64,000 bases of DNA, from the NCBI GenBank assembly GCA_947624045.1, contig CANQIL010000001.1, positions 92,978 to 156,977 on the forward strand, given 5' to 3'. The translations under genes were made by a program, and so were the position numbers. The notes under the pieces are model-generated. The model was not told the origin of the DNA and did no database searches. It saw nothing but the letters and a program-made list of their open reading frames with translations. The stretch comes from an uncultured Bacilli bacterium (GTDB taxonomy: Bacteria > Bacillota_I > Bacilli_A > RF39 > UBA660). Of the stretch, positions 1 through 64,000 are shown one piece after another; within the stretch, counting starts at the first letter, position 1, and the number at the start of each line of letters is the position of its first letter.

Positions 1-1
1 T

Positions 2-322
2 GATGCTATTGGTGAGATATTTAATGTGCTTAGAGCTAGTAATAAGTATATTGATGAAACAACGCCTTGGGTACTTGCTAAGGAAGAAGATAAGAAAGAT
101 AGACTGGAAATGGTTTTATATAATTTGTTAGAAGCTATTAGAGTATGTGCGGTTTTCTTAGAGCCTTTTATGCCGGGAACAAGTGCTAAGATATTTAAGC
201 AAATTAATTGTGAAAAGAAAGAGCTTTCTTATGTGGAAGATAATAGTTATGAATTAGGTCAAGCGGAGATTTTATTCCAAAGAATTGATAAAGATAAGTT
301 TTTAGAACAAATGGAGAAGTGA
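2..322 (+). CDS. metG: methionyl-tRNA synthetase, C-terminal part (truncated by window start)
   Basis: Open frame from window start; ASNKYIDETTPWVLAKEE...FLEPFMPGTS is typical of the MetRS anticodon-binding domain; followed by tatD as in Bacillus. Confidence 0.9.
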   Translation, partial: DAIGEIFNVLRASNKYIDETTPWVLAKEEDKKDRLEMVLYNLLEAIRVCAVFLEPFMPGTSAKIFKQINCEKKELSYVEDNSYELGQAEILFQRIDKDKFLEQMEK

Positions 323-326
323 TAGT

Positions 327-1082
327 TTGTTAATTGATACGCATTGTCATTTAAGTTGTGAATATTATGATAATATTGATGAGGTTATAAGAGAGAATAG
401 AGAGAGTGGCGTTTCTAAGATAATTATTTCTGGTTGTGATAAAAAGGGAATTGAGGAAGCTATTTTGTATAGTAAAAAGTATGATGATGTTTTTGTTACA
501 ATTGGATATCACCCTGAAGAAGTTGATAGGGTGAGTGATGAAGATATTTGGGAGTTAAAAAGCTTAATTGAAAATAATAAGAAGATAGTTGGTATAGGGG
601 AAATTGGGCTTGATTATTACTATGAAAAGGATAAAAGGAATGAGCAGATTAGTTTATTTGAAAAGCAGTTACAGTTGGCAGAAGAGCTAGGTATGCCGGT
701 TGTTATTCATAGTAGAGAGGCCGTTAAAGATACAATTGATACTTTGAAGAAGTATAAGGTTAAAGGGGTTATTCATTGTTTTAGTGGTAGTTTGGAAACG
801 GCGGAAATTTATATTAAAATGGGCTACAAGTTAGGAATTGGCGGAGTTGTAACTTTTAAGAATAGTAAGTTGGGCGAGGTTTTGGAAAAGGTAGGTTTAG
901 ATAATCTGGTTTTAGAAACAGATAGTCCGTATTTGGCGCCTGTTCCTTTTCGTGGCAAGCAAAACAGTTCTAAATATTTGAAATATATAGCTAAAGAGGT
1001 AGCAAATAGGTGTTGTGTGGATGTAGATTTGGTAATTGAAAAAACAGGACAAAATGCTATTGATACATTTGACTTAAAGTAG
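327..1082 (+). CDS. tatD: TatD family DNase
   Basis: LIDTHCHL, GEIGLDYY, VIHSREA, ETDSPYLAP motifs. Confidence 0.95.
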   Translation: MLIDTHCHLSCEYYDNIDEVIRENRESGVSKIIISGCDKKGIEEAILYSKKYDDVFVTIGYHPEEVDRVSDEDIWELKSLIENNKKIVGIGEIGLDYYYEKDKRNEQISLFEKQLQLAEELGMPVVIHSREAVKDTIDTLKKYKVKGVIHCFSGSLETAEIYIKMGYKLGIGGVVTFKNSKLGEVLEKVGLDNLVLETDSPYLAPVPFRGKQNSSKYLKYIAKEVANRCCVDVDLVIEKTGQNAIDTFDLK

Positions 1083-1131
1083 TTTTTATGGTAATCTAGA
1101 ACTAGATACGGGGTTTGTAAGGAGGTTAGTT

Positions 1132-1713
1132 GTGGAAGTGGCTTCAAAAATGCATAAGATTATTACGGTAGTTGGCATAAGTATTTTGGTGTTGGTGGTA
1201 ATAATTGTGGGCATTTTCATATTTAACCGAGATTCTAAGAGTAAGCAAGGCTCTATTAATATTGATTATGGTTCTTTTGATAAGTTGCTTTATATTACTA
1301 ATGCATTGCCGATAGGTGATGAAATGGGAAAGAGTTTAGAGGAAAAGGATATTCAAGAGAATGTGGAGGAGTATTTGGAATTTAGCCTTAAAGAAGAAAA
1401 GGGGAAGAATGCTAAGTTTGAAATATATCTAAAGAAGTTAGGTGTTTCAAAGGAAATTGATAGTAATTATATAAAGCTATATTTAACTGATATGAATGAT
1501 AAAGCGGTTTCTGGTTTTGAGAGTAATATTATTCCTACTTATAATAGTTTGAATATTTCAAAGGAAAGCGGTACTGATAAGGTTTTGTATCAGGGAAAGA
1601 TTAAGGCTTTGGAAGAACAGAAATATAAATTAAGAGTGTGGCTAGCTGATGCGAGTGCCATTGAAAAAGAGAAGAAAGAATTTAAAATGGAGTTAGGCGT
1701 TAGAGTTTATTAG
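1132..1713 (+). CDS. membrane-anchored/exported protein of unknown function (possible SipW substrate)
   Basis: N-terminal hydrophobic segment; RBS aaggagg before GTG; similar layout to the next ORF (TNALPIGDEMGKSL / TNATPLIESVGKTL). Confidence 0.6.
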   Translation: MEVASKMHKIITVVGISILVLVVIIVGIFIFNRDSKSKQGSINIDYGSFDKLLYITNALPIGDEMGKSLEEKDIQENVEEYLEFSLKEEKGKNAKFEIYLKKLGVSKEIDSNYIKLYLTDMNDKAVSGFESNIIPTYNSLNISKESGTDKVLYQGKIKALEEQKYKLRVWLADASAIEKEKKEFKMELGVRVY

Positions 1714-1729
1714 GAGGAAGAAGAAGTTT

Positions 1730-2335
1730 ATGAAGAATGAAAAGGGTACATCAAAAAAGTTTGTTTTTTTAATTGTTAGTATATGTGTTTTTTGTTTAAT
1801 ATTTTTAATAATTAGTTGTGTTATTTTCTTTAATAGAGAAGATGAGGTAAAGAAAGAGAAGAAAGATGGAGGGTCTGTTACTTTATCTTATACTGATGAT
1901 ATAAATATTTTTAGTTTAACTAATGCAACGCCTTTGATAGAGTCAGTTGGTAAGACTTTAGATAGTGCCGATATGTATTTTGATTTTACGGTAGATGCGG
2001 AGTTGGATGAGGCAAAGCAAATTGACTATGAAATTTATGTGGAGAAGTATGGAAATACACCAACTATAAAAGATGAAGATATTAGATTTTACTTAGAAAA
2101 ACAAAATAGTGGTACATTTGAGGAGGTATTAAAGCCGGTTGCTTTTACGGGTTTAAAGGAAAAAAGCGAGCTTGGTACGCCAAGGGGGGCTATGGTAATT
2201 TATAGTGATAGTGTAAAGAATGATAAGAAAGAAAATTATCGTTTAAGAATGTGGCTTGCCGATACGGCGATAGTAAGTGAGGCAGTACCTGCTAATTATA
2301 GTGTTAAAGTAAGTATAGTTGGTAAGGCTAAGTAA
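1730..2335 (+). CDS. membrane-anchored/exported protein, paralog-like to preceding ORF
   Basis: N-terminal TM; shared TNA.P.....GK.L and YRLRMWLADTA / YKLRVWLADAS motifs with the preceding ORF. Confidence 0.6.
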   Translation: MKNEKGTSKKFVFLIVSICVFCLIFLIISCVIFFNREDEVKKEKKDGGSVTLSYTDDINIFSLTNATPLIESVGKTLDSADMYFDFTVDAELDEAKQIDYEIYVEKYGNTPTIKDEDIRFYLEKQNSGTFEEVLKPVAFTGLKEKSELGTPRGAMVIYSDSVKNDKKENYRLRMWLADTAIVSEAVPANYSVKVSIVGKAK

Positions 2336-2372
2336 ATGTTAAAATATGTCGAATTAAAGTGTAAACTAGGAA

Positions 2373-2404
2373 AATATCTTATGTAAAGTGAGATATTTTT
2401 TTGT
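2373..2404 (+). terminator. rho-independent terminator
   Basis: aatatctta-N7-tgagatatt followed by T-run. Confidence 0.7.
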
Positions 2405-2462
2405 GGCATTTGATAGTCAATTTTAAAGGGAGGTATTATAATTGAATTAGGCAGGTGAAAAA

Positions 2463-3098
2463 ATGAGTGCATTAGTTCAGTCAGTACAGGTAAACTTAGA
2501 AAAAACAAAATATACGCTTTTACAAAAAATGTATTATTACACTCATTTTGTGACGAAGTCTTTCTTGTTAGCGATACTAGTTTTGTTAGTGTTGGTGTTT
2601 GGAGGGTTGACATTTTATTTTGGTGATTTAATGTACAATGTGAAGACAGGCAATTATAAGAGCCCTTTGCTTAGTGCGTATGTTATAGCTTCGCCAAGTA
2701 TGGTGCCGGCTATTAAGGTAAATGATGCGGTTATTATTAAGAGGGTGTCTAATGATGATTTGCAGGTTGGGGATATTATTACTTTTAAAAATGATGAGTT
2801 AAATGTTAATGGTTATACTATTACTCATAGAATAGTTGGTAAGGAAAAGGCGGCTAATGGGGAGTATGTTTATTACACTAAGGGGGATAATAATTATAAA
2901 GAGGATAATGGGCTAGTTAGAAGTGGCGATATATATGGAAAGGTTGTCTTGAAGATACCGAAGATAGGTTTTGTTCAGAACTTTTTGACTAAGCCGAGTG
3001 GCTTTTTAATTAGTATTTTGGTACCAATGTTAGTGGTAATTTTATATGAAATTGTTAGATTAATGATTTATAATAGAAAAGAGGTTAAGGCTATTTAG
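2463..3098 (+). CDS. signal peptidase I, SipW/archaeal-type (S26)
   Basis: SPSMVPAIKVNDAVIIKRV, GDIITFKN, THRIVG, YYTKGDNN...EDNGLVRSGDIYGKVV; TM segments at both ends. Confidence 0.85.
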   Translation: MSALVQSVQVNLEKTKYTLLQKMYYYTHFVTKSFLLAILVLLVLVFGGLTFYFGDLMYNVKTGNYKSPLLSAYVIASPSMVPAIKVNDAVIIKRVSNDDLQVGDIITFKNDELNVNGYTITHRIVGKEKAANGEYVYYTKGDNNYKEDNGLVRSGDIYGKVVLKIPKIGFVQNFLTKPSGFLISILVPMLVVILYEIVRLMIYNRKEVKAI

Positions 3099-3160
3099 TC
3101 TTTTTTCTTTTGAGAGTTTTTAGTATAATAGGGTTGTTTTGAAAAGCGAGTGATGAATTA

Positions 3161-3967
3161 ATGGAAAAGTATGATGTGAAGTTTAAGAAGAAGTTGGGTC
3201 AGAATTTTTTGAAAAATGAGGCGGTAGTGGAAAGGATTGTTGATATTGCTTCTATTGATAAAGATTCTTTAGTAATTGAAGTGGGCCCGGGTGGGGCGAT
3301 TATGACATGGAGGCTTGCTAAGAAGGCAAAAATGGTGTTGGCCTATGAAGTAGATAGGGATTTGGAAGATGAGCTTAATAAAAGACTGAATGGTTTTGAT
3401 AATGTTTTAGTTTTGTTTAAGGATTTTTTAGAGGCTAACTTAGAGGAAGATGTTGGGAAATATAAGTATTCTAAATTGTTTTTTGTAAGTAATGTTCCTT
3501 ATTATATAACGACGCCAATTATTATGAAGTTAATGGGGAGTAATTTACGTTTTGATAAAATAGTTATGATGGTCCAAAAGGAAGTAGCGGATAGGTTAAC
3601 TAGTCCTTGTGGTAGACGAGAATATGGCTCAATTACCGTGTTACTTAATTATTTTTATAAGGTTAACCTTGAATTTTTTGTAGATAGAAGTGAATTTGTG
3701 CCTGTACCAAATGTTGATAGTGAAGTAATTTCTTTTACGGAGAAAAAGGAAAAATTGAAATTAGATGACTTTGCCTTTTTTGAAAGATTAGTAAGAGATA
3801 GTTTTCAATTTAAGAGGAAGAATATTAAAAATAATTTGAAGAATTATGACTTAGATGTGGTTTTATCGGTATTAGAAAAATATGGGTTTGATTTAACTGT
3901 TAGGGCGGAAGCACTTGATGTAGGAATTTTTGTGGAATTAGCTAATGCTTTAAAGAGAGAAAAATAA
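3161..3967 (+). CDS. rsmA: 16S rRNA (adenine1518/1519-N6)-dimethyltransferase
   Basis: KKKLGQNFLKN, VIEVGPGGAIMT, VSNVPYYITTPI. Confidence 0.97.
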   Translation: MEKYDVKFKKKLGQNFLKNEAVVERIVDIASIDKDSLVIEVGPGGAIMTWRLAKKAKMVLAYEVDRDLEDELNKRLNGFDNVLVLFKDFLEANLEEDVGKYKYSKLFFVSNVPYYITTPIIMKLMGSNLRFDKIVMMVQKEVADRLTSPCGRREYGSITVLLNYFYKVNLEFFVDRSEFVPVPNVDSEVISFTEKKEKLKLDDFAFFERLVRDSFQFKRKNIKNNLKNYDLDVVLSVLEKYGFDLTVRAEALDVGIFVELANALKREK

Positions 3968-4014
3968 TAAAAAATAGATAGTCTTTAAAATTATTTGTCT
4001 TAAAGAGGTTGTTT

Positions 4015-4773
4015 ATGAATGAAAATAAAATTAATATAGCAAAAAAGGATAGTAGAGTTAAAATTAGTAGTAACTTAAAGAAAATTAAAATTTTCAGTGC
4101 TATGCCAAAGAATAATTTAAAAGGAATAATTATTTATTGTCACGGTTTGGGAAGTAATAAAACTTGGGCAATAAGATTTTATGATAAATTATTAGCTAAC
4201 AATTTTGGAGTTTATGCTTTTGATTTTCCTGGACATGGAGAAGATAAAACTGGTTTTTCTTTATTTACTCTAAATAGATGTATCGATTATTTAAATGAAG
4301 TAATTAGCTATGTTACTTCAAAATATGAAGTTCCTATATTTTTATTTGGTTGCAGTTTTGGTGGTTATGTAATTTTAAATAGACTTTTAGAAAACAAACT
4401 TGATATTCAAAAGACTATATTAATGTGTCCAGCAATAAATTTTTGTGAAATAATGGAAAATAAGACTGGTATTTCTGATAATTATTTTAATACTAACGAA
4501 TATATGCCTTTATATAACAATATTAAAATTTATAAAAATAGTTATGATGAGTTTAAAAAGAAAGATAAAAAAATTAAAAATTCCTCTTTTGAAAATATAG
4601 CAATCATACAAGGTGCTTTGGATAAGACAGTTGCTTATGAAGATATTAAAAATTTTTGTAAAAAGAATAATTTAGAATTGTATACAATAGAAAAAGGAAA
4701 ACATGAATTATATGGATATGATGAAGAAATTGTTAATTTTATTATTTCTGTAATTAGTAGGAAGATGAAATAG
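4015..4773 (+). CDS. alpha/beta hydrolase
   Basis: YCHGLGSNK, FPGHGEDKTG, FGCSFGGYV nucleophile elbow, late GKHELYG. Confidence 0.8.
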   Translation: MNENKINIAKKDSRVKISSNLKKIKIFSAMPKNNLKGIIIYCHGLGSNKTWAIRFYDKLLANNFGVYAFDFPGHGEDKTGFSLFTLNRCIDYLNEVISYVTSKYEVPIFLFGCSFGGYVILNRLLENKLDIQKTILMCPAINFCEIMENKTGISDNYFNTNEYMPLYNNIKIYKNSYDEFKKKDKKIKNSSFENIAIIQGALDKTVAYEDIKNFCKKNNLELYTIEKGKHELYGYDEEIVNFIISVISRKMK

Positions 4774-4817
4774 ATTCTTTTTTTGTAAAAAATTGTTGAT
4801 ATTTAAAAATAGTAAAG

Positions 4818-4851
4818 AAGAATTAAGTTTTTAGTCTAATTCTTTTTTTCT
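4818..4851 (+). terminator. rho-independent terminator
   Basis: aagaatta...taattctt followed by T-run. Confidence 0.65.
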
Positions 4852-4879
4852 TTTCATAGACTTAAGTGGAGATGAAGAG

Positions 4880-5662
4880 ATGAATTTTAAAATAGGTGAT
4901 ATGGTTACTAGAATATCTCATCAACACGACATTTTATTTAAAATAATAGAAATAAATGGAAATGTTGCTTTACTTAAAGGCGTAGATTTACGACTTTATG
5001 CCGATAGTGATGTAGATGATTTAGTAATTTCCAAAGAAGAAGAGGCTAAAGAAGATAAAAAAATAATAGAAGCTAATTTGCGAGGATTAGATATGGATAG
5101 AAATAAATATTTTTATCTACCCGGAAAAATACTACACATTGACGGTGATGAAGAATACTTAGAAAGATGTATGAGCTTTTATGAAAGTATGGGCGTTAAA
5201 GCTAATGGGCTATCTTTATCAGAAGTAGAAATGTCTTCGAAGATTTTGGAGTTAATTAAGGAATTTCGACCAGATATTGTTGTTATTACGGGGCATGATG
5301 CTTATTATGCTAAGAAAAATGATATTAAAAATTTAGATAATTATCAAAATACGAATAATTTTATTGCCGCAATTAAAGAAGTTAGAAAATATGAAAAAAG
5401 TCAGGATAAATTAATTGTTGTTGCAGGAGCGTGTCAGTCTAATTACGAAGAATTAATTAAAGCTGGAGCTAACTTTGCTTCAAGTCCTAAAAGAATAAAT
5501 ATTCATGCGTTGGACCCAGCTATTATTGCATCATCTTTAGCTTTGTCTGATAGAAATCAAAGTATTGATTTGATTAGCTTAATTGAAAAAACTAAATATG
5601 GGAGTGATGGAATGGGCGGTTTAATTACTAATGGAACAATGTATGTGGGGTATCCAAGATGA
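4880..5662 (+). CDS. yabG: sporulation-specific peptidase YabG
   Basis: IGDMVTRISHQHDILFKI; PGKILHIDGDEEYLERC; VVITGHDAYY; synteny with rsmA and veg. Confidence 0.92.
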   Translation: MNFKIGDMVTRISHQHDILFKIIEINGNVALLKGVDLRLYADSDVDDLVISKEEEAKEDKKIIEANLRGLDMDRNKYFYLPGKILHIDGDEEYLERCMSFYESMGVKANGLSLSEVEMSSKILELIKEFRPDIVVITGHDAYYAKKNDIKNLDNYQNTNNFIAAIKEVRKYEKSQDKLIVVAGACQSNYEELIKAGANFASSPKRINIHALDPAIIASSLALSDRNQSIDLISLIEKTKYGSDGMGGLITNGTMYVGYPR

Positions 5663-5871
5663 CAATTGGAATGGCAAAACAATTAGTAAGAGATAATAAA
5701 GGAGCAATGCATTCTTTTAGGTTTAGAGGAGCAAGAAATCAGATAGAAGAATTTGAGGGTATGATTACGGATATATATCCCGCTATTTTTATTATAAAGC
5801 TAAATAATCAGAAAATTAGGTCTTTTAGTTATAGCGATGTTTTAATAGATAATTTAAAAATTCTTAATTAA
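5659..5871 (+). CDS. veg: Veg family protein
   Basis: Short ORF, ...SFRFRGARNQIEEFEGMITDIYPAIFII.; follows yabG as in B. subtilis. Confidence 0.85.
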   Translation: MTIGMAKQLVRDNKGAMHSFRFRGARNQIEEFEGMITDIYPAIFIIKLNNQKIRSFSYSDVLIDNLKILN

Positions 5872-5964
5872 TAAAAACTAATAAAAACGTACTTGCAATT
5901 TCTATTTTATTAGTATAAAATGTAATTATAAAGTGCAATTACTTTATGAGGGAGGAATATTCGT

Positions 5965-6243
5965 ATGAAGATTACATCTGTAAATGTACGTAAAATTGAA
6001 AAAGAAGGTTCTCGTATGAAGGGAATAGCATCAGTATTAATTGATGATAGTTTTGCAGTACATGATATTCGTATTATTGAAGGAGATAATGGTTTGTTTA
6101 TTGCGATGCCTAGTAGAAAAACAGCTACTGGTGGATACCGTGATATAGCTCATCCAATTAATCCTGAAGTTCGTTCTATGTTTGAAGAAGCTATCTTAGA
6201 AGCTTATGAAAATGCCGAAGATGTAGATGACGAAGAAGAATAG
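5965..6243 (+). CDS. spoVG: septation/regulatory protein SpoVG
   Basis: [40 protein letters not shown]...[10 protein letters not shown]. Confidence 0.97.
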
Positions 6244-6247
6244 AGTT

Positions 6248-6276
6248 TGAAACTACCGAAGTGGTGGTTTTTTCTT
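6248..6276 (+). terminator. rho-independent terminator after spoVG
   Basis: aactacc-gaagt-ggtggtt then T-run. Confidence 0.75.
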
Positions 6277-6334
6277 TTACTAATTTTTGTAATAAAAAGC
6301 ATACTACTTGCATATTATTTTCTAGGAGGACATT

Positions 6335-6622
6335 ATGGAAAGAGAAAATACAAGTAGTTATAATCATAGTATTAGTTTACTAGAAAGAAAAAATTTAGTT
6401 ATTACAGGAGTTAAAAAAATTGACAATTTTGATAATACACAATTTATCTTAGAAACTATAATGGGTTACTTAGTTGTAAAGGGTGAGGGGTTAGAATTAA
6501 TAAAGCTTGATACGTTACAGGGAAATGTTACTATTAAGGGATTAGTTAATTCTATTAATTATATGGAGGAAAATGCTAAAAAAAATAAAGAAGAAAGTAT
6601 ACTTAATAGATTATTTAAATAA
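6335..6622 (+). CDS. yabP: sporulation protein YabP
   Basis: HSISLLERKNLVITGVKKIDNFD...GYLVVKGEGLELIKLDTLQGNVTIKG. Confidence 0.85.
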   Translation: MERENTSSYNHSISLLERKNLVITGVKKIDNFDNTQFILETIMGYLVVKGEGLELIKLDTLQGNVTIKGLVNSINYMEENAKKNKEESILNRLFK

Positions 6623-6894
6623 TGAATCTAAAAATCCAAATTATCAGTATGCTTTTTTCTTTTCTTTTTGGTATTTTCTTCGCTATGTTAGTTAAGTTAA
6701 ATTATAGATATTTGTTTTTAGGAAGTAGAAAAAGAAAAATAATTAGTAACTTTATGTTTTTTAGTGTAATGGGGCTTTTATATTTCTTTATAATTAAAAA
6801 GATAAATCAAGCAATATTGCATTATTATTTTTTAATATTACTATTATTAGGATTTTTTCTTTATTTCTTTGTGAAAAAGAAAAAAGAAAAATAG
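6622..6894 (+). CDS. yabQ: YabQ-like spore cortex membrane protein
   Basis: Small multi-TM protein overlapping yabP stop, position as in Bacillus. Confidence 0.65.
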   Translation: MNLKIQIISMLFSFLFGIFFAMLVKLNYRYLFLGSRKRKIISNFMFFSVMGLLYFFIIKKINQAILHYYFLILLLLGFFLYFFVKKKKEK

Positions 6895-6966
6895 TGTAAA
6901 TTACTTGTAAATAGGGCTTAAAGAGGGTTTAATTATAAGCCTTTTTGTTTTATAATATAACTTGAG

Positions 6967-7281
6967 ATGGTAGGTGATAAAGTCATGGCTAAAAGTAGTA
7001 AGATAAAAAGAAAAAGACGCTTTTTATTTTTAGGGCTTGGGTCTATTGCGATTATAGTAGTTATGACTTTTACTATTGGTCGCTACTGGGTAGAAATATT
7101 TGATAAATATCAAGAGAAAAAAACATTAGAAAAAAAATTAGTTGATTTAAAAGATGAAGAAGAAAGACTAAGAGCAGATGCTTCTAAGTTACAAGACCCT
7201 GATTATATAGCGCGATATGCTAGAGAAAAATATTTTTATTCAAAAGATGGAGAATATATATTAAAAATTCCAGAAGAATAA
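6967..7281 (+). CDS. divIC: septum formation initiator DivIC/FtsB family
   Basis: Single TM followed by coiled coil and DPDYIARYAREKYFYSKDGEYI. Confidence 0.85.
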   Translation: MVGDKVMAKSSKIKRKRRFLFLGLGSIAIIVVMTFTIGRYWVEIFDKYQEKKTLEKKLVDLKDEEERLRADASKLQDPDYIARYAREKYFYSKDGEYILKIPEE

Positions 7282-7347
7282 TATATTTTGTTATTCTTTT
7301 TTTATATTTTTTTGTTATAATAATGTAGCGAGAGAAAGGACTAGCTT

Positions 7348-8661
7348 ATGATAAAAATTGAAGAAGACTTAACATTAGCGAAAAATGATAAAATAGTTAT
7401 TGGTTGTTCGACAGGGCCTGATTCAATGGCTTTGTTAGATATGCTTTTAAAATTAAGAGATAAGTATCAATTGTCATTAATAGTTGCTCATGTAAATCAT
7501 AATATTAGAAAAGAAAGTTCTATAGAAGAAGCTTTTTTGAAGGAATATTGTGAGGAGAATAATTTGCTTTTTGAAAGTATGACTATAGAAGAATATGGAG
7601 ATGATAATTTTCATAATGAAGCTAGAAATATTAGATATAACTTCTTTGAAATGCTAGTTTTAAAATATGAAGCTAATTACTTAATGACGGCTCATCATGG
7701 CGATGATTTAATGGAAACTATCTTAATGCGATTAGTTAGAGGGTCTAATTTAAATGGATATAGTGGTTTTAGAGAAATAGTAGATATGGGTAATTATAAA
7801 ATAATAAGACCATTAATAAGATATACTAAAGATGAGTTACTAGAATATGATAAAGAAAATAACGTAAAATATTTTATAGATAGTTCTAATAGTAAAGATA
7901 AATATACTAGAAATAGATATAGAAAATATATAGTGCCTTTTTTGAAAGAAGAAGAGAAAAATGTACATTTGAAATTTTTGAAATTTAGTAATAATTTGCA
8001 TAGTGCTTATAAATTTATTGAGAAAGAAAGAGATAAAGCTATAAAAAGAGTTTGTGAAGAGGGGCATATACTTATTGATAAATTATTATTAGAAGATGAA
8101 TTTATTCAGAAAGAAATAATTTATTATATGTTAAATGAATTTTATCAAGATGATTTAATATTAGTAAATGATAAGCATATTGAATTAATATTTAATCTAA
8201 TTAAAAATAAAAAAGCTAATAGCTATGTTAATTTACCTAATCAAGTTGTTGCGAGTAAGATATATAATGTGTTAGAATTAAAAAGAGATACATTTGAAAT
8301 TACTAGTTATGAAATAGAGATGTCTTCTTCGGTATTATTACCTAATAATAGAACTATAGAAAGAATAAATGATACTAGTGATAATAGTAATAATACATGT
8401 AGACTTAATAGTAAAGAAGTTAGTTTGCCTTTAATAGTTAGGTCAAGAAAACTAGGAGATAAGATGAAAGTTAAAGGTTTAAATGGTACTAAGAAAGTTA
8501 AAGATATATTTATAGATAAAAAGATAGCTTTAGATAAAAGAGATATTTGGCCGATAGTAGTTGATTCCAAAGGAGAAGTAGTTTGGATACCGGGTATTAA
8601 AAAATCAAAATTTGACAAAAAGAGAAATGAAAGTTATGATATAGTCTTGAAGTATGACTAG
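7348..8661 (+). CDS. tilS: tRNA(Ile)-lysidine synthase
   Basis: STGPDSMALLDML PP-loop, AHVNHNIR, AHHGDDLMETILMRLVRGSNLNG. Confidence 0.93.
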   Translation: MIKIEEDLTLAKNDKIVIGCSTGPDSMALLDMLLKLRDKYQLSLIVAHVNHNIRKESSIEEAFLKEYCEENNLLFESMTIEEYGDDNFHNEARNIRYNFFEMLVLKYEANYLMTAHHGDDLMETILMRLVRGSNLNGYSGFREIVDMGNYKIIRPLIRYTKDELLEYDKENNVKYFIDSSNSKDKYTRNRYRKYIVPFLKEEEKNVHLKFLKFSNNLHSAYKFIEKERDKAIKRVCEEGHILIDKLLLEDEFIQKEIIYYMLNEFYQDDLILVNDKHIELIFNLIKNKKANSYVNLPNQVVASKIYNVLELKRDTFEITSYEIEMSSSVLLPNNRTIERINDTSDNSNNTCRLNSKEVSLPLIVRSRKLGDKMKVKGLNGTKKVKDIFIDKKIALDKRDIWPIVVDSKGEVVWIPGIKKSKFDKKRNESYDIVLKYD

Positions 8662-8673
8662 AGGAGGAAAATA

Positions 8674-10644
8674 ATGAATAATGGTATAGATAAGAAAAAT
8701 ATTAAAAAGGGGTTACTTCCATATTTGTTCTTAGCAATAATTATGCTTGGAGTTTATTATACTTTTGCAGTATTAAATAAAGATGTGAAGATTTTAACTT
8801 ATGATGAGTTTAATGAAAAACTTGAAAATGAAAAAATTACAGAATTAGAATTAGTAACTAGAGGAAGTGCTTATACTTATGAAGTTACAGGTAAATTAGA
8901 GGGGTATAAGAAAAATCAGTATTTTACAGCTAGACTTCCTTTAAGTGAAGAAGTTATGAAGAGAATTGTTGATGCTAGTGATACACAAGATTTTAAATTT
9001 ACTACTAGAGATGACCCAGAGTCTTCATCATTTTGGTTAATTATAGTTAATGTGTTACCTTTAGTGTTACTTGTTGTTTTAGCTTTTTGGTTCTTTAATA
9101 AGCAATTGGCTGGTAATAAGAGTTCTATGGATTTTGGAAAGAGTAAAGCTAAATTAAATAGTGATAAAGATAAAGTTACTTTTAAAGATGTAGCTGGTTT
9201 AAAAGAAGAAAAAGAAGAAGTTAAAGAGTTAATTGATTTCTTGAAGAATCCTAAGAGATTTCAAAAATTAGGAGCTAGAATACCTAAGGGAGTGTTATTA
9301 TTTGGGCCTCCAGGTACTGGTAAGACTTTACTTGCGAAAGCAGTAGCAGGGGAAGCAGATGTGCCATTTTATTTTATAAGTGGTTCTGATTTTGTTGAGT
9401 TATTTGTTGGTGTTGGAGCTAGTCGTGTTAGAGATATGTTTCAACAAGCTAAGAGAACGGCGCCTTGTTTAATATTTATCGATGAAATTGATGCTGTTGG
9501 AAGACAAAGAGGTACTGGTTTAGGTGGAGGTCATGATGAACGTGAGCAAACACTTAATCAATTACTTACTGAGATGGACGGATTTGGCGCAAATGAGGGA
9601 ATAATTATAATTGCCGCTACTAATAGACCTGATGTATTAGATCCAGCTTTACTTAGACCAGGTAGATTTGATAGACAAATTACAGTTAATTTACCTGATG
9701 TAAGAGGTCGTGAAGAAATATTAGCAGTTCATGCGAAAAATAAAATATTAGCAGACGGAATTACGTTAGAGAATTTAGCTAAGAGAACGCCTGGATTTAG
9801 TGGAGCAGATTTAGAGAATTTATTAAATGAGGCAGCTTTACTGGCAGTTAGAAGAAATAAGAATGCTATTACTATGAGTGAAATTGATGAGGCTACTGAT
9901 AGAGTATTAATGGGGCCTGCTAAGACATCACACAAGTATAGTGAAAATGATAGGAAGTTAGTTGCTTATCATGAAGCAGGACACGCAGTTATTGGTTTGA
10001 AGTTAAGAAATGCTAGTGATGTCCAAAAGGTTACTATTATTCCAAGAGGTTCTGCTGGTGGATATAATATGATGGTGCCTAGTGAAGAGAAATTATGTTC
10101 TACTAAGACTGATTTGTTAGAAGAAATAACAGGATTGTTAGGTGGTAGAACTGCTGAGGAAGTTGTTTTTGGTGAAATTACAACAGGTGCTCATAATGAT
10201 TTTGAGAAAGCCACTAAAATAGCAAGAAGTATGGTTACTGAGTATGGTATGAGTGATTTAGGACCACTTCAATTTGAGCAACAAGCTGGTAGTGTCTTCT
10301 TAGGAAGAGATTATAATAAATCACAACATTTTTCTAATGAAGTTGCCAATGAAATTGATATGGAAATGCGTAAGATAATAGATAATTGTCATAAGAAAGC
10401 AACGGAGATTATTAAGAAGAATACTGATTTGTTAAAATTAATAGCTGATAGTTTGTTAGAATATGAAACTTTAACTAAAGAGCAAATTGATTATTTAGTT
10501 AAAAATGGACATATGCCTGAAGAAGATGAGAGTAATTTAGAAGCTTTATCAATTACTAAGTTAAAAGAAATAGCTAAAGCTAAGGGTATAAAGAATTATT
10601 CTAAAATGACTAAGGCAGAATTATTAAAAGAATTAGATGTTTAA
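8674..10644 (+). CDS. ftsH: ATP-dependent zinc metalloprotease FtsH
   Basis: [21 protein letters not shown] zinc motif. Confidence 0.98.
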
Positions 10645-10646
10645 AG

Positions 10647-10668
10647 AGAGTAGAGATACTCTTTTTTT
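10647..10668 (+). terminator. rho-independent terminator after ftsH
   Basis: agagta-gaga-tactct then T-run. Confidence 0.8.
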
Positions 10669-10717
10669 ATGCAAGTTAAATTATTGTGAAAAAAAGAAAA
10701 AAATTTTATAAAGCCAC

Positions 10718-10748
10718 TTGACAGGACAGTATGGGGGGGGGGTATGAT
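10718..10748 (+). promoter_or_regulatory. candidate promoter of DGR target gene with G10 homopolymer in the spacer
   Basis: TTGACA (10718..10723), 19-nt spacer containing 10 consecutive G (10733..10742), TATGAT (10743..10748). Confidence 0.65.
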
Positions 10749-10795
10749 ATAGTTAGGTAAAAATATAATTGGTGGAAAAAAGGTGTTTAAAGATA

Positions 10796-13507
10796 ATGGA
10801 AAAGTACAATAAGTTTATATTAATCTTAATAGCGGTTGTTGTGATAGGTATGAGTATAGGTTATTCTGCTTTAAATAGTAATTTAAGTATTACGGGAGAT
10901 GTAAACTATCGACCTCAAGAAGATGTTAGGGTAACTAAGTTTGTAGCTAAGGATATGCCTAGTGATGTAGTTATAGAATACTCTGACTATTCTAAACATC
11001 AAGTTAAGCTAGGTTATACAAACACCGAAGAACAAGAAACAAGTATTACTTATACAGTTGAAGTAACAAATTATTCTAATGTAAGTATGGGTATTATAGA
11101 TATAATTGGACTTGATGATAATGTAGAGATACAGGAGGGAATTATTGGTACTAAGTTAGTAGGTCCAGGAGAAGATAAGACTTTTATAATTACCTTTAAT
11201 TCTACTACTGCTGAAACGAAAACATATTTATTAACAATTGAATTTGGACAAATATTTGATATTACTTATAGTGGTTTAGGTAATACTGATGATTATATAA
11301 AAGGAGTAATGGAGGGAGAACAACTAAGTCAAGAGTTAGGAAAAGATGCTCAAGTATGTAGTGTTACAATGAGTGGCAGAAATTATACTAATTATACTTT
11401 TTCAAATGGAACTATAATAATTCCAAGTGTAACAGGAGATGTTGTCATAAATGGATATTCACCAGTTACAGAAAGTCCTACTACTCCAAATGCACCAGAA
11501 TTAAATGGTGATATGATACCGGTATATTATGAAGCAACTAGTGAAACAACAGGTGAATGGCGAAAAGCAGATGAAAGTAACTTAGATAATAAATGGTATG
11601 ACTATGCTAGTCAAAAATGGGCCAATGCCGTAACTGTAGTAGCGAATAGTTATGCACCAAAGTCTAATGGTATTGAAGAAGTTAATTTTGTAAATCAAGT
11701 TTATAATTCATATAAAAGTACAAATCAGGGAAAAGATAGTACGACAAGTAATTTAACATTGAAATTCAAGACAGGCTCTACAGGTGGAACATTATCTTTT
11801 GATTATCAAGTTTCAAGTGAACAAAAATATGATAAATTGAATATAAAAGTTAATGGTGAATCTGCTGTTACCGATTTGTCAGGAAATAGTAGTAATAGCT
11901 TTTCTAAAGTTTTGGAGGCAAATGCTAGTTATACTATTGTAGCTGATTATTCTAAGGATAATAGTGGTAATGGAAACAGCGAAGATACCGCAACTATAAG
12001 TAATTTGGTGGTACCAAGTGATTTAGCAGAACCTTTAACAGTAGCTTCAACTGGTAATTATAAATGGGTTCAAATGTATGAATATGAAGTTGCTTCAAGT
12101 TATGAATTAGACGGTGTTTCAGGAACTTATTCATTGAAAAATGTAGAAAGTCACGATTATAGTCTAAATGATATAGGAAAATATATGTGCCGCGACGGTT
12201 CAACGAGTTGTAGTGAATTATATAAAATAACTAATGTAGAAGGAAATACAATTAAAAAAGTAGAAAAATATGGTACAGAATCTGTTGATAGAAATTATTA
12301 TAAAACTGCAGATGTAGATACAGTAATACCAATGTCTGCCATAAACACAATGTGGGTGTGGATACCAAGATATTCATATACAATAAAAAGTGAAGACGGA
12401 ACAAATTATTATGGTAAGAAAACATCTTGTACAATGCCAACCCAAAAATTGCCAGGAGAAATAGATGTAAAATTCATATCGAAAGATGATGAAAGAGAAA
12501 CAGGAAGTGCTCAATACATAGGTGATGAAGTAAGTGGTTGGTATACAAATGAAGCTTTTGATTTTCCTGAAACTGATACAAATACTCCAAAAAAAAGAGG
12601 AGGAATATGGGTTTCAAAATTTGAGCCAACAGGTACAGTTTCAAGTTGTACAAATACAAGTTGTGATGTAAGTAGTGTAACTGTAAAGCCGAATAAAACT
12701 TCAATAAGAAGTAAAACGGTAAGTAATTTTTACTTTATGTCCCGAAGTATGCAAGTAAGTTATGCAGATACTTATGGATTTGATAAAAATAGTGGTGACT
12801 TGCATATGATGAAAAATGATGAATGGGGAGCAGTAGCCTACCTTTCACAAAGTAGATACGGTAAATATGGAAACAGTGAATATACAGGAGCTAATAAAGA
12901 AGTATATATAAATAATGACGGTGGCTATATAACAGGACATAGTGGAGGAGGACCAAGTGCTAGTAGTTCAGCAACAAAATATGCATATAATGATATGACT
13001 AATTTAGGAGATGGTCAAGGTCAAGCAGGACCTGGTGCCTCAACAACAGGAAATATAACAGGAATATACGATATGTCAGGAGGAGCGTATGAGTATGTAA
13101 TGGGCGTATTAGAGTATGATGAACAGGGAGTAGAAGATAATGCTGGAAAAATCGCAACAGGTTCATCTGGATTTAAAGGGTTAAGTAGTAGTGGAGGTGC
13201 AACAGGAAGTTATGGTTTGCCAAATGAAAAATATTATAATAAATATAAAAGTGCTAATCCAACATCAAGCACTTGGTCATCAGCAAAACCGGAATCAGCT
13301 TGTAATAGAGGGGTGTGTTATGGCCACGCTTTATCAGAAACTTCGAGTTGGTACAGTGATTATGCCGGCTTTGTTAACCGCAGTTACCCGTGGTTCCTAC
13401 GTGGTGGCTACTACAGCTATACCACGTCTGCAGGAGTGTTCGGCGTGAACGTCCTCCATGGCAATTCCGCCGGCAACAGCTCTTGTCGCTTGGCTTTCGC
13501 GCCATAG
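10796..13507 (+). CDS. DGR target protein: N-terminal membrane anchor/signal, C-terminal FGE/C-type-lectin-like variable domain
   Basis: N-term TM; NTMWVWIPRYSY; GIYDMSGGAYEYVMG; C-term WFLRGGYYSYTTSAGVFGVN...CRLAFAP matches the downstream template repeat; RBS aaaggtg before ATG 10796 (ORF track start 10769). Confidence 0.9.
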   Translation: MEKYNKFILILIAVVVIGMSIGYSALNSNLSITGDVNYRPQEDVRVTKFVAKDMPSDVVIEYSDYSKHQVKLGYTNTEEQETSITYTVEVTNYSNVSMGIIDIIGLDDNVEIQEGIIGTKLVGPGEDKTFIITFNSTTAETKTYLLTIEFGQIFDITYSGLGNTDDYIKGVMEGEQLSQELGKDAQVCSVTMSGRNYTNYTFSNGTIIIPSVTGDVVINGYSPVTESPTTPNAPELNGDMIPVYYEATSETTGEWRKADESNLDNKWYDYASQKWANAVTVVANSYAPKSNGIEEVNFVNQVYNSYKSTNQGKDSTTSNLTLKFKTGSTGGTLSFDYQVSSEQKYDKLNIKVNGESAVTDLSGNSSNSFSKVLEANASYTIVADYSKDNSGNGNSEDTATISNLVVPSDLAEPLTVASTGNYKWVQMYEYEVASSYELDGVSGTYSLKNVESHDYSLNDIGKYMCRDGSTSCSELYKITNVEGNTIKKVEKYGTESVDRNYYKTADVDTVIPMSAINTMWVWIPRYSYTIKSEDGTNYYGKKTSCTMPTQKLPGEIDVKFISKDDERETGSAQYIGDEVSGWYTNEAFDFPETDTNTPKKRGGIWVSKFEPTGTVSSCTNTSCDVSSVTVKPNKTSIRSKTVSNFYFMSRSMQVSYADTYGFDKNSGDLHMMKNDEWGAVAYLSQSRYGKYGNSEYTGANKEVYINNDGGYITGHSGGGPSASSSATKYAYNDMTNLGDGQGQAGPGASTTGNITGIYDMSGGAYEYVMGVLEYDEQGVEDNAGKIATGSSGFKGLSSSGGATGSYGLPNEKYYNKYKSANPTSSTWSSAKPESACNRGVCYGHALSETSSWYSDYAGFVNRSYPWFLRGGYYSYTTSAGVFGVNVLHGNSAGNSSCRLAFAP
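13361..13502 (+). repeat. DGR variable repeat (VR), 142 bp, in frame in the 3' end of the target gene
   Basis: Aligns without gaps to 13619..13760; 21 differences at TR adenines, 3 at TR cytosines (13375, 13402, 13405). Confidence 0.96.
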
Positions 13508-13539
13508 AGCGTAAGCGATTTACTCTTTTGCTTTGGCCT

Positions 13540-13572
13540 GCGCCCACCTCCTCTTTTTCCAGAGGTGGGCGC
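13540..13572 (+). promoter_or_regulatory. perfect inverted repeat downstream of VR (DGR hairpin/cruciform candidate)
   Basis: gcgcccacctc (13540..13550), 11-nt loop, gaggtgggcgc (13562..13572); no T-run follows. Confidence 0.8.
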
Positions 13573-13618
13573 TAGGGATTTATTCGTAAAAAGTTTCTCT
13601 GTTTCTCGGTTGTTTTGC

Positions 13619-13760
13619 TATGCCAACTTTGTCAACCGCAGTAACCCGTGGTTCAAACGCGGCGGCAACTACAACAATACCACGAATGCAGGAGTGTTCA
13701 ACGTGAACAACAACAATGGCAATTCCAACAGCAACAACTCTTGTCGCTTGGCTTTCGCGC
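13619..13760 (+). repeat. DGR template repeat (TR), 142 bp
   Basis: AAC/AAT-rich near-copy of VR ending ...tcttgtcgcttggctttcgcgc, located between target gene and avd/RT. Confidence 0.96.
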
Positions 13761-14071
13761 TTAGACTATGGCAAACGATTAAAATAATAATTGCTCCTAT
13801 ATTTATATTCAAGGATATTTTGGGGAGTCTTGTCATAGAGAGTAAATTCCTTTTTGCTAAGTCAAATAAACACACAAATAGTCATCACCTAGTTAGTAGG
13901 TAAGCCGAATATTAGATGATGACAAAAAGTAGTACAATTTAAAAATTTGTGACTGCTTTTTTCTTTAATAGACTGTTTAGCAAAAATGAAAAAGAAATTA
14001 TTGAAAACATAGAACTTTAAATATTTATAAAATTCATTAATGGCTAATAGAATTTAAGGAGAAAATTAATA

Positions 14072-14410
14072 ATGAATAATATAACTCAAACTAAAGATAT
14101 TCAAGGAGTAGAAGATTTATTAATATATAAACAGTATTTAGAACTTATATTTTATACTACAAATATTTTAATTAAATTTCCTAAGAATGAGCGTTTTGGA
14201 TTAAATATAGATATTAGAAAAGCAACTTATAATGGATTAGAAGATATTTTGTATGCATATAGAGTCTTTGATAGAAAAGATAAATTAAAATACTTGTATG
14301 AGTTAGATATAAAATTAAAATTTATAAAAGCCTTAATTAGAATAGCATATAGAAAAAAATATATTAGTTCTAAAAATTGCTTAGCTTGGAATAAAAAAAA
14401 TTTAATATAG
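14072..14410 (+). CDS. avd: DGR accessory variability determinant (Avd-like, four-helix bundle)
   Basis: 112 aa helical basic protein (IYKQYLELIFYTTNILIKFPKNERFGL...), directly upstream of the RT and downstream of the TR. Confidence 0.85.
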   Translation: MNNITQTKDIQGVEDLLIYKQYLELIFYTTNILIKFPKNERFGLNIDIRKATYNGLEDILYAYRVFDRKDKLKYLYELDIKLKFIKALIRIAYRKKYISSKNCLAWNKKNLI

Positions 14411-14438
14411 GGAATTTATTAGGAGGCTGGATATCTTC

Positions 14439-15500
14439 GTGCCAAAAAAATTAAAAACTAAATTACAAGATAAATTAAAATTTGAATACTTTTATAATGC
14501 TTATTTAAGAGCTAGAAAACATAAAAAAATAAAAAGAGAAATACTTGAATTTGATATAGATTTGGAAACAAACTTAATAAACTTAATGGAAAAAATAAAA
14601 AATAATACTTATTACGTTGGACAGTATAGGAAATTTATTATATATGAGCCTAAAAGAAGGGAAATTTTATCATTACCATATGTAGATAGAATAGTTCATC
14701 AATGGTATATAGGTGAATTTATAAAGCCATATATAATGAAAAGATTTATTAAAGATACTTATGCTTGTCTTGATAAGAGAGGGATTCATAAAGCTAGTAA
14801 TGTAGTTCAAAAGTATATGCGTATTATGAAGAAGAAATATAATAATTACTATATAATTAAATGTGATATTAGTAAGTATTTTTATTCAATAAATTTAGAT
14901 ATATTATTTGAATTAATGAGTAGTTTTATTGAAGATAAAGAGCTTTTAGAATTTACTAGAAAAATGATTTATGAGAGGGCTACTTCTAATATTGGAATAC
15001 CTATTGGTAATTATACATCTCAATACTTTGCTAATATTTATTTGAATGAATTGGATAAGTTTGTTAAACATAAGTTACATATAAAATATTATGCTAGGTA
15101 TATGGATGATTTTATATTATTAGTAGAAAATAAAATGAAAGCTAAAGAGGTATTTGAAAAAATAAAAGTCTTTTTAGATGAAAGGTTGAATCTTAAATTA
15201 AATCCTAAAAGTAGATATTATTTTAGTAGTATGGGATTAGATTTTTGTGGTTATAGGATATTTGAAACATATAAGCTTATTAGAAAAAGAAGTGTTAGAA
15301 AAATAAGAAAAAAGATTAGTAAATGGAATTATAGGTATGAAAATAATAGTTTAAATTATCATAAAGTGTTAGTTTGTTGGAATTCATTTTTAAATCATGC
15401 TTCGCATGCGAATTGTTTTAATCTATGTAATAGACTTTATGAAAAGATGATGTTTACTAAAGAAATAAATTTGAATAGATATAAAGAAAGATTAAAATAA
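14439..15500 (+). CDS. DGR reverse transcriptase
   Basis: RT motifs: LPYVDRIVHQWY, IIKCDISKYFYSI, GIPIGNYTSQYFANIYLNELD, YARYMDDFILL, GLDFCGYRIF; adjacent TR/VR/Avd. Confidence 0.95.
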   Translation: MPKKLKTKLQDKLKFEYFYNAYLRARKHKKIKREILEFDIDLETNLINLMEKIKNNTYYVGQYRKFIIYEPKRREILSLPYVDRIVHQWYIGEFIKPYIMKRFIKDTYACLDKRGIHKASNVVQKYMRIMKKKYNNYYIIKCDISKYFYSINLDILFELMSSFIEDKELLEFTRKMIYERATSNIGIPIGNYTSQYFANIYLNELDKFVKHKLHIKYYARYMDDFILLVENKMKAKEVFEKIKVFLDERLNLKLNPKSRYYFSSMGLDFCGYRIFETYKLIRKRSVRKIRKKISKWNYRYENNSLNYHKVLVCWNSFLNHASHANCFNLCNRLYEKMMFTKEINLNRYKERLK

Positions 15501-15564
15501 AATTTGCTTGCGATTATAAAGAATTACTATTATACTTAAAGTGTAAGTATAGGAGGAAGAACAT

Positions 15565-15786
15565 ATGAGAGATGAACAGATAAAAAAAGTAAGAATGTAT
15601 TTAAAAGAAGTTGGATTAAGCGAAGAACAAATTGCTAAGCAATTAGCTAATCCAGATTTATTAGAAGCGTATTTGTCACAAGTAACATCTTATGAAGAAA
15701 ATATGCAAAGGATAATGGCAGCTGAAATGTTAAAAGAAGATAATGTTAATGTAGAGTTTACTGATAATAATTCAAAGAGCAAATAA
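15565..15786 (+). CDS. hypothetical small protein
   Basis: ORF with RBS aggagga; no family recognised. Confidence 0.6.
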   Translation: MRDEQIKKVRMYLKEVGLSEEQIAKQLANPDLLEAYLSQVTSYEENMQRIMAAEMLKEDNVNVEFTDNNSKSK

Positions 15787-15836
15787 TGCTTGCAATTTCT
15801 TGGAAAAAAAATATAATATATGCCAAGGAGGTAAGT

Positions 15837-16268
15837 ATGGCTAAAAAAATTGATAAAGAATTAGGTAAGAAAGAATTAGGAAAATTAAAAAACGAAGCTA
15901 ATGCTTTTAAAGATTTTATTTCACGTGGTAATGTAGTAGATATGGCTGTCGGTGTTATTGCAGGTGGTGCTTTTGGTAAAATAGTTACTAGTTTAGTTAA
16001 TGATATGCTTACACCAGCTATTGGAGTATTATTAGGTGGACTTAATTTTTCTGATTTAAGCTTTAAGATTTCTAATGCAACTATTGCTTATGGTAAATTT
16101 ATTCAGTCTATTATTGATTTCTTAATTATATCTTTATGTGTATTTGTTATGGTTAGATTATTTGATAAATTAAAGAAACACGAAGAAAAAGTAGAAGAAG
16201 AACCTAAAAAGAGTGATGAAGTTGTTTTATTAGAAGAAATAAGAGATTTGTTAAAAAAGAAAAAATAA
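15837..16268 (+). CDS. mscL: large-conductance mechanosensitive channel
   Basis: FKDFISRGNVVDMAVGVIAGGAFGKIVTSLVNDMLTPAIG; start moved to ATG 15837 after RBS aaggagg. Confidence 0.97.
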   Translation: MAKKIDKELGKKELGKLKNEANAFKDFISRGNVVDMAVGVIAGGAFGKIVTSLVNDMLTPAIGVLLGGLNFSDLSFKISNATIAYGKFIQSIIDFLIISLCVFVMVRLFDKLKKHEEKVEEEPKKSDEVVLLEEIRDLLKKKK

Positions 16269-16294
16269 ATCTTTTTTTTTGATTATGGTTTCTT

Positions 16295-16378
16295 GTGAAA
16301 AAATTTATTAGGAAACTTGTTAGGAAACTTATTAGGCAATTTGTTAGGAAATTAAAAGAATATATGATTGCTATATAA
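16295..16378 (+). CDS. possible 27-aa cationic amphipathic peptide (speculative)
   Basis: GTG start; (V/M)KKFIRKLVRKLIRQFVRKLKEYMIAI*; built on four 12-bp repeats 16305..16352. Confidence 0.25.
   Translation: MKKFIRKLVRKLIRQFVRKLKEYMIAI
16305..16352 (+). repeat. 4 x 12-bp degenerate tandem repeat
   Basis: ttattaggaaac/ttgttaggaaac/ttattaggcaat/ttgttaggaaat. Confidence 0.85.
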
Positions 16379-16519
16379 AAGGAATGGAAATGTTAGCTTG
16401 TTTCAAAAATGTTTAAAATAAAAAGTAGCTAATGTGTTTAATTGACAAAAACAAATGTTTGCTTTATAATGAAATTGTTAAGGGAAAATGAAGTTTAAAA
16501 ATTATTTAGTTCGGTGATG

Positions 16520-17506
16520 TGTATGGCGTTTAAAATAGGAAATATTGAAATTAAAAATAATATAGTAATGGCCCCTATGGCAGGAATATCTAATGCAGCT
16601 TATATGAAAATATGTGAAGAGATGGGTGTTGGGTATGCTGTTACGGAGCTAATTAGTAGTGAAGCAGTTATTAGAAATAATAAAAAAACCTTTGATATGT
16701 TAAAAGGAATAGATACTTTAAAAATACCAGTAGCTGTACAAATATTTGGAGGTAATCCTAAAGTAATGGCGGAGGCTGCTAAGAAGTTAGTAGAGTTATA
16801 TAATGTTAAAATAATTGATATTAATATGGGTTGTCCTGTATACAAAGTAGCTGTTAGAAGTCAAGCAGGTTCTAATTTATTAAAAGATACTTCAAAAGTA
16901 TATGAAATGGTTAGAGAAGTTGTTTGTAATGTTTCGGCTTTTGTAACGGTTAAAATTAGAAGTGGTTGGGATTTTGATAGTATTAATGCAGTAGAAGTAG
17001 CTCAAGCTATTGAAAAAGCAGGAGCCAGTGCAATAGCTATTCACCCTAGAACGAGAAGTCAGGGATATAGTGGTAAAGCGGACTGGAGCATAATTAAAAA
17101 AGTAAAAGAAGCAGTTAGTATACCGGTCATTGGTAATGGTGATGTAAAAACTTGTGAAGATGTAAAAAGAATGCTTGAAGAAACAGGTTGTGATGCAGTA
17201 ATGATAGGACGAGGATTATTAGGTAATCCTTGGCTTATTAAAAATAGCCTAAATTATTTAGAGGGAAAACCTTTATTAGATGTTGATACTAAAGAAAGAT
17301 TTGAAGTATTAAAAAGACACTTAAACTACCTAGTAAAATTTAGAGGAGAAAGACTAGCAGCCTTAGAAATAAGAAATCATATAGTTTGGTATTTTAAAGG
17401 AATGCCTTTTTCCAAAATACTTAAAAATAAGGTCTATCAAACTTCTGATATTCGTGATATAATCAAGATATTAAATGAATTTGAGGAGGGTAACTATGAA
17501 GAATAG
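16520..17506 (+). CDS. dusB: tRNA-dihydrouridine synthase
   Basis: [53 protein letters not shown]. Confidence 0.95.
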
Positions 17507-18293
17507 CGAAGAAGAAAAGAAAACAAAAACAACTGCTAAAAAAAATAATACAAATACTAAAAAGAATAGTACTAGTACGAAAAAAAATAGTACTAAGAAA
17601 GTTAATGCTACTAAAGTAGAAAAAGAAGAAGTAAAAATTAAAGAAGAAGCAGAAGTAAAAGAAGAAATTACTGTTACTAAAGAAGATAAAAAGAAAAAAA
17701 CTGAAAAAGAAAAAGCTACATTTTTACAAAGATTTATTGCCTTTATAATAGATGTATTTTTAGTATCATTTATTGCTTCATTACTAGTATATCCATTTAT
17801 TGATAATGATAATGCTGAAAAGATTAGTAATGAATCAATGGAGGTAATTGAAAAATATACTAGTGCAGAAATAGATATGAAAACTTATGCTACAGAGATG
17901 TCATCATTAACATATCAAAGTGCTAAGAGTAATGGTATTGTTACATTAGTGACTTTAGTATGTGAAATTTTGTACTTTGCTGTTTTCCAATTATATAATA
18001 ATGGACAAACTTTAGGTAAAAAGTTATTAAAAATAAAAGTAGTAGCAGAAAATGGAAAGTTAAGTATGAATCAAATGGTTGTAAGAGCATTAATTGTAAA
18101 CTCAATTTTACTTGAAATAATTTCATTTTGTTTTATGTTATTTGCTGGTGAAACAGTTTACTTCTATGGAGTTGCGACTTTAGAAATGATACAATATGCC
18201 GTTTTAGTTATTTCAGCATTTATGATTATGTGGAGTGCTAAAAGACAAGGTATTCATGATAAGATAGTTCATACCGAAGTAGTAAAATTATAA
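17496..18293 (+). CDS. RDD family membrane protein with Lys/Thr-rich N-terminus
   Basis: [36 protein letters not shown]; overlaps dusB stop. Confidence 0.85.
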
Positions 18294-18307
18294 AAGAAGG
18301 AGTATAT

Positions 18308-19771
18308 ATGAGAGAACTTAGCGAGCAAGAGATAGTAAGAAGAGAAAAGTTAAAAAATATAAAAGAATGTTATCCTGATAGATATGAAGTTAATTATGAA
18401 TTAAAAGATGCTATGAAATTAGAAGATGGCGTTACTGGTGTTAGAGTAGCAGGTAGAATTATTCTAATGCGTAAAATGGGTAAGATGAGCTTTTTAACTA
18501 TTGGGGATATTTGTGGTAAAATACAAATATCTGTTAAATTAGATATGGTAGGAGAAGAAGCTTATAATGACTTTAAAGCTAACTATGACTTAGGTGACTT
18601 TATTGGAGTAGAGGGAGAAGTATTCACTACCTATACTGGAGAGAAAACAATTAGAGCATCAAAAATAAAATTCTTAGGAAAAGCCTTAAGACCTTTACCA
18701 GAAAAGTTTCACGGTGTTGTCGATGTTGAAGCTATTTATAGAGAAAGATATCTTGATTTAATAACTAGTGATGAAGCTAAAAATAAATTTTTATTTAGAA
18801 GTAAGTTTATTAGAGAACTTAGAAATTATTTAGATGAAGCTGGTTATATTGAAATAGAAACACCTATTCTTAATAATAAAGCTAGTGGAGCTACAGCTAA
18901 ACCTTTTGTTACACATCATAATGCCTTAGATATAGATATGTATTTGAGAATTGCTCCGGAAACTTACTTAAAAAGAGCCATAGTAGGGGGCTTTGTTAAA
19001 GTATTTGAAATAGCTAGATGTTTTAGAAATGAGGGTATAGACCAACAGCATTTGCAAGACTTTACTATGATAGAAGGTTACTGTGCTTATTATAACTATA
19101 AAGATAATATGAAGTTTTTAAGAGAAATGCTTCAAAGTATAATTCAAAAATTATTTGGTACTTTGACTATTACTATAATGGATAAAGAAATTGATTTGAG
19201 TGGAGAATGGGAAGTTATTAGTTTTAGAGATTTAATATTAAAATATAGTAATATAGATATAAATCAATATAATACTAAAGAAAGCTTACTTAATAAAATA
19301 AAAGAAGAAAATATTGAAATAGATAGTGAAGTACCACTTGAAGCTTTAGGATATGGTAATTTAGTTGACCAATTATATAAAAAAGTAGCGAGAAACAATA
19401 TAATTAATCCAACGTTTTTAACAGAACATCCAATTAGCTTAAGTCCATTAGCTAGAGCAAATGATACAAATAAAGAAATAACAGACCGTTTCCAATTAAT
19501 AATTAATGGAGCTGAAATTATAAATGCTTATTCAGAATTAGTAGACCCGCAAGAACAAATGCGAAGACTAGAAGAACAAGCTAGTTTGAAAGCTAAGGGG
19601 GATTTGGAAGCTATGCCTATGGATAATGATTATATTATGGCTATGGAATGTGGTATGCCACCAATTAGCGGTTGGGGTATGGGAATAGATAGAGTTATTC
19701 AACTACTTACAAATTCTCAAAATATTAAAGATGTAGTATTGTTCCCATTAATGAAACCTAATGATAAATAA
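18308..19771 (+). CDS. lysS: lysyl-tRNA synthetase, class II
   Basis: FKANYDLGDFIGVEGEVF, RYLDLI, EIETPILNNKASGATAKPFVTHHNAL, class II motifs. Confidence 0.98.
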   Translation: MRELSEQEIVRREKLKNIKECYPDRYEVNYELKDAMKLEDGVTGVRVAGRIILMRKMGKMSFLTIGDICGKIQISVKLDMVGEEAYNDFKANYDLGDFIGVEGEVFTTYTGEKTIRASKIKFLGKALRPLPEKFHGVVDVEAIYRERYLDLITSDEAKNKFLFRSKFIRELRNYLDEAGYIEIETPILNNKASGATAKPFVTHHNALDIDMYLRIAPETYLKRAIVGGFVKVFEIARCFRNEGIDQQHLQDFTMIEGYCAYYNYKDNMKFLREMLQSIIQKLFGTLTITIMDKEIDLSGEWEVISFRDLILKYSNIDINQYNTKESLLNKIKEENIEIDSEVPLEALGYGNLVDQLYKKVARNNIINPTFLTEHPISLSPLARANDTNKEITDRFQLIINGAEIINAYSELVDPQEQMRRLEEQASLKAKGDLEAMPMDNDYIMAMECGMPPISGWGMGIDRVIQLLTNSQNIKDVVLFPLMKPNDK

Positions 19772-19785
19772 AAAGGGAGAAAAGT

Positions 19786-20520
19786 ATGAATAGTAATTTA
19801 AGATTAGATCAATTAGATGATTTTGCTTTGAAAGGTAGAGATAGATTAGACTTTAATCGTTATAATTTAAAGGATTATGAGAAAGTTATAAATGAAAATA
19901 TTATAATTATAGGTAAATTAATAATAGAAATGCAAGAAAGTTTAGAAAAAATACAAAGTCAAAAAATTAAAAGTGTTTTGTTATATTTTTCAAGAGATTT
20001 GATAAATTCATATCGAAAAACTGAACAATCAGATGTAAAAAAAGAATATCTTGATATGAGGGCAACAGAAGCAAGTTTTATTTGTCATAATTTTGTTAAC
20101 AAATTTAAACATCTTACGTCAATTATAAATTTTATGTCTGTTGTATATAATAATTATTCATTTAAAGATACAAGTATGGAGGATAAGAAAATATTATGGG
20201 AACTTTTTTTGAAAGTTAAAGAAGCTTGTAATCTTTTAGGTATTCATTCTTCTAATTCTATTAGTTTGTCTGAAGAAGCTTCAAATCTTATAGCAGCTTG
20301 TAAAAAAGATGAAGAATATGATGGTTGCTATTATTTTTCTAATGCTACTATTAATACAAATGATGAAATAGCTGATGATATAATGGTGTTTTCCATTCCT
20401 TATAGTATCACCGTTCCTGAGATTTGTGCATCTGGGAAGTCTGAATTAAATTTAACTGAATGGAAAATTAGCTGTAAAAAAGAATATTTAGAAAAACTAC
20501 AAAGTGGTCATTTAAAATAA
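19786..20520 (+). CDS. hypothetical protein, paralog family member 1
   Basis: LRLDQLDDFALKGRDRLDFNRYNLKDYEKVINENIIIIGKLIIEMQ; similar to next two ORFs. Confidence 0.7.
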   Translation: MNSNLRLDQLDDFALKGRDRLDFNRYNLKDYEKVINENIIIIGKLIIEMQESLEKIQSQKIKSVLLYFSRDLINSYRKTEQSDVKKEYLDMRATEASFICHNFVNKFKHLTSIINFMSVVYNNYSFKDTSMEDKKILWELFLKVKEACNLLGIHSSNSISLSEEASNLIAACKKDEEYDGCYYFSNATINTNDEIADDIMVFSIPYSITVPEICASGKSELNLTEWKISCKKEYLEKLQSGHLK

Positions 20521-20656
20521 ATAATAAAGTTCAACTTTAAATAGTTTTGAGCTTTTTTCTTTTTTGAAGCATGATTGACAAATTTATTAAAAAAAATTAG
20601 AATGTTAGTAAAATAGTGAATAGTAGTATTGTAAAAATGGAGAGGAGATAGATTTT

Positions 20657-21421
20657 ATGAATTCTTTTACCTTAGATGATATTGATGATTTAATTTTAAA
20701 TAGAAAATCTAGACTAGATGAAACAGGAGAGTATGATATTAGTTATTATGAAAAGCTTATAAATGAAAATGTTATACTCATAGGAAGGTTGATTTTAGAA
20801 GTTCAGCAATGTATAGAAAAAATGAAAAGTCCGAAAAATAAAAAAACTATGGCTAATTTAACAAAAGATTTAATAAGTGTGTATAATGTATTTGCAAGGT
20901 CTAATGTAAGAGAAGAATATAATAATGATAATAGTCATTCATTAACGGCTAGTTATTTTGTAAATCATCCTTATGCAAAATTTATTGAAAGAGATTTTCA
21001 GAGAAAATTTGATAGTTTTTCTGATATTATAAAGTTTATGAAAAAAGTTTATAATTTTAATGAAGCTTTAGAAAAAAAGAGTGATGTTGATAGCGATTTG
21101 TTTTGGGAAGTTTTTAAGAAGACAAAAGATACTTGTAATAATCTAGGAATACGTTGTCCTGATGCATTTACGTTGTATGAAGCAATTTCTAAGGGGCTAG
21201 TTGATGATGATTTTGTAAGTGAAAATATGACTGTTACTGTAGATGAAGATAATGCATTAGAACACGATGTTTTAATTGATTCGCTTCCTTATAGTGTTAG
21301 TGCACCTTACTTTACTACTGAAGGAGCTTTTAAATACGAAATGAGTGTTGCTTATCCTAGCGCTAATGTATGGTACAATAAATCATATTTAGAAAAACAG
21401 AGAGGTAGTAATTTAAAATAA
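20657..21421 (+). CDS. hypothetical protein, paralog family member 2
   Basis: LDDIDDLILNRKSRLDETGEYDISYYEKLINENVILIGRLILEVQ. Confidence 0.7.
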   Translation: MNSFTLDDIDDLILNRKSRLDETGEYDISYYEKLINENVILIGRLILEVQQCIEKMKSPKNKKTMANLTKDLISVYNVFARSNVREEYNNDNSHSLTASYFVNHPYAKFIERDFQRKFDSFSDIIKFMKKVYNFNEALEKKSDVDSDLFWEVFKKTKDTCNNLGIRCPDAFTLYEAISKGLVDDDFVSENMTVTVDEDNALEHDVLIDSLPYSVSAPYFTTEGAFKYEMSVAYPSANVWYNKSYLEKQRGSNLK

Positions 21422-21527
21422 ATTTTTAATAAAGTTCAACTTATTAGTTTGAGCTTTTTCTTTTTGAAAAGGAATTGACATTTTTACTGAAAAAAATTAA
21501 GATATTAATAGAGTAGGAGGCATCTTT

Positions 21528-22322
21528 ATGATTTATTATGGTCATTATGATATTGCTTTAGATGATATTGATAATTTAGTTTTAAATGGAAAATCTAGGT
21601 TAGATGAAACAGGAGAATATGATATTAGTTATTATGAAAAAATTATTAAAGAAAATGTCTTAATTACAGGAAAATTAATTTTAGAAATACAAAAGAGTAT
21701 AGAAAAAATGCAAAAACAGGATAATAAAGAAACTATGGCATATTTAACTAATAGATTAGTAGAAGCTTATAAAGTATTTGCACAAACTAATGTAAGAGAA
21801 GAGTATGAAAATAGTCCTTTTTCAAAAGAAAAATATTCTGAAGATGATTATTATACTCTTCATCCTTATGCAAAATTTATTGATAGAGATTTTCCTAAAA
21901 AAATTGGTATTTTATCAAGGGTTATTGGTTTTATGCAATATCTATATAATTGGAATAAAACTTTGAAAGAAAATGGTGATGTAGATTCTTCTTTGGTGTG
22001 GGATGTTTTTTTGAAAACAAAAGAAGCTTGTAATCTTTTAGGAATTCATTGTCCTGATTCAGTTACATTATATGAATCAATTTCTAAGGGTTTAATTAAT
22101 GATAATAATGATAATAATACTGGTAAAATGACTAGTACGATTGTTGATGATGATTCATTAAAAAATGATATAGTGATTCAATCACTTCCTTATACTGTTA
22201 GTGTTCCATATTTTGTTTATAAACCTTTTTTATTTGAGTTTGATGTTTCTTTTCTTGGGGCTAATGTTTTGTATAATAAATCTTATTTAGAAAAACTACA
22301 ACAAGATAAATATAATAAATAA
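21528..22322 (+). CDS. hypothetical protein, paralog family member 3
   Basis: LDDIDNLVLNGKSRLDETGEYDISYYEKIIKENVLITGKLILEIQ. Confidence 0.7.
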   Translation: MIYYGHYDIALDDIDNLVLNGKSRLDETGEYDISYYEKIIKENVLITGKLILEIQKSIEKMQKQDNKETMAYLTNRLVEAYKVFAQTNVREEYENSPFSKEKYSEDDYYTLHPYAKFIDRDFPKKIGILSRVIGFMQYLYNWNKTLKENGDVDSSLVWDVFLKTKEACNLLGIHCPDSVTLYESISKGLINDNNDNNTGKMTSTIVDDDSLKNDIVIQSLPYTVSVPYFVYKPFLFEFDVSFLGANVLYNKSYLEKLQQDKYNK

Positions 22323-22468
22323 GTTAAGCTAAGTTTATTAAACTTGAGTAATCCTTAAAGCGGGAGTACTCATTTTTCTTTTAAATATCACAAAATTTTC
22401 ACAAAAAAAATTGGTAAATACTTGTCAATTAATTTTTAAAAAGCTATAATTATAGTGGGAGGTTAATT

Positions 22469-24079
22469 ATGAAGAAACATAATGCAATTAAAGCCGTTCT
22501 TATAACTTTATTGTTATTCATGGTACTTACTTGGATTTTTCCAGCTGCATATTTTTCAGGTGAGTATGCTGAACAAGGACGCGTTCAAATGGGACTATTT
22601 GATTTATTCAATTATCCATTAACATCAATTTCATATTTTGGATATATTGTTTTATTCATAGTTCTAGTTGGTGGTTTTTATGGAATTTTATACAAAATTC
22701 CTGCATATCGTAGCTTTTTAGATAAGATAGTTTCTAAAGTTAGTGGAAAAGAAAAGTTAGTACTTGCTATTATGATGATTTTATTTGCAGTATTAACATC
22801 AATTTGTGGTTTACAAATTGGATTAGCTATCTTTATTCCATTTGTTGTTTCACTTATCTTATTGATGGGCTATGATAAAGTAGTGGCAGCTCTAACAGTA
22901 GTTGGTTCAATTGGTGTTGGTCTTGCTGGTACAACTTATGCTTATAGCAATATAGCTTCATTATTATCAGCTTTATCATTAGATTTTGATTTTGAAATTG
23001 GAATGAGATTTGTTATTCTAGTTTTAGGTCTAATTATCTTAATGTTTAATGTATTTATGTATATTAAGAAAGATAAAACTAAAAAAGGTGATAAGTTGGA
23101 AAAGAAATCTATTAAGAAAATAGAAGTAGAAGAAGAAGTTATTGAAGTTCCTAAGAAAGATGAGAAAAAAGGAGAAACTTCTAAAGCAGCTAAAACTTCA
23201 AATAATAAGAAATCTACAAAGAAGAAGGGCAAATCTTCTAAAAACAATAATAAGGCCGCACTAAAAGATGAAGACATTATTGTTGTTAAGGAAAGTGTTG
23301 GTACTGATGAAATGGAAGGTTATGTTCCTACTATTGTTAATAGTAAACATAAAATTTGGCCATTTGTAATTGGATTTAGTTTATTATTTATTTTACTTGT
23401 ATTAGCATTTATTCCTTGGGGAGAATATGGTTTTGGTGTTAAAGTCTTTACTGAGTTAACAGAAAACACTCAAAAATTTGAATTATTTGGATTCCCAATA
23501 TTTGCTAAATTACTAGGTACATTTAATGCTTTTGGTGAATGGTCAATTACTGATATGTTCTTACCATTAGGATTATTGGTACTAATCTTTGCTTTAATTT
23601 ATAAAGTTAAGATTAATGATATTTTTGATGGATTTGTTAAGGGTGCTAAAAAAGCATTGGCTCCAGCAGCTATTGCGTTATTTGTATATACAATATTAGT
23701 ATTAGTTACATATCATCCATTCCAATTAGTTATTTATAAGGCAATTTTAGGTTTATCAAAAGGGTTCAATATAGCAACAACTTCTTTAGTAGCTATATTA
23801 GCAAGTTTATTTAACTCTGACCCATCTTATGTATTCCAAAGTGTATTACCTTATTATGTATCAAAAGTAACTAATTCAGATAATTACACAATTGTTGGTA
23901 TTATGTTCCAATCATTATATGGTTTAACTATGTTAGTTGCTCCTTCAAGTTTAGTATTAATGGGTGTACTTTCATACTTAAAAGTAAATTATAAAGATTG
24001 GCTAAAGAATGCTTGGAAATTCTTATTAGAATTCTTAGTAGTATTATTAATTTTATTCATAATATTAGCAGTAATCTAA
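22469..24079 (+). CDS. polytopic membrane transporter, YfcC/anaerobic C4-dicarboxylate-carrier-like, with Lys-rich cytosolic loop
   Basis: Many TM segments in two halves; central KKDEKKGETSKAAKTSNNKKSTKKKGKSSKNNNK loop. Confidence 0.6.
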   Translation: MKKHNAIKAVLITLLLFMVLTWIFPAAYFSGEYAEQGRVQMGLFDLFNYPLTSISYFGYIVLFIVLVGGFYGILYKIPAYRSFLDKIVSKVSGKEKLVLAIMMILFAVLTSICGLQIGLAIFIPFVVSLILLMGYDKVVAALTVVGSIGVGLAGTTYAYSNIASLLSALSLDFDFEIGMRFVILVLGLIILMFNVFMYIKKDKTKKGDKLEKKSIKKIEVEEEVIEVPKKDEKKGETSKAAKTSNNKKSTKKKGKSSKNNNKAALKDEDIIVVKESVGTDEMEGYVPTIVNSKHKIWPFVIGFSLLFILLVLAFIPWGEYGFGVKVFTELTENTQKFELFGFPIFAKLLGTFNAFGEWSITDMFLPLGLLVLIFALIYKVKINDIFDGFVKGAKKALAPAAIALFVYTILVLVTYHPFQLVIYKAILGLSKGFNIATTSLVAILASLFNSDPSYVFQSVLPYYVSKVTNSDNYTIVGIMFQSLYGLTMLVAPSSLVLMGVLSYLKVNYKDWLKNAWKFLLEFLVVLLILFIILAVI

Positions 24080-24098
24080 AAGTTAAATTTATTTATTA

Positions 24099-24124
24099 AG
24101 AGGACCTTTGAGGTTCTTTTTTTT
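24099..24124 (+). terminator. rho-independent terminator
   Basis: aggacc-tttga-ggttct then T-run. Confidence 0.75.
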
Positions 24125-24208
24125 GCTTATTTTGTCTTATTTTTGGGGATGAGTTTTCTTGCTTGTAGGAGATTTTTAGATTTAAAATGATAGTGGGAGA
24201 TGATAAAG

Positions 24209-26440
24209 ATGTTTTATAAATTTGATGCGGATGCACAGAAAGTACTTATTATGGCTAAAAAAGAAATGCAAGAATTAAAACATCCTTACGTGGGAACAGA
24301 ACATTTACTACTGGCAATATTAAGTAATGAAAAATTAGAAATTACAAAGATTTTGAAAGAATATAAAATAGATTATGAAACATTTAAAAATGAACTTATA
24401 AAAGTAGTAGGAGTGGGTAAGGTTGCGAATGATTGGTTTTTATTTACGCCACTTTTAAAAAGAGTAATAGAGAATGCTACTTTATATAATAAAGGTGAAG
24501 ATAATTTGATTAGTACATATAATTTGTTCATATCTTTATTAGAAGAGGGCGAGGGAGTAGCGAATAGAATTTTAATGGGTATGAATATAGACATAGATTA
24601 TTTATATGAAAAGTTTGCGAAAGAGTTTAAGTATAAAGCCAGTGAAAAGGCGGAAAATTTGTTTTTAGATGAGTTTGCGATTAATCTAAATAAAGTTTGT
24701 TTGAATAGTGATGAAAGTGTGGTGGGTAGAGATAGAGAAATTAATAGAATGATTGAGATTTTACTGAGAAAGAATAAAAATAATCCTTTACTAATAGGAG
24801 AAGCAGGAGTAGGAAAAACGGCTTTAGTAGAAGAGTTAGCTAGGAAAATTGCCTTGGGCTGTGTACCTAATAAATTGTTAGATAAAAAAATCTATAGTGT
24901 GTCAATGGCTTCTTTAATTGCGGGAACTAAATATAGAGGAGAATTTGAAGAGAGAATAAATAAGATTATCTCAGAAATAGAAGAAAAAGAAGATGTAATT
25001 TTATTTATCGATGAAGTGCATACGCTAGTAGGAGCCGGTGGAGCAGAGGGAGCAATTGATGCTTCTAATTTGATAAAACCATATTTAGCTAGAGGGAAAC
25101 TTAAAATTATAGGGGCAACTACTGAAAAAGAATATAGACAAAATATCGAAAATGATAAAGCTTTAGATAGAAGATTTCAAAAGATTTATATTAAAGAACC
25201 AGATTTAGAAGAAACGAAAAATATTTTGTTACATTTAAAACCTATTTATGAAAAATATCACGGAGTTTTAATAAGTGAAGCTTTAATTGATAAGATAATT
25301 AAATATACTAACTTTTATGTAGGATTTGGAAGACAACCAGATAAGTCAATTGATGTTTTAGATGAAGTTTGTTCTAAGACAGCTTTAAAAGATACAAAGC
25401 TTGATAAAAAAATAAAAGATACTAATATTAATTTGAATAAAATTAAGAATTTGAAGAATAAAGCTATTATTAATCATGACTATAAGTTAGCTATTAAATT
25501 TAAAGATGAAGAGAAAAAGTTAGAAAATGAATTTACGGAGTTAATTTATAATGATAATAAAGATAAAAAGAAAAAAGTTTCAATGAGTGTTTTATATGAT
25601 GTTTTAGGGGAAAAGACTAATATACCTATTAAGATGTTAGATAATTTAAATTATAATAAATTAGCTAAGACATTAGAAAAAGAAGTTATTGGGCAGAATG
25701 AGGCGATTGAAAGAATAGTTAATTCAATGGAGAATCATTCTTTATTTCCGAGAAAAAGACCTTTGTCAATATTATTAATTGGAAAAAGTGGGTTAGGAAA
25801 AACATTTTTGGTAAAAGAGTTAGCTAAGATTTTGTATAATGAAGAAGCTTTTGTTAGATTAGATATGAGTGAATATAAAGAGGGGCATAGTATAAGTAAA
25901 ATTATTGGTTCACCTCCAGGGTATGTGGGGTTTGATAATAAAGAAACTATATTAGATAGAATTAAAAAGAGGCCTTATGCTATTATGTTGCTTGATGAAA
26001 TAGAAAAAGCTAGTAGTAGTGTTATGAAATTATTTTTACAAGTATTTGATGAGGGGTTTATGACTACGACAACTGGGGAAAAAATAGATTTTTCGCACGT
26101 AAGTATCTTTATGACTTCTAATTTGGGAATGGATAGTAAGAAAATAGGCTTTGATGATAAAGAAATTGTTTTTGATAAGCTTAAAGATTTTTTAGGAGTG
26201 GAGCTATTTAATAGAATAGGTGAGGTTGTGAGATTTAATGATTTGACATTAGAGGATATAAAGAAGATAGTTGTAAAGAAATTAACAGATTGTGTGGAAA
26301 AAGATGATTTGAAAAAAGTTTTATCCACAGATATTGTTGATAAAATAATTTTAAAAAGTAAGTATGCAGAATATGGGGCTAGAAGAATAGATATGGTTAT
26401 TAGTGAAGAATTAAAGAAAATAAGACTTAAAAATGTTTAG
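24209..26440 (+). CDS. clpC: ClpC-type AAA+ ATPase (Clp_N, two AAA modules)
   Basis: HPYVGTEHLLLAIL, GEAGVGKTALVEELA, DEVHTLVGAGGAEGAIDASNLIKP, GKSGLGKTFLVKELA, GSPPGYVGFD. Confidence 0.9.
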   Translation: MFYKFDADAQKVLIMAKKEMQELKHPYVGTEHLLLAILSNEKLEITKILKEYKIDYETFKNELIKVVGVGKVANDWFLFTPLLKRVIENATLYNKGEDNLISTYNLFISLLEEGEGVANRILMGMNIDIDYLYEKFAKEFKYKASEKAENLFLDEFAINLNKVCLNSDESVVGRDREINRMIEILLRKNKNNPLLIGEAGVGKTALVEELARKIALGCVPNKLLDKKIYSVSMASLIAGTKYRGEFEERINKIISEIEEKEDVILFIDEVHTLVGAGGAEGAIDASNLIKPYLARGKLKIIGATTEKEYRQNIENDKALDRRFQKIYIKEPDLEETKNILLHLKPIYEKYHGVLISEALIDKIIKYTNFYVGFGRQPDKSIDVLDEVCSKTALKDTKLDKKIKDTNINLNKIKNLKNKAIINHDYKLAIKFKDEEKKLENEFTELIYNDNKDKKKKVSMSVLYDVLGEKTNIPIKMLDNLNYNKLAKTLEKEVIGQNEAIERIVNSMENHSLFPRKRPLSILLIGKSGLGKTFLVKELAKILYNEEAFVRLDMSEYKEGHSISKIIGSPPGYVGFDNKETILDRIKKRPYAIMLLDEIEKASSSVMKLFLQVFDEGFMTTTTGEKIDFSHVSIFMTSNLGMDSKKIGFDDKEIVFDKLKDFLGVELFNRIGEVVRFNDLTLEDIKKIVVKKLTDCVEKDDLKKVLSTDIVDKIILKSKYAEYGARRIDMVISEELKKIRLKNV

Positions 26441-26583
26441 AGTCTTTTTTCTTTGAAGTAAAATATTTACTTGTTTGATTGACAATGGAAAAACGTTTGT
26501 TTTATAATGAAAGAGATGAAAAACGAGGGGCATGTTTATTTAAAAATTGCTCATTCATATACTAATAATAGGTGGTGTTTGAT

Positions 26584-27981
26584 ATGAAACTTTATAATAC
26601 ATTAAGTAAAAAAGTAGAAGAGTTTGTTCCTTTTCATGAAAGAGAAGTAAGGATGTATACTTGTGGGCCAACTGTTTATAACTATGCTCATATTGGGAAC
26701 TTACGTACTTATATTTTTGAAGATATATTACAAAAAGGTTTAGAATATCTTGGATATGATGTTAAAAGAGCAATGAATATTACTGATGTTGGGCATTTAA
26801 CTAGTGATGGAGATACTGGTAATGATAAAATGTTAGAGGGAGCTAAAAGAGAGGGCAAAGATGTTTTTGAAATAGCTCAGTTTTATACAGAGGCTTTCTT
26901 TAAAGATATGGAAAAGTTAAATATAAAAGTGCCTACAATAATTGGAAAAGCAAGTGATTATATAGATACTTATATTGAAATGATAAGTAAAATGCTTGAA
27001 GATGATTATGCTTATATATCTAATGGGAATGTTTATTTTGATATAAGTAAAGCCAAGGATTATTATAAATTATCTGGAAAAAATGCTGATGATTTATTTG
27101 TAGGAGTGCGTGATAGTGTATCTTTAGATGTTCATAAGAAAAATCCGGCTGATTTTGTTTTATGGTTTACAGTTTCAAAGTTTGAAAATCAAATTTTAAA
27201 ATGGGATTCACCTTGGGGTGTTGGTTATCCTGGTTGGCATATTGAATGTTCCGGTATTTCTTATAAATTACTAGGAGAATATTTGGATATTCATTGTGGC
27301 GGTGTTGATAATATTTTTCCTCATCATACTAACGAAATAGCGCAAAGTGAAGCTTTCTTAGGCCATAAATGGTGCAATTACTGGTGTCATGGAGCTCATT
27401 TAAACGATAAGAGTGGAAAGATGAGTAAATCAAACGGCGAATTTTTAACATTAACTTTATTACAAGAAAAAGGCTATAGTCCACTTGATTATCGTTACTT
27501 CTGCTTAAATAGTCATTACCGAAATACTTTAGAATTTTCTTATGAATCGCTAGATAGTGCAAAAAAGGCTTTGGAAAAATTAAAAAATAAAGTTAAAAGT
27601 TTAGATGATACTTTGATGATTGAAAGAGAAAAGATGACTAAATACATTGATAAATTTAAAGAAAGTTTTGAAAATGATATTAATACTTCTCTTATGCTAA
27701 CAACACTTTATGATGTTTTAAAAGCTGATGATATAAATGATACGACTAAGCTATGTATTATTAAAGATTTTGATAAAGTATTGTCATTGGACTTAGAAAT
27801 TAATTGTGAAAAAGAAATTGATAGTAAATTGGAAGAAGAGATTTTGAAAAAAATAGAACAAAGAAATGAAGCTAAGAAAAATAAAGACTATGAATTAGCT
27901 GATAGTATTCGTGATGAACTTTTGTCTTTAGGAGTTAGATTAATAGATAAAAGAGAAGAAACAACTTATGAAATAATATAA
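26584..27981 (+). CDS. cysS: cysteinyl-tRNA synthetase
   Basis: MYTCGPTVYNYAHIGNLRTYIFED, GWHIECSGIS, DIHCGGVDNIFPHHTNEIAQSE, KMSKSNG. Confidence 0.98.
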   Translation: MKLYNTLSKKVEEFVPFHEREVRMYTCGPTVYNYAHIGNLRTYIFEDILQKGLEYLGYDVKRAMNITDVGHLTSDGDTGNDKMLEGAKREGKDVFEIAQFYTEAFFKDMEKLNIKVPTIIGKASDYIDTYIEMISKMLEDDYAYISNGNVYFDISKAKDYYKLSGKNADDLFVGVRDSVSLDVHKKNPADFVLWFTVSKFENQILKWDSPWGVGYPGWHIECSGISYKLLGEYLDIHCGGVDNIFPHHTNEIAQSEAFLGHKWCNYWCHGAHLNDKSGKMSKSNGEFLTLTLLQEKGYSPLDYRYFCLNSHYRNTLEFSYESLDSAKKALEKLKNKVKSLDDTLMIEREKMTKYIDKFKESFENDINTSLMLTTLYDVLKADDINDTTKLCIIKDFDKVLSLDLEINCEKEIDSKLEEEILKKIEQRNEAKKNKDYELADSIRDELLSLGVRLIDKREETTYEII

Positions 27982-28021
27982 AGCATCATGAATGCTTTTT
28001 CTATTTAGGAGGTTATTTAAT

Positions 28022-28393
28022 TTGGACGTTAAAGAAATAAATGTTTTAGTACTAGCTTATTTAGGGGATACAATTTATGAAAATTATGTTAGAAAATATT
28101 TGATACTTAAAAAAATTGGCAATGTCGATAAGCTTCAAAAAGAAGCTATTAAATATGTAAGTGCTAAAAGTCAAGCTAATTATCTATTAGAAATGATAGA
28201 TAAAGGCTTTTTTACCGAAGAAGAGTTGGCCGTTATTAAAAGAGCCCGTAATTATAAGACAACATCACATCCTAAAAACTGTGATATAGTAACATATAAA
28301 TATGCAACAGGACTAGAATGTTTAATTGGTTACTTAGACTTTTTATCTAAAAGAGAAAGGATAGATGAAATAATGAATTTCATCTTAAAATAG
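28022..28393 (+). CDS. mrnC: mini-ribonuclease III
   Basis: LAYLGDTIYENYVRKYLI, ARNYKTTSHPKNCDIVTYKYATGLECLIGYL. Confidence 0.92.
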   Translation: MDVKEINVLVLAYLGDTIYENYVRKYLILKKIGNVDKLQKEAIKYVSAKSQANYLLEMIDKGFFTEEELAVIKRARNYKTTSHPKNCDIVTYKYATGLECLIGYLDFLSKRERIDEIMNFILK

Positions 28394-28397
28394 GCTT

Positions 28398-29093
28398 ATG
28401 TTAGTATATGGAAGAAATGTAGCGAAAGAAATTTTGAAAAAAAATAAAAAAGTTGAAAAATTAATTTTGCAGGAGGGTTTTGAGGACAATTTGTTAAATT
28501 CCCTTATAGAAAAGAATAAATTGAAGCCAATTTATGCTCCAAAATGTAAAATTGATGATTTGGTAGATGGAGTACATCAAGGTATAATACTATCTATTCC
28601 GGATTATGAATATTTTAAATTAGATGAAATCTTAAATGAAGAAGTAGTTGTCATTTTAGACCATCTAGAAGACCCACATAATGTAGGGGCAATTATTAGA
28701 ACCTGTGAAGCAGCTGGTATTAAAAGTGTTGTTATTCCAAAAGATAGGCAAGCTTTAATAAATGCAACTGTTATGAAGACTAGTGTAGGTACAGTTGAAG
28801 ATGTTAAAGTAGCTATGGTTACTAACTTAGTAAATGCTATAAATAAGCTTAAAGAAAATGGCTTTTGGATAGTTGGGACAACTTTAAGTGATAGGAGTGT
28901 TGATTATCGAGAAATTGATTATGGAGGAAAAACTGCCTTAGTAATAGGTAATGAGGGAAATGGTATTTCAAATATAGTAGAGAAAAACTGTGACTATTTA
29001 GCGAAAATACCTATGTATGGAACAACAAATAGTTTAAATGCTTCAGTTGCGGCAGGAATAATGATTTATGAAGTAATCCGAAATAGAAAGTAG
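28398..29093 (+). CDS. rlmB: 23S rRNA (guanosine-2'-O)-methyltransferase, TrmH family
   Basis: VYGRNVAKEIL, LDHLEDPHNVGAIIRTCEAAGIKSVVIPK, VIGNEGNGIS, PMYGTTNSLNASVAAGIMIYE. Confidence 0.95.
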   Translation: MLVYGRNVAKEILKKNKKVEKLILQEGFEDNLLNSLIEKNKLKPIYAPKCKIDDLVDGVHQGIILSIPDYEYFKLDEILNEEVVVILDHLEDPHNVGAIIRTCEAAGIKSVVIPKDRQALINATVMKTSVGTVEDVKVAMVTNLVNAINKLKENGFWIVGTTLSDRSVDYREIDYGGKTALVIGNEGNGISNIVEKNCDYLAKIPMYGTTNSLNASVAAGIMIYEVIRNRK

Positions 29094-29099
29094 GAGAAA

Positions 29100-29678
29100 A
29101 TGAATTATAAAAGCATAAATGATTATGAAGTTTTGTATATGATAAGAGAAAATAGTGAAGAAGCAAAAGATTTAATGTATGAAAAATATATGCCAATAGT
29201 AAAAAATATGGCTTCTACATTTTATAAGCTTAATAAAAATTTGGGGGTTGAATATGAAGATTATATTCAAGAAGGACTAATAGCTTTAAATAAAGCAATA
29301 TATACATATGATGAAAAGAAAGACGTGTTATTCTTTACATATTTTAATAATATTATTAATAAGCATTTTAATTCATATATAAGAAGTTTGAAAGCTAATA
29401 AGCATACTATATTGAATCAAAGTGTTAGATGTAGTGATATTTTTTGGAATGCTTTAGAGAAAGAGAATTTTGATTATGATAAAATAATTGTTGAAGAAGA
29501 ATTTATAGAAATGAAAAACTTGTTAGATGTTGAACTGAGCTGTGTTTTTGAACTTTTCTTTAATGGATTTAGTCGAAAGGAAATTTCAAAATTATTAGAT
29601 ATACCTATTAAGGCAGTGTATTCAAGATTAGCTAAAACTAAACGCATTTTACGTGATAATTTTAAAAAAGCAATTTAA
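29100..29678 (+). CDS. RNA polymerase sigma factor (SigH-like, sigma-70 family)
   Basis: NDYEVLYMIRENSEEAKDLMYEKYMPIVKNMA, YEDYIQEGLIALNKAIYTYDE, C-terminal HTH. Confidence 0.85.
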   Translation: MNYKSINDYEVLYMIRENSEEAKDLMYEKYMPIVKNMASTFYKLNKNLGVEYEDYIQEGLIALNKAIYTYDEKKDVLFFTYFNNIINKHFNSYIRSLKANKHTILNQSVRCSDIFWNALEKENFDYDKIIVEEEFIEMKNLLDVELSCVFELFFNGFSRKEISKLLDIPIKAVYSRLAKTKRILRDNFKKAI

Positions 29679-29693
29679 AAATTGTTTTTTTGT
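29669..29693 (+). terminator. rho-independent terminator overlapping stop codon
   Basis: caatttaaaaattg then T7. Confidence 0.65.
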
Positions 29694-29726
29694 GTTTTTT
29701 AGTATAAAATTATAATAGGTGATGGT

Positions 29727-30458
29727 ATGGCGAGGATAGTTAATGTACCTAAAGAAAATGATGTAGAGATGACTCTTTATGATTATACAGGTAGAGAGGG
29801 CGTTTTAGGTAGTATTAGTGATGATAAATTTAAAGAGGTATTTTTAAATATGGACTTAGCAATGAAATATGTTCATAAACACGGATACTGTGTAAAATCA
29901 TTTAATCCTTTAGAAATACAAATACTTAATAATTCACCTAAACAAATAAAATTTAATACCTTACTAGAAATGCCAGAAGATAAAGCTCTTCAAGATGAGT
30001 TAAAGAATGAAGATATATTTCATTCAGCTTGTTTACAAATAGGGCTTTATACCAATTCATTAAGATACTTAAAAGAAGATTTTTTAAGAGAAAACTTTGA
30101 TGAATTTGCGAAGAATTTGCCACAAGATGATGTGCCTTACTATAGAGGTGTTATTCAAAGAAAAGCCGGAGTATATTACTCAGAATATGTTGCTGAAAAA
30201 AAGAAAAGAGATTTAGAAATGCTTGAAAAAGAAGTTGCTAGTGGAGAGGGAAAAGATAGTAATAAACAACTAATAAAAAGTAATGGCTTAGGTTTTAGAG
30301 AAGAAAATATTAATAATGATAAAATAAATGATAATATATATAAGCAAATTAATGGTTTAAAAGATACGGCTTTTATAAATTATTTGATAATTCCAACATT
30401 AATTTTATTAACAGGTATCGCTGTTAGTATAGTAGCTTTATTCTTTAGTTTATTCTAA
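29727..30458 (+). CDS. hypothetical protein with C-terminal TM
   Basis: ORF; C-terminal hydrophobic LIIPTLILLTGIAVSIVALFFSLF. Confidence 0.65.
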   Translation: MARIVNVPKENDVEMTLYDYTGREGVLGSISDDKFKEVFLNMDLAMKYVHKHGYCVKSFNPLEIQILNNSPKQIKFNTLLEMPEDKALQDELKNEDIFHSACLQIGLYTNSLRYLKEDFLRENFDEFAKNLPQDDVPYYRGVIQRKAGVYYSEYVAEKKKRDLEMLEKEVASGEGKDSNKQLIKSNGLGFREENINNDKINDNIYKQINGLKDTAFINYLIIPTLILLTGIAVSIVALFFSLF

Positions 30459-30597
30459 AAACGCCTATTTTTGGTGCTTTTTTCGTAAAAAGATAGAAAT
30501 TTTTAATTGACTTTTAGGACTTAGTGTGCTATTTTAGTGGTGTAAGCACGGATTTTAAGTGTTTTTATTTTGAATTAAAGGATTAGGTGATGCTTTT

Positions 30598-30870
30598 ATG
30601 GCAGATGTCGAAGAAAAGAAAAGTAAAGCAAAAAAAGTGGACAAAAAAGTTACTAAGAATGCTTCTAAAAAAGAAGAAAAGAAAAGTTTATGGGTAAGAT
30701 TTAGAATATTTTGTCATGGTGTAAAATCTGAATTTAAAAAAGTTCATTGGACTTCAAAAAATGACCTTGTAAAATATTCTATAGCTACTATAGTATTTGT
30801 AGTCGTTTGTTCTTTATTCTTTTATGCAATAGATATAATCTTTGCATTAATTCAAACATTATTTAATTAA
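30598..30870 (+). CDS. secE: preprotein translocase subunit SecE
   Basis: Lys-rich N-term, GVKSEFKKVHWTSKNDLVKYSIATIVFVVV, next to nusG. Confidence 0.95.
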   Translation: MADVEEKKSKAKKVDKKVTKNASKKEEKKSLWVRFRIFCHGVKSEFKKVHWTSKNDLVKYSIATIVFVVVCSLFFYAIDIIFALIQTLFN

Positions 30871-30881
30871 AGGAGTTTAAT

Positions 30882-31418
30882 ATGGATAAACAATGGTATG
30901 TAGTTAACACTTATTCTGGACATGAAAATAAAGTAAAAGAAAAGCTTGAGATGAGAGCTGAATCTATGGATATGCAAGATTATATCTTTAGAGTTGTTAT
31001 TCCGGAAGAGAAAGTTGTAGAAGTTAAAGATGGAGTAACTAAAGAAAAAGTTAAAAAGATGTTTCCTGGATATATCTTAGTAGAAATGGTTATGACTGAT
31101 GAAGCTTGGTATGTTGTACGTAATACACCTGGTGTTACAGGATTTATTGGTTCAAGTGGAAAAGGAGCTAAGCCAACACCATTACAACCTTATGAAGTAG
31201 ATAAGATTTTAGGTAATATGGGTATTAGTCGTATTGATGTTGAAACTGAGCTTGCGGTTGGTAGCAAAGTTAAAATTATTGCTGGACCATTTAATGGAAT
31301 GTTTGGTAAGATTGATTCAGTTGACCTTGCTAATCAAAAAGTTAATTTACTTGTAGATTTATTTGGACAAGAAACTTCAGTTGAAGTGGAAATTAGTCAA
31401 ATTGAAAATGCAGGATAA
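30882..31418 (+). CDS. nusG: transcription termination/antitermination protein NusG
   Basis: KQWYVVNTYSGHENKVKEKLE, MFPGYILVEM, VRNTPGVTGFIGSSG, KOW. Confidence 0.98.
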   Translation: MDKQWYVVNTYSGHENKVKEKLEMRAESMDMQDYIFRVVIPEEKVVEVKDGVTKEKVKKMFPGYILVEMVMTDEAWYVVRNTPGVTGFIGSSGKGAKPTPLQPYEVDKILGNMGISRIDVETELAVGSKVKIIAGPFNGMFGKIDSVDLANQKVNLLVDLFGQETSVEVEISQIENAG

Positions 31419-31479
31419 GTACTTGCGTTTTTATAAAGATTATGTTATTATTTAAGGGCTATATTTAATTTAATATAGA

Positions 31480-31560
31480 TTTAGTGGGAAGCATGGTTTG
31501 CATTTTTAAGCGGTAATCAAGCTATTTGGACCACTCGCGAAAACTAAATTTGAAGAAAGG
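31480..31560 (+). promoter_or_regulatory. rplK leader region (possible L11-operon leader)
   Basis: agtggg...ggaccact pairing segment directly upstream of rplK. Confidence 0.35.
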
Positions 31561-31571
31561 ATGTGTTTTTC

Positions 31572-32003
31572 GTGGCAAAGGATGCAGTAAAGAAAATAAA
31601 ATTACAAATCCCAGCAGGAAAAGCTACACCAGCTCCACCAGTTGGTACAGTATTAGGACCTGCCGGAATTAATTTGCAAGAATTTTGTACGAAGTATAAT
31701 GATGCTACTAGGGATAAAATGGGAGATATTTTACCAGTAGAAATTTCAATATACGAGGATAGAAGTTTTGATTTTGTTATTAAGACTCCACCTACAAGTT
31801 TCTTGTTAAAGAAATATGCTAAAATAAATAAAGGCTCAGTTAAGGGCTCAAAGGAAACTGTTGCGACTATTTCAGAAGCACAGTTAAGAGAAATTGCTGA
31901 AGTTAAATTGCCTGATTTGAATGCTTATGATGTAGAAGCAGCTATGAAGATTGTGGCTGGAACTGCAAAAAATATGGGAATAAAAATCGAAGGTCAAGAG
32001 TAA
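31572..32003 (+). CDS. rplK: 50S ribosomal protein L11
   Basis: [36 protein letters not shown] start after gaaagg. Confidence 0.98.
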
Positions 32004-32080
32004 TTTTAATCATATAGGTTTAAGCCTATGTGGAAGGAAAATTTAAAAATCCGCTTTTACCACATAAGGAGGAAAGAAAG

Positions 32081-32776
32081 ATGAAAAAAAGAAGTAAGAA
32101 ATATACTGAAGCTGCTTCTAAAATAGAAAAGAATAAGATATATTCTAAAGAAGAAGCTGTTAAATTAGTAAAAGAAACTTCTACTAGTTCTTTTGATGGC
32201 TCTATTGAAGTAGCTATGAGATTAAACTTAGATACTAAGAAAGCAGACCAACAATTAAGAGGTGCTATTGTACTTCCTAAGGGAACTGGTAAAACTAAAA
32301 AAGTATTAGTAATAGCTAGAGGACCTAAAGCAGCAGAGGCAAAAGAAGCAAATGCTGATTATGTCGGAGATACAGATATGCTTGAAAAAATCGAAAAAGA
32401 AAATTGGTTTGATTTTGATACAATGATTGCTACTCCTGATATGATGCCTTTACTTGGTAAGTTAGGTAAAGTTTTAGGACCTAAAGGTTTAATGCCAAAT
32501 CCTAAGACTGGTACGGTTACTTTAGATATTAAAAAAGCAGTAGAAGAAGTTAAGGCTGGTCGTGTTGAATATAGAACTGATAGTTTTGGTAATATTCATG
32601 GAATTATTGGTAAGGCTTCTTTTAGTGAGGAAGATTTGCTTGCTAACTTAAATGCATTTGTAGAGCAAATTTTAAAGATTAAGCCTGCAACTGTAAAAGG
32701 TGAGTATGTAAAGAATATTTCTATTTCTTCAACTATGGGTCCTGGAATCAAAGTTGAAAATAATTTTGACAAATAG
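32081..32776 (+). CDS. rplA: 50S ribosomal protein L1
   Basis: [36 protein letters not shown]; start at ATG 32081. Confidence 0.98.
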
Positions 32777-32794
32777 AAATTTATAAGATATAAT
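32766..32794 (+). promoter_or_regulatory. promoter of rplJL overlapping rplA stop
   Basis: TTGACA-N17-TATAAT. Confidence 0.8.
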
Positions 32795-32804
32795 AAAGAC
32801 AATT

Positions 32805-32925
32805 TGTTGGTGCCATAGACAGTAGGTGTTAAATGTAAATCCTACCGAGGACTTAATTAGTTATAAAAGGTTCTTACTGTCTAGATGTTAAGAACCTTTT
32901 TCATGGCATCCCTAAAAAATGAGGA
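32805..32925 (+). promoter_or_regulatory. ribosomal protein L10 leader
   Basis: tgccatagacagtaggtgttaaatgtaaatcctaccgaggacttaatta...aaggttcttactgtct..aagaacctttttcatggcatccc: L10-leader-like layout upstream of rplJ. Confidence 0.85.
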
Positions 32926-32933
32926 GGTGTATT

Positions 32934-33428
32934 ATGGCAAGTGAAAAAGCGTTAAAAGAAAAACAAGCTATCATTGATGAGATTAAATCACGTGTAGAAT
33001 CTGCAAAAACTATCGTTTTGTTTGATTATCGTGGTATTACTGATAGCGAAGCTAAAGAATTACGTGTTAAATTAAGAGAAACGAATTCTGATTATAAAGT
33101 ATATAAAAATACTTTAATGGCTCGTGCTTTTAATGATTTATCAATTGATTTGAATGAAGCTTTAAGTGGACCAAGTGCTTTCGCTTATGGCGAAGACCAA
33201 ATTGCGCCAATTAAAGTTTTAGCAGATTTTGCTAAAGAACACCCAGCATTAGTTTTAAAAGTAGGGATTGTAGATGGGGACAAAGCAGATGAAGCTAAGT
33301 TAGCTGAATATGCAGCACTACCATCAAGAGATGCTTTATTAACTATGTTAGCTGGTGGTATGATTGGTTTAGTAAGAGATTTATCAATTTGCCTTGACTT
33401 ATATAGTAAGCAAAAAGAGGAAAATTAA
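32934..33428 (+). CDS. rplJ: 50S ribosomal protein L10
   Basis: VLFDYRGITDSEAKELRVKLRE, YKVYKNTLMARAF. Confidence 0.97.
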   Translation: MASEKALKEKQAIIDEIKSRVESAKTIVLFDYRGITDSEAKELRVKLRETNSDYKVYKNTLMARAFNDLSIDLNEALSGPSAFAYGEDQIAPIKVLADFAKEHPALVLKVGIVDGDKADEAKLAEYAALPSRDALLTMLAGGMIGLVRDLSICLDLYSKQKEEN

Positions 33429-33459
33429 AAATTAAAATAAATTTAAGGAGGATTAAAAA

Positions 33460-33831
33460 ATGGCTAAATTAACAAAAGAAGATTTTATCAGTAGTTTAAA
33501 AGAAATGAACTTATTAGAAATTAAGGAATTAGTAGATGCAATGAAAGAAGAATTTGGTGTTGACCCATCAGCTGTTGCTGTTAGTGCACCAGTTGCTGGT
33601 GGAGCTAGTGAAGATGCTGCTCCAAGTACAGTTACAGTATCTATTAGTGATGCTGGAGCTGCTAAAGTTGCAGTTATTAAAGTTGTTAAAGATATTACTG
33701 GTTTAGGATTAAAAGAATCTAAAGATATCGTTGATAATAACGGTGTTGTTAAAGAAAATATTCCAACTAGTGAAGCTGATGAAATCAAAGCTAAGCTTGA
33801 AGAAGCTGGAGCTACTGTAGAAGTTAAGTAA
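33460..33831 (+). CDS. rplL: 50S ribosomal protein L7/L12
   Basis: KLTKEDFISSLKEMNLLEIKELVDAMKEEFGVD, GLGLKESKDIVDN. Confidence 0.98.
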   Translation: MAKLTKEDFISSLKEMNLLEIKELVDAMKEEFGVDPSAVAVSAPVAGGASEDAAPSTVTVSISDAGAAKVAVIKVVKDITGLGLKESKDIVDNNGVVKENIPTSEADEIKAKLEEAGATVEVK

Positions 33832-33988
33832 TTGACTTCTTTTTTATTTAAATTTTTTTTGAGAAATGACTAATTAAATAAAAATAGTTATTTTTCTTTG
33901 TATGTAAAATTGTGACAATTTTTATTTAAAATATGTTTTGACTGCGTTTAATATGATATGATTGTTTTAAGTTAGGTGGTGTTGTTAA

Positions 33989-34630
33989 ATGCTAAATATT
34001 TCAAGTGATGAGTTAGAAGAATTTAAAAAAATAGTAACAAGGTTTGAAAAGGGAGATTTTGAAGATGTTTTGTCTTTTAACTTGAATCAATTACTAGATA
34101 AAAATTATCTTCCTAAAAAAATCAGTCAAAATGAGTTTTTAATAGAGGGCGACTTAGGTAATAATCAGAGAAAAAGAATAGTTTTAAAAGATGATTTTAT
34201 TGATTTAGAACAAGATTTACATCAAATAACAGCTCAAATTGATGAAACGGAAAATATGGTCAATTCTTGTGAAGATAGAGTTGTAACAGAGTGTTATGGA
34301 GGTGCTACTCGCATAACTAGTACGCAGGCAACTGGAAGAATGAGAAATGCTGTAGGGCCTAGTTTAGTTGATGTTAATAGTACTGTTGAGCATGTGTTTA
34401 ATGTAGATGGAACTTTATCAAGTTATAGTTATGAAAATGAAAAAAGTAATACGAGAAAGTCTTTACTAATAAATAATGGAAAAATTGAGATAAAAAATAA
34501 TGAGCAACATTATGAATTTGATATGCCTGATGAAGTACTTTATAATAAAGAAAATGTGAAACATGTTCCTGTAAATATAGATACTTTAGTTACCTATTTG
34601 CAATCAAAAAATAATAATGTTATGAGTTAA
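33989..34630 (+). CDS. hypothetical protein
   Basis: Long ORF with RBS aggtgg; no family recognised. Confidence 0.65.
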   Translation: MLNISSDELEEFKKIVTRFEKGDFEDVLSFNLNQLLDKNYLPKKISQNEFLIEGDLGNNQRKRIVLKDDFIDLEQDLHQITAQIDETENMVNSCEDRVVTECYGGATRITSTQATGRMRNAVGPSLVDVNSTVEHVFNVDGTLSSYSYENEKSNTRKSLLINNGKIEIKNNEQHYEFDMPDEVLYNKENVKHVPVNIDTLVTYLQSKNNNVMS

Positions 34631-34647
34631 GCAGTTAAGAATTTTTC

Positions 34648-34676
34648 TTGACATTTGGTTAAATAATTTATATAAT
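34648..34676 (+). promoter_or_regulatory. consensus sigma-A promoter for ncRNA candidate 1
   Basis: TTGACA-N17-TATAAT. Confidence 0.85.
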
Positions 34677-34683
34677 GAAATTG

Positions 34684-35032
34684 CTAATAGGATATAGATA
34701 TCTCGATTTACAATAATTTGAAAATATTTTAAAGAATATTGATAATTAAAGTAATGGTTGAGGTATAAAACCTTATCAGTCTTATTAGTCAAATTGCAGC
34801 ATAAGAACAAAGAAGGAAAACTTTAGGTGGTAAGTGGCTGGATCGATTAATGATTGCGATATTTCACATTGGCCTGTGGATGTCCGGCTCCCTATAAACC
34901 AACAACAAGGGAAGATTTATCAGGTCGCTTTTGTTGTAAAAAAGTATAGAGCTAGTAATTAGTGTTTGGACAAGTAGGTTCATATGTATTTTTTTGGTAT
35001 ATAGATTTAATCATTATCTATATATTTTTTTT
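34684..35032 (+). ncRNA. candidate structured ncRNA (possibly 6S RNA-like)
   Basis: No ORF; perfect promoter upstream; terminator tatagatttaatcattatctata-T8 at the end; gcgatatttcaca...gtgg...ggctcc resembles the 6S RNA bubble strand. Confidence 0.45.
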
Positions 35033-35095
35033 AAATGTTTAGTTTACAAATCTAACTTTTAATGTTAAAATTTAAACTGAAAGGAAGTTGGTAGC

Positions 35096-36145
35096 ATGAA
35101 TGAGATTGGGAAAAATTTAAAAAGAGTAAGATTACTTAAGAATTTGTCATTAAGAGATGCTGGTGCATTATTGAATATGTCCGCTCAAGCAGTAGCAAAA
35201 TATGAAAAGGGACAGATAAATCCTAATTCACAAAGGTTGATAGAGTTTGCTAAAGCGTATAATGTTAAAACTATTGAATTTTTGAAATCTTATGATGTTC
35301 CAAAGATGAATTTTACTTCCTTTAGAAAGAGAAAAAGTTTGACGGGAAAAAATTTGAGTTTATTAGAAGAAATAATTCAAGATGAAGTGGCTAAATATTT
35401 AGAAGTTATGGAAATTAATAATTGTAATTATGATGAAGTTAAAATAAAAAAGTATAATTGTAACAGTTTGGAAGGGGCAGAAGAGGCCGCAATAAAGTTT
35501 AGAAATGATATAAATTTTTCGCTATTACAACCTATATCAGATTTAATTAATACTTTAGAGAATTTAGGCATTATTATAATTCAAATTAAAAATGAAAATA
35601 ATCGCTTTGATGACTTTGATGGATTAAGTGAATTTGTGGGAGGCATTCCGGTAATTGTTTTATTAGATGGAATTAATGATGGTGCTAGGCAAAGATTTAC
35701 TATTGCTCACGAATTAGGACATTTAATATTAAATATTACTAGTAATTTAGATGAAGAAAAAATTTGTAATAGATTTGCAAGTAGTCTGTTAATGCCAAGA
35801 GAGGCTGTTTTAAATGAGTTTGGTAAATTTAGAAATAACATTAGTTTGTTTGAATTAATTGCTTTTAAAAAAGAATATAAAGTTAGTATTGCCGCAACTC
35901 TTTATAGATTAAGAGATTTAAAGATAATTTCTGAATATACTTACAAAAATTTTAGCATAAAAATAAATAAAGAGTTTGGTAAAAGGTCTGAACCTTGTAA
36001 AATAAATTGTGAGGAATCACTGCAGTTTAAAAAAATTGTTCATAAATTAGAAATTGATAATATCATAACATTAAATAAAGCTTGCGAATTTTTGGGAGTA
36101 TCTATAAATGACTATAACAACGAAAATAATAATTACGGATACTAA
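35096..36145 (+). CDS. XRE-family HTH + ImmA/IrrE (COG2856) metallopeptidase
   Basis: GKNLKRVRLLKNLSLRDAGALLNMSAQAVAKYEKGQINP; RQRFTIAHELGHLIL; NRFASSLLMPR. Confidence 0.92.
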   Translation: MNEIGKNLKRVRLLKNLSLRDAGALLNMSAQAVAKYEKGQINPNSQRLIEFAKAYNVKTIEFLKSYDVPKMNFTSFRKRKSLTGKNLSLLEEIIQDEVAKYLEVMEINNCNYDEVKIKKYNCNSLEGAEEAAIKFRNDINFSLLQPISDLINTLENLGIIIIQIKNENNRFDDFDGLSEFVGGIPVIVLLDGINDGARQRFTIAHELGHLILNITSNLDEEKICNRFASSLLMPREAVLNEFGKFRNNISLFELIAFKKEYKVSIAATLYRLRDLKIISEYTYKNFSIKINKEFGKRSEPCKINCEESLQFKKIVHKLEIDNIITLNKACEFLGVSINDYNNENNNYGY

Positions 36146-36623
36146 TATAATTACGGATTTAAATAACGCTAAAATTTTAGGACAATTTGTAGAGCTTGAT
36201 AATGTTTATATAAGTGATTTAATAAAATATGATGAAATAAATACTTTCACTTGTGATGAGGAAATTATTAAAAAAGCAAAAACTATTAATGCGACCGAGG
36301 AAGAGTTAAAAGAAATTAGTCAAATTAGAAAGTTAAAGCCAAGATTATCTTCTTATGACGTTCTTAATTATATATTAGCTAGGGACAATAAATGTATTCT
36401 TGCTACGGGAGATAATGAATTAAAAAAATTTTGTGAAATAAATGGTGTTGAAGTTATTAGAACATTAAAAATAATTGAATTAATGGTAGAAAAAAGGATT
36501 ATTTCACTTGAAGTGGCAGTTACAGCTTGTGAACTTTTAGAAAAATGCCCATCTACTAGAATACCAAAAGAGGCTATTAAAAACTTAAAGGAAAAATTAG
36601 AAAAAGACTTAGTTTTAGTTTAG
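36108..36623 (+). CDS. PIN-domain-like protein, putative toxin/nuclease
   Basis: IIITDTNIITDLNNA, late D residues in SSYDVLNYILARDNKCILATGDNELKKFC; overlaps preceding gene by 38 bp. Confidence 0.75.
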   Translation: MTITTKIIITDTNIITDLNNAKILGQFVELDNVYISDLIKYDEINTFTCDEEIIKKAKTINATEEELKEISQIRKLKPRLSSYDVLNYILARDNKCILATGDNELKKFCEINGVEVIRTLKIIELMVEKRIISLEVAVTACELLEKCPSTRIPKEAIKNLKEKLEKDLVLV

Positions 36624-36667
36624 AATAAATAATTTGTTTTGGTCAAGAAATGAGCAAATTTTGCCTC

Positions 36668-36696
36668 TTGACAAAGCTTTTTGTAAATACTATAAT
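36668..36696 (+). promoter_or_regulatory. consensus sigma-A promoter for ncRNA candidate 2
   Basis: TTGACA-N17-TATAAT. Confidence 0.85.
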
Positions 36697-36702
36697 TGTG
36701 TT

Positions 36703-37012
36703 ATATCCTAGGGTGGTAGTAGTAGGGATGAGTCTGTTATTCTTACAATAAAAACGTAGGAAGATAAGATTTTGAAATATGAAAACACGACTTTCAGTTA
36801 GATTTTGTAAAAGGAATTTAGACTGAATTTACTGTAGGGAAGCGTAAGCTTTTAATAGTAATACTTACCAAGACTAGGGTGATGCAATTTGAAGAGAAAG
36901 AAACTCTTTATTGATAAGTGATTTATTAAATGAAACTGATAATTTCAAATGATAGGTCTGTTTAAAAAACTCGGGAAAGCTGCTTGTTTAGTGGCTTTTT
37001 TTCTTGCATATT
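36703..37012 (+). ncRNA. candidate ~300-nt structured ncRNA, family unrecognised
   Basis: No ORF; perfect promoter; ends in imperfect stem aaagctgct...agtggcttt followed by T-run. Confidence 0.5.
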
Positions 37013-37051
37013 AAAACTATTTTCGCTATACTTGTAATAGTAGGAGGGACT

Positions 37052-37207
37052 ATGAAAGAGGAAGATACAGAAATCAATGATGAAGATGTTTTTGAAATAG
37101 AGGGCTTACAAGTAGAAAAAGACATGGATGATAATTTGAAAAACACTATTATACGATATAATTTAGTTCATAAAAAAATAATGGAAGATTTGCAATTAAA
37201 AAGTTAA
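37052..37207 (+). CDS. hypothetical small acidic protein
   Basis: RBS aggaggg before ATG 37052. Confidence 0.55.
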   Translation: MKEEDTEINDEDVFEIEGLQVEKDMDDNLKNTIIRYNLVHKKIMEDLQLKS

Positions 37208-37267
37208 AAAATATTTGAAAATAATCATTAATTGTGATAGGCTATTTATAGAATAGGGAGGGTGAAA

Positions 37268-37663
37268 ATGGCTAAGAATTATAATGTTACTCTTACAGAT
37301 AAATATGAAGCTAAAGTTATTAATAGTTCTAGTAAAGACTGTTTGTTTGATGAGCAGAAATATGACTTATACTATGATAAAGTAAAAAGCGTTATTAAAA
37401 ATATAGTTTCTAATTGTGATAATATTATTAAGCTTATGGATAAAGTTTTGAGTGATTCACAAACAGGAAAAGCTCCAGCTAGTTATTGTAAGAGAGTAAA
37501 ACAAAATGCTGAAAAAATAAAAGCTGAACTTATTGAAAGTAGAAATAACTTAGGTGTTAAACTAGATTGTGAATTTAAAAGACAAATCAAGGCTTGGATA
37601 GCTTGGTCTAAGAAACGAGAAAAAGCATTAATGCAAGAGATAGAGAATTTACAAAATAAGTAA
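37268..37663 (+). CDS. hypothetical helical protein
   Basis: RBS gggaggg; predicted mostly helical, basic. Confidence 0.6.
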   Translation: MAKNYNVTLTDKYEAKVINSSSKDCLFDEQKYDLYYDKVKSVIKNIVSNCDNIIKLMDKVLSDSQTGKAPASYCKRVKQNAEKIKAELIESRNNLGVKLDCEFKRQIKAWIAWSKKREKALMQEIENLQNK

Positions 37664-37675
37664 AAGAGGTGTGAT

Positions 37676-37969
37676 ATGGCAGTTAAAAAATATCAAGTTA
37701 AAGAATCCTTATTACAAAAAACATTAAAAGAATGTAATACCTATATGACAAATATCAATAACTTAATTGGTAAATATGATGATGGTAGTAGGGGTGAGAA
37801 AACTTTGATAGGTTGTGTTGAAAAGATGAATGAAGAATGCTGGTCTGATGGTCGAGCAGCTACACTTTGGTATCAAAGTAATCAAAATAACTTAAATAAA
37901 ATTAGTCAACAAATGAAAGCAATTGATGAAGATTTAAAGACACTTGATTTGATGGGAAATATTAATTAA
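37676..37969 (+). CDS. hypothetical ~97-aa protein, WXG100/ESAT-6-like size and layout
   Basis: Two helical stretches around a central ECWSDGRAATLWY; RBS aagaggtg. Confidence 0.5.
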   Translation: MAVKKYQVKESLLQKTLKECNTYMTNINNLIGKYDDGSRGEKTLIGCVEKMNEECWSDGRAATLWYQSNQNNLNKISQQMKAIDEDLKTLDLMGNIN

Positions 37970-38065
37970 GAAAAGTAGTTTACATAAATTTTACAAAAAA
38001 AGTAACTTTTTTTGAATTTTTTTGTTGACTTTGAAAAAGAAAAGGTTTAATATATGTTTCGAAAG

Positions 38066-38104
38066 GGCGAAAACTTAGTACATTTTACTTTGTTTTCGCC
38101 TTCT
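38066..38104 (+). terminator. leader hairpin/attenuator upstream of rsmC-rpoBC
   Basis: ggcgaaaac (38066..38074) / gttttcgcc (38092..38100) then T-rich. Confidence 0.6.
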
Positions 38105-38126
38105 TTATTTACTTAGGGGCGATGAA

Positions 38127-38714
38127 ATGGGGCAGTATTTTACTAACGAAAAGTTACCTAGTAATGTAAAAAGAACAGAATGCTTTGTTTTAGGAGAAAA
38201 ATTTATTTTCTTAACTGATAATGGAGTTTTTTCAAAGGACGGTTTGGATTTTGGCAGTAGACTTCTTCTTGATGCAATCCCGCTTGAAGAAGTTGGAGGC
38301 AAAATTCTTGATATGGGTTGCGGTTATGGAGTATTTGGTATTGTTTTGGCAAAAGTTACTGGTGCACATATTGATATGGTTGATGTTAACTTGAGAGCTT
38401 TGCATTTAACAAAGCGAAACATTTTAGAAAATAACGTTAGTGATATCAATGTGTTTGAAAGTAATGTTTACGAAAATGTTACAGATAAGTACTCATCCAT
38501 TATTACTAATCCACCGATCAGAGCTGGTAAAAAAGTGGTCTATGAAATAGTGATGAAAGCTTCCGAACATTTGGAAAAAGATGGAAAACTTTTTTTAGTA
38601 ATTCGTAAGGAGCAAGGTGCAAAATCGCTAATTGTCGACTTGGAAAAAGTATATAATGTAGAAGTTATGAATAAGAAAAAAGGATTTTATGTCCTAAAAT
38701 GTGAATTGAAATAA
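38127..38714 (+). CDS. class I SAM-dependent methyltransferase (RsmC/YbxB-like)
   Basis: ILDMGCGYGVFGIVLAK, SIITNPPIRAGKKVV; immediately upstream of rpoB as in Bacillus ybxB. Confidence 0.9.
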   Translation: MGQYFTNEKLPSNVKRTECFVLGEKFIFLTDNGVFSKDGLDFGSRLLLDAIPLEEVGGKILDMGCGYGVFGIVLAKVTGAHIDMVDVNLRALHLTKRNILENNVSDINVFESNVYENVTDKYSSIITNPPIRAGKKVVYEIVMKASEHLEKDGKLFLVIRKEQGAKSLIVDLEKVYNVEVMNKKKGFYVLKCELK

Positions 38715-38753
38715 CATTTTTAATAAGAAAAATTAAATGTGGGGTGAAAAATA

Positions 38754-41700
38754 GTGGCTTATAAAGTTGTTAAAAGTGGCGATTATCGTCAAAGAAGAAA
38801 TTTTTCTAGAATTAGAAACACATATGAATTAAAAGACTTATTGGAGATTCAAAAGAAGTCATACGATTGGTTTATTAAAACTGGTATTAAAGAAGTTTTT
38901 GAAGATTTATTTCCAGTAGAGAATTTCTCTGGAACTCTATCACTTGAATTTGGAGATTATCATTTTGATGAACCAAAGTATTCAATTAAAGAAAGTAAAG
39001 ATCGTGAATCTACTTATTCTGCACCTTTAAGAGTAGAAGTACGTTTATTTAACCGTGAAAGTGGAGAAGTTAAAGAACAAGAAATTTTCATGGGTGATAT
39101 GCCTATTATGACAAATAGTGGTACTTTTGTTATTAATGGAGCAGAGCGTGTTATCGTTTCACAATTGGTACGTTCTCCAAGCGTATATTTTAATCGTGAA
39201 ATAGATAAAAATGGTCGTGAATTAATTACTTCACAAATTATTCCGACAAGAGGTACTTGGTTAGAGTTTGAAACTGATGCTAGAGATGTTTTATATGTAA
39301 GAATTGATAGAACTAGAAAGGTAACATTGACAACATTACTTAGAGCTTTTGGCTTATCTAGTGATGAAGATATTTTAAAAGTATTTGGTGATGATGAATA
39401 TCTTAAAAATACTATTAGTAAAGATTCTACTAAAAATACAGATGAAGCATTAATTGAAATTTATGAAAAACTAAGACCAGGTGAACCAGCTACTTTAGAT
39501 TCATCTAAGAATCAAATTATTACACGTTTCTTTGATGAATTTAGATATGATTTAGCTAAAGTAGGCCGTTATAAATTTAATAGAAAATTAAATGTAATTG
39601 ACCGTTTACTTGACCAAACATTAGCTGAAGATATTAAAGATGGTAAGGATGTTGTATTTGAAAAAGGTACAAAGATTACTAAGGCTAATATTAATGAATT
39701 AAAAGAGGTACTTAGTAAGGGTTATGGTCTTAATGAAGTTAAGATTAATGAAGAATTAGATGATTATAAGACTGTTCAAACTATTACTATTCAAGACCCA
39801 AGTGATAAGAAGAAAAAGCTTATTGTAATTGGTAATGACCAAAGTATTGATACTAAGAGATTAACTATTTCTGATGTATATGCATCTGTTTCATATTATT
39901 TAAACTTATTACACGGTGTTGGTAATTTTGATGAGATAGACCATTTAGGAAATCGTCGTATTCGTCAAGTTGGAGAACTTTTACAAAATCAATTTAGAAT
40001 TGGTGTTTCACGTATGGAACGTGTTATACGTGAGAGAATGACTACCCAAGAAATGGAAGAGGTTACTCCTAAGACACTTATTAATATTAGACCAGTAACA
40101 GCGGCGATGAAAGAATTTTTTGGTAGTTCACAATTATCACAATTTATGGACCAAACTAATCCAATAGCTGAACTTACTAATAAACGTCGTTTATCTGCTT
40201 TAGGACCTGGTGGACTTTCTCGTGATAGAGCTGGAGTAGAAGTACGTGACGTTAATGCTTCACATTATGGTCGTATTTGTCCTATTGAATCTCCTGAAGG
40301 ACCAAACATTGGACTTATTACTTCACTTGCTAGTTATGCAAAGATAGATGAATATGGTTTTATAATGACTCCATATAGAAAAGTAGTTGATTGTCAAATT
40401 ACTGATGAAGTTCATTATTTAACAGCTGATGAGGAGTTAGATTATATTATTTCACAATCAACTGTTGGTACTGATGAAGATAATAAAATTATTGATGAAC
40501 AAGTAAATGCTCGTTTCCGTGGTGAAAATATTTTAGCTAAACCAGAACAAGTTGATTATATTGACGTTAGTCCACAACAAGTTGTTTCTATTACGACAAG
40601 TTGTATTCCATTCTTGGAGCATGATGATGCGACTCGTGCTTTGATGGGAGCTAACATGCAACGTCAAGCAATGCCTTTAATTAAAACAGAAGCACCTCTT
40701 GTTGGTACGGGTGTAGAATTTATTGCCGCTAAAGACTCAGGTGTTGAAGTAATAGCTGAAAATGATGGTATTGTTGAATATGTTGATGCTAAGAGAATTG
40801 ATGTAAAGACTAAAGAGGGAAAAGATACTTATAACCTTGCTAACTTTGAACTAGCTAACTCTAGTATTTGTTCACATCAAAGACCAATTGTTCATGTTGG
40901 CGATAAAGTTAAAAAGAATGTAACTATCCTTGCCGATGGTAACTCTACTGATAAAGGTGAGCTTGCTTTAGGTAAGAATATGACTGTTGCTTTTATGACT
41001 TTTAATGGATATAACTATGAAGATGCTGTTATATTAAATGAAAATTTAGTTAAAGACGATAAATATACATCACTTCATCTTGAAGATTATGAGATGCAAT
41101 GTCGTGAAACTAAATTGGGACCTGAAGAGATTACTAGGGATATTCCTAATGTTAGTGAAGATGCTCGTCGTAATCTTGATGAAAATGGTATTGTAACTAT
41201 TGGTACAGAAGTAAAAGAGGGCGATATCTTAGTTGGTAAGGTAACACCTAAGGGTATGGCTGAGCTTACTTCTGAGGAAAAATTATTACATGCTATTTTT
41301 GGTGAGAAGACTCGTGAAGTTCGTGATACATCACTTAGAGTACCTCATGGTGGTGATGGTATTGTTCATGATATTAAGATTTATTCACGTAAAGATAATG
41401 ATGAATTACCAGCTGGTGTATCTAAAGTAATTCGTGTTTATATAATTCAAAAACGTAAGATACAAGTTGGAGATAAAATGTCAGGTCGTCATGGTAATAA
41501 AGGTGTTATTTCCCTTATACTTCCACAAGAAGATATGCCATATTTACCAGACGGTACACCTGTTGATATTATGCTTAATCCACAAGGTGTTCCATCACGT
41601 ATGAACTTTGGACAAATTTTGGAAATTCATATGGGTATGGCCGCTAAAAAATTAGGTGTTCATATCGCAACACCAGTATTTGATGGAGCAAGTATTGATG

Positions 41701-42449
41701 ATATTCAAGCTATGATGAAGGAAGCTGGCATGGATGAAGATGGTAAGACGGTATTATATGACGGTCGTACTGGAGAGCCATTTGACCATAGAATAGCCGT
41801 TGGTGTTATGTATATGATTAAATTACATCACATGGTTGATGATAAACTTCATGCTCGTTCAACTGGACCTTATTCATTAGTTACACAGCAACCTCTTGGA
41901 GGTAAAGCTCAATTTGGTGGACAAAGATTTGGTGAAATGGAAGTTTGGGCATTGTATGCTTATGGTGCCGCTCATACATTACAAGAAATTATAACTTATA
42001 AATCAGATGATGTAGTTGGTCGTGTTAAAGTATATGAATCAATTATTAAAGGACAAGAAATAAATCAAGCCGGAGTTCCTGAATCATTTAGAGTATTGAT
42101 GAAAGAGTTCCAAGCTTTAGGTTTAGATGTATCAATAATTGATGATAATGGAGAAACACTTCAACTTAAAGAAATCGAAGAAGCTGAAGATAAAGATGAT
42201 TTTAATACTTCACTTGATGATGTTGATAGTCCTGTTAAAGAAATATTAAAAGACGATAACAGTTTATTAGCAATGAGTGATAATGAAGAAGCAACTGATG
42301 AAGAAACTGATGAAGATTCAGAGTATGACGATTATTTAGATGATGAAGAAAGCGATGAAGATGATTTTCTTGATGAAGAAGATGAAGATTTTGAGCCAGA
42401 TGAAGAAGATTTAGATGAGGATTTCTTAGAGGAAGGAGCTGATATTTAA
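38754..42449 (+). CDS. rpoB: DNA-directed RNA polymerase subunit beta
   Basis: Full-length RpoB motifs ([35 protein letters not shown]); acidic C-terminal tail. Confidence 0.99.
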
Positions 42450-45400
42450 TGATAGATGTTAATAAATTTGATGCATTAAAAATAGGAATTGCTTCTCCTG
42501 AAAAAATACGTGAATGGTCTTATGGTGAGGTTAAAAAACCAGAGACAATAAATTATCGTACTTTAAGACCTGAACGTGATGGGTTGTTTTGTGAAAAGAT
42601 ATTTGGGCCTACTAAAGATTTTGAATGTGCTTGTGGTAAGTATAAGCGTGTTCGTTATAAAAATATAGTTTGTGATAGATGTGGTGTTGAAGTTACTCGT
42701 TCTAAAGTAAGACGTGAACGTATGGGACATATTGAACTTGCTACACCAGTTTCACATATTTGGTTTTTTAAAGGTGTTCCTTCTCGTATGGGCTTAGTTC
42801 TTGATATGAGTCCTAGAGATTTGGAAGAGGTATTATACTTTGTTAGTTATGTAGTAATTGATAAAGGAAATGCGCCTTTAGAAAATAAGCAAACATTATC
42901 TGAAAAAGAATACCGTGCTTATTATGAAAAATATGGTACTGGTTTCAAAGTAGGAATGGGTGCTGAAGCTATTAAAGAACTTTTAAAGAAAGTTGATTTG
43001 AAAAAGGAAATTGATGAGATTTCTAAAGAATTAGAAACAGCTCAAGGACAGAAGAGAACTAGATTATTAAAAAGACTAGATGTACTTGATGCTTTCTATA
43101 AATCTGGTAATAAGCCTGAGTGGATGATTATGGATTGTATTCCAGTTATTCCACCTGAACTTAGACCAATGATACAATTAGATGGTGGTCGTTTTGCGAC
43201 TAGTGATTTGAATGATTTATATAGACGTGTAATAAATCGTAATAATCGTTTAAAGAAACTTATTGATTTGGGAGCACCTGGTATAATTATTCAAAATGAA
43301 AAACGTATGCTTCAAGAAGCTGTTGATGCGTTATTTGATAATGGTAGACGTGGAAGAAGTGTTACGGGTGCTGGTAATAGACCTTTAAAATCAATTTCTA
43401 GTATGTTAAAAGGTAAGCAAGGACGTTTCCGTCAGAACTTACTTGGTAAACGTGTTGATTATTCTGGACGTAGTGTTATCGTTGTTGGTCCATCTCTTAA
43501 GATGTATCAATGTGGTATTCCTAAAGAAATGGCGCTTGAATTATTTAAGCCACATGTTATTCATGGTTTAGTAAGTCAAGATATAGCTCATAACATTAAA
43601 GCCGCAAAAAGATTAATAGATACACAAGACCCAGTTGTTTGGGATATTGTAGAAGAGGTAATTAAAGAACATCCTGTTATGTTAAACCGTGCCCCTACAT
43701 TACATAGATTAGGTATTCAAGCATTTGAGCCTATCTTAGTAGGTGGTAAGGCTATTAGACTTCACCCATTAGTTTGTACAGCTTTTAATGCCGACTTTGA
43801 TGGTGACCAAATGGCTGTTCACGTTCCACTTAGTGAAGAAGCTAAAGCTGAAGCTCGTATCTTAATGTTAGGTTCTAACAATATACTTCATCCAAAATCA
43901 GGTGACCCTATTGTTACTCCATCACAAGATATGGTTTTAGGTAATTACTATATCACTATGGAAAAAGCTAATGAAGAGGGCGAGGGTAGAGTATTTAAAA
44001 ATTCTAATGAAGCTTTAATGGCTTATGAAAGAAGAGAGATTACTTTACATACTCGTATAGCTGTGCCAGTAAATTCATTTAAATATAAATTATTTACAGA
44101 AGCACAAAAAGATAAGTACTTAGTAACAACAGTTGGTAAGATTAAATTTAATGAAATACTTCCTGATACATTTGCTTATATTAATGAGCCAACTGATGAT
44201 AATATTTCTAATATTACTCCTAATAAATATTTCTTAGATAGAGGAGTTAATATACCTGAAGCTATTAAAGAGATGCCTCTTGTTAAACCTTTTGCTAAAG
44301 GAACATTAGAAAAAATAATTGCTCAAGTATTTAAACGTTATAAAACAACAGAAACATCAACTATGCTTGATAGTTTGAAAGACTTAGGCTTTAAGTATTC
44401 AACATTAGCTGGTGTTACGGTTAGTATGTCTGATGTTAAGACAAGTCAAAATAAGGGTAAAATTGTAGCAGAAGCACAGAAATTAGTTGATAAGATTAAT
44501 AAACAATATAAGCGTGGTTTAATTACTGAAGAAGAACGTTATAATAAAGTTATTGAAACATGGAATGCCGCTAAGGATGAAGTTCAAGATGAGTTACAGG
44601 AAATTGCTAATAGTGATATTGAAAATCCAATATTTATGATGATGCATTCTAAGGCTCGTGGTAATATTTCTAACTTTACACAGGTTGCTGGTATGCGTGG
44701 TATCATGGCTAAGCCAGATGGTTCTTCAGTTGAAATTCCGGTTTTATCTAACTTTATTGAGGGCTTGAGTGTTGCAGAGTTCTTCTTATCTACACACGGT
44801 GCTCGTAAAGGTAGTGCTGATACGGCTTTGAAGACAGCAGATTCTGGTTACTTAACACGTCGTTTAGTAGATGTTTCTCAAGATATGATTGTAAGAGAAG
44901 CTGATTGTGGTACTGACCAGGGTGTAGTTGTACGTGACTTTATTAATGAGAAAACTGGTACAGTTATTGAAAGCTTGAGGGATCGTATCGTTGGAAGATT
45001 TGCTAATAAGAAGATTGTTAACCCTGAAACAAAAGAGGTTATTGTTGATAAACTTCAAATGATTACAGAATTCTTAGCTGATAAGATTGTTGCTGCAGGA
45101 ATTAAAGAAGTAGAAATTCGTACAATTTTAACTTGTGGTACAAGTAATGGTGTATGTCAAAAATGTTATGGTCGTAACCTAGCAACAGGTAACTTAGTTG
45201 AAATAGGTGAAGCTGTTGGTGTTATGGCAGCTCAGTCAATTGGTGAACCTGGTACACAGCTTACAATGCGTACATTCCATACTGGAGGAGTTGCAGGTGT
45301 TGAAGATATTACTCAAGGTCTTCCTCGTGTACAAGAGTTATTTGAGGCTCGTAATCCAAAAGGAAAAGCTACTATAGCTGAAATAGATGGAACAGTTTCA

Positions 45401-46081
45401 AAAATTAAGGAAGACCATGGTAAATATAAAATTAGTATTACAAATGATTTGGAAACTAAAGAGCATGTTACTAATTATGGTTCTAAATTATGCGTAGAAA
45501 AAGGCGATAAAGTTGCTTGTGGTGATAAACTTACTGAGGGAGCTATTAGTCCTAAGGAATTACTAAATGTAACAGACCCAATTACGACACAAGAATATAT
45601 ATTGAAAGAAGTTCAAAATACTTATCGTTCTCAAGGTGTTGATATTTCTGATAAGCATATCGAAATTATTGCAAGAAGAATGATTAGTAAGATAAGAATT
45701 GTTGATGGTGGCGAGACAAGATTCTTACCAGGCTCATTAGTTAACTTCCGTGAATTTACTGATGGAAATAAGGATGCTATTATTAATGGTAAGAAGCCAG
45801 CTGTTGGTAAACCAATATTACTTGGTATTACAAAGGCTGCTTTGGAAACTGATTCGTTCTTATCAGCAGCTTCATTCCAAGAGACAACAAGAATTTTAAC
45901 AGATGCCGCAATTAAAGGTAAAGTTGACCCATTATCTGGACTTAAGGAAAACGTTATTATTGGTAAACTTATTCCAGCAGGTACTGGTAGTAAGAACTAT
46001 AGAGATGTTGATTATGAACTTAAGACAGAATTTATGGATGAAGAGCCTTTGGAACAATTAGAAGACCAATTTATGGAGTAG
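42449..46081 (+). CDS. rpoC: DNA-directed RNA polymerase subunit beta'
   Basis: [18 protein letters not shown] and other RpoC motifs. Confidence 0.99.
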
Positions 46082-46098
46082 AAATACTCCTTTTTCTT
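46075..46098 (+). terminator. rho-independent terminator overlapping rpoC stop
   Basis: ggagta-gaaa-tactcc then T-run. Confidence 0.75.
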
Positions 46099-46153
46099 TA
46101 CTTTTTTTTAGATTTTTAGTATTATTATTACAGTGATTTGAGGGTGATTAAAA

Positions 46154-46270
46154 ATGAAAAAGTTAGATAATGGTGGGTGGAGTTTAGGAATGATGATAGG
46201 CCTTTTAATAGGATTTGCTATCTTTTTGTTGATTATAGTTTTTTTATCTTTTAAAATGGGACTTGATTAG
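46154..46270 (+). CDS. 38-aa single-TM small protein
   Basis: MKKLDNGGWSLGMMIGLLIGFAIFLLIIVFLSFKMGLD*, upstream gggtg. Confidence 0.5.
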   Translation: MKKLDNGGWSLGMMIGLLIGFAIFLLIIVFLSFKMGLD

Positions 46271-46375
46271 ATTAGAAAAAGTGTAATTATTTAGCATAAT
46301 TAGGAATAAAATTGATATAAAGGGGGACTTGTAAAAGTAATTTTAATGTTTTATACTTATCATAAGGAGGAGAAG

Positions 46376-47071
46376 ATGAGAAAGTATATTGCGGAATTTA
46401 TAGGGACTTTCGTACTTACATTTGTAGGTTGTGGTGCCGCTAGTATTTCAGGTGGTATTAATGGTGTACTTGGTGTGCTTGGGATTGCTATGGCATTTGG
46501 GCTAGCTATTGTTGCTATGGCATATTCAATTGGTAATATTTCAGGTTGTCATATTAATCCAGCTGTGTCATTTGGTATGCTAGTATCTAAGAAAATGAGT
46601 GTTAAAGATTTTTGCTTTTATGTAGTAGCTCAAGTATTAGGTGCGATAGTGGCAGCATTTATGCTTAAGACGATTGGAAGTATGTGTAGTCCGGTTATTA
46701 GTGGTCTTGGAACTAATGGCTATGGTAAATTGTCATACGTTAACTTGAGTATGATGGGTGCTTTAATAGTAGAAGTTATTTTGACTTGTATTTTTGTACT
46801 TACTATTTTGGGTGTTACATCTAAAAAAGAAAATAGTAGTGTAAGCGGCTTAGTTATCGGACTTACTTTAGCATTTGTACATATTATTGGTATTCCATTG
46901 ACGGGAACAAGTGTTAATCCAGCAAGAAGCTTAGGACCAGCTTTGTTAGAAGGTGGTAAGGCTTTATCTCAAGTATGGGTATTTATTGTGGGACCATTAC
47001 TAGGAGCATTGATTGCTGCTTTGATTTGGATGTATCTATCTGAAAGTGCTAAGAAAACGAAAAATTCTTAA
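46376..47071 (+). CDS. MIP/aquaporin family channel
   Basis: GCHINPAVSFG and TSVNPARSLGPA NPA boxes. Confidence 0.95.
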   Translation: MRKYIAEFIGTFVLTFVGCGAASISGGINGVLGVLGIAMAFGLAIVAMAYSIGNISGCHINPAVSFGMLVSKKMSVKDFCFYVVAQVLGAIVAAFMLKTIGSMCSPVISGLGTNGYGKLSYVNLSMMGALIVEVILTCIFVLTILGVTSKKENSSVSGLVIGLTLAFVHIIGIPLTGTSVNPARSLGPALLEGGKALSQVWVFIVGPLLGALIAALIWMYLSESAKKTKNS

Positions 47072-47076
47072 AAAAG

Positions 47077-47102
47077 TCGGTATTTTGGGATACCGATTTT
47101 TA
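47077..47102 (+). terminator. rho-independent terminator
   Basis: tcggtat-tttggg-ataccga then T-run. Confidence 0.8.
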
Positions 47103-47289
47103 AATCATTTTAGAAAGTGTTTTTTTATAAGTTAGTGCTTTCTTTTAAAAAAGATAATTTAAAAAATTATTATATGGATAGAAACTATTTATTAAAACTT
47201 TTTATTCTGAAAGTAAAAATAGGTTTCACAAAAAGTAAAAATAAGCTTAATTTTTTTTATTTTTGCAATAAGATAAGTTAAATTTGTTG

Positions 47290-47413
47290 TTGACTTTGGT
47301 AGGTAGTCGTGTTATATTATTACTGCTGATTAAATATCTTTGCTTGTAGCAAAGTTTTATTTAAGGGGTAAAATGATACACCTGGATATGTGTAAAGAAA
47401 GGAGATAGATTTT
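47290..47413 (+). promoter_or_regulatory. promoter and leader of rpsL-rpsG-fusA-tuf
   Basis: TTGACT-N17-TATATT near 47290; small acac..gtgt hairpin before RBS aaaggag. Confidence 0.6.
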
Positions 47414-47824
47414 ATGCCTACAATTAACCAATTAGTTCATAAAAATCGTAAGGATAAAGTAAGAAAGAGTAAAGCACCAGTTCTTGGTGTAGGTTTAAAT
47501 ACAATTAAGAAAAAGACAACAGATACTAATGCTCCTCAAAAACGTGGAGTATGTACTCGTGTTGGTACTAAGACACCTAAGAAACCAAACTCTGCATTAC
47601 GTAAGTATGCTCGTGTACGTTTATCAAACGGAAAAGAAGTAGATACTTATATTCCAGGAATTGGACATAACTTACAAGAACATAGTGTAGTATTAATTCG
47701 TGGTGGTCGTGTTAAAGACTTAATCGGAGTTCGTTATCATATTATTCGTGGTACTTTAGATACTGCTGGTGTTAAAGATCGTAAACAAGGTCGTAGTAAG
47801 TATGGTGCAAAAAGACCTAAATAG
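47414..47824 (+). CDS. rpsL: 30S ribosomal protein S12
   Basis: [36 protein letters not shown]. Confidence 0.99.
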
Positions 47825-47854
47825 AAAGAAAAATTAGTGAAGGGAGGAATTTAA

Positions 47855-48322
47855 ATGCGTAAGAGACGTGCAGTTAAAAGAGATGTTCTACCAGATCCAA
47901 TATATAAATCAAAAGTAGTTGCTAAACTAATTAATACAATTATGTTGGATGGTAAAAAAGGAATAGCTCAATCAATAGTTTATGAAGCATTTGATAAAGT
48001 AAAAGAAAAATCTGGTAAAGATCCAGTTGAAGTGTTTAATGCAGCTATGGAAAATATTCAACCACAACTTGAAGTTAAGAGTCGTCGTGTAGGTGGATCT
48101 AACTATCAAGTACCAATTGAAGTTACACCAGCTAGAGGACAAGCATTAGCACTTAGATGGTTAACAAAATATTCGCGTGAACGCGGTGGAAAAGGTATGG
48201 CTGATAATTTAGCTAATGAAATAATTGATGCATCTAATGGTACTGGTGCAGCAGTTAAAAAACGTGAAGATACTCATAGAATGGCTGAAGCTAACAAGGC
48301 TTTTGCTCATTATAGATGGTAG
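47855..48322 (+). CDS. rpsG: 30S ribosomal protein S7
   Basis: [27 protein letters not shown]. Confidence 0.99.
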
Positions 48323-48335
48323 GAAGGAGTAAAGT

Positions 48336-50405
48336 ATGGCAAGAGATACGTCTTTAGAGAGAACAAGAAATATCGGAATAATGGCTCACATCGATGCAGG
48401 TAAAACTACTTGTACAGAGCGAATCTTATTCCATACGGGGGTTACTCATAAGATTGGTGAAACTCATGATGGTGAATCACAAATGGACTGGATGGCTCAA
48501 GAACAAGAACGTGGTATTACTATTACTTCAGCTGCTACTACAGCACACTGGAAAGGACATCGTTTAAATATTATCGATACGCCAGGACATGTTGACTTTA
48601 CAATTGAAGTATCTAGATCACTTCGTGTTTTAGATGGAGCTGTTGCTTTGCTTGATGCACAAGCAGGAGTTGAACCACAAACTGAGACGGTTTGGAGACA
48701 AGCAAGTGAATTTAAAGTTCCTAGAATTATTTTTGCTAATAAAATGGACAAAATGGGAGCTAATTTTGAATATAGTTTAAAAACAATTAAGGACCGTTTA
48801 GGAGTTAATGCTAAACCTATTGAATGGCCAATTGGAGCTGAGTCTGACTTTAATGGAGTTATTGATTTAGTAACAATGAAAGCATATCATTATGATGGGG
48901 AGCAAAAAGAAGATGCTAAGGAAATTGAAATTCCAGCTGATTTAAAAGATATTGCTTTAGAAAAACGTGCAGAATTAATTGATGCTGTTGCTGAATATGA
49001 TGATGATATGATGATGACCTATCTTGATGGTGGCGAAGTTACTGTTGAGATGATTAAAAAGGCTATTAGAAATGGTACTTTACAGGCAGAGTTTTTCCCT
49101 GTAATGTGTGGAACTGCTTTAGGAAATATGGGTATTAAGTTGTTGCTTGATGCCGTAGTTGATTATTTACCAAGCCCACTTGATATTGCTTCAATTAAGG
49201 GTACTACTTTAGATGGTAAGGATGCAGAACGTCATCCAAGTGATACTGAGCCATTTTCGGCTTTAGCATTTAAAGTTATGACTGATCCTTTTGTTGGACG
49301 TTTAACATTCTTTAGAGTTTATTCTGGTCATTTAGCTAGTGGTTCTTATGTTTTAAACTCAACTAAGGATTCTAAAGAAAGAATTGGTCGTATTCTTCAA
49401 ATGCATGCTAATAACCGTAAGGAAATTACTGATGTTTACACAGGAGATATTGCTGCTGCAGTAGGACTTAAGAATACTACTACAGGTGATACTTTGTGTG
49501 ATGAAAAGAAACCAATTATCTTAGAAAGCTTAGTTGTTCCTGAACCAGTTATTCAATTAGCTGTTGAACCTAAGTCAAAAGCTGACCAAGATAAGATGGC
49601 TTTAGCTTTACAAAAGCTTGCTGAGGAGGACCCAACATTTAAAGTACACACTGACCATGAAACTGGTCAAACAGTTATTGCTGGTATGGGTGAGTTACAT
49701 TTGGATGTTTTGGTTGACCGTATGAAGCGTGAGTTTAATGTTGAAGCAAATGTTGGAGCTCCACAGGTTGCTTATCGTGAAACTATTAAACAAGCAGGAG
49801 ATTGTGAAGGTAAGTATATTAAACAATCAGGTGGTCGTGGACAATATGGACACGTATGGGTTAAGTTTGAGCCAAATCCTGATAAAGGTTATGAGTTTGT
49901 TGACCAAATCGTTGGTGGTGTTGTTCCTCGTGAATATATACCAGTTGTTGATAAGGGATTACAAGAAGCTTTACAAACAGGTGTACTTGCTGGATATCCG
50001 ATGATAGATGTTAAGGCTACATTATTTGATGGTAGTTATCATGATGTAGACTCTAACGAAATGGCATTTAAGATTGCTGCTAGCTTCGCTTTAAAAGAGG
50101 CTAAGAATAAGTGTATGCCAGTTTTACTTGAACCTATAATGAAAGTTGATGTTACTACACCAGATGAATATTTTGGTAATGTAATGGGAGATTTAACTTC
50201 TCGTCGTGGTAAGCCACTTGGTCAAGAATCTGTAGGTAATGCAGTAAAACTTAGTGCAATGGTTCCACTTTCAGAAATGTTTGGATATGCAACTAACCTT
50301 CGTTCAAATACGCAAGGTAGAGCAACTTTCGTAATGTTCTTTGACCATTATGAAGAGGTTCCAAAAAATATTGCTGAAGAAATTATTAAAAAGAGTGGAA
50401 ATTAA
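48336..50405 (+). CDS. fusA: elongation factor G
   Basis: [25 protein letters not shown] domains. Confidence 0.99.
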
Positions 50406-50490
50406 TTAAAAATAGTATCAAAATAGTTGAAAAACTTTCAATTATTAGATAAAATATAATTTGTAAATGAAAAAGGAGGAAATTAATAAT

Positions 50491-51675
50491 ATGGCAAAAC
50501 AAAAATTTGATCGTTCAAAACCACATGTTAACATTGGTACAATTGGACACGTAGATCATGGTAAAACTACTTTAACTGCTGCTATTACAAAAGTATTAGC
50601 TGGAAAAAATGGTAATGAAGCTGTTGATTTCGCTAATATTGATAAGGCACCAGAAGAAAGAGAACGTGGTATTACTATCAATACTGCTCACGTTGAGTAC
50701 AGTACTGATAAAAGACATTATGCACACGTAGACTGCCCTGGACATGCTGATTATGTTAAAAACATGATTACTGGTGCAGCTCAAATGGATGGAGCAATCT
50801 TAGTTATTGCTGCTACTGATGGACCTATGGCACAAACTCGTGAACACATCTTACTTGCTCGTCAAGTTGGAGTACCTAAAATGGTAGTATTTATGAATAA
50901 GTGTGATATGGTTGATGATCCAGAATTACTTGATTTAGTAGAAATGGAAATTCGTGATTTATTAACTGAATATGATTATGATGGAGATAATACTCCAATT
51001 ATCCGTGGTTCTGCTTTAAAGGCTCTTGAAGGTGATCCTGCATGGACTGATAAGATTAATGAATTAATGGATGCTGTTGATACTTGGATTCCAACTCCAG
51101 AAAGAGATAATGATAAACCTTTCTTAATGAGTATTGAAGATGTATTCACAATCACTGGTCGTGGTACAGTTGTTACTGGACGTGTTGAACGTGGACAATT
51201 AAAATTAAATGATGAAGTTGAAATCGTTGGTATTAAAGAAACTAAGAAGACAGTTGTTACTGGTATTGAAATGTTCCGTAAACAATTAGATTATGCTGAA
51301 GCAGGAGACAATGCTGGTGTATTATTACGTGGTATTGCTCGTGAAGAAGTTGAACGTGGACAAGTTCTTGCTAAACCAGGAAGTGTTACACCTCATAATA
51401 AATTTAAAGCTACAGTATACGTTCTAAGTAAAGAAGAAGGTGGACGTCATACTCCATTCTTCAACAACTATCGTCCTCAATTCTATTTCAGAACTACTGA
51501 TGTAACAGGGGTTATTACTCTACCAGAAGGAACTGAAATGGTAATGCCAGGAGATAACGTTGATATGACAGTTGAATTAATCCATCCAATTGCTCTTGAA
51601 CAAGGTACTAAGTTCTCTATCCGTGAGGGTGGACGTACTGTTGGTGCTGGTAACGTTACTGAAATTCTTGGATAA
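50491..51675 (+). CDS. tuf: elongation factor Tu
   Basis: [24 protein letters not shown]; start at ATG 50491. Confidence 0.99.
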
Positions 51676-51690
51676 TTTAAAAGTAAACTA

Positions 51691-51726
51691 AAAGACTGAG
51701 TACTTGTTGATTCAGTCTTTTTTGTG
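51691..51726 (+). terminator. rho-independent terminator after tuf
   Basis: aaagactga...tcagtcttt then T-run. Confidence 0.85.
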
Positions 51727-51794
51727 CTTTTTTAATTATAAAAAATGTTTTTCAAAGTCATTAAATAAAATATAAGCTAAAAAAAAATTGACAA

Positions 51795-51832
51795 AAAAAT
51801 AAGGAACAATTAAATTTATATTGCTCCTTAAA
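51795..51832 (-). terminator. rho-independent terminator of the minus-strand femAB-like gene
   Basis: minus strand aaggagcaat...attgttcctt followed by T-run. Confidence 0.65.
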
Positions 51833-53074
51833 TTATTTTTTCTTATTAAACTTTTCAAATAAGTTGTAACTAAATTTATTTAAAACAATATCAAACTCGC
51901 CAATATATTCAGTAATAGTAGAATTAAAACCTAACTTACTTTCATTTAGACCACGATATTCATTATCTTTTTCAAACTCTCCAACGACACCATTTAAGTT
52001 TAAATACTTAAAGCCTTTATCACTATAATCGTTAATCATACGCCATTTAATCAAATAATTAGCATTTAAGTAACCATATTCTTCATTGATACCCTCAGTA
52101 ATAATGTAAGCAGCATTATCATAAGTAATAACCATAGCGCCCGCTATAATGATACCGTCGGGATTATTTTTTAATAACTCAGTTGAAGTTACTAAGCTAT
52201 TTTTGTAAGAAGTCATTAATTTGTCAGACTCCATTTTTTTATTTAAAAAGTTATCTCTTTCTTTTTCATCTAGAGTAACATCTTGAACTTTAGAAGCTAA
52301 GATATCATTGTCTTCCATTTCTTTTTCATAAGTACGACGACTATTGATAACAAAAGCCTCAGTATTTATTTTAGCATAATATATTTCTACATTACCGGCA
52401 AAGTCATTAATAATAGATTTAAAATATGAAAGAGGCTTTTTTTCTTTTTTACCAACAAATTCATATAATTTATCGACATTATAACTGTCATCTTTAAAAA
52501 CTTCTACACCGCTATTAGTAGCTTTTCTAATTTTATTTCTAGTACGTTTATCAAACTTAGAAAATATTTCTCTTACATCTCTATTTAATACTATTAAAGC
52601 TTCCCAACGAGGTTTTTCGGTTTCAAAGAAAAGAGTTTTGCCTTTGTAAGAAAAGCCAGCTTTTTTTAAATTATCAATAATAGCGTTACCTTTATTATTA
52701 AAATTCATAATAGTACCAGTGTTATCTCTTACTGTTAAAGGGATATAAGGGTCTATTCTTAAAAGCATAAAGCCTTGTTTACCTAAGACTTCTTTTAATT
52801 TTTCCGCCATTTCATTTAAAGATTCGGCATTTTCATAATTATAAAGAATGCCTCTAGGAGCATAGGCCATTTTTTTATTCATAAAAGCGGTTTTATAAAG
52901 AAGTAGTGAAGCTCCAATTAACTTGTTTTGGTCATTAATAATTCCTAAATAGTGGGTGTTGTAACCAAACTTAGCCATTAAATTACCATAAGAGGAACTT
53001 TGAAAATAACTTCTATAACGATGAGCACTAGCATAATTATCAAATTGATCAGGACTTAATGTTACCATCTTCAT
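51833..53074 (-). CDS. FemAB/MurM-type peptidoglycan interpeptide-bridge aminoacyltransferase
   Basis: YGNLMAKFGYNTHYLGI, MAYAPRGIL, MLLRIDPYI, RNKIRKATNSGVEV, YLNLNGVVG; only convincing minus-strand CDS. Confidence 0.9.
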   Translation of the reverse strand: MKMVTLSPDQFDNYASAHRYRSYFQSSSYGNLMAKFGYNTHYLGIINDQNKLIGASLLLYKTAFMNKKMAYAPRGILYNYENAESLNEMAEKLKEVLGKQGFMLLRIDPYIPLTVRDNTGTIMNFNNKGNAIIDNLKKAGFSYKGKTLFFETEKPRWEALIVLNRDVREIFSKFDKRTRNKIRKATNSGVEVFKDDSYNVDKLYEFVGKKEKKPLSYFKSIINDFAGNVEIYYAKINTEAFVINSRRTYEKEMEDNDILASKVQDVTLDEKERDNFLNKKMESDKLMTSYKNSLVTSTELLKNNPDGIIIAGAMVITYDNAAYIITEGINEEYGYLNANYLIKWRMINDYSDKGFKYLNLNGVVGEFEKDNEYRGLNESKLGFNSTITEYIGEFDIVLNKFSYNLFEKFNKKK

Positions 53075-53203
53075 AAAATGACCCGCTTTCTTTATATTTA
53101 CTAAGTCAATTATAGCATACTAAGTAAAATACTTTCAATAAAAGAAAAGAAAATAATAGTTAAATTCTTAAAATTATAGTATACTTTAATTGGAGGATAT
53201 GTT

Positions 53204-54568
53204 ATGTTTGAAAACAAAAAGATTTTAATATTAGGACTTGCTAGAAGTGGTTATCAAGCAGCAGTTTTACTTTCTAAAAGAGGAAATACCGTTGTTTTAA
53301 ACGATAGTAAAAAGAAAGAAGAATTAGAAGCAGAAAAAATTGAAGAGTTAGAAAAGCTAGGGGTAGAACTAATATTAGGAGAGCATCCAGATGATTTGTT
53401 AGATGAAAGTTTTGATTATTTAGTAAAAAACCCAGGAGTACCAATAGACCATAAATACGTAAAAAGAGCACATGAATTAGATATAGAAGTTTTAAATGAA
53501 GTGGAAGTTGCTTATCGATTACTACCTAAAGGAGTAAAAATAATTGGAATTACAGGTACAAATGGTAAGACAACAACAACGACTTTGACTTATGAAATAA
53601 TGAAAGAAGCTTATGGAGAAAGAGTCTTTTTAGTAGGAAATATAGGCTTTCCATTATGTAGCATTTTAGATAAAGTTAAAGAAGATAGTATTTTAGTGAT
53701 GGAAGTATCTTGTCAACAACTAGAAAACTTAAAAGAATTTAATCCTTGTGTAGGAGTTATGACTAATCTAAGTGAAGCACATATTGACTTCTTTAAAAAT
53801 TATGAAAACTATAAAAAAGTAAAAGCAAAACTATTTAAGAATCAAACTAGTAAAGATGTAGCGATACTTAACTTAGAAAATGAAGATGTATTAGATGTTT
53901 GTAAAGATATAAAGTCAACAGTTAAGTACTTTTCAAGTAGTAAGGAAATAAATGGTTGTTATGTTGATAAAGAGGCAATTTATTACTATGGGGAAAAGGT
54001 TATAGATATAAGTGATATTTTAATAGTAGGTAAACATAATTTAGAAAATTGTATGGCTAGTATTATGGCTGTTAAAGAGTTTGATGTAACTAATGAAATT
54101 ATTAGAAAAGTTATTAGTAATTTTAAGGGGGTTGAACATAGGCTGGAGTATGTTGGTGAAGTTTTGGGGGTAAAATATTATAATGATACCGAAGCTACTA
54201 ATATTAAGTGTACACAAATAGCTCTTAGTTCATTTAAAAAACCTATAATTTTAATTTTAGGGGGCTTAGAAAGAGGACAAGATTTTAATGAACTTACTTC
54301 ATTTATGAAAAATGTAAAAGCAATTGTCGCGATAGGACAGTGTCGAGGTAGGGTCTTAGAATATGGAAGCACACTTGGAATACCGACTTATAGTTATGAG
54401 TTTTTAAAAGATGGTTTTGGAAAGTGTGTTGAGTTAGCCCGCCCGGAAGATGTTGTTTTATTAAGTCCAGCTTCGGCTTCATGGGACCAATATAAGGAAT
54501 GTGAGGTTCGAGGTAGTGAATTTAAGGGCTATGTTAAAGAATTAATGGAAAAAGAGGAGGAAAAATAA
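53204..54568 (+). CDS. murD: UDP-N-acetylmuramoyl-L-alanine--D-glutamate ligase
   Basis: [36 protein letters not shown]. Confidence 0.97.
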
Positions 54569-55791
54569 TGAAAATAGCAAATGTAATAGGAAGAGAAGTT
54601 TTAGACTCAAGAGGAAATCCAACAGTAGAGGTTGATGTAATATTAGAAAATGGTGTTAGAGGTAGAGCAATTGTACCTAGTGGAGCTTCTACGGGGGAAA
54701 GAGAAGCTTTGGAAATGCGTGATGGTGAAGAGCGCTATAATGGAAAAGGTGTCTTGAAAGCTGTTAATAATGTTAATACGGTTTTAAGAGAAGCAGTTGT
54801 TGGAATGGATGTTCATTTACAAGAGGAAATTGATAGAAAAATGATAGAGCTTGATGGTACGGAAACTAAGTCTAGGTTAGGAGCTAATGCCATATTAGGT
54901 GTTAGTATGGCTGCTTTAAAAGCAAGTGCTTTAAATGAGGGACTTGAACTTTATCAGTATGTTGGTGATGGTAAGAGGTTGCCTGTTGCAATGATGAATA
55001 TAATTAATGGAGGAGCTCATGCGGATAATAATTTGGATTTTCAAGAATATATGATAGTTCCTCAAAGAGATACAATGCATGAAAGAGTAAGAGTAGGAGC
55101 AGAAGTTTTTCATAGTTTGAAAAAAGTTTTAAATGAAAAGGGCTACTTTACAGGAGTTGGTGATGAAGGTGGTTTTGCACCTAATTTGAATTCTAATAAA
55201 GAGGGCTTTGAATTAATTATGGAAGCTATTAAAAAAGCTGGTTATGAGCCAGGAGTAGATGTAAAAATTGCGATAGATGTAGCAGCTTCAGAATTTTATA
55301 AAGATGGAGTTTATCATGTGGACGGAAAAGAGCTTACAACAGATGAGTTAATTAATTTTTATCAAGAATTAGTTAATACTTATCCGATAATTTCTATAGA
55401 AGACCCTGTTGATGAAAATGATTGGGAGGGCTTTAGTAAAATAACAGAGCTTTTAGGTGATAAAATACAACTAGTAGGCGATGATATGTTTGTTACTAAT
55501 AAGAAATGCTTACAAATGGGAATTGATAAAAAGGCCGGTAATGCAATTTTATTAAAAGTAAATCAAATTGGAACAATTACAGAAACACTTGAAACTATTG
55601 AGCTTGCTAAGAGTCATGGGTATAAAACAATTATTTCTCATAGAAGTGGTGAAACAGAAGATACAACAATTGCCGACTTAGCTGTGGGGCTTGACTTGGG
55701 TCAGATAAAGACGGGGTCTATGTCTAGAACAGATAGAATTTGTAAGTATAATCAATTAATGAGAATAGAAGAAGAAATATTAAAGGGATAG
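54568..55791 (+). CDS. eno: enolase
   Basis: [36 protein letters not shown]. Confidence 0.99.
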
Positions 55792-55867
55792 GCTAATATT
55801 AACTTGAAAAAAGTTGCGTTAACTTAGAAAATATGATAATATATTGGTGTTATTTGGAGGGATTTGT

Positions 55868-56083
55868 TTGGAAACAGCATTGTTAATTATATCAATATTA
55901 TTAATAATTATTGTATTATTACAAAGTTCTAAATCAGAAGGTGGAGCCCAAATTATTGGAGGGGGCGGAGCTGAATTGTTTGCTAAACGTAAAGAAAGAG
56001 GCTCAGAACTTGTTATTAGTAGAATTACATTACTTTTAGGACTTGCCTTTTTTGGAATTTGTTTGGTAGCAATGTTTTTATAG
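55868..56083 (+). CDS. secG: preprotein translocase subunit SecG
   Basis: IIVLLQSSKSEGGAQIIGGGGAELFAKRKERGSE; TTG start after ggaggg. Confidence 0.9.
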   Translation: METALLIISILLIIIVLLQSSKSEGGAQIIGGGGAELFAKRKERGSELVISRITLLLGLAFFGICLVAMFL

Positions 56084-56180
56084 GACTTAGGTCCTTTTTC
56101 TTTTTATGGAAATTGCATAGTGCAATGGAAAAAAGGGGCTAGTTATTAGGTTTAAAATAACGTATAATAGAGGATAGAAG

Positions 56181-58295
56181 GTGATACTAGTGAAAGATGA
56201 TATTATAAATGTATTAAAAAATAGTGATAGAGCTTTAGATGTTTATGAATTACAAGATAAGTTAGGGATAAAAGATGTAAAGAAAACGATAGAGCTGGTT
56301 AATACATTAAAAGAATTAGAAGAAGAGGTTGTAATATATCACTCTAATAAGGATAAATATTTGTTATTGGAAAATAGCCATTTGCGAAAAGGACTTATGC
56401 GAGCTAATAAAAAGGGCTTTGGTTTTGTGGAAATTGAAAATATGGAAGATGATGTTTATATTTCTCAAGATAATATGAACGGTGCTATCCATGATGATAT
56501 TGTTTTAATAGAGATAACTAGTAAAATGAATTTAGATAGATTAGAGGGTAGAGTTTTAAAAATTATAAAAAGACAGGTACATAGATATATAGGTGAAGTG
56601 TCTTTTGATAAAAAGGGAATTGGACATATTAAATTAGATGATGCGAAAGTAAAATTAGAAATAGTTATTCCTAAAGATAAGACTTTGAATGCGGTAGATG
56701 GCCATAAAGTTGTGGTGGAGTTAGGTAAGAGAATAAATAATTTAAAATATGAAGGGCAGATTGTAGAGATAATTGGTCATAAGAACGACCCAGGTGTAGA
56801 TATTTTATCAATAGTTTATAAATATAACATTAATGTTGATTTTCCAGAAGATGTAAAAGAAGAAGTTAAAGAAATACCTATGAAGGTTGGAAGCGAAGAT
56901 TTAGTTGGTAGAAGAGATTTGCGCGGAGAAGAGATTTTTACAATTGATGGTGATGATACTAAAGATATAGATGATGCGATTTCAATAAAGAAGTTACCTA
57001 ATGGACATTATGAGTTGGGGGTACATATTGCTGATGTAAGCTATTATGTAAAAGAGGGTAGTCCTTTAGATAACGAGGCAATGGAAAGAGGAACAAGTGT
57101 TTATTTAGTAGATAGAGTTATTCCGATGTTGCCTCATGAACTTTCAAATGGAATTTGTTCTTTGAATCCAAATGTTGATAGACTGGCTATTTCTTGTGTT
57201 ATGGAGTTTGATGGAGCTGGTAAGCAATTAAATTATGAAATTTTTCCTAGTGTTATAAGGTCGAGAATACAAATGACTTATAAAAAAGTTAATAGTATTT
57301 TGGTAGATAAAGTTACTCCTTTGGGGTATGAGCCTTTTGTTAAGAGTTTAAATTTAATGGAAGAGTTGGCGCAAATTTTAAGAAAAGCCAAGGTAAAAAG
57401 GGGTTATATAGACTTTGAAGTTGATGAAGCGAAGATATTGGTAGATGAAAATGGTGTGCCGACTGAGGTAGTCTTAAGAGAGAGAAGTTTGGGTGAAAAT
57501 TTAATTGAAGACTTTATGATTGCGGCTAATGAGTGTGTCGCAACACATATTTATTTTATGAATTTGCCTTTTATTTATCGTGTTCATGAAGTACCTAAAG
57601 AAGAAAAAATACGGAGCTTTTTAGGGTTTATTGGTAGTTTGGGTTATCAAATTCCAGGTGATATTAAAGATACTAAGCCGACTACAATGCAGAGATTACT
57701 TAAATTTTTGAGGGATAAAAAAGAATTTAAAATTTTATCTAGTTTGTTATTAAGAAGTATGCAAAAGGCAGTTTATAAGCCGGAAAATTTGGGGCATTAT
57801 GGTCTAGCTAGTAATTGTTATACGCATTTTACTTCACCAATTAGAAGATATCCGGATACGACTGTTCATAGATTATTACATACATATTTGTTTGACGGTA
57901 AAATGGATATGGGTACTATACATAAGTGGGAAGAAAAGCTTGTTTATATTGCGGAGCATTCCTCAGCTAGAGAAAGAGCATCAGTTGATTGTGAAAGAGA
58001 AGTTGATGATATGAAGATGGCTGAATATATGGAGAAGCATATTGGAGAAGAATTTGAGGGTATGATTTCTTCAGTAACAAGCTTTGGTATGTTTGTGGAA
58101 CTTGATAATTTAATTGAGGGGTTGGTGCCTTTAAGAGATATGAATGACTTTTTCCATTTTGATGAGGAGCATATGACATTGACGGGTGAGAGAAGTCATG
58201 TAAAATATGCTATTGGAGAAAGAGTGCTGGTTAAGGTTGTAAGGGCTTCGAAAGAAGAAAAGATAATTGATTTTGAAGTGGTAAAGAAGGTTTAA
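56181..58295 (+). CDS. rnr: ribonuclease R
   Basis: TIDGDDTKDIDDAI, YLVDRVIPMLPHELSNGICSLNP, TSPIRRYPD, S1 domain. Confidence 0.98.
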   Translation: MILVKDDIINVLKNSDRALDVYELQDKLGIKDVKKTIELVNTLKELEEEVVIYHSNKDKYLLLENSHLRKGLMRANKKGFGFVEIENMEDDVYISQDNMNGAIHDDIVLIEITSKMNLDRLEGRVLKIIKRQVHRYIGEVSFDKKGIGHIKLDDAKVKLEIVIPKDKTLNAVDGHKVVVELGKRINNLKYEGQIVEIIGHKNDPGVDILSIVYKYNINVDFPEDVKEEVKEIPMKVGSEDLVGRRDLRGEEIFTIDGDDTKDIDDAISIKKLPNGHYELGVHIADVSYYVKEGSPLDNEAMERGTSVYLVDRVIPMLPHELSNGICSLNPNVDRLAISCVMEFDGAGKQLNYEIFPSVIRSRIQMTYKKVNSILVDKVTPLGYEPFVKSLNLMEELAQILRKAKVKRGYIDFEVDEAKILVDENGVPTEVVLRERSLGENLIEDFMIAANECVATHIYFMNLPFIYRVHEVPKEEKIRSFLGFIGSLGYQIPGDIKDTKPTTMQRLLKFLRDKKEFKILSSLLLRSMQKAVYKPENLGHYGLASNCYTHFTSPIRRYPDTTVHRLLHTYLFDGKMDMGTIHKWEEKLVYIAEHSSARERASVDCEREVDDMKMAEYMEKHIGEEFEGMISSVTSFGMFVELDNLIEGLVPLRDMNDFFHFDEEHMTLTGERSHVKYAIGERVLVKVVRASKEEKIIDFEVVKKV

Positions 58296-58297
58296 GT

Positions 58298-59527
58298 ATG
58301 AGTGATGATAGTATTAAGAGAGTAAAAAGGAAAAGATTAAGAAAAGGTATTAAAATATTTTTAATTATTTTGGTGGTTGCTGCTATCGGAGGGGCGGGGG
58401 CTTATTTTTACTTTAATAATACTATCAAAAAAGATGCGGTTGTTGAAAATAAGAGGGAGCCTGTTCGGAAAACTGAGCCTAAAGTGGAAGAAGAAAAGAA
58501 ACCACAGGAATATACTGCAGGACTTTTTATGGTAGGAGATGCCTTGATACATAGTTCTCTTTATGAAGATGCTAAGCAAGCTGATGGGACTTATAATTTT
58601 ATGCCGATGCTTGAATATATTAAGCCTATTTCGTCTAGGTATGATTTAGCTTATTATAATCAAGAAACTATCTTAGGTGGGGAAGAACTTGGATATTCGA
58701 ATTATCCGCGTTTTAATTCACCTCAAGCTGTAGGAGATGCTTTTTTAGATGCTGGATTTAATATGGTGTCACTTGCTACTAATCATACAATGGATAAAGG
58801 TGAACAGGGAGTTATCAATTCAGTTAATTATTGGAAGACTAAGAATAATATTGCTTATAGTGGGCAATGGTTATCTCAAGAGGAAAGAGATACGCCGGTT
58901 ATTTATATAAAGAATAATATTACGTATGCTTTTTTGTCTTATACGACGTGGACAAATGGTTTGGAAACGCCTGTTGGTAAGGAGTATTTGAATAATGTCT
59001 ATTCTAATGAGAAAGCTGCAAATGATATAGCTAAAGTTAGGGATAAGGTTGATTTTGTTATAGTGGCAATGCATTGGGGCGATGAGTATTCTTTAGGAGT
59101 TTCTAATACGCAGACGGAGATTGCTAATTATTTGAGCAGTTTAGGGGTTGACTTAATAATAGGCGCTCATCCGCATGTTGTTGAGGCGGTGGAATATATT
59201 AATAATGGTAGGACTTTTGTTATTTATTCGTTGGGTAATTTTATTTCAGACCAGCAGGGAAATGAGAGGCTTACGGGTTTGATGATGGAGGTTACTTTAA
59301 AAAAATATGTTGATGTAGATGGCGTGGTTACTAATACTGTTATTAATCCAAAGGCGGAGCTTATTTATACGAAGAGTAGTTATAGTAGGAAGAGGGATTT
59401 TAAGGTTTATCCATATCCGATGTTAAATGCTTCACTGCTTCCTAATTATGAATATTTGTATGGATATTATAAGCAGATTGTTAGTGAGCGTTATAATGAA
59501 TTAGTTTGGGGTGTTACTTATGAATAG
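58298..59527 (+). CDS. CapA family (poly-gamma-glutamate biosynthesis-like) metallophosphatase, N-terminal TM
   Basis: GLFMVGDALIHSSLY, YNQETILGG, MVSLATNHTMDKGEQGV, DFVIVAMHWGDEY, IIGAHPHVVEAVE. Confidence 0.93.
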   Translation: MSDDSIKRVKRKRLRKGIKIFLIILVVAAIGGAGAYFYFNNTIKKDAVVENKREPVRKTEPKVEEEKKPQEYTAGLFMVGDALIHSSLYEDAKQADGTYNFMPMLEYIKPISSRYDLAYYNQETILGGEELGYSNYPRFNSPQAVGDAFLDAGFNMVSLATNHTMDKGEQGVINSVNYWKTKNNIAYSGQWLSQEERDTPVIYIKNNITYAFLSYTTWTNGLETPVGKEYLNNVYSNEKAANDIAKVRDKVDFVIVAMHWGDEYSLGVSNTQTEIANYLSSLGVDLIIGAHPHVVEAVEYINNGRTFVIYSLGNFISDQQGNERLTGLMMEVTLKKYVDVDGVVTNTVINPKAELIYTKSSYSRKRDFKVYPYPMLNASLLPNYEYLYGYYKQIVSERYNELVWGVTYE

Positions 59528-59532
59528 AGAAG

Positions 59533-59979
59533 GTGATAGAGGTGGAAATTGTTAATAGAAAAGCTAGGCATGATTATTTTGTCTTGGAAGAAATAGAAGC
59601 TGGTATTGCTTTGACCGGTACGGAAATAAAGGCAGTAAGAAAAGGAAGCTGTAATTTTAGAGATTGCTATGGTGTGATTAAAAATGATGAGATCTTTTTA
59701 TTGAATATGTTTATTGGAGAATATAAAGAGGGTAATATTTTTAATCATGAAGAAACAAGAAGTAGAAAGTTGCTGCTTCATAAAAAGGAGATAAAGAAAA
59801 TAAAGGAGTCTTTGGAGGTAAAGGGGCTTACGATTGTGCCTTTGAAAGGATATTTTAAGGGTAAGAATTTTAAGATATTGATTGGTATTTGTCGTGGTAA
59901 GAAAAATTATGATAAAAGAGATACGCTAAAAGAAAGAGATTTGAAAAAAGAGGTAGCTAAAAATTTGAAGAATTATTAG
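59533..59979 (+). CDS. smpB: SsrA-binding protein
   Basis: VNRKARHDYFVLEEIEAGIALTGTEIKAVRKGSCNFRDCY; adjacent ssrA. Confidence 0.98.
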   Translation: MIEVEIVNRKARHDYFVLEEIEAGIALTGTEIKAVRKGSCNFRDCYGVIKNDEIFLLNMFIGEYKEGNIFNHEETRSRKLLLHKKEIKKIKESLEVKGLTIVPLKGYFKGKNFKILIGICRGKKNYDKRDTLKERDLKKEVAKNLKNY

Positions 59980-60068
59980 TTACTTTTTTTACTTTTTACT
60001 TTTTGGTAAAATTTGTATCAAATAAGGTGTTTTCAAAACTTCTTTTATGTGGTATAATCTAGGTGTAC

Positions 60069-60447
60069 GGGGATGTAATGGTTTCGACGGGAATGTTAGA
60101 GCAAGGATGGCAAGTCGAATGTTCACGTTACGAACACAAAAAATAAACGCAAACAAAATTAAAAATGCAGTTGCTAACATGTTTGGTGGAAACCAAGCTG
60201 TAGCATTTGCCTAATCAATAATATAGGCCTGCGCTTTTCATTATTTTTATCTAGGGAATTTTGAAGAGCTCATTTTACTAGATTATGTCTATCTTTTGTC
60301 TAGAAGGTAGAAAGAAATTTTAGACTAGTATATTCTTTTTGTCGTTAACTACTTGAAGAGTATATGAGAATATTTAGTTAACTAAACTTGTAGAGGTTTT
60401 TGTAGCGGCATTTTCGGACAGGAGTTCGATTCTCCTCATCTCCACCA
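60069..60447 (+). ncRNA. ssrA: transfer-messenger RNA (tmRNA), one-piece
   Basis: ggggatgtaatggtttcgacggg 5' end; ...ttcgattctcctcatctccacca 3' end; acceptor stem pairs; tag ORF 60149..60214 ANKIKNAVANMFGGNQAVAFA*. Confidence 0.97.
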
Positions 60448-60487
60448 CTTTAGAAATCTATTCGAACTATTCGAACTTTTGATATAG

Positions 60488-60516
60488 GAATCAATCGAAA
60501 GATTGGTTTTTTCTTT
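60488..60516 (+). terminator. rho-independent terminator after ssrA
   Basis: aatcaatc-gaaa-gattggtt then T-run. Confidence 0.75.
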
Positions 60517-60552
60517 TGTTAGAAAAAATCATAGTCGGAAAGGTTGGTGTCT

Positions 60553-60702
60553 ATGGTAAATGTAATCAAAAAAGAAATTGATATGGAAGAATCTTTAAAG
60601 AAAAGAATTGAGATTATTTGCGATTTTTGTAATACTACTCCAACATTTATCAATGGTAGTATTCGTAAAATTGATAAGACAAATCTAGCGTATACCAAAT
60701 GA
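60553..60702 (+). CDS. 49-aa hypothetical protein on mobile element
   Basis: MVNVIKKEIDMEESLKKRIEIICDFCNTTPTFINGSIRKIDKTNLAYTK*. Confidence 0.4.
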   Translation: MVNVIKKEIDMEESLKKRIEIICDFCNTTPTFINGSIRKIDKTNLAYTK

Positions 60703-60836
60703 CACACAATAAAAAAATATATGATTTACTTTATTTTAAAGGAATTATTGATGATTATAATATTGAATTAAAATCAATAAATAATGAATATGTAGAAATG
60801 GAAAACTTAAAAATAATAGTATCAGTAATAAAATAA
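60699..60836 (+). CDS. 45-aa hypothetical protein overlapping the preceding ORF
   Basis: ATGA overlap; MTHNKKIYDLLYFKGIIDDYNIELKSINNEYVEMENLKIIVSVIK*. Confidence 0.35.
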   Translation: MTHNKKIYDLLYFKGIIDDYNIELKSINNEYVEMENLKIIVSVIK

Positions 60837-60927
60837 TTAAAATCAGTTGTGTTCTTAAAATTATTGATATAAATATTTAAAAATTTTATTAGGAATTTAA
60901 AATTATTAGTATTTGAGAAAGTTGCAG

Positions 60928-60956
60928 AGATATGTATAAAAGCATATCTTTTTTTG
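60928..60956 (+). terminator. rho-independent terminator upstream of mob gene
   Basis: agatatg-N8-catatct then T-run. Confidence 0.75.
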
Positions 60957-60990
60957 CTTTTTGTAAATTTAAAGATGGGAGGTTTGATAT

Positions 60991-62277
60991 ATGAATTTAA
61001 ACTATGCAATATTTAGAAGTGAGCCAATTATGACTATAAATGATTTAGCACAAATTGGATCACACAATAAAAGAGAAAAAAAGGCTTATAATTCTAATCC
61101 AGATATAGATATAGAAAGAAGTAAAGATAATATAGAACTAGTCCCCTTATCAGATAAATATGTTAAGGGGTTTTATAATATAGTAAAAGATTATAGAAAA
61201 GAACACGAAGAAAGAATGAAAACTGAAAGAGAAGATAGAAAAAAGACATTTAAACAAATGTTAGATAAATCAAATAATGTTGTTGCTGATGAATTATTAT
61301 TTACTGCTACAAATGAATTTTTTAAAAATATGACAAGGGATGATATTAAAGAATGGGCTGACACTTGTATGGAATTTGTTTATAATGATTTAGGTTACAA
61401 AAAAGAACAAGTATTACACGCAACTGTTCATTTAGATGAAAAAACGCCACATATTCACTGTGTTGTTGTTCCACTTATTAAAAAGTATGATAAACGAACA
61501 AATACAGAAAGGTGTACTATTTCTAAAAAACAATACATCAAAGATAAAATACATTTATCAGAATTACAAGATAAGTATCATGCTCGATTAGTTAGTAAGG
61601 GTTATGATTTAGAAAGAGGTATTAAAGGTAGTGATAGAAAACATGTAAAAATTAAAGAATTTAAGAAAACAGCTAGGTATTTTGAAGATAAAATTACTAC
61701 TATCAATAAAGATTTAGATAATGCTGTAAATGATTTTGAAGAAAAAATGAAAACTACCAAAAATACTTTAATTGATAAAGATTATTTAAAGGTGAGAAAA
61801 GTTACTTTTGACAGTATGTACAAAGTAATATATGAAACCAAAAAAGTTATGGAAATTCAACCTAAAATGGAACAACTTTTTAATGAAGTAGAAACATTCA
61901 CTAAAAGTCATCAAACATTAGAAAGAGAAAATGCTAACCTACAACGTGAAGTAAAGGCACTTACAACTAGAAATCAAAACTTAATCAAAGAAAATAATAA
62001 TCTAAAAAATTATATAAAGGCTATTTTTGAGGCGATTAAGCACTTTTTTAGAGAATTATTACAGATTGGTAATTATAGGGCAAAAGAACGTACTACAAGC
62101 GAAATTAAGGACTATTATGATAATAAAGATTTTGATTCTAATGATGTATATGATATTTCTAAAGAAACAACAAAAGAAGATGAGTTATTTGATTATGCAA
62201 AAGTACCTAGTTATTTAAAGACTACCAAAAAATCATATAAAGAAACAGATAAAGATGATTTTGAGATAAGTTTATAA
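60991..62277 (+). CDS. MobV/Mob_Pre family relaxase
   Basis: NYAIFRSEPIMTINDLAQIGSHNKREKKAYNSNPDIDIERSKDN; VLHATVHLDEKTPHIHCVVVPL (HxDExxPHxH); C-terminal coiled coil. Confidence 0.93.
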   Translation: MNLNYAIFRSEPIMTINDLAQIGSHNKREKKAYNSNPDIDIERSKDNIELVPLSDKYVKGFYNIVKDYRKEHEERMKTEREDRKKTFKQMLDKSNNVVADELLFTATNEFFKNMTRDDIKEWADTCMEFVYNDLGYKKEQVLHATVHLDEKTPHIHCVVVPLIKKYDKRTNTERCTISKKQYIKDKIHLSELQDKYHARLVSKGYDLERGIKGSDRKHVKIKEFKKTARYFEDKITTINKDLDNAVNDFEEKMKTTKNTLIDKDYLKVRKVTFDSMYKVIYETKKVMEIQPKMEQLFNEVETFTKSHQTLERENANLQREVKALTTRNQNLIKENNNLKNYIKAIFEAIKHFFRELLQIGNYRAKERTTSEIKDYYDNKDFDSNDVYDISKETTKEDELFDYAKVPSYLKTTKKSYKETDKDDFEISL

Positions 62278-62343
62278 AACACATATTAAAATATGTAAAA
62301 ATTTGTTATAATGTAATTGATATTTGCAGATTGGAGAGAAAAA

Positions 62344-62754
62344 ATGAAGAAAGTAGTTATTTCAGGTAGTAGCAAACTACAAAATAAAGTTAATTATTGG
62401 TTAGAACATTTTAAAAATAAAGATTATGTGATTTTAGATTATCCTAAATTGATTCATCAAGATAATTATGTAGTAGAATTGCCAACAGTTTATAGAGATT
62501 TCTATACTGCTTTGGAAAATACAGATGTTTTCTTCTTAATGAATGAAGAAAAGAATGGTATTAAAGGCTATATTGGTGCAAGTGCAATAGCAGAACTAAC
62601 TTATGTTGTTATTTTAAATTTAATTCATCATAAAAATATTGAAATATTTATTTTGAATATGCCTAGCGAAGAAGTATCATCTTATGATGAAGTTAAATTT
62701 TGGTTAGATATGGGTTGGATAAAACTATATCAAGAAGAAGTAAATGATTATTAA
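62344..62754 (+). CDS. nucleoside 2-deoxyribosyltransferase-like protein
   Basis: KKVVISGSSKLQNKVNYWLEHF...FYTALENTDVFFLMNEEKNGIKGYIGASAIAELTYVV; start at ATG 62344. Confidence 0.55.
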   Translation: MKKVVISGSSKLQNKVNYWLEHFKNKDYVILDYPKLIHQDNYVVELPTVYRDFYTALENTDVFFLMNEEKNGIKGYIGASAIAELTYVVILNLIHHKNIEIFILNMPSEEVSSYDEVKFWLDMGWIKLYQEEVNDY

Positions 62755-62775
62755 GTTATAATTGGGAGGTAAAAT

Positions 62776-63801
62776 ATGAATTATTTAGATAAAGTTAATA
62801 AAAGAACAATTGAGTATTTTGAAATATTAGAGCCAAATTTTCCAGAATGGCTATTAGATTATATAAATACTCCTGAATTGCTTAATCAACAATATATAAG
62901 CATTACTTGTGGAACTATATATAGTGATTTATTTGAAAGTAGTTATTTTTTCTCAAGTTTAGATCACTCTATAGCAGTCGCTTTAATAATTTGGCATTTT
63001 ACACATGATAAAAAGCAAACATTATCGGGTTTATTTCATGATATAGCAACACCTGTATTTAAACACTGCGTAGATTTTTTAAATGGAGATTACATGTCTC
63101 AAGAATCTACAGAAGATCTTACTAATGAGATTATTTCCAATTCAAAAGAAATTATGGCTTTATTAGAAAGAGATAATATTAAATTAAATGAAGTTGATGA
63201 CTATCACAAATATCCAATAGCGGACAATGATACACCACAATTATCAGCTGATAGACTTGAGTATTCTTTATCTAATGCATTATTAACATACAATAAATCA
63301 AATATAGAAGATATAAAAGAAGTTTATTCGGATATTGAAATTCAAGAAGATGAAAATGGTATTGAAGAACTAGGTTTTAAAACAAAAAGGATTGCTAGAA
63401 AATTTGTAAAATTTACAAGTGAACTATCCATTATATATCGTGAAGATAGAACACGATATTCAATGCAATTCTTGGCAGATATCATTAAGAAATTAAATGA
63501 TGAAAAAATTATCGATAAAAAGGATTTATATACATTAAAAGAAGAAGATATAATAAAAATTATTGATAATTCAAAATATTCTGATGTCTTTAATATTTGG
63601 AAAAATGCAAAAAAAGTAAAAAGTTCTAACGAGCAACCAAAAAATGTTTATTATGTTCATCATGGAGCAAAAGTAAGGTATATTGATCCTTTGGTAAATA
63701 GAGAAAGAATATCTAAAGTTTGTAAAATTTCTAAAGATATGATTGATAATAATTTATCTTATGATATGTCAAACTATGTTTATTTAGATTTTAATTTTTA
63801 A
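62776..63801 (+). CDS. HD-domain phosphohydrolase-like protein
   Basis: SSLDHSIAVALIIWHFTHDKKQTLSGLFHDIATPVFKHCVD (H...HD...H spacing), SADRLEYS. Confidence 0.75.
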   Translation: MNYLDKVNKRTIEYFEILEPNFPEWLLDYINTPELLNQQYISITCGTIYSDLFESSYFFSSLDHSIAVALIIWHFTHDKKQTLSGLFHDIATPVFKHCVDFLNGDYMSQESTEDLTNEIISNSKEIMALLERDNIKLNEVDDYHKYPIADNDTPQLSADRLEYSLSNALLTYNKSNIEDIKEVYSDIEIQEDENGIEELGFKTKRIARKFVKFTSELSIIYREDRTRYSMQFLADIIKKLNDEKIIDKKDLYTLKEEDIIKIIDNSKYSDVFNIWKNAKKVKSSNEQPKNVYYVHHGAKVRYIDPLVNRERISKVCKISKDMIDNNLSYDMSNYVYLDFNF

Positions 63802-63806
63802 AAGTA

Positions 63807-63930
63807 CCGAAATTCAAAAGAAACTTTGTAACTAATGAATTTCGGCGATAAACCTAGTTTTAGACAACTAGGTAACCCACTACGCTATTGGCAGAGCCAA
63901 TAACCGTGGGCAAAGGGATAAACCCCTTTT
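63807..63930 (+). other. multi-hairpin region (structured RNA or oriT/origin candidate)
   Basis: Four consecutive inverted repeats: ccgaaattc/gaatttcgg; cctagtt/aactagg; cccac..tattggc-aga-gccaata..gtggg; aaaggg/cccttt. Confidence 0.6.
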
Positions 63931-63944
63931 GAAACCCCATTTAA

Positions 63945-63990
63945 GCAACATACCACAAACTATCGTAAGTGGCATTGTTGCCTTTTTATT
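63945..63990 (+). terminator. terminator-like imperfect hairpin
   Basis: gcaacataccac...gtggcattgttgc followed by ctttttattt. Confidence 0.55.
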
Positions 63991-64000
63991 TCACTTTCGT

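Follow-up and report, generated by a model that had tools for sequence, protein, structure and literature searches.

The window, which is the whole 64,000-nucleotide stretch analysed, contains a cassette in which a target gene with a variable repeat (VR) at its 3' end is followed by a hairpin, a template repeat (TR), an RNA match and the genes for an accessory protein (Avd) and the reverse transcriptase (RT) of a diversity-generating retroelement (DGR). Its features are as follows.

10769..13507, + strand: target gene, 912 aa from TTG, VR at 3' end (ORF; about 60 genomic paralogs)
10814..10873, + strand: hydrophobic N-terminal segment (FILILIAVVVIGMSIGYSAL), presumed membrane anchor (read from the translation)
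12344..13504, + strand: conserved C-terminal region, FGE-sulfatase/CLec-like, ending in the VR (FGE-sulfatase matches in paralogs)
13361..13502, + strand: VR (ungapped repeat alignment with TR and mismatch recount)
13540..13572, + strand: hairpin after the VR, 11-bp stem GCGCCCACCTC/GAGGTGGGCGC and T-rich 11-nt loop (compensatory stem changes in other cassettes)
13619..13760, + strand: template repeat TR1 (ungapped repeat alignment with VR; search of the genome for TR-like DNA)
13782..13923, + strand: RT-14 RNA (RF02921), proposed DGR spacer (Sp) RNA (50.4 bits, gathering cut-off 48.1)
13985..14061, + strand: remnant of a MutS_I-like accessory gene, 3' end only; the C29 cassette has this gene intact (alignment; Pfam MutS_I on the intact C29 ORF)
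14072..14410, + strand: avd, accessory protein gene (Pfam bAvd 1.4e-12; NCBIfam Avd 1.4e-14)
14439..15500, + strand: DGR RT, 353 aa, IGNYTSQ and YMDD (RVT_1 5e-18; 8ub7 8e-45; tree)

VR and TR form an ungapped direct repeat of 142 bp with 83% identity, exactly as paired in the initial annotation, and our recount reproduced its 24 mismatches, 21 of them at positions that are A in TR. The changes from TR to VR are nine A>G, seven A>T, five A>C and three C>T. Repeats were assigned to a DGR where at least 75% of the TR/VR mismatches fall at TR adenines; the share here is higher (21/24, 87.5%), and the bias is strong given 43 A among the 142 bases of TR (p=1.8e-10, hypergeometric). The adenine changes occupy codon position 1 (12) or position 2 (9) and never position 3. 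They alter the peptide as previously described, with 14 residues changed, 12 of which are Asn in TR. TR holds 16 AAC/AAT codons, a stop is reachable from a single A-containing codon only (AAA), and about 10^23.7 protein variants are possible.

The YMDD RT claimed before is encoded at 14439-15500. In a tree of this RT with the BPP-1, VP58.5, BalMu-1-like and group II RTs, a check that the initial annotation had proposed, it joined the DGR clade that holds the BPP-1 RT (support 0.94), separate from the group II RTs. Its IGNYTSQ motif fits the DGR pattern [IVL]GxxxSQ and stands where group II RTs have PQGGxxSP. The nearest solved structure is 8ub7 (E=8e-45), which we take to be the BPP-1 RT complex, and the next is a group II intron RT (8e-19). 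Group II intron identity was rejected, as TIGR04416 scored 105 bits against a cut-off of 300 and both motif and tree separate the two classes. The closest named relative of the RT (71%) comes from the uncultured Bacilli MAG Lapin-032 bin60, which is relative genome G006 of the same genus (100% target match). The Avd-like gene is present at 14072-14410, with Pfam bAvd at 48.5 bits (cut-off 40) and the NCBIfam equivalog at 54 bits, under its cut-off of 80; the claim that it directly adjoins TR did not hold, because the RT-14 RNA and the MutS_I-like remnant lie between them. The flanking genes, named from their translations, are TilS- and FtsH-like upstream and MscL-, Dus- and LysS-like downstream, which places the cassette in the chromosome. 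Adenine bias, DGR-clade RT, Avd, the hairpin after the VR and the RT-14 RNA uphold the DGR reading, and support the element as a complete chromosomal DGR, in itself ordinary.

The window hairpin, with a perfect GC-rich stem, starts 32 nt past the target stop codon. Perfect GC-rich stems of 11-13 bp and differing sequence are present in six cassettes (window, C29, C22, G003, G001 and G007), and the stem of L131 (G006) contains one G-T pair. Compensatory pairs replace G-C by A-T between the window and G003, and C-G by T-A between C22 and G001. The 13540 hairpin is not read as a terminator, since it lacks a following T-run and its stem covaries from one cassette to the next. Efficient homing of BPP-1 needs a hairpin whose stem sequence is free and whose 4-nt loop, GRNA, is fixed (PMC3240598). 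The BPP-1 hairpin has a stem of 7-10 bp and this 4-nt GRNA loop, whereas the stems here have 11-13 bp and T-rich loops of 10-12 nt.

The RT-14 RNA begins 21 nt past the TR end in the window. RT-14 was matched at all three cassettes of the genome, with the C22 match below the cut-off, and directly 3' of TR also in L146 (4831-4974; BalMu-1-like contig) and in L118 (1199-1347, -; TR recognised by eye); in L136, RT-9 (RF03080) lies directly 3' of TR (5823-5916). Most RT-14 matches in relatives adjoin a DGR-type RT. At L126 7120-7328, the RT-14 RNA follows a mere short TR-like stub (GCCTAGACTACAA), and the template has seemingly been lost from the cassette. The essential spacer RNA of BPP-1, in the corresponding place, recruits RT-Avd (PMC12875486). 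By analogy, RT-14 and RT-9 may be DGR spacer RNAs, which is the likely function of these Rfam orphan RNAs; our literature search returned no paper pairing a DGR with RT-14.

Sister cassettes carry a small MutS domain I-like ORF, placed between spacer RNA and avd except in L126, where it just precedes avd; the coordinates are L012 3381-3818 (-), L107 715-1116, L131 about 5303-5683 and L126 5302-5661. In the window cassette this ORF is deleted and the 3' remnant is left. The small ORFs before avd in the C29, L131 and L126 cassettes match MutS_I (E 2e-10 to 1e-11), a similar small ORF precedes avd in L107, and L118 has a MutS_I-like ORF nearby (5.6e-9). MutS-like ORFs are listed among DGR accessory genes.

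The true start of the target gene is likely the ATG at 10796, and two bases separate the VR end from its stop codon. An IGYS/IGYA motif recurs at the N-termini of most target paralogs, and the hydrophobic N-terminus suggests that the family is probably surface-exposed. Weak FGE-sulfatase matches in 26/54 paralogs, none of them in the window's target protein, hint at a possible lectin fold for the family, whose members may bind ligands. A PDB profile search with the target gave a best E of 0.03, and an AlphaFold2 model of the VR region from a two-row alignment was discarded for its pLDDT of 28. No relative of the target family turned up when viral contigs were scanned by pattern, which gave no sign of phage-borne targets.

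The genome (G000; C labels denote its contigs) is a MAG of 1.654 Mb in 83 contigs, 94% complete with 5.28% contamination. RT and RNA searches gave three cassettes, on C1 (the window), C29 and C22, and TR-like DNA occurs at 20 places. RT identity to the window is 70% for C29 and 52-55% for C22. The C22 RT is frameshifted (C22:9399-10390, +, in L019), which may reflect a recent loss, service in trans or a sequence error; in this cassette with a split RT, TR equals VR at every non-A site. A search with the last 387 aa of the target protein gave 74 matches, parsed to 68 family loci that total 130.5 kb, or 7.9% of the assembly. About 61 members bear a VR, and 56 of these are complete ORFs; contigs >30 kb hold 32 of the complete VR-bearing copies, with several together on each of C9, C14, C15 and C5. 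Truncated targets at the ends of C24, C19, C6 and C30 all stop at ...GIYAISL; this shared end is probably an artefact of assembling a conserved repeat, and the number of targets may exceed the count given such truncated copies. Relatives have 27-29 (G006), 32-34 (G011), 15 (G021) and 8-14 (G001) family matches, and most others 0-5. The copies share a scaffold at the VR ends, PWF.RGG...AGVF...CRL, and vary where TR has Asn codons. In the TR1 group, AAx codons have a mean entropy of 2.82 bits, and codons lacking A at both of the first two positions have 0.79 (p=2e-7). A literature search found no paper on a DGR in RF39.

The VRs of this family form a gradient. Nine have 0-6 non-A mismatches to their best TR with 27-56% of A sites changed, and those beyond them form a graded series reaching 48% non-A divergence from the best TR. 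Overwriting was assessed by comparing third codon positions in the VR with those of identical residues in the body of the same gene. Changed third positions were 1/39 in the VR versus 70/230 in the gene body for C41 (p=4e-5), and 1/39 versus 58/243 for C3 (p=6.5e-4); among about 45 such tests, uncorrected, C41 passes a Bonferroni threshold clearly and C3 narrowly, and results for the other VRs were weaker. The A-site states of both VRs differ from those of the cassette VR. Since their third positions are nearly unchanged while 24-30% of those in the gene bodies have changed, the sequences demonstrate that these remote VRs were overwritten in trans from TR2 after the genes had diverged. No perfect GC-rich hairpin was found within 140 bp of C41 or C3, yet both look overwritten.

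GC content is high in TR and in fresh VRs (VR GC3 0.60-0.72), inside a window of 30% GC. VR GC3 drops from about 0.7 to 0.1-0.2 as non-A divergence grows (Spearman rho -0.86, p=4e-14), and thus approaches the gene-body level of 0.15-0.2. In 33 decayed VRs, 51% of third positions have changed versus 15% of non-A first and second positions (p=3e-99). This excess at third positions indicates that the scaffold is conserved, and purifying selection on the decayed paralogs is evident from their codons. The cassettes and a duplicate at C1:49 kb have a perfect hairpin, and C21 and C16 a decayed one; the GC-rich stem was not seen in most remote target copies. A one-to-one ortholog of any decayed receptor was not found among the relatives' loci sampled, so that long-term keeping of particular specificities is not supported. 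The receptor expansions look species-specific.

Past homing can be read from copies within the genome and between species. The C1:49 kb locus is a near-identical second copy of this part of the window; the two VRs differ at 26/43 TR-A sites and 2/99 other sites, whereas the sequence that begins at the VR 3' end, runs across hairpin and leader and reaches 81 bp into TR is identical in both. At C1:49001-49150 (-), in L009, the 5' part of TR1 is fused to a VR-like 3' half behind the duplicated target and hairpin, and this hybrid may be a product of TR-VR recombination or an assembly chimera. Between species, TR drifts mainly at third positions. When cassettes of this genome were compared with those of G003 (a congener, with the cassette corresponding to that of the window), G007 and G001, VRs tracked their own TR at 17/20, 13/13 and 15/15 non-A TR differences, respectively. 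In the same order, the VRs differ at 20/40, 16/35 and 14/26 conserved TR-A sites and at 1/75, 0/100 and 0/67 conserved non-A sites. Both the comparison of copies and that of species fit the expectation in the initial annotation that VR alleles differ at TR adenines. Since each VR follows its own drifting TR, homing has evidently been active since these lineages separated.

We propose the following model. RT-Avd would copy the TR-Sp transcript and insert random bases wherever the template has adenine; with the help of the 3' hairpin, the resulting cDNA would then take the place of the VR in the neighbouring target gene. This mechanism of copying and replacement is carried over from BPP-1 by analogy. 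The targets rewritten by the three cassettes would be their own and, in trans, a small number of remote paralogs. Duplication of target genes would at times include the hairpin and a portion of TR, and a copy would drop out of the diversifying pool once its hairpin and its match to TR had decayed. Retired copies would persist as fixed receptors and make up the larger part of the about 60 VR-bearing paralogs, and keeping them may bring a benefit. We assign a probability of roughly 85% to the reading of a complete DGR whose cassettes diversify a few live targets, while duplicates drift beyond reach and persist as fixed receptors.

Retirement is one reading of a gradient, and its main rival is that the decayed VRs are served by further cassettes absent from the assembly. 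That assembly has 94% completeness and breaks off at repeats of this kind, and TR placement varies in relatives (L118, L126), as this rival would have it. However, the RT and RNA searches gave only three cassettes, and the smooth decay of VR GC3 to host composition, with changes at third positions, is expected without rewriting; we consider service by missing cassettes improbable. The distance of most paralogs from every current TR would also be explained if the paralogs varied through ordinary gene conversion and point mutation, in the style of antigenic variation, with the RT cassettes as passengers touching their own VR only. The hybrid at C1:49 kb would then be recombination between repeats. 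Such conversion is difficult to reconcile with the C41 and C3 VRs, which match TR2 at nearly all non-A sites in genes whose bodies are 24-30% off at third positions and whose A-site states were not copied from the cassette VR. The concentration of TR1-group entropy on the AAx codons of TR also argues against it, and we regard this explanation as quite unlikely.

The copy number itself could be inflated through MAG contamination by related strains or by chimeric contigs, as might be suggested by the 5.28% contamination, the split into 83 contigs, the position of several family members at contig ends and one duplicated contig end (C5:63960 and C36:155). We give this little credence, because the 32 complete VR-bearing copies on contigs >30 kb occur several per contig, and relatives at 1-5% contamination carry 27-34 copies.

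The reading of live and retired targets can be set beside known systems. The window element shares with the DGR of Bordetella phage BPP-1 (mtd-avd-TR-brt) the adenine-biased TR/VR, Avd, YMDD RT, spacer RNA after TR and hairpin after VR; unlike that DGR, it is chromosomal, has the order target-TR-RNA-avd-RT and accompanies many target paralogs. With the Treponema denticola DGR (TvpA family) it has in common a cellular setting, a core cassette with remote targets and, here putatively, FGE/CLec-type C-termini. Treponema denticola has one core cassette, leftover targets in strains and two to seven targets (PMC4891356), in contrast to about 60 VR-bearing paralogs and three cassettes here. Several cassettes per genome, trans activity and decayed loci are shared with Thiohalocapsa PB-PSB1, where nine DGR loci and 15 targets are tied to conflict systems (PMC10907252); here, by contrast, one family of presumed membrane-anchored proteins occupies a 1.65-Mb genome. 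The cyanobacterial DGR target paralogs, of CLec type, are likewise dispersed with residual TR/VR homology, and number 219 genes across a multi-genome set, often fused to signalling domains (PMC7517822). What is new here is the size of the repertoire, compared with open-access DGR papers, and the proposed retirement of targets: those papers report from 2-7 (Treponema) to 15 (PB-PSB1) targets per genome, against about 60 paralogs.

The position of RT-14 and RT-9 right after template repeats gives these orphan RNAs a likely function. A series of paralogs, with recently rewritten ones at one end and long-decayed ones at the other, would make receptor birth, trans-diversification and retirement readable from one sequence, and VR base composition would serve as a clock for the time since the last homing. 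Tentatively, and with considerable doubt, we suggest that the DGRs act as a receptor generator and the genome as an archive, in which hypermutated surface lectins would be duplicated out of retrohoming reach and would then stay on as a repertoire, fixed and selected, of dozens of binding specificities. The bacterium may thus generate, and then keep, a receptor repertoire.
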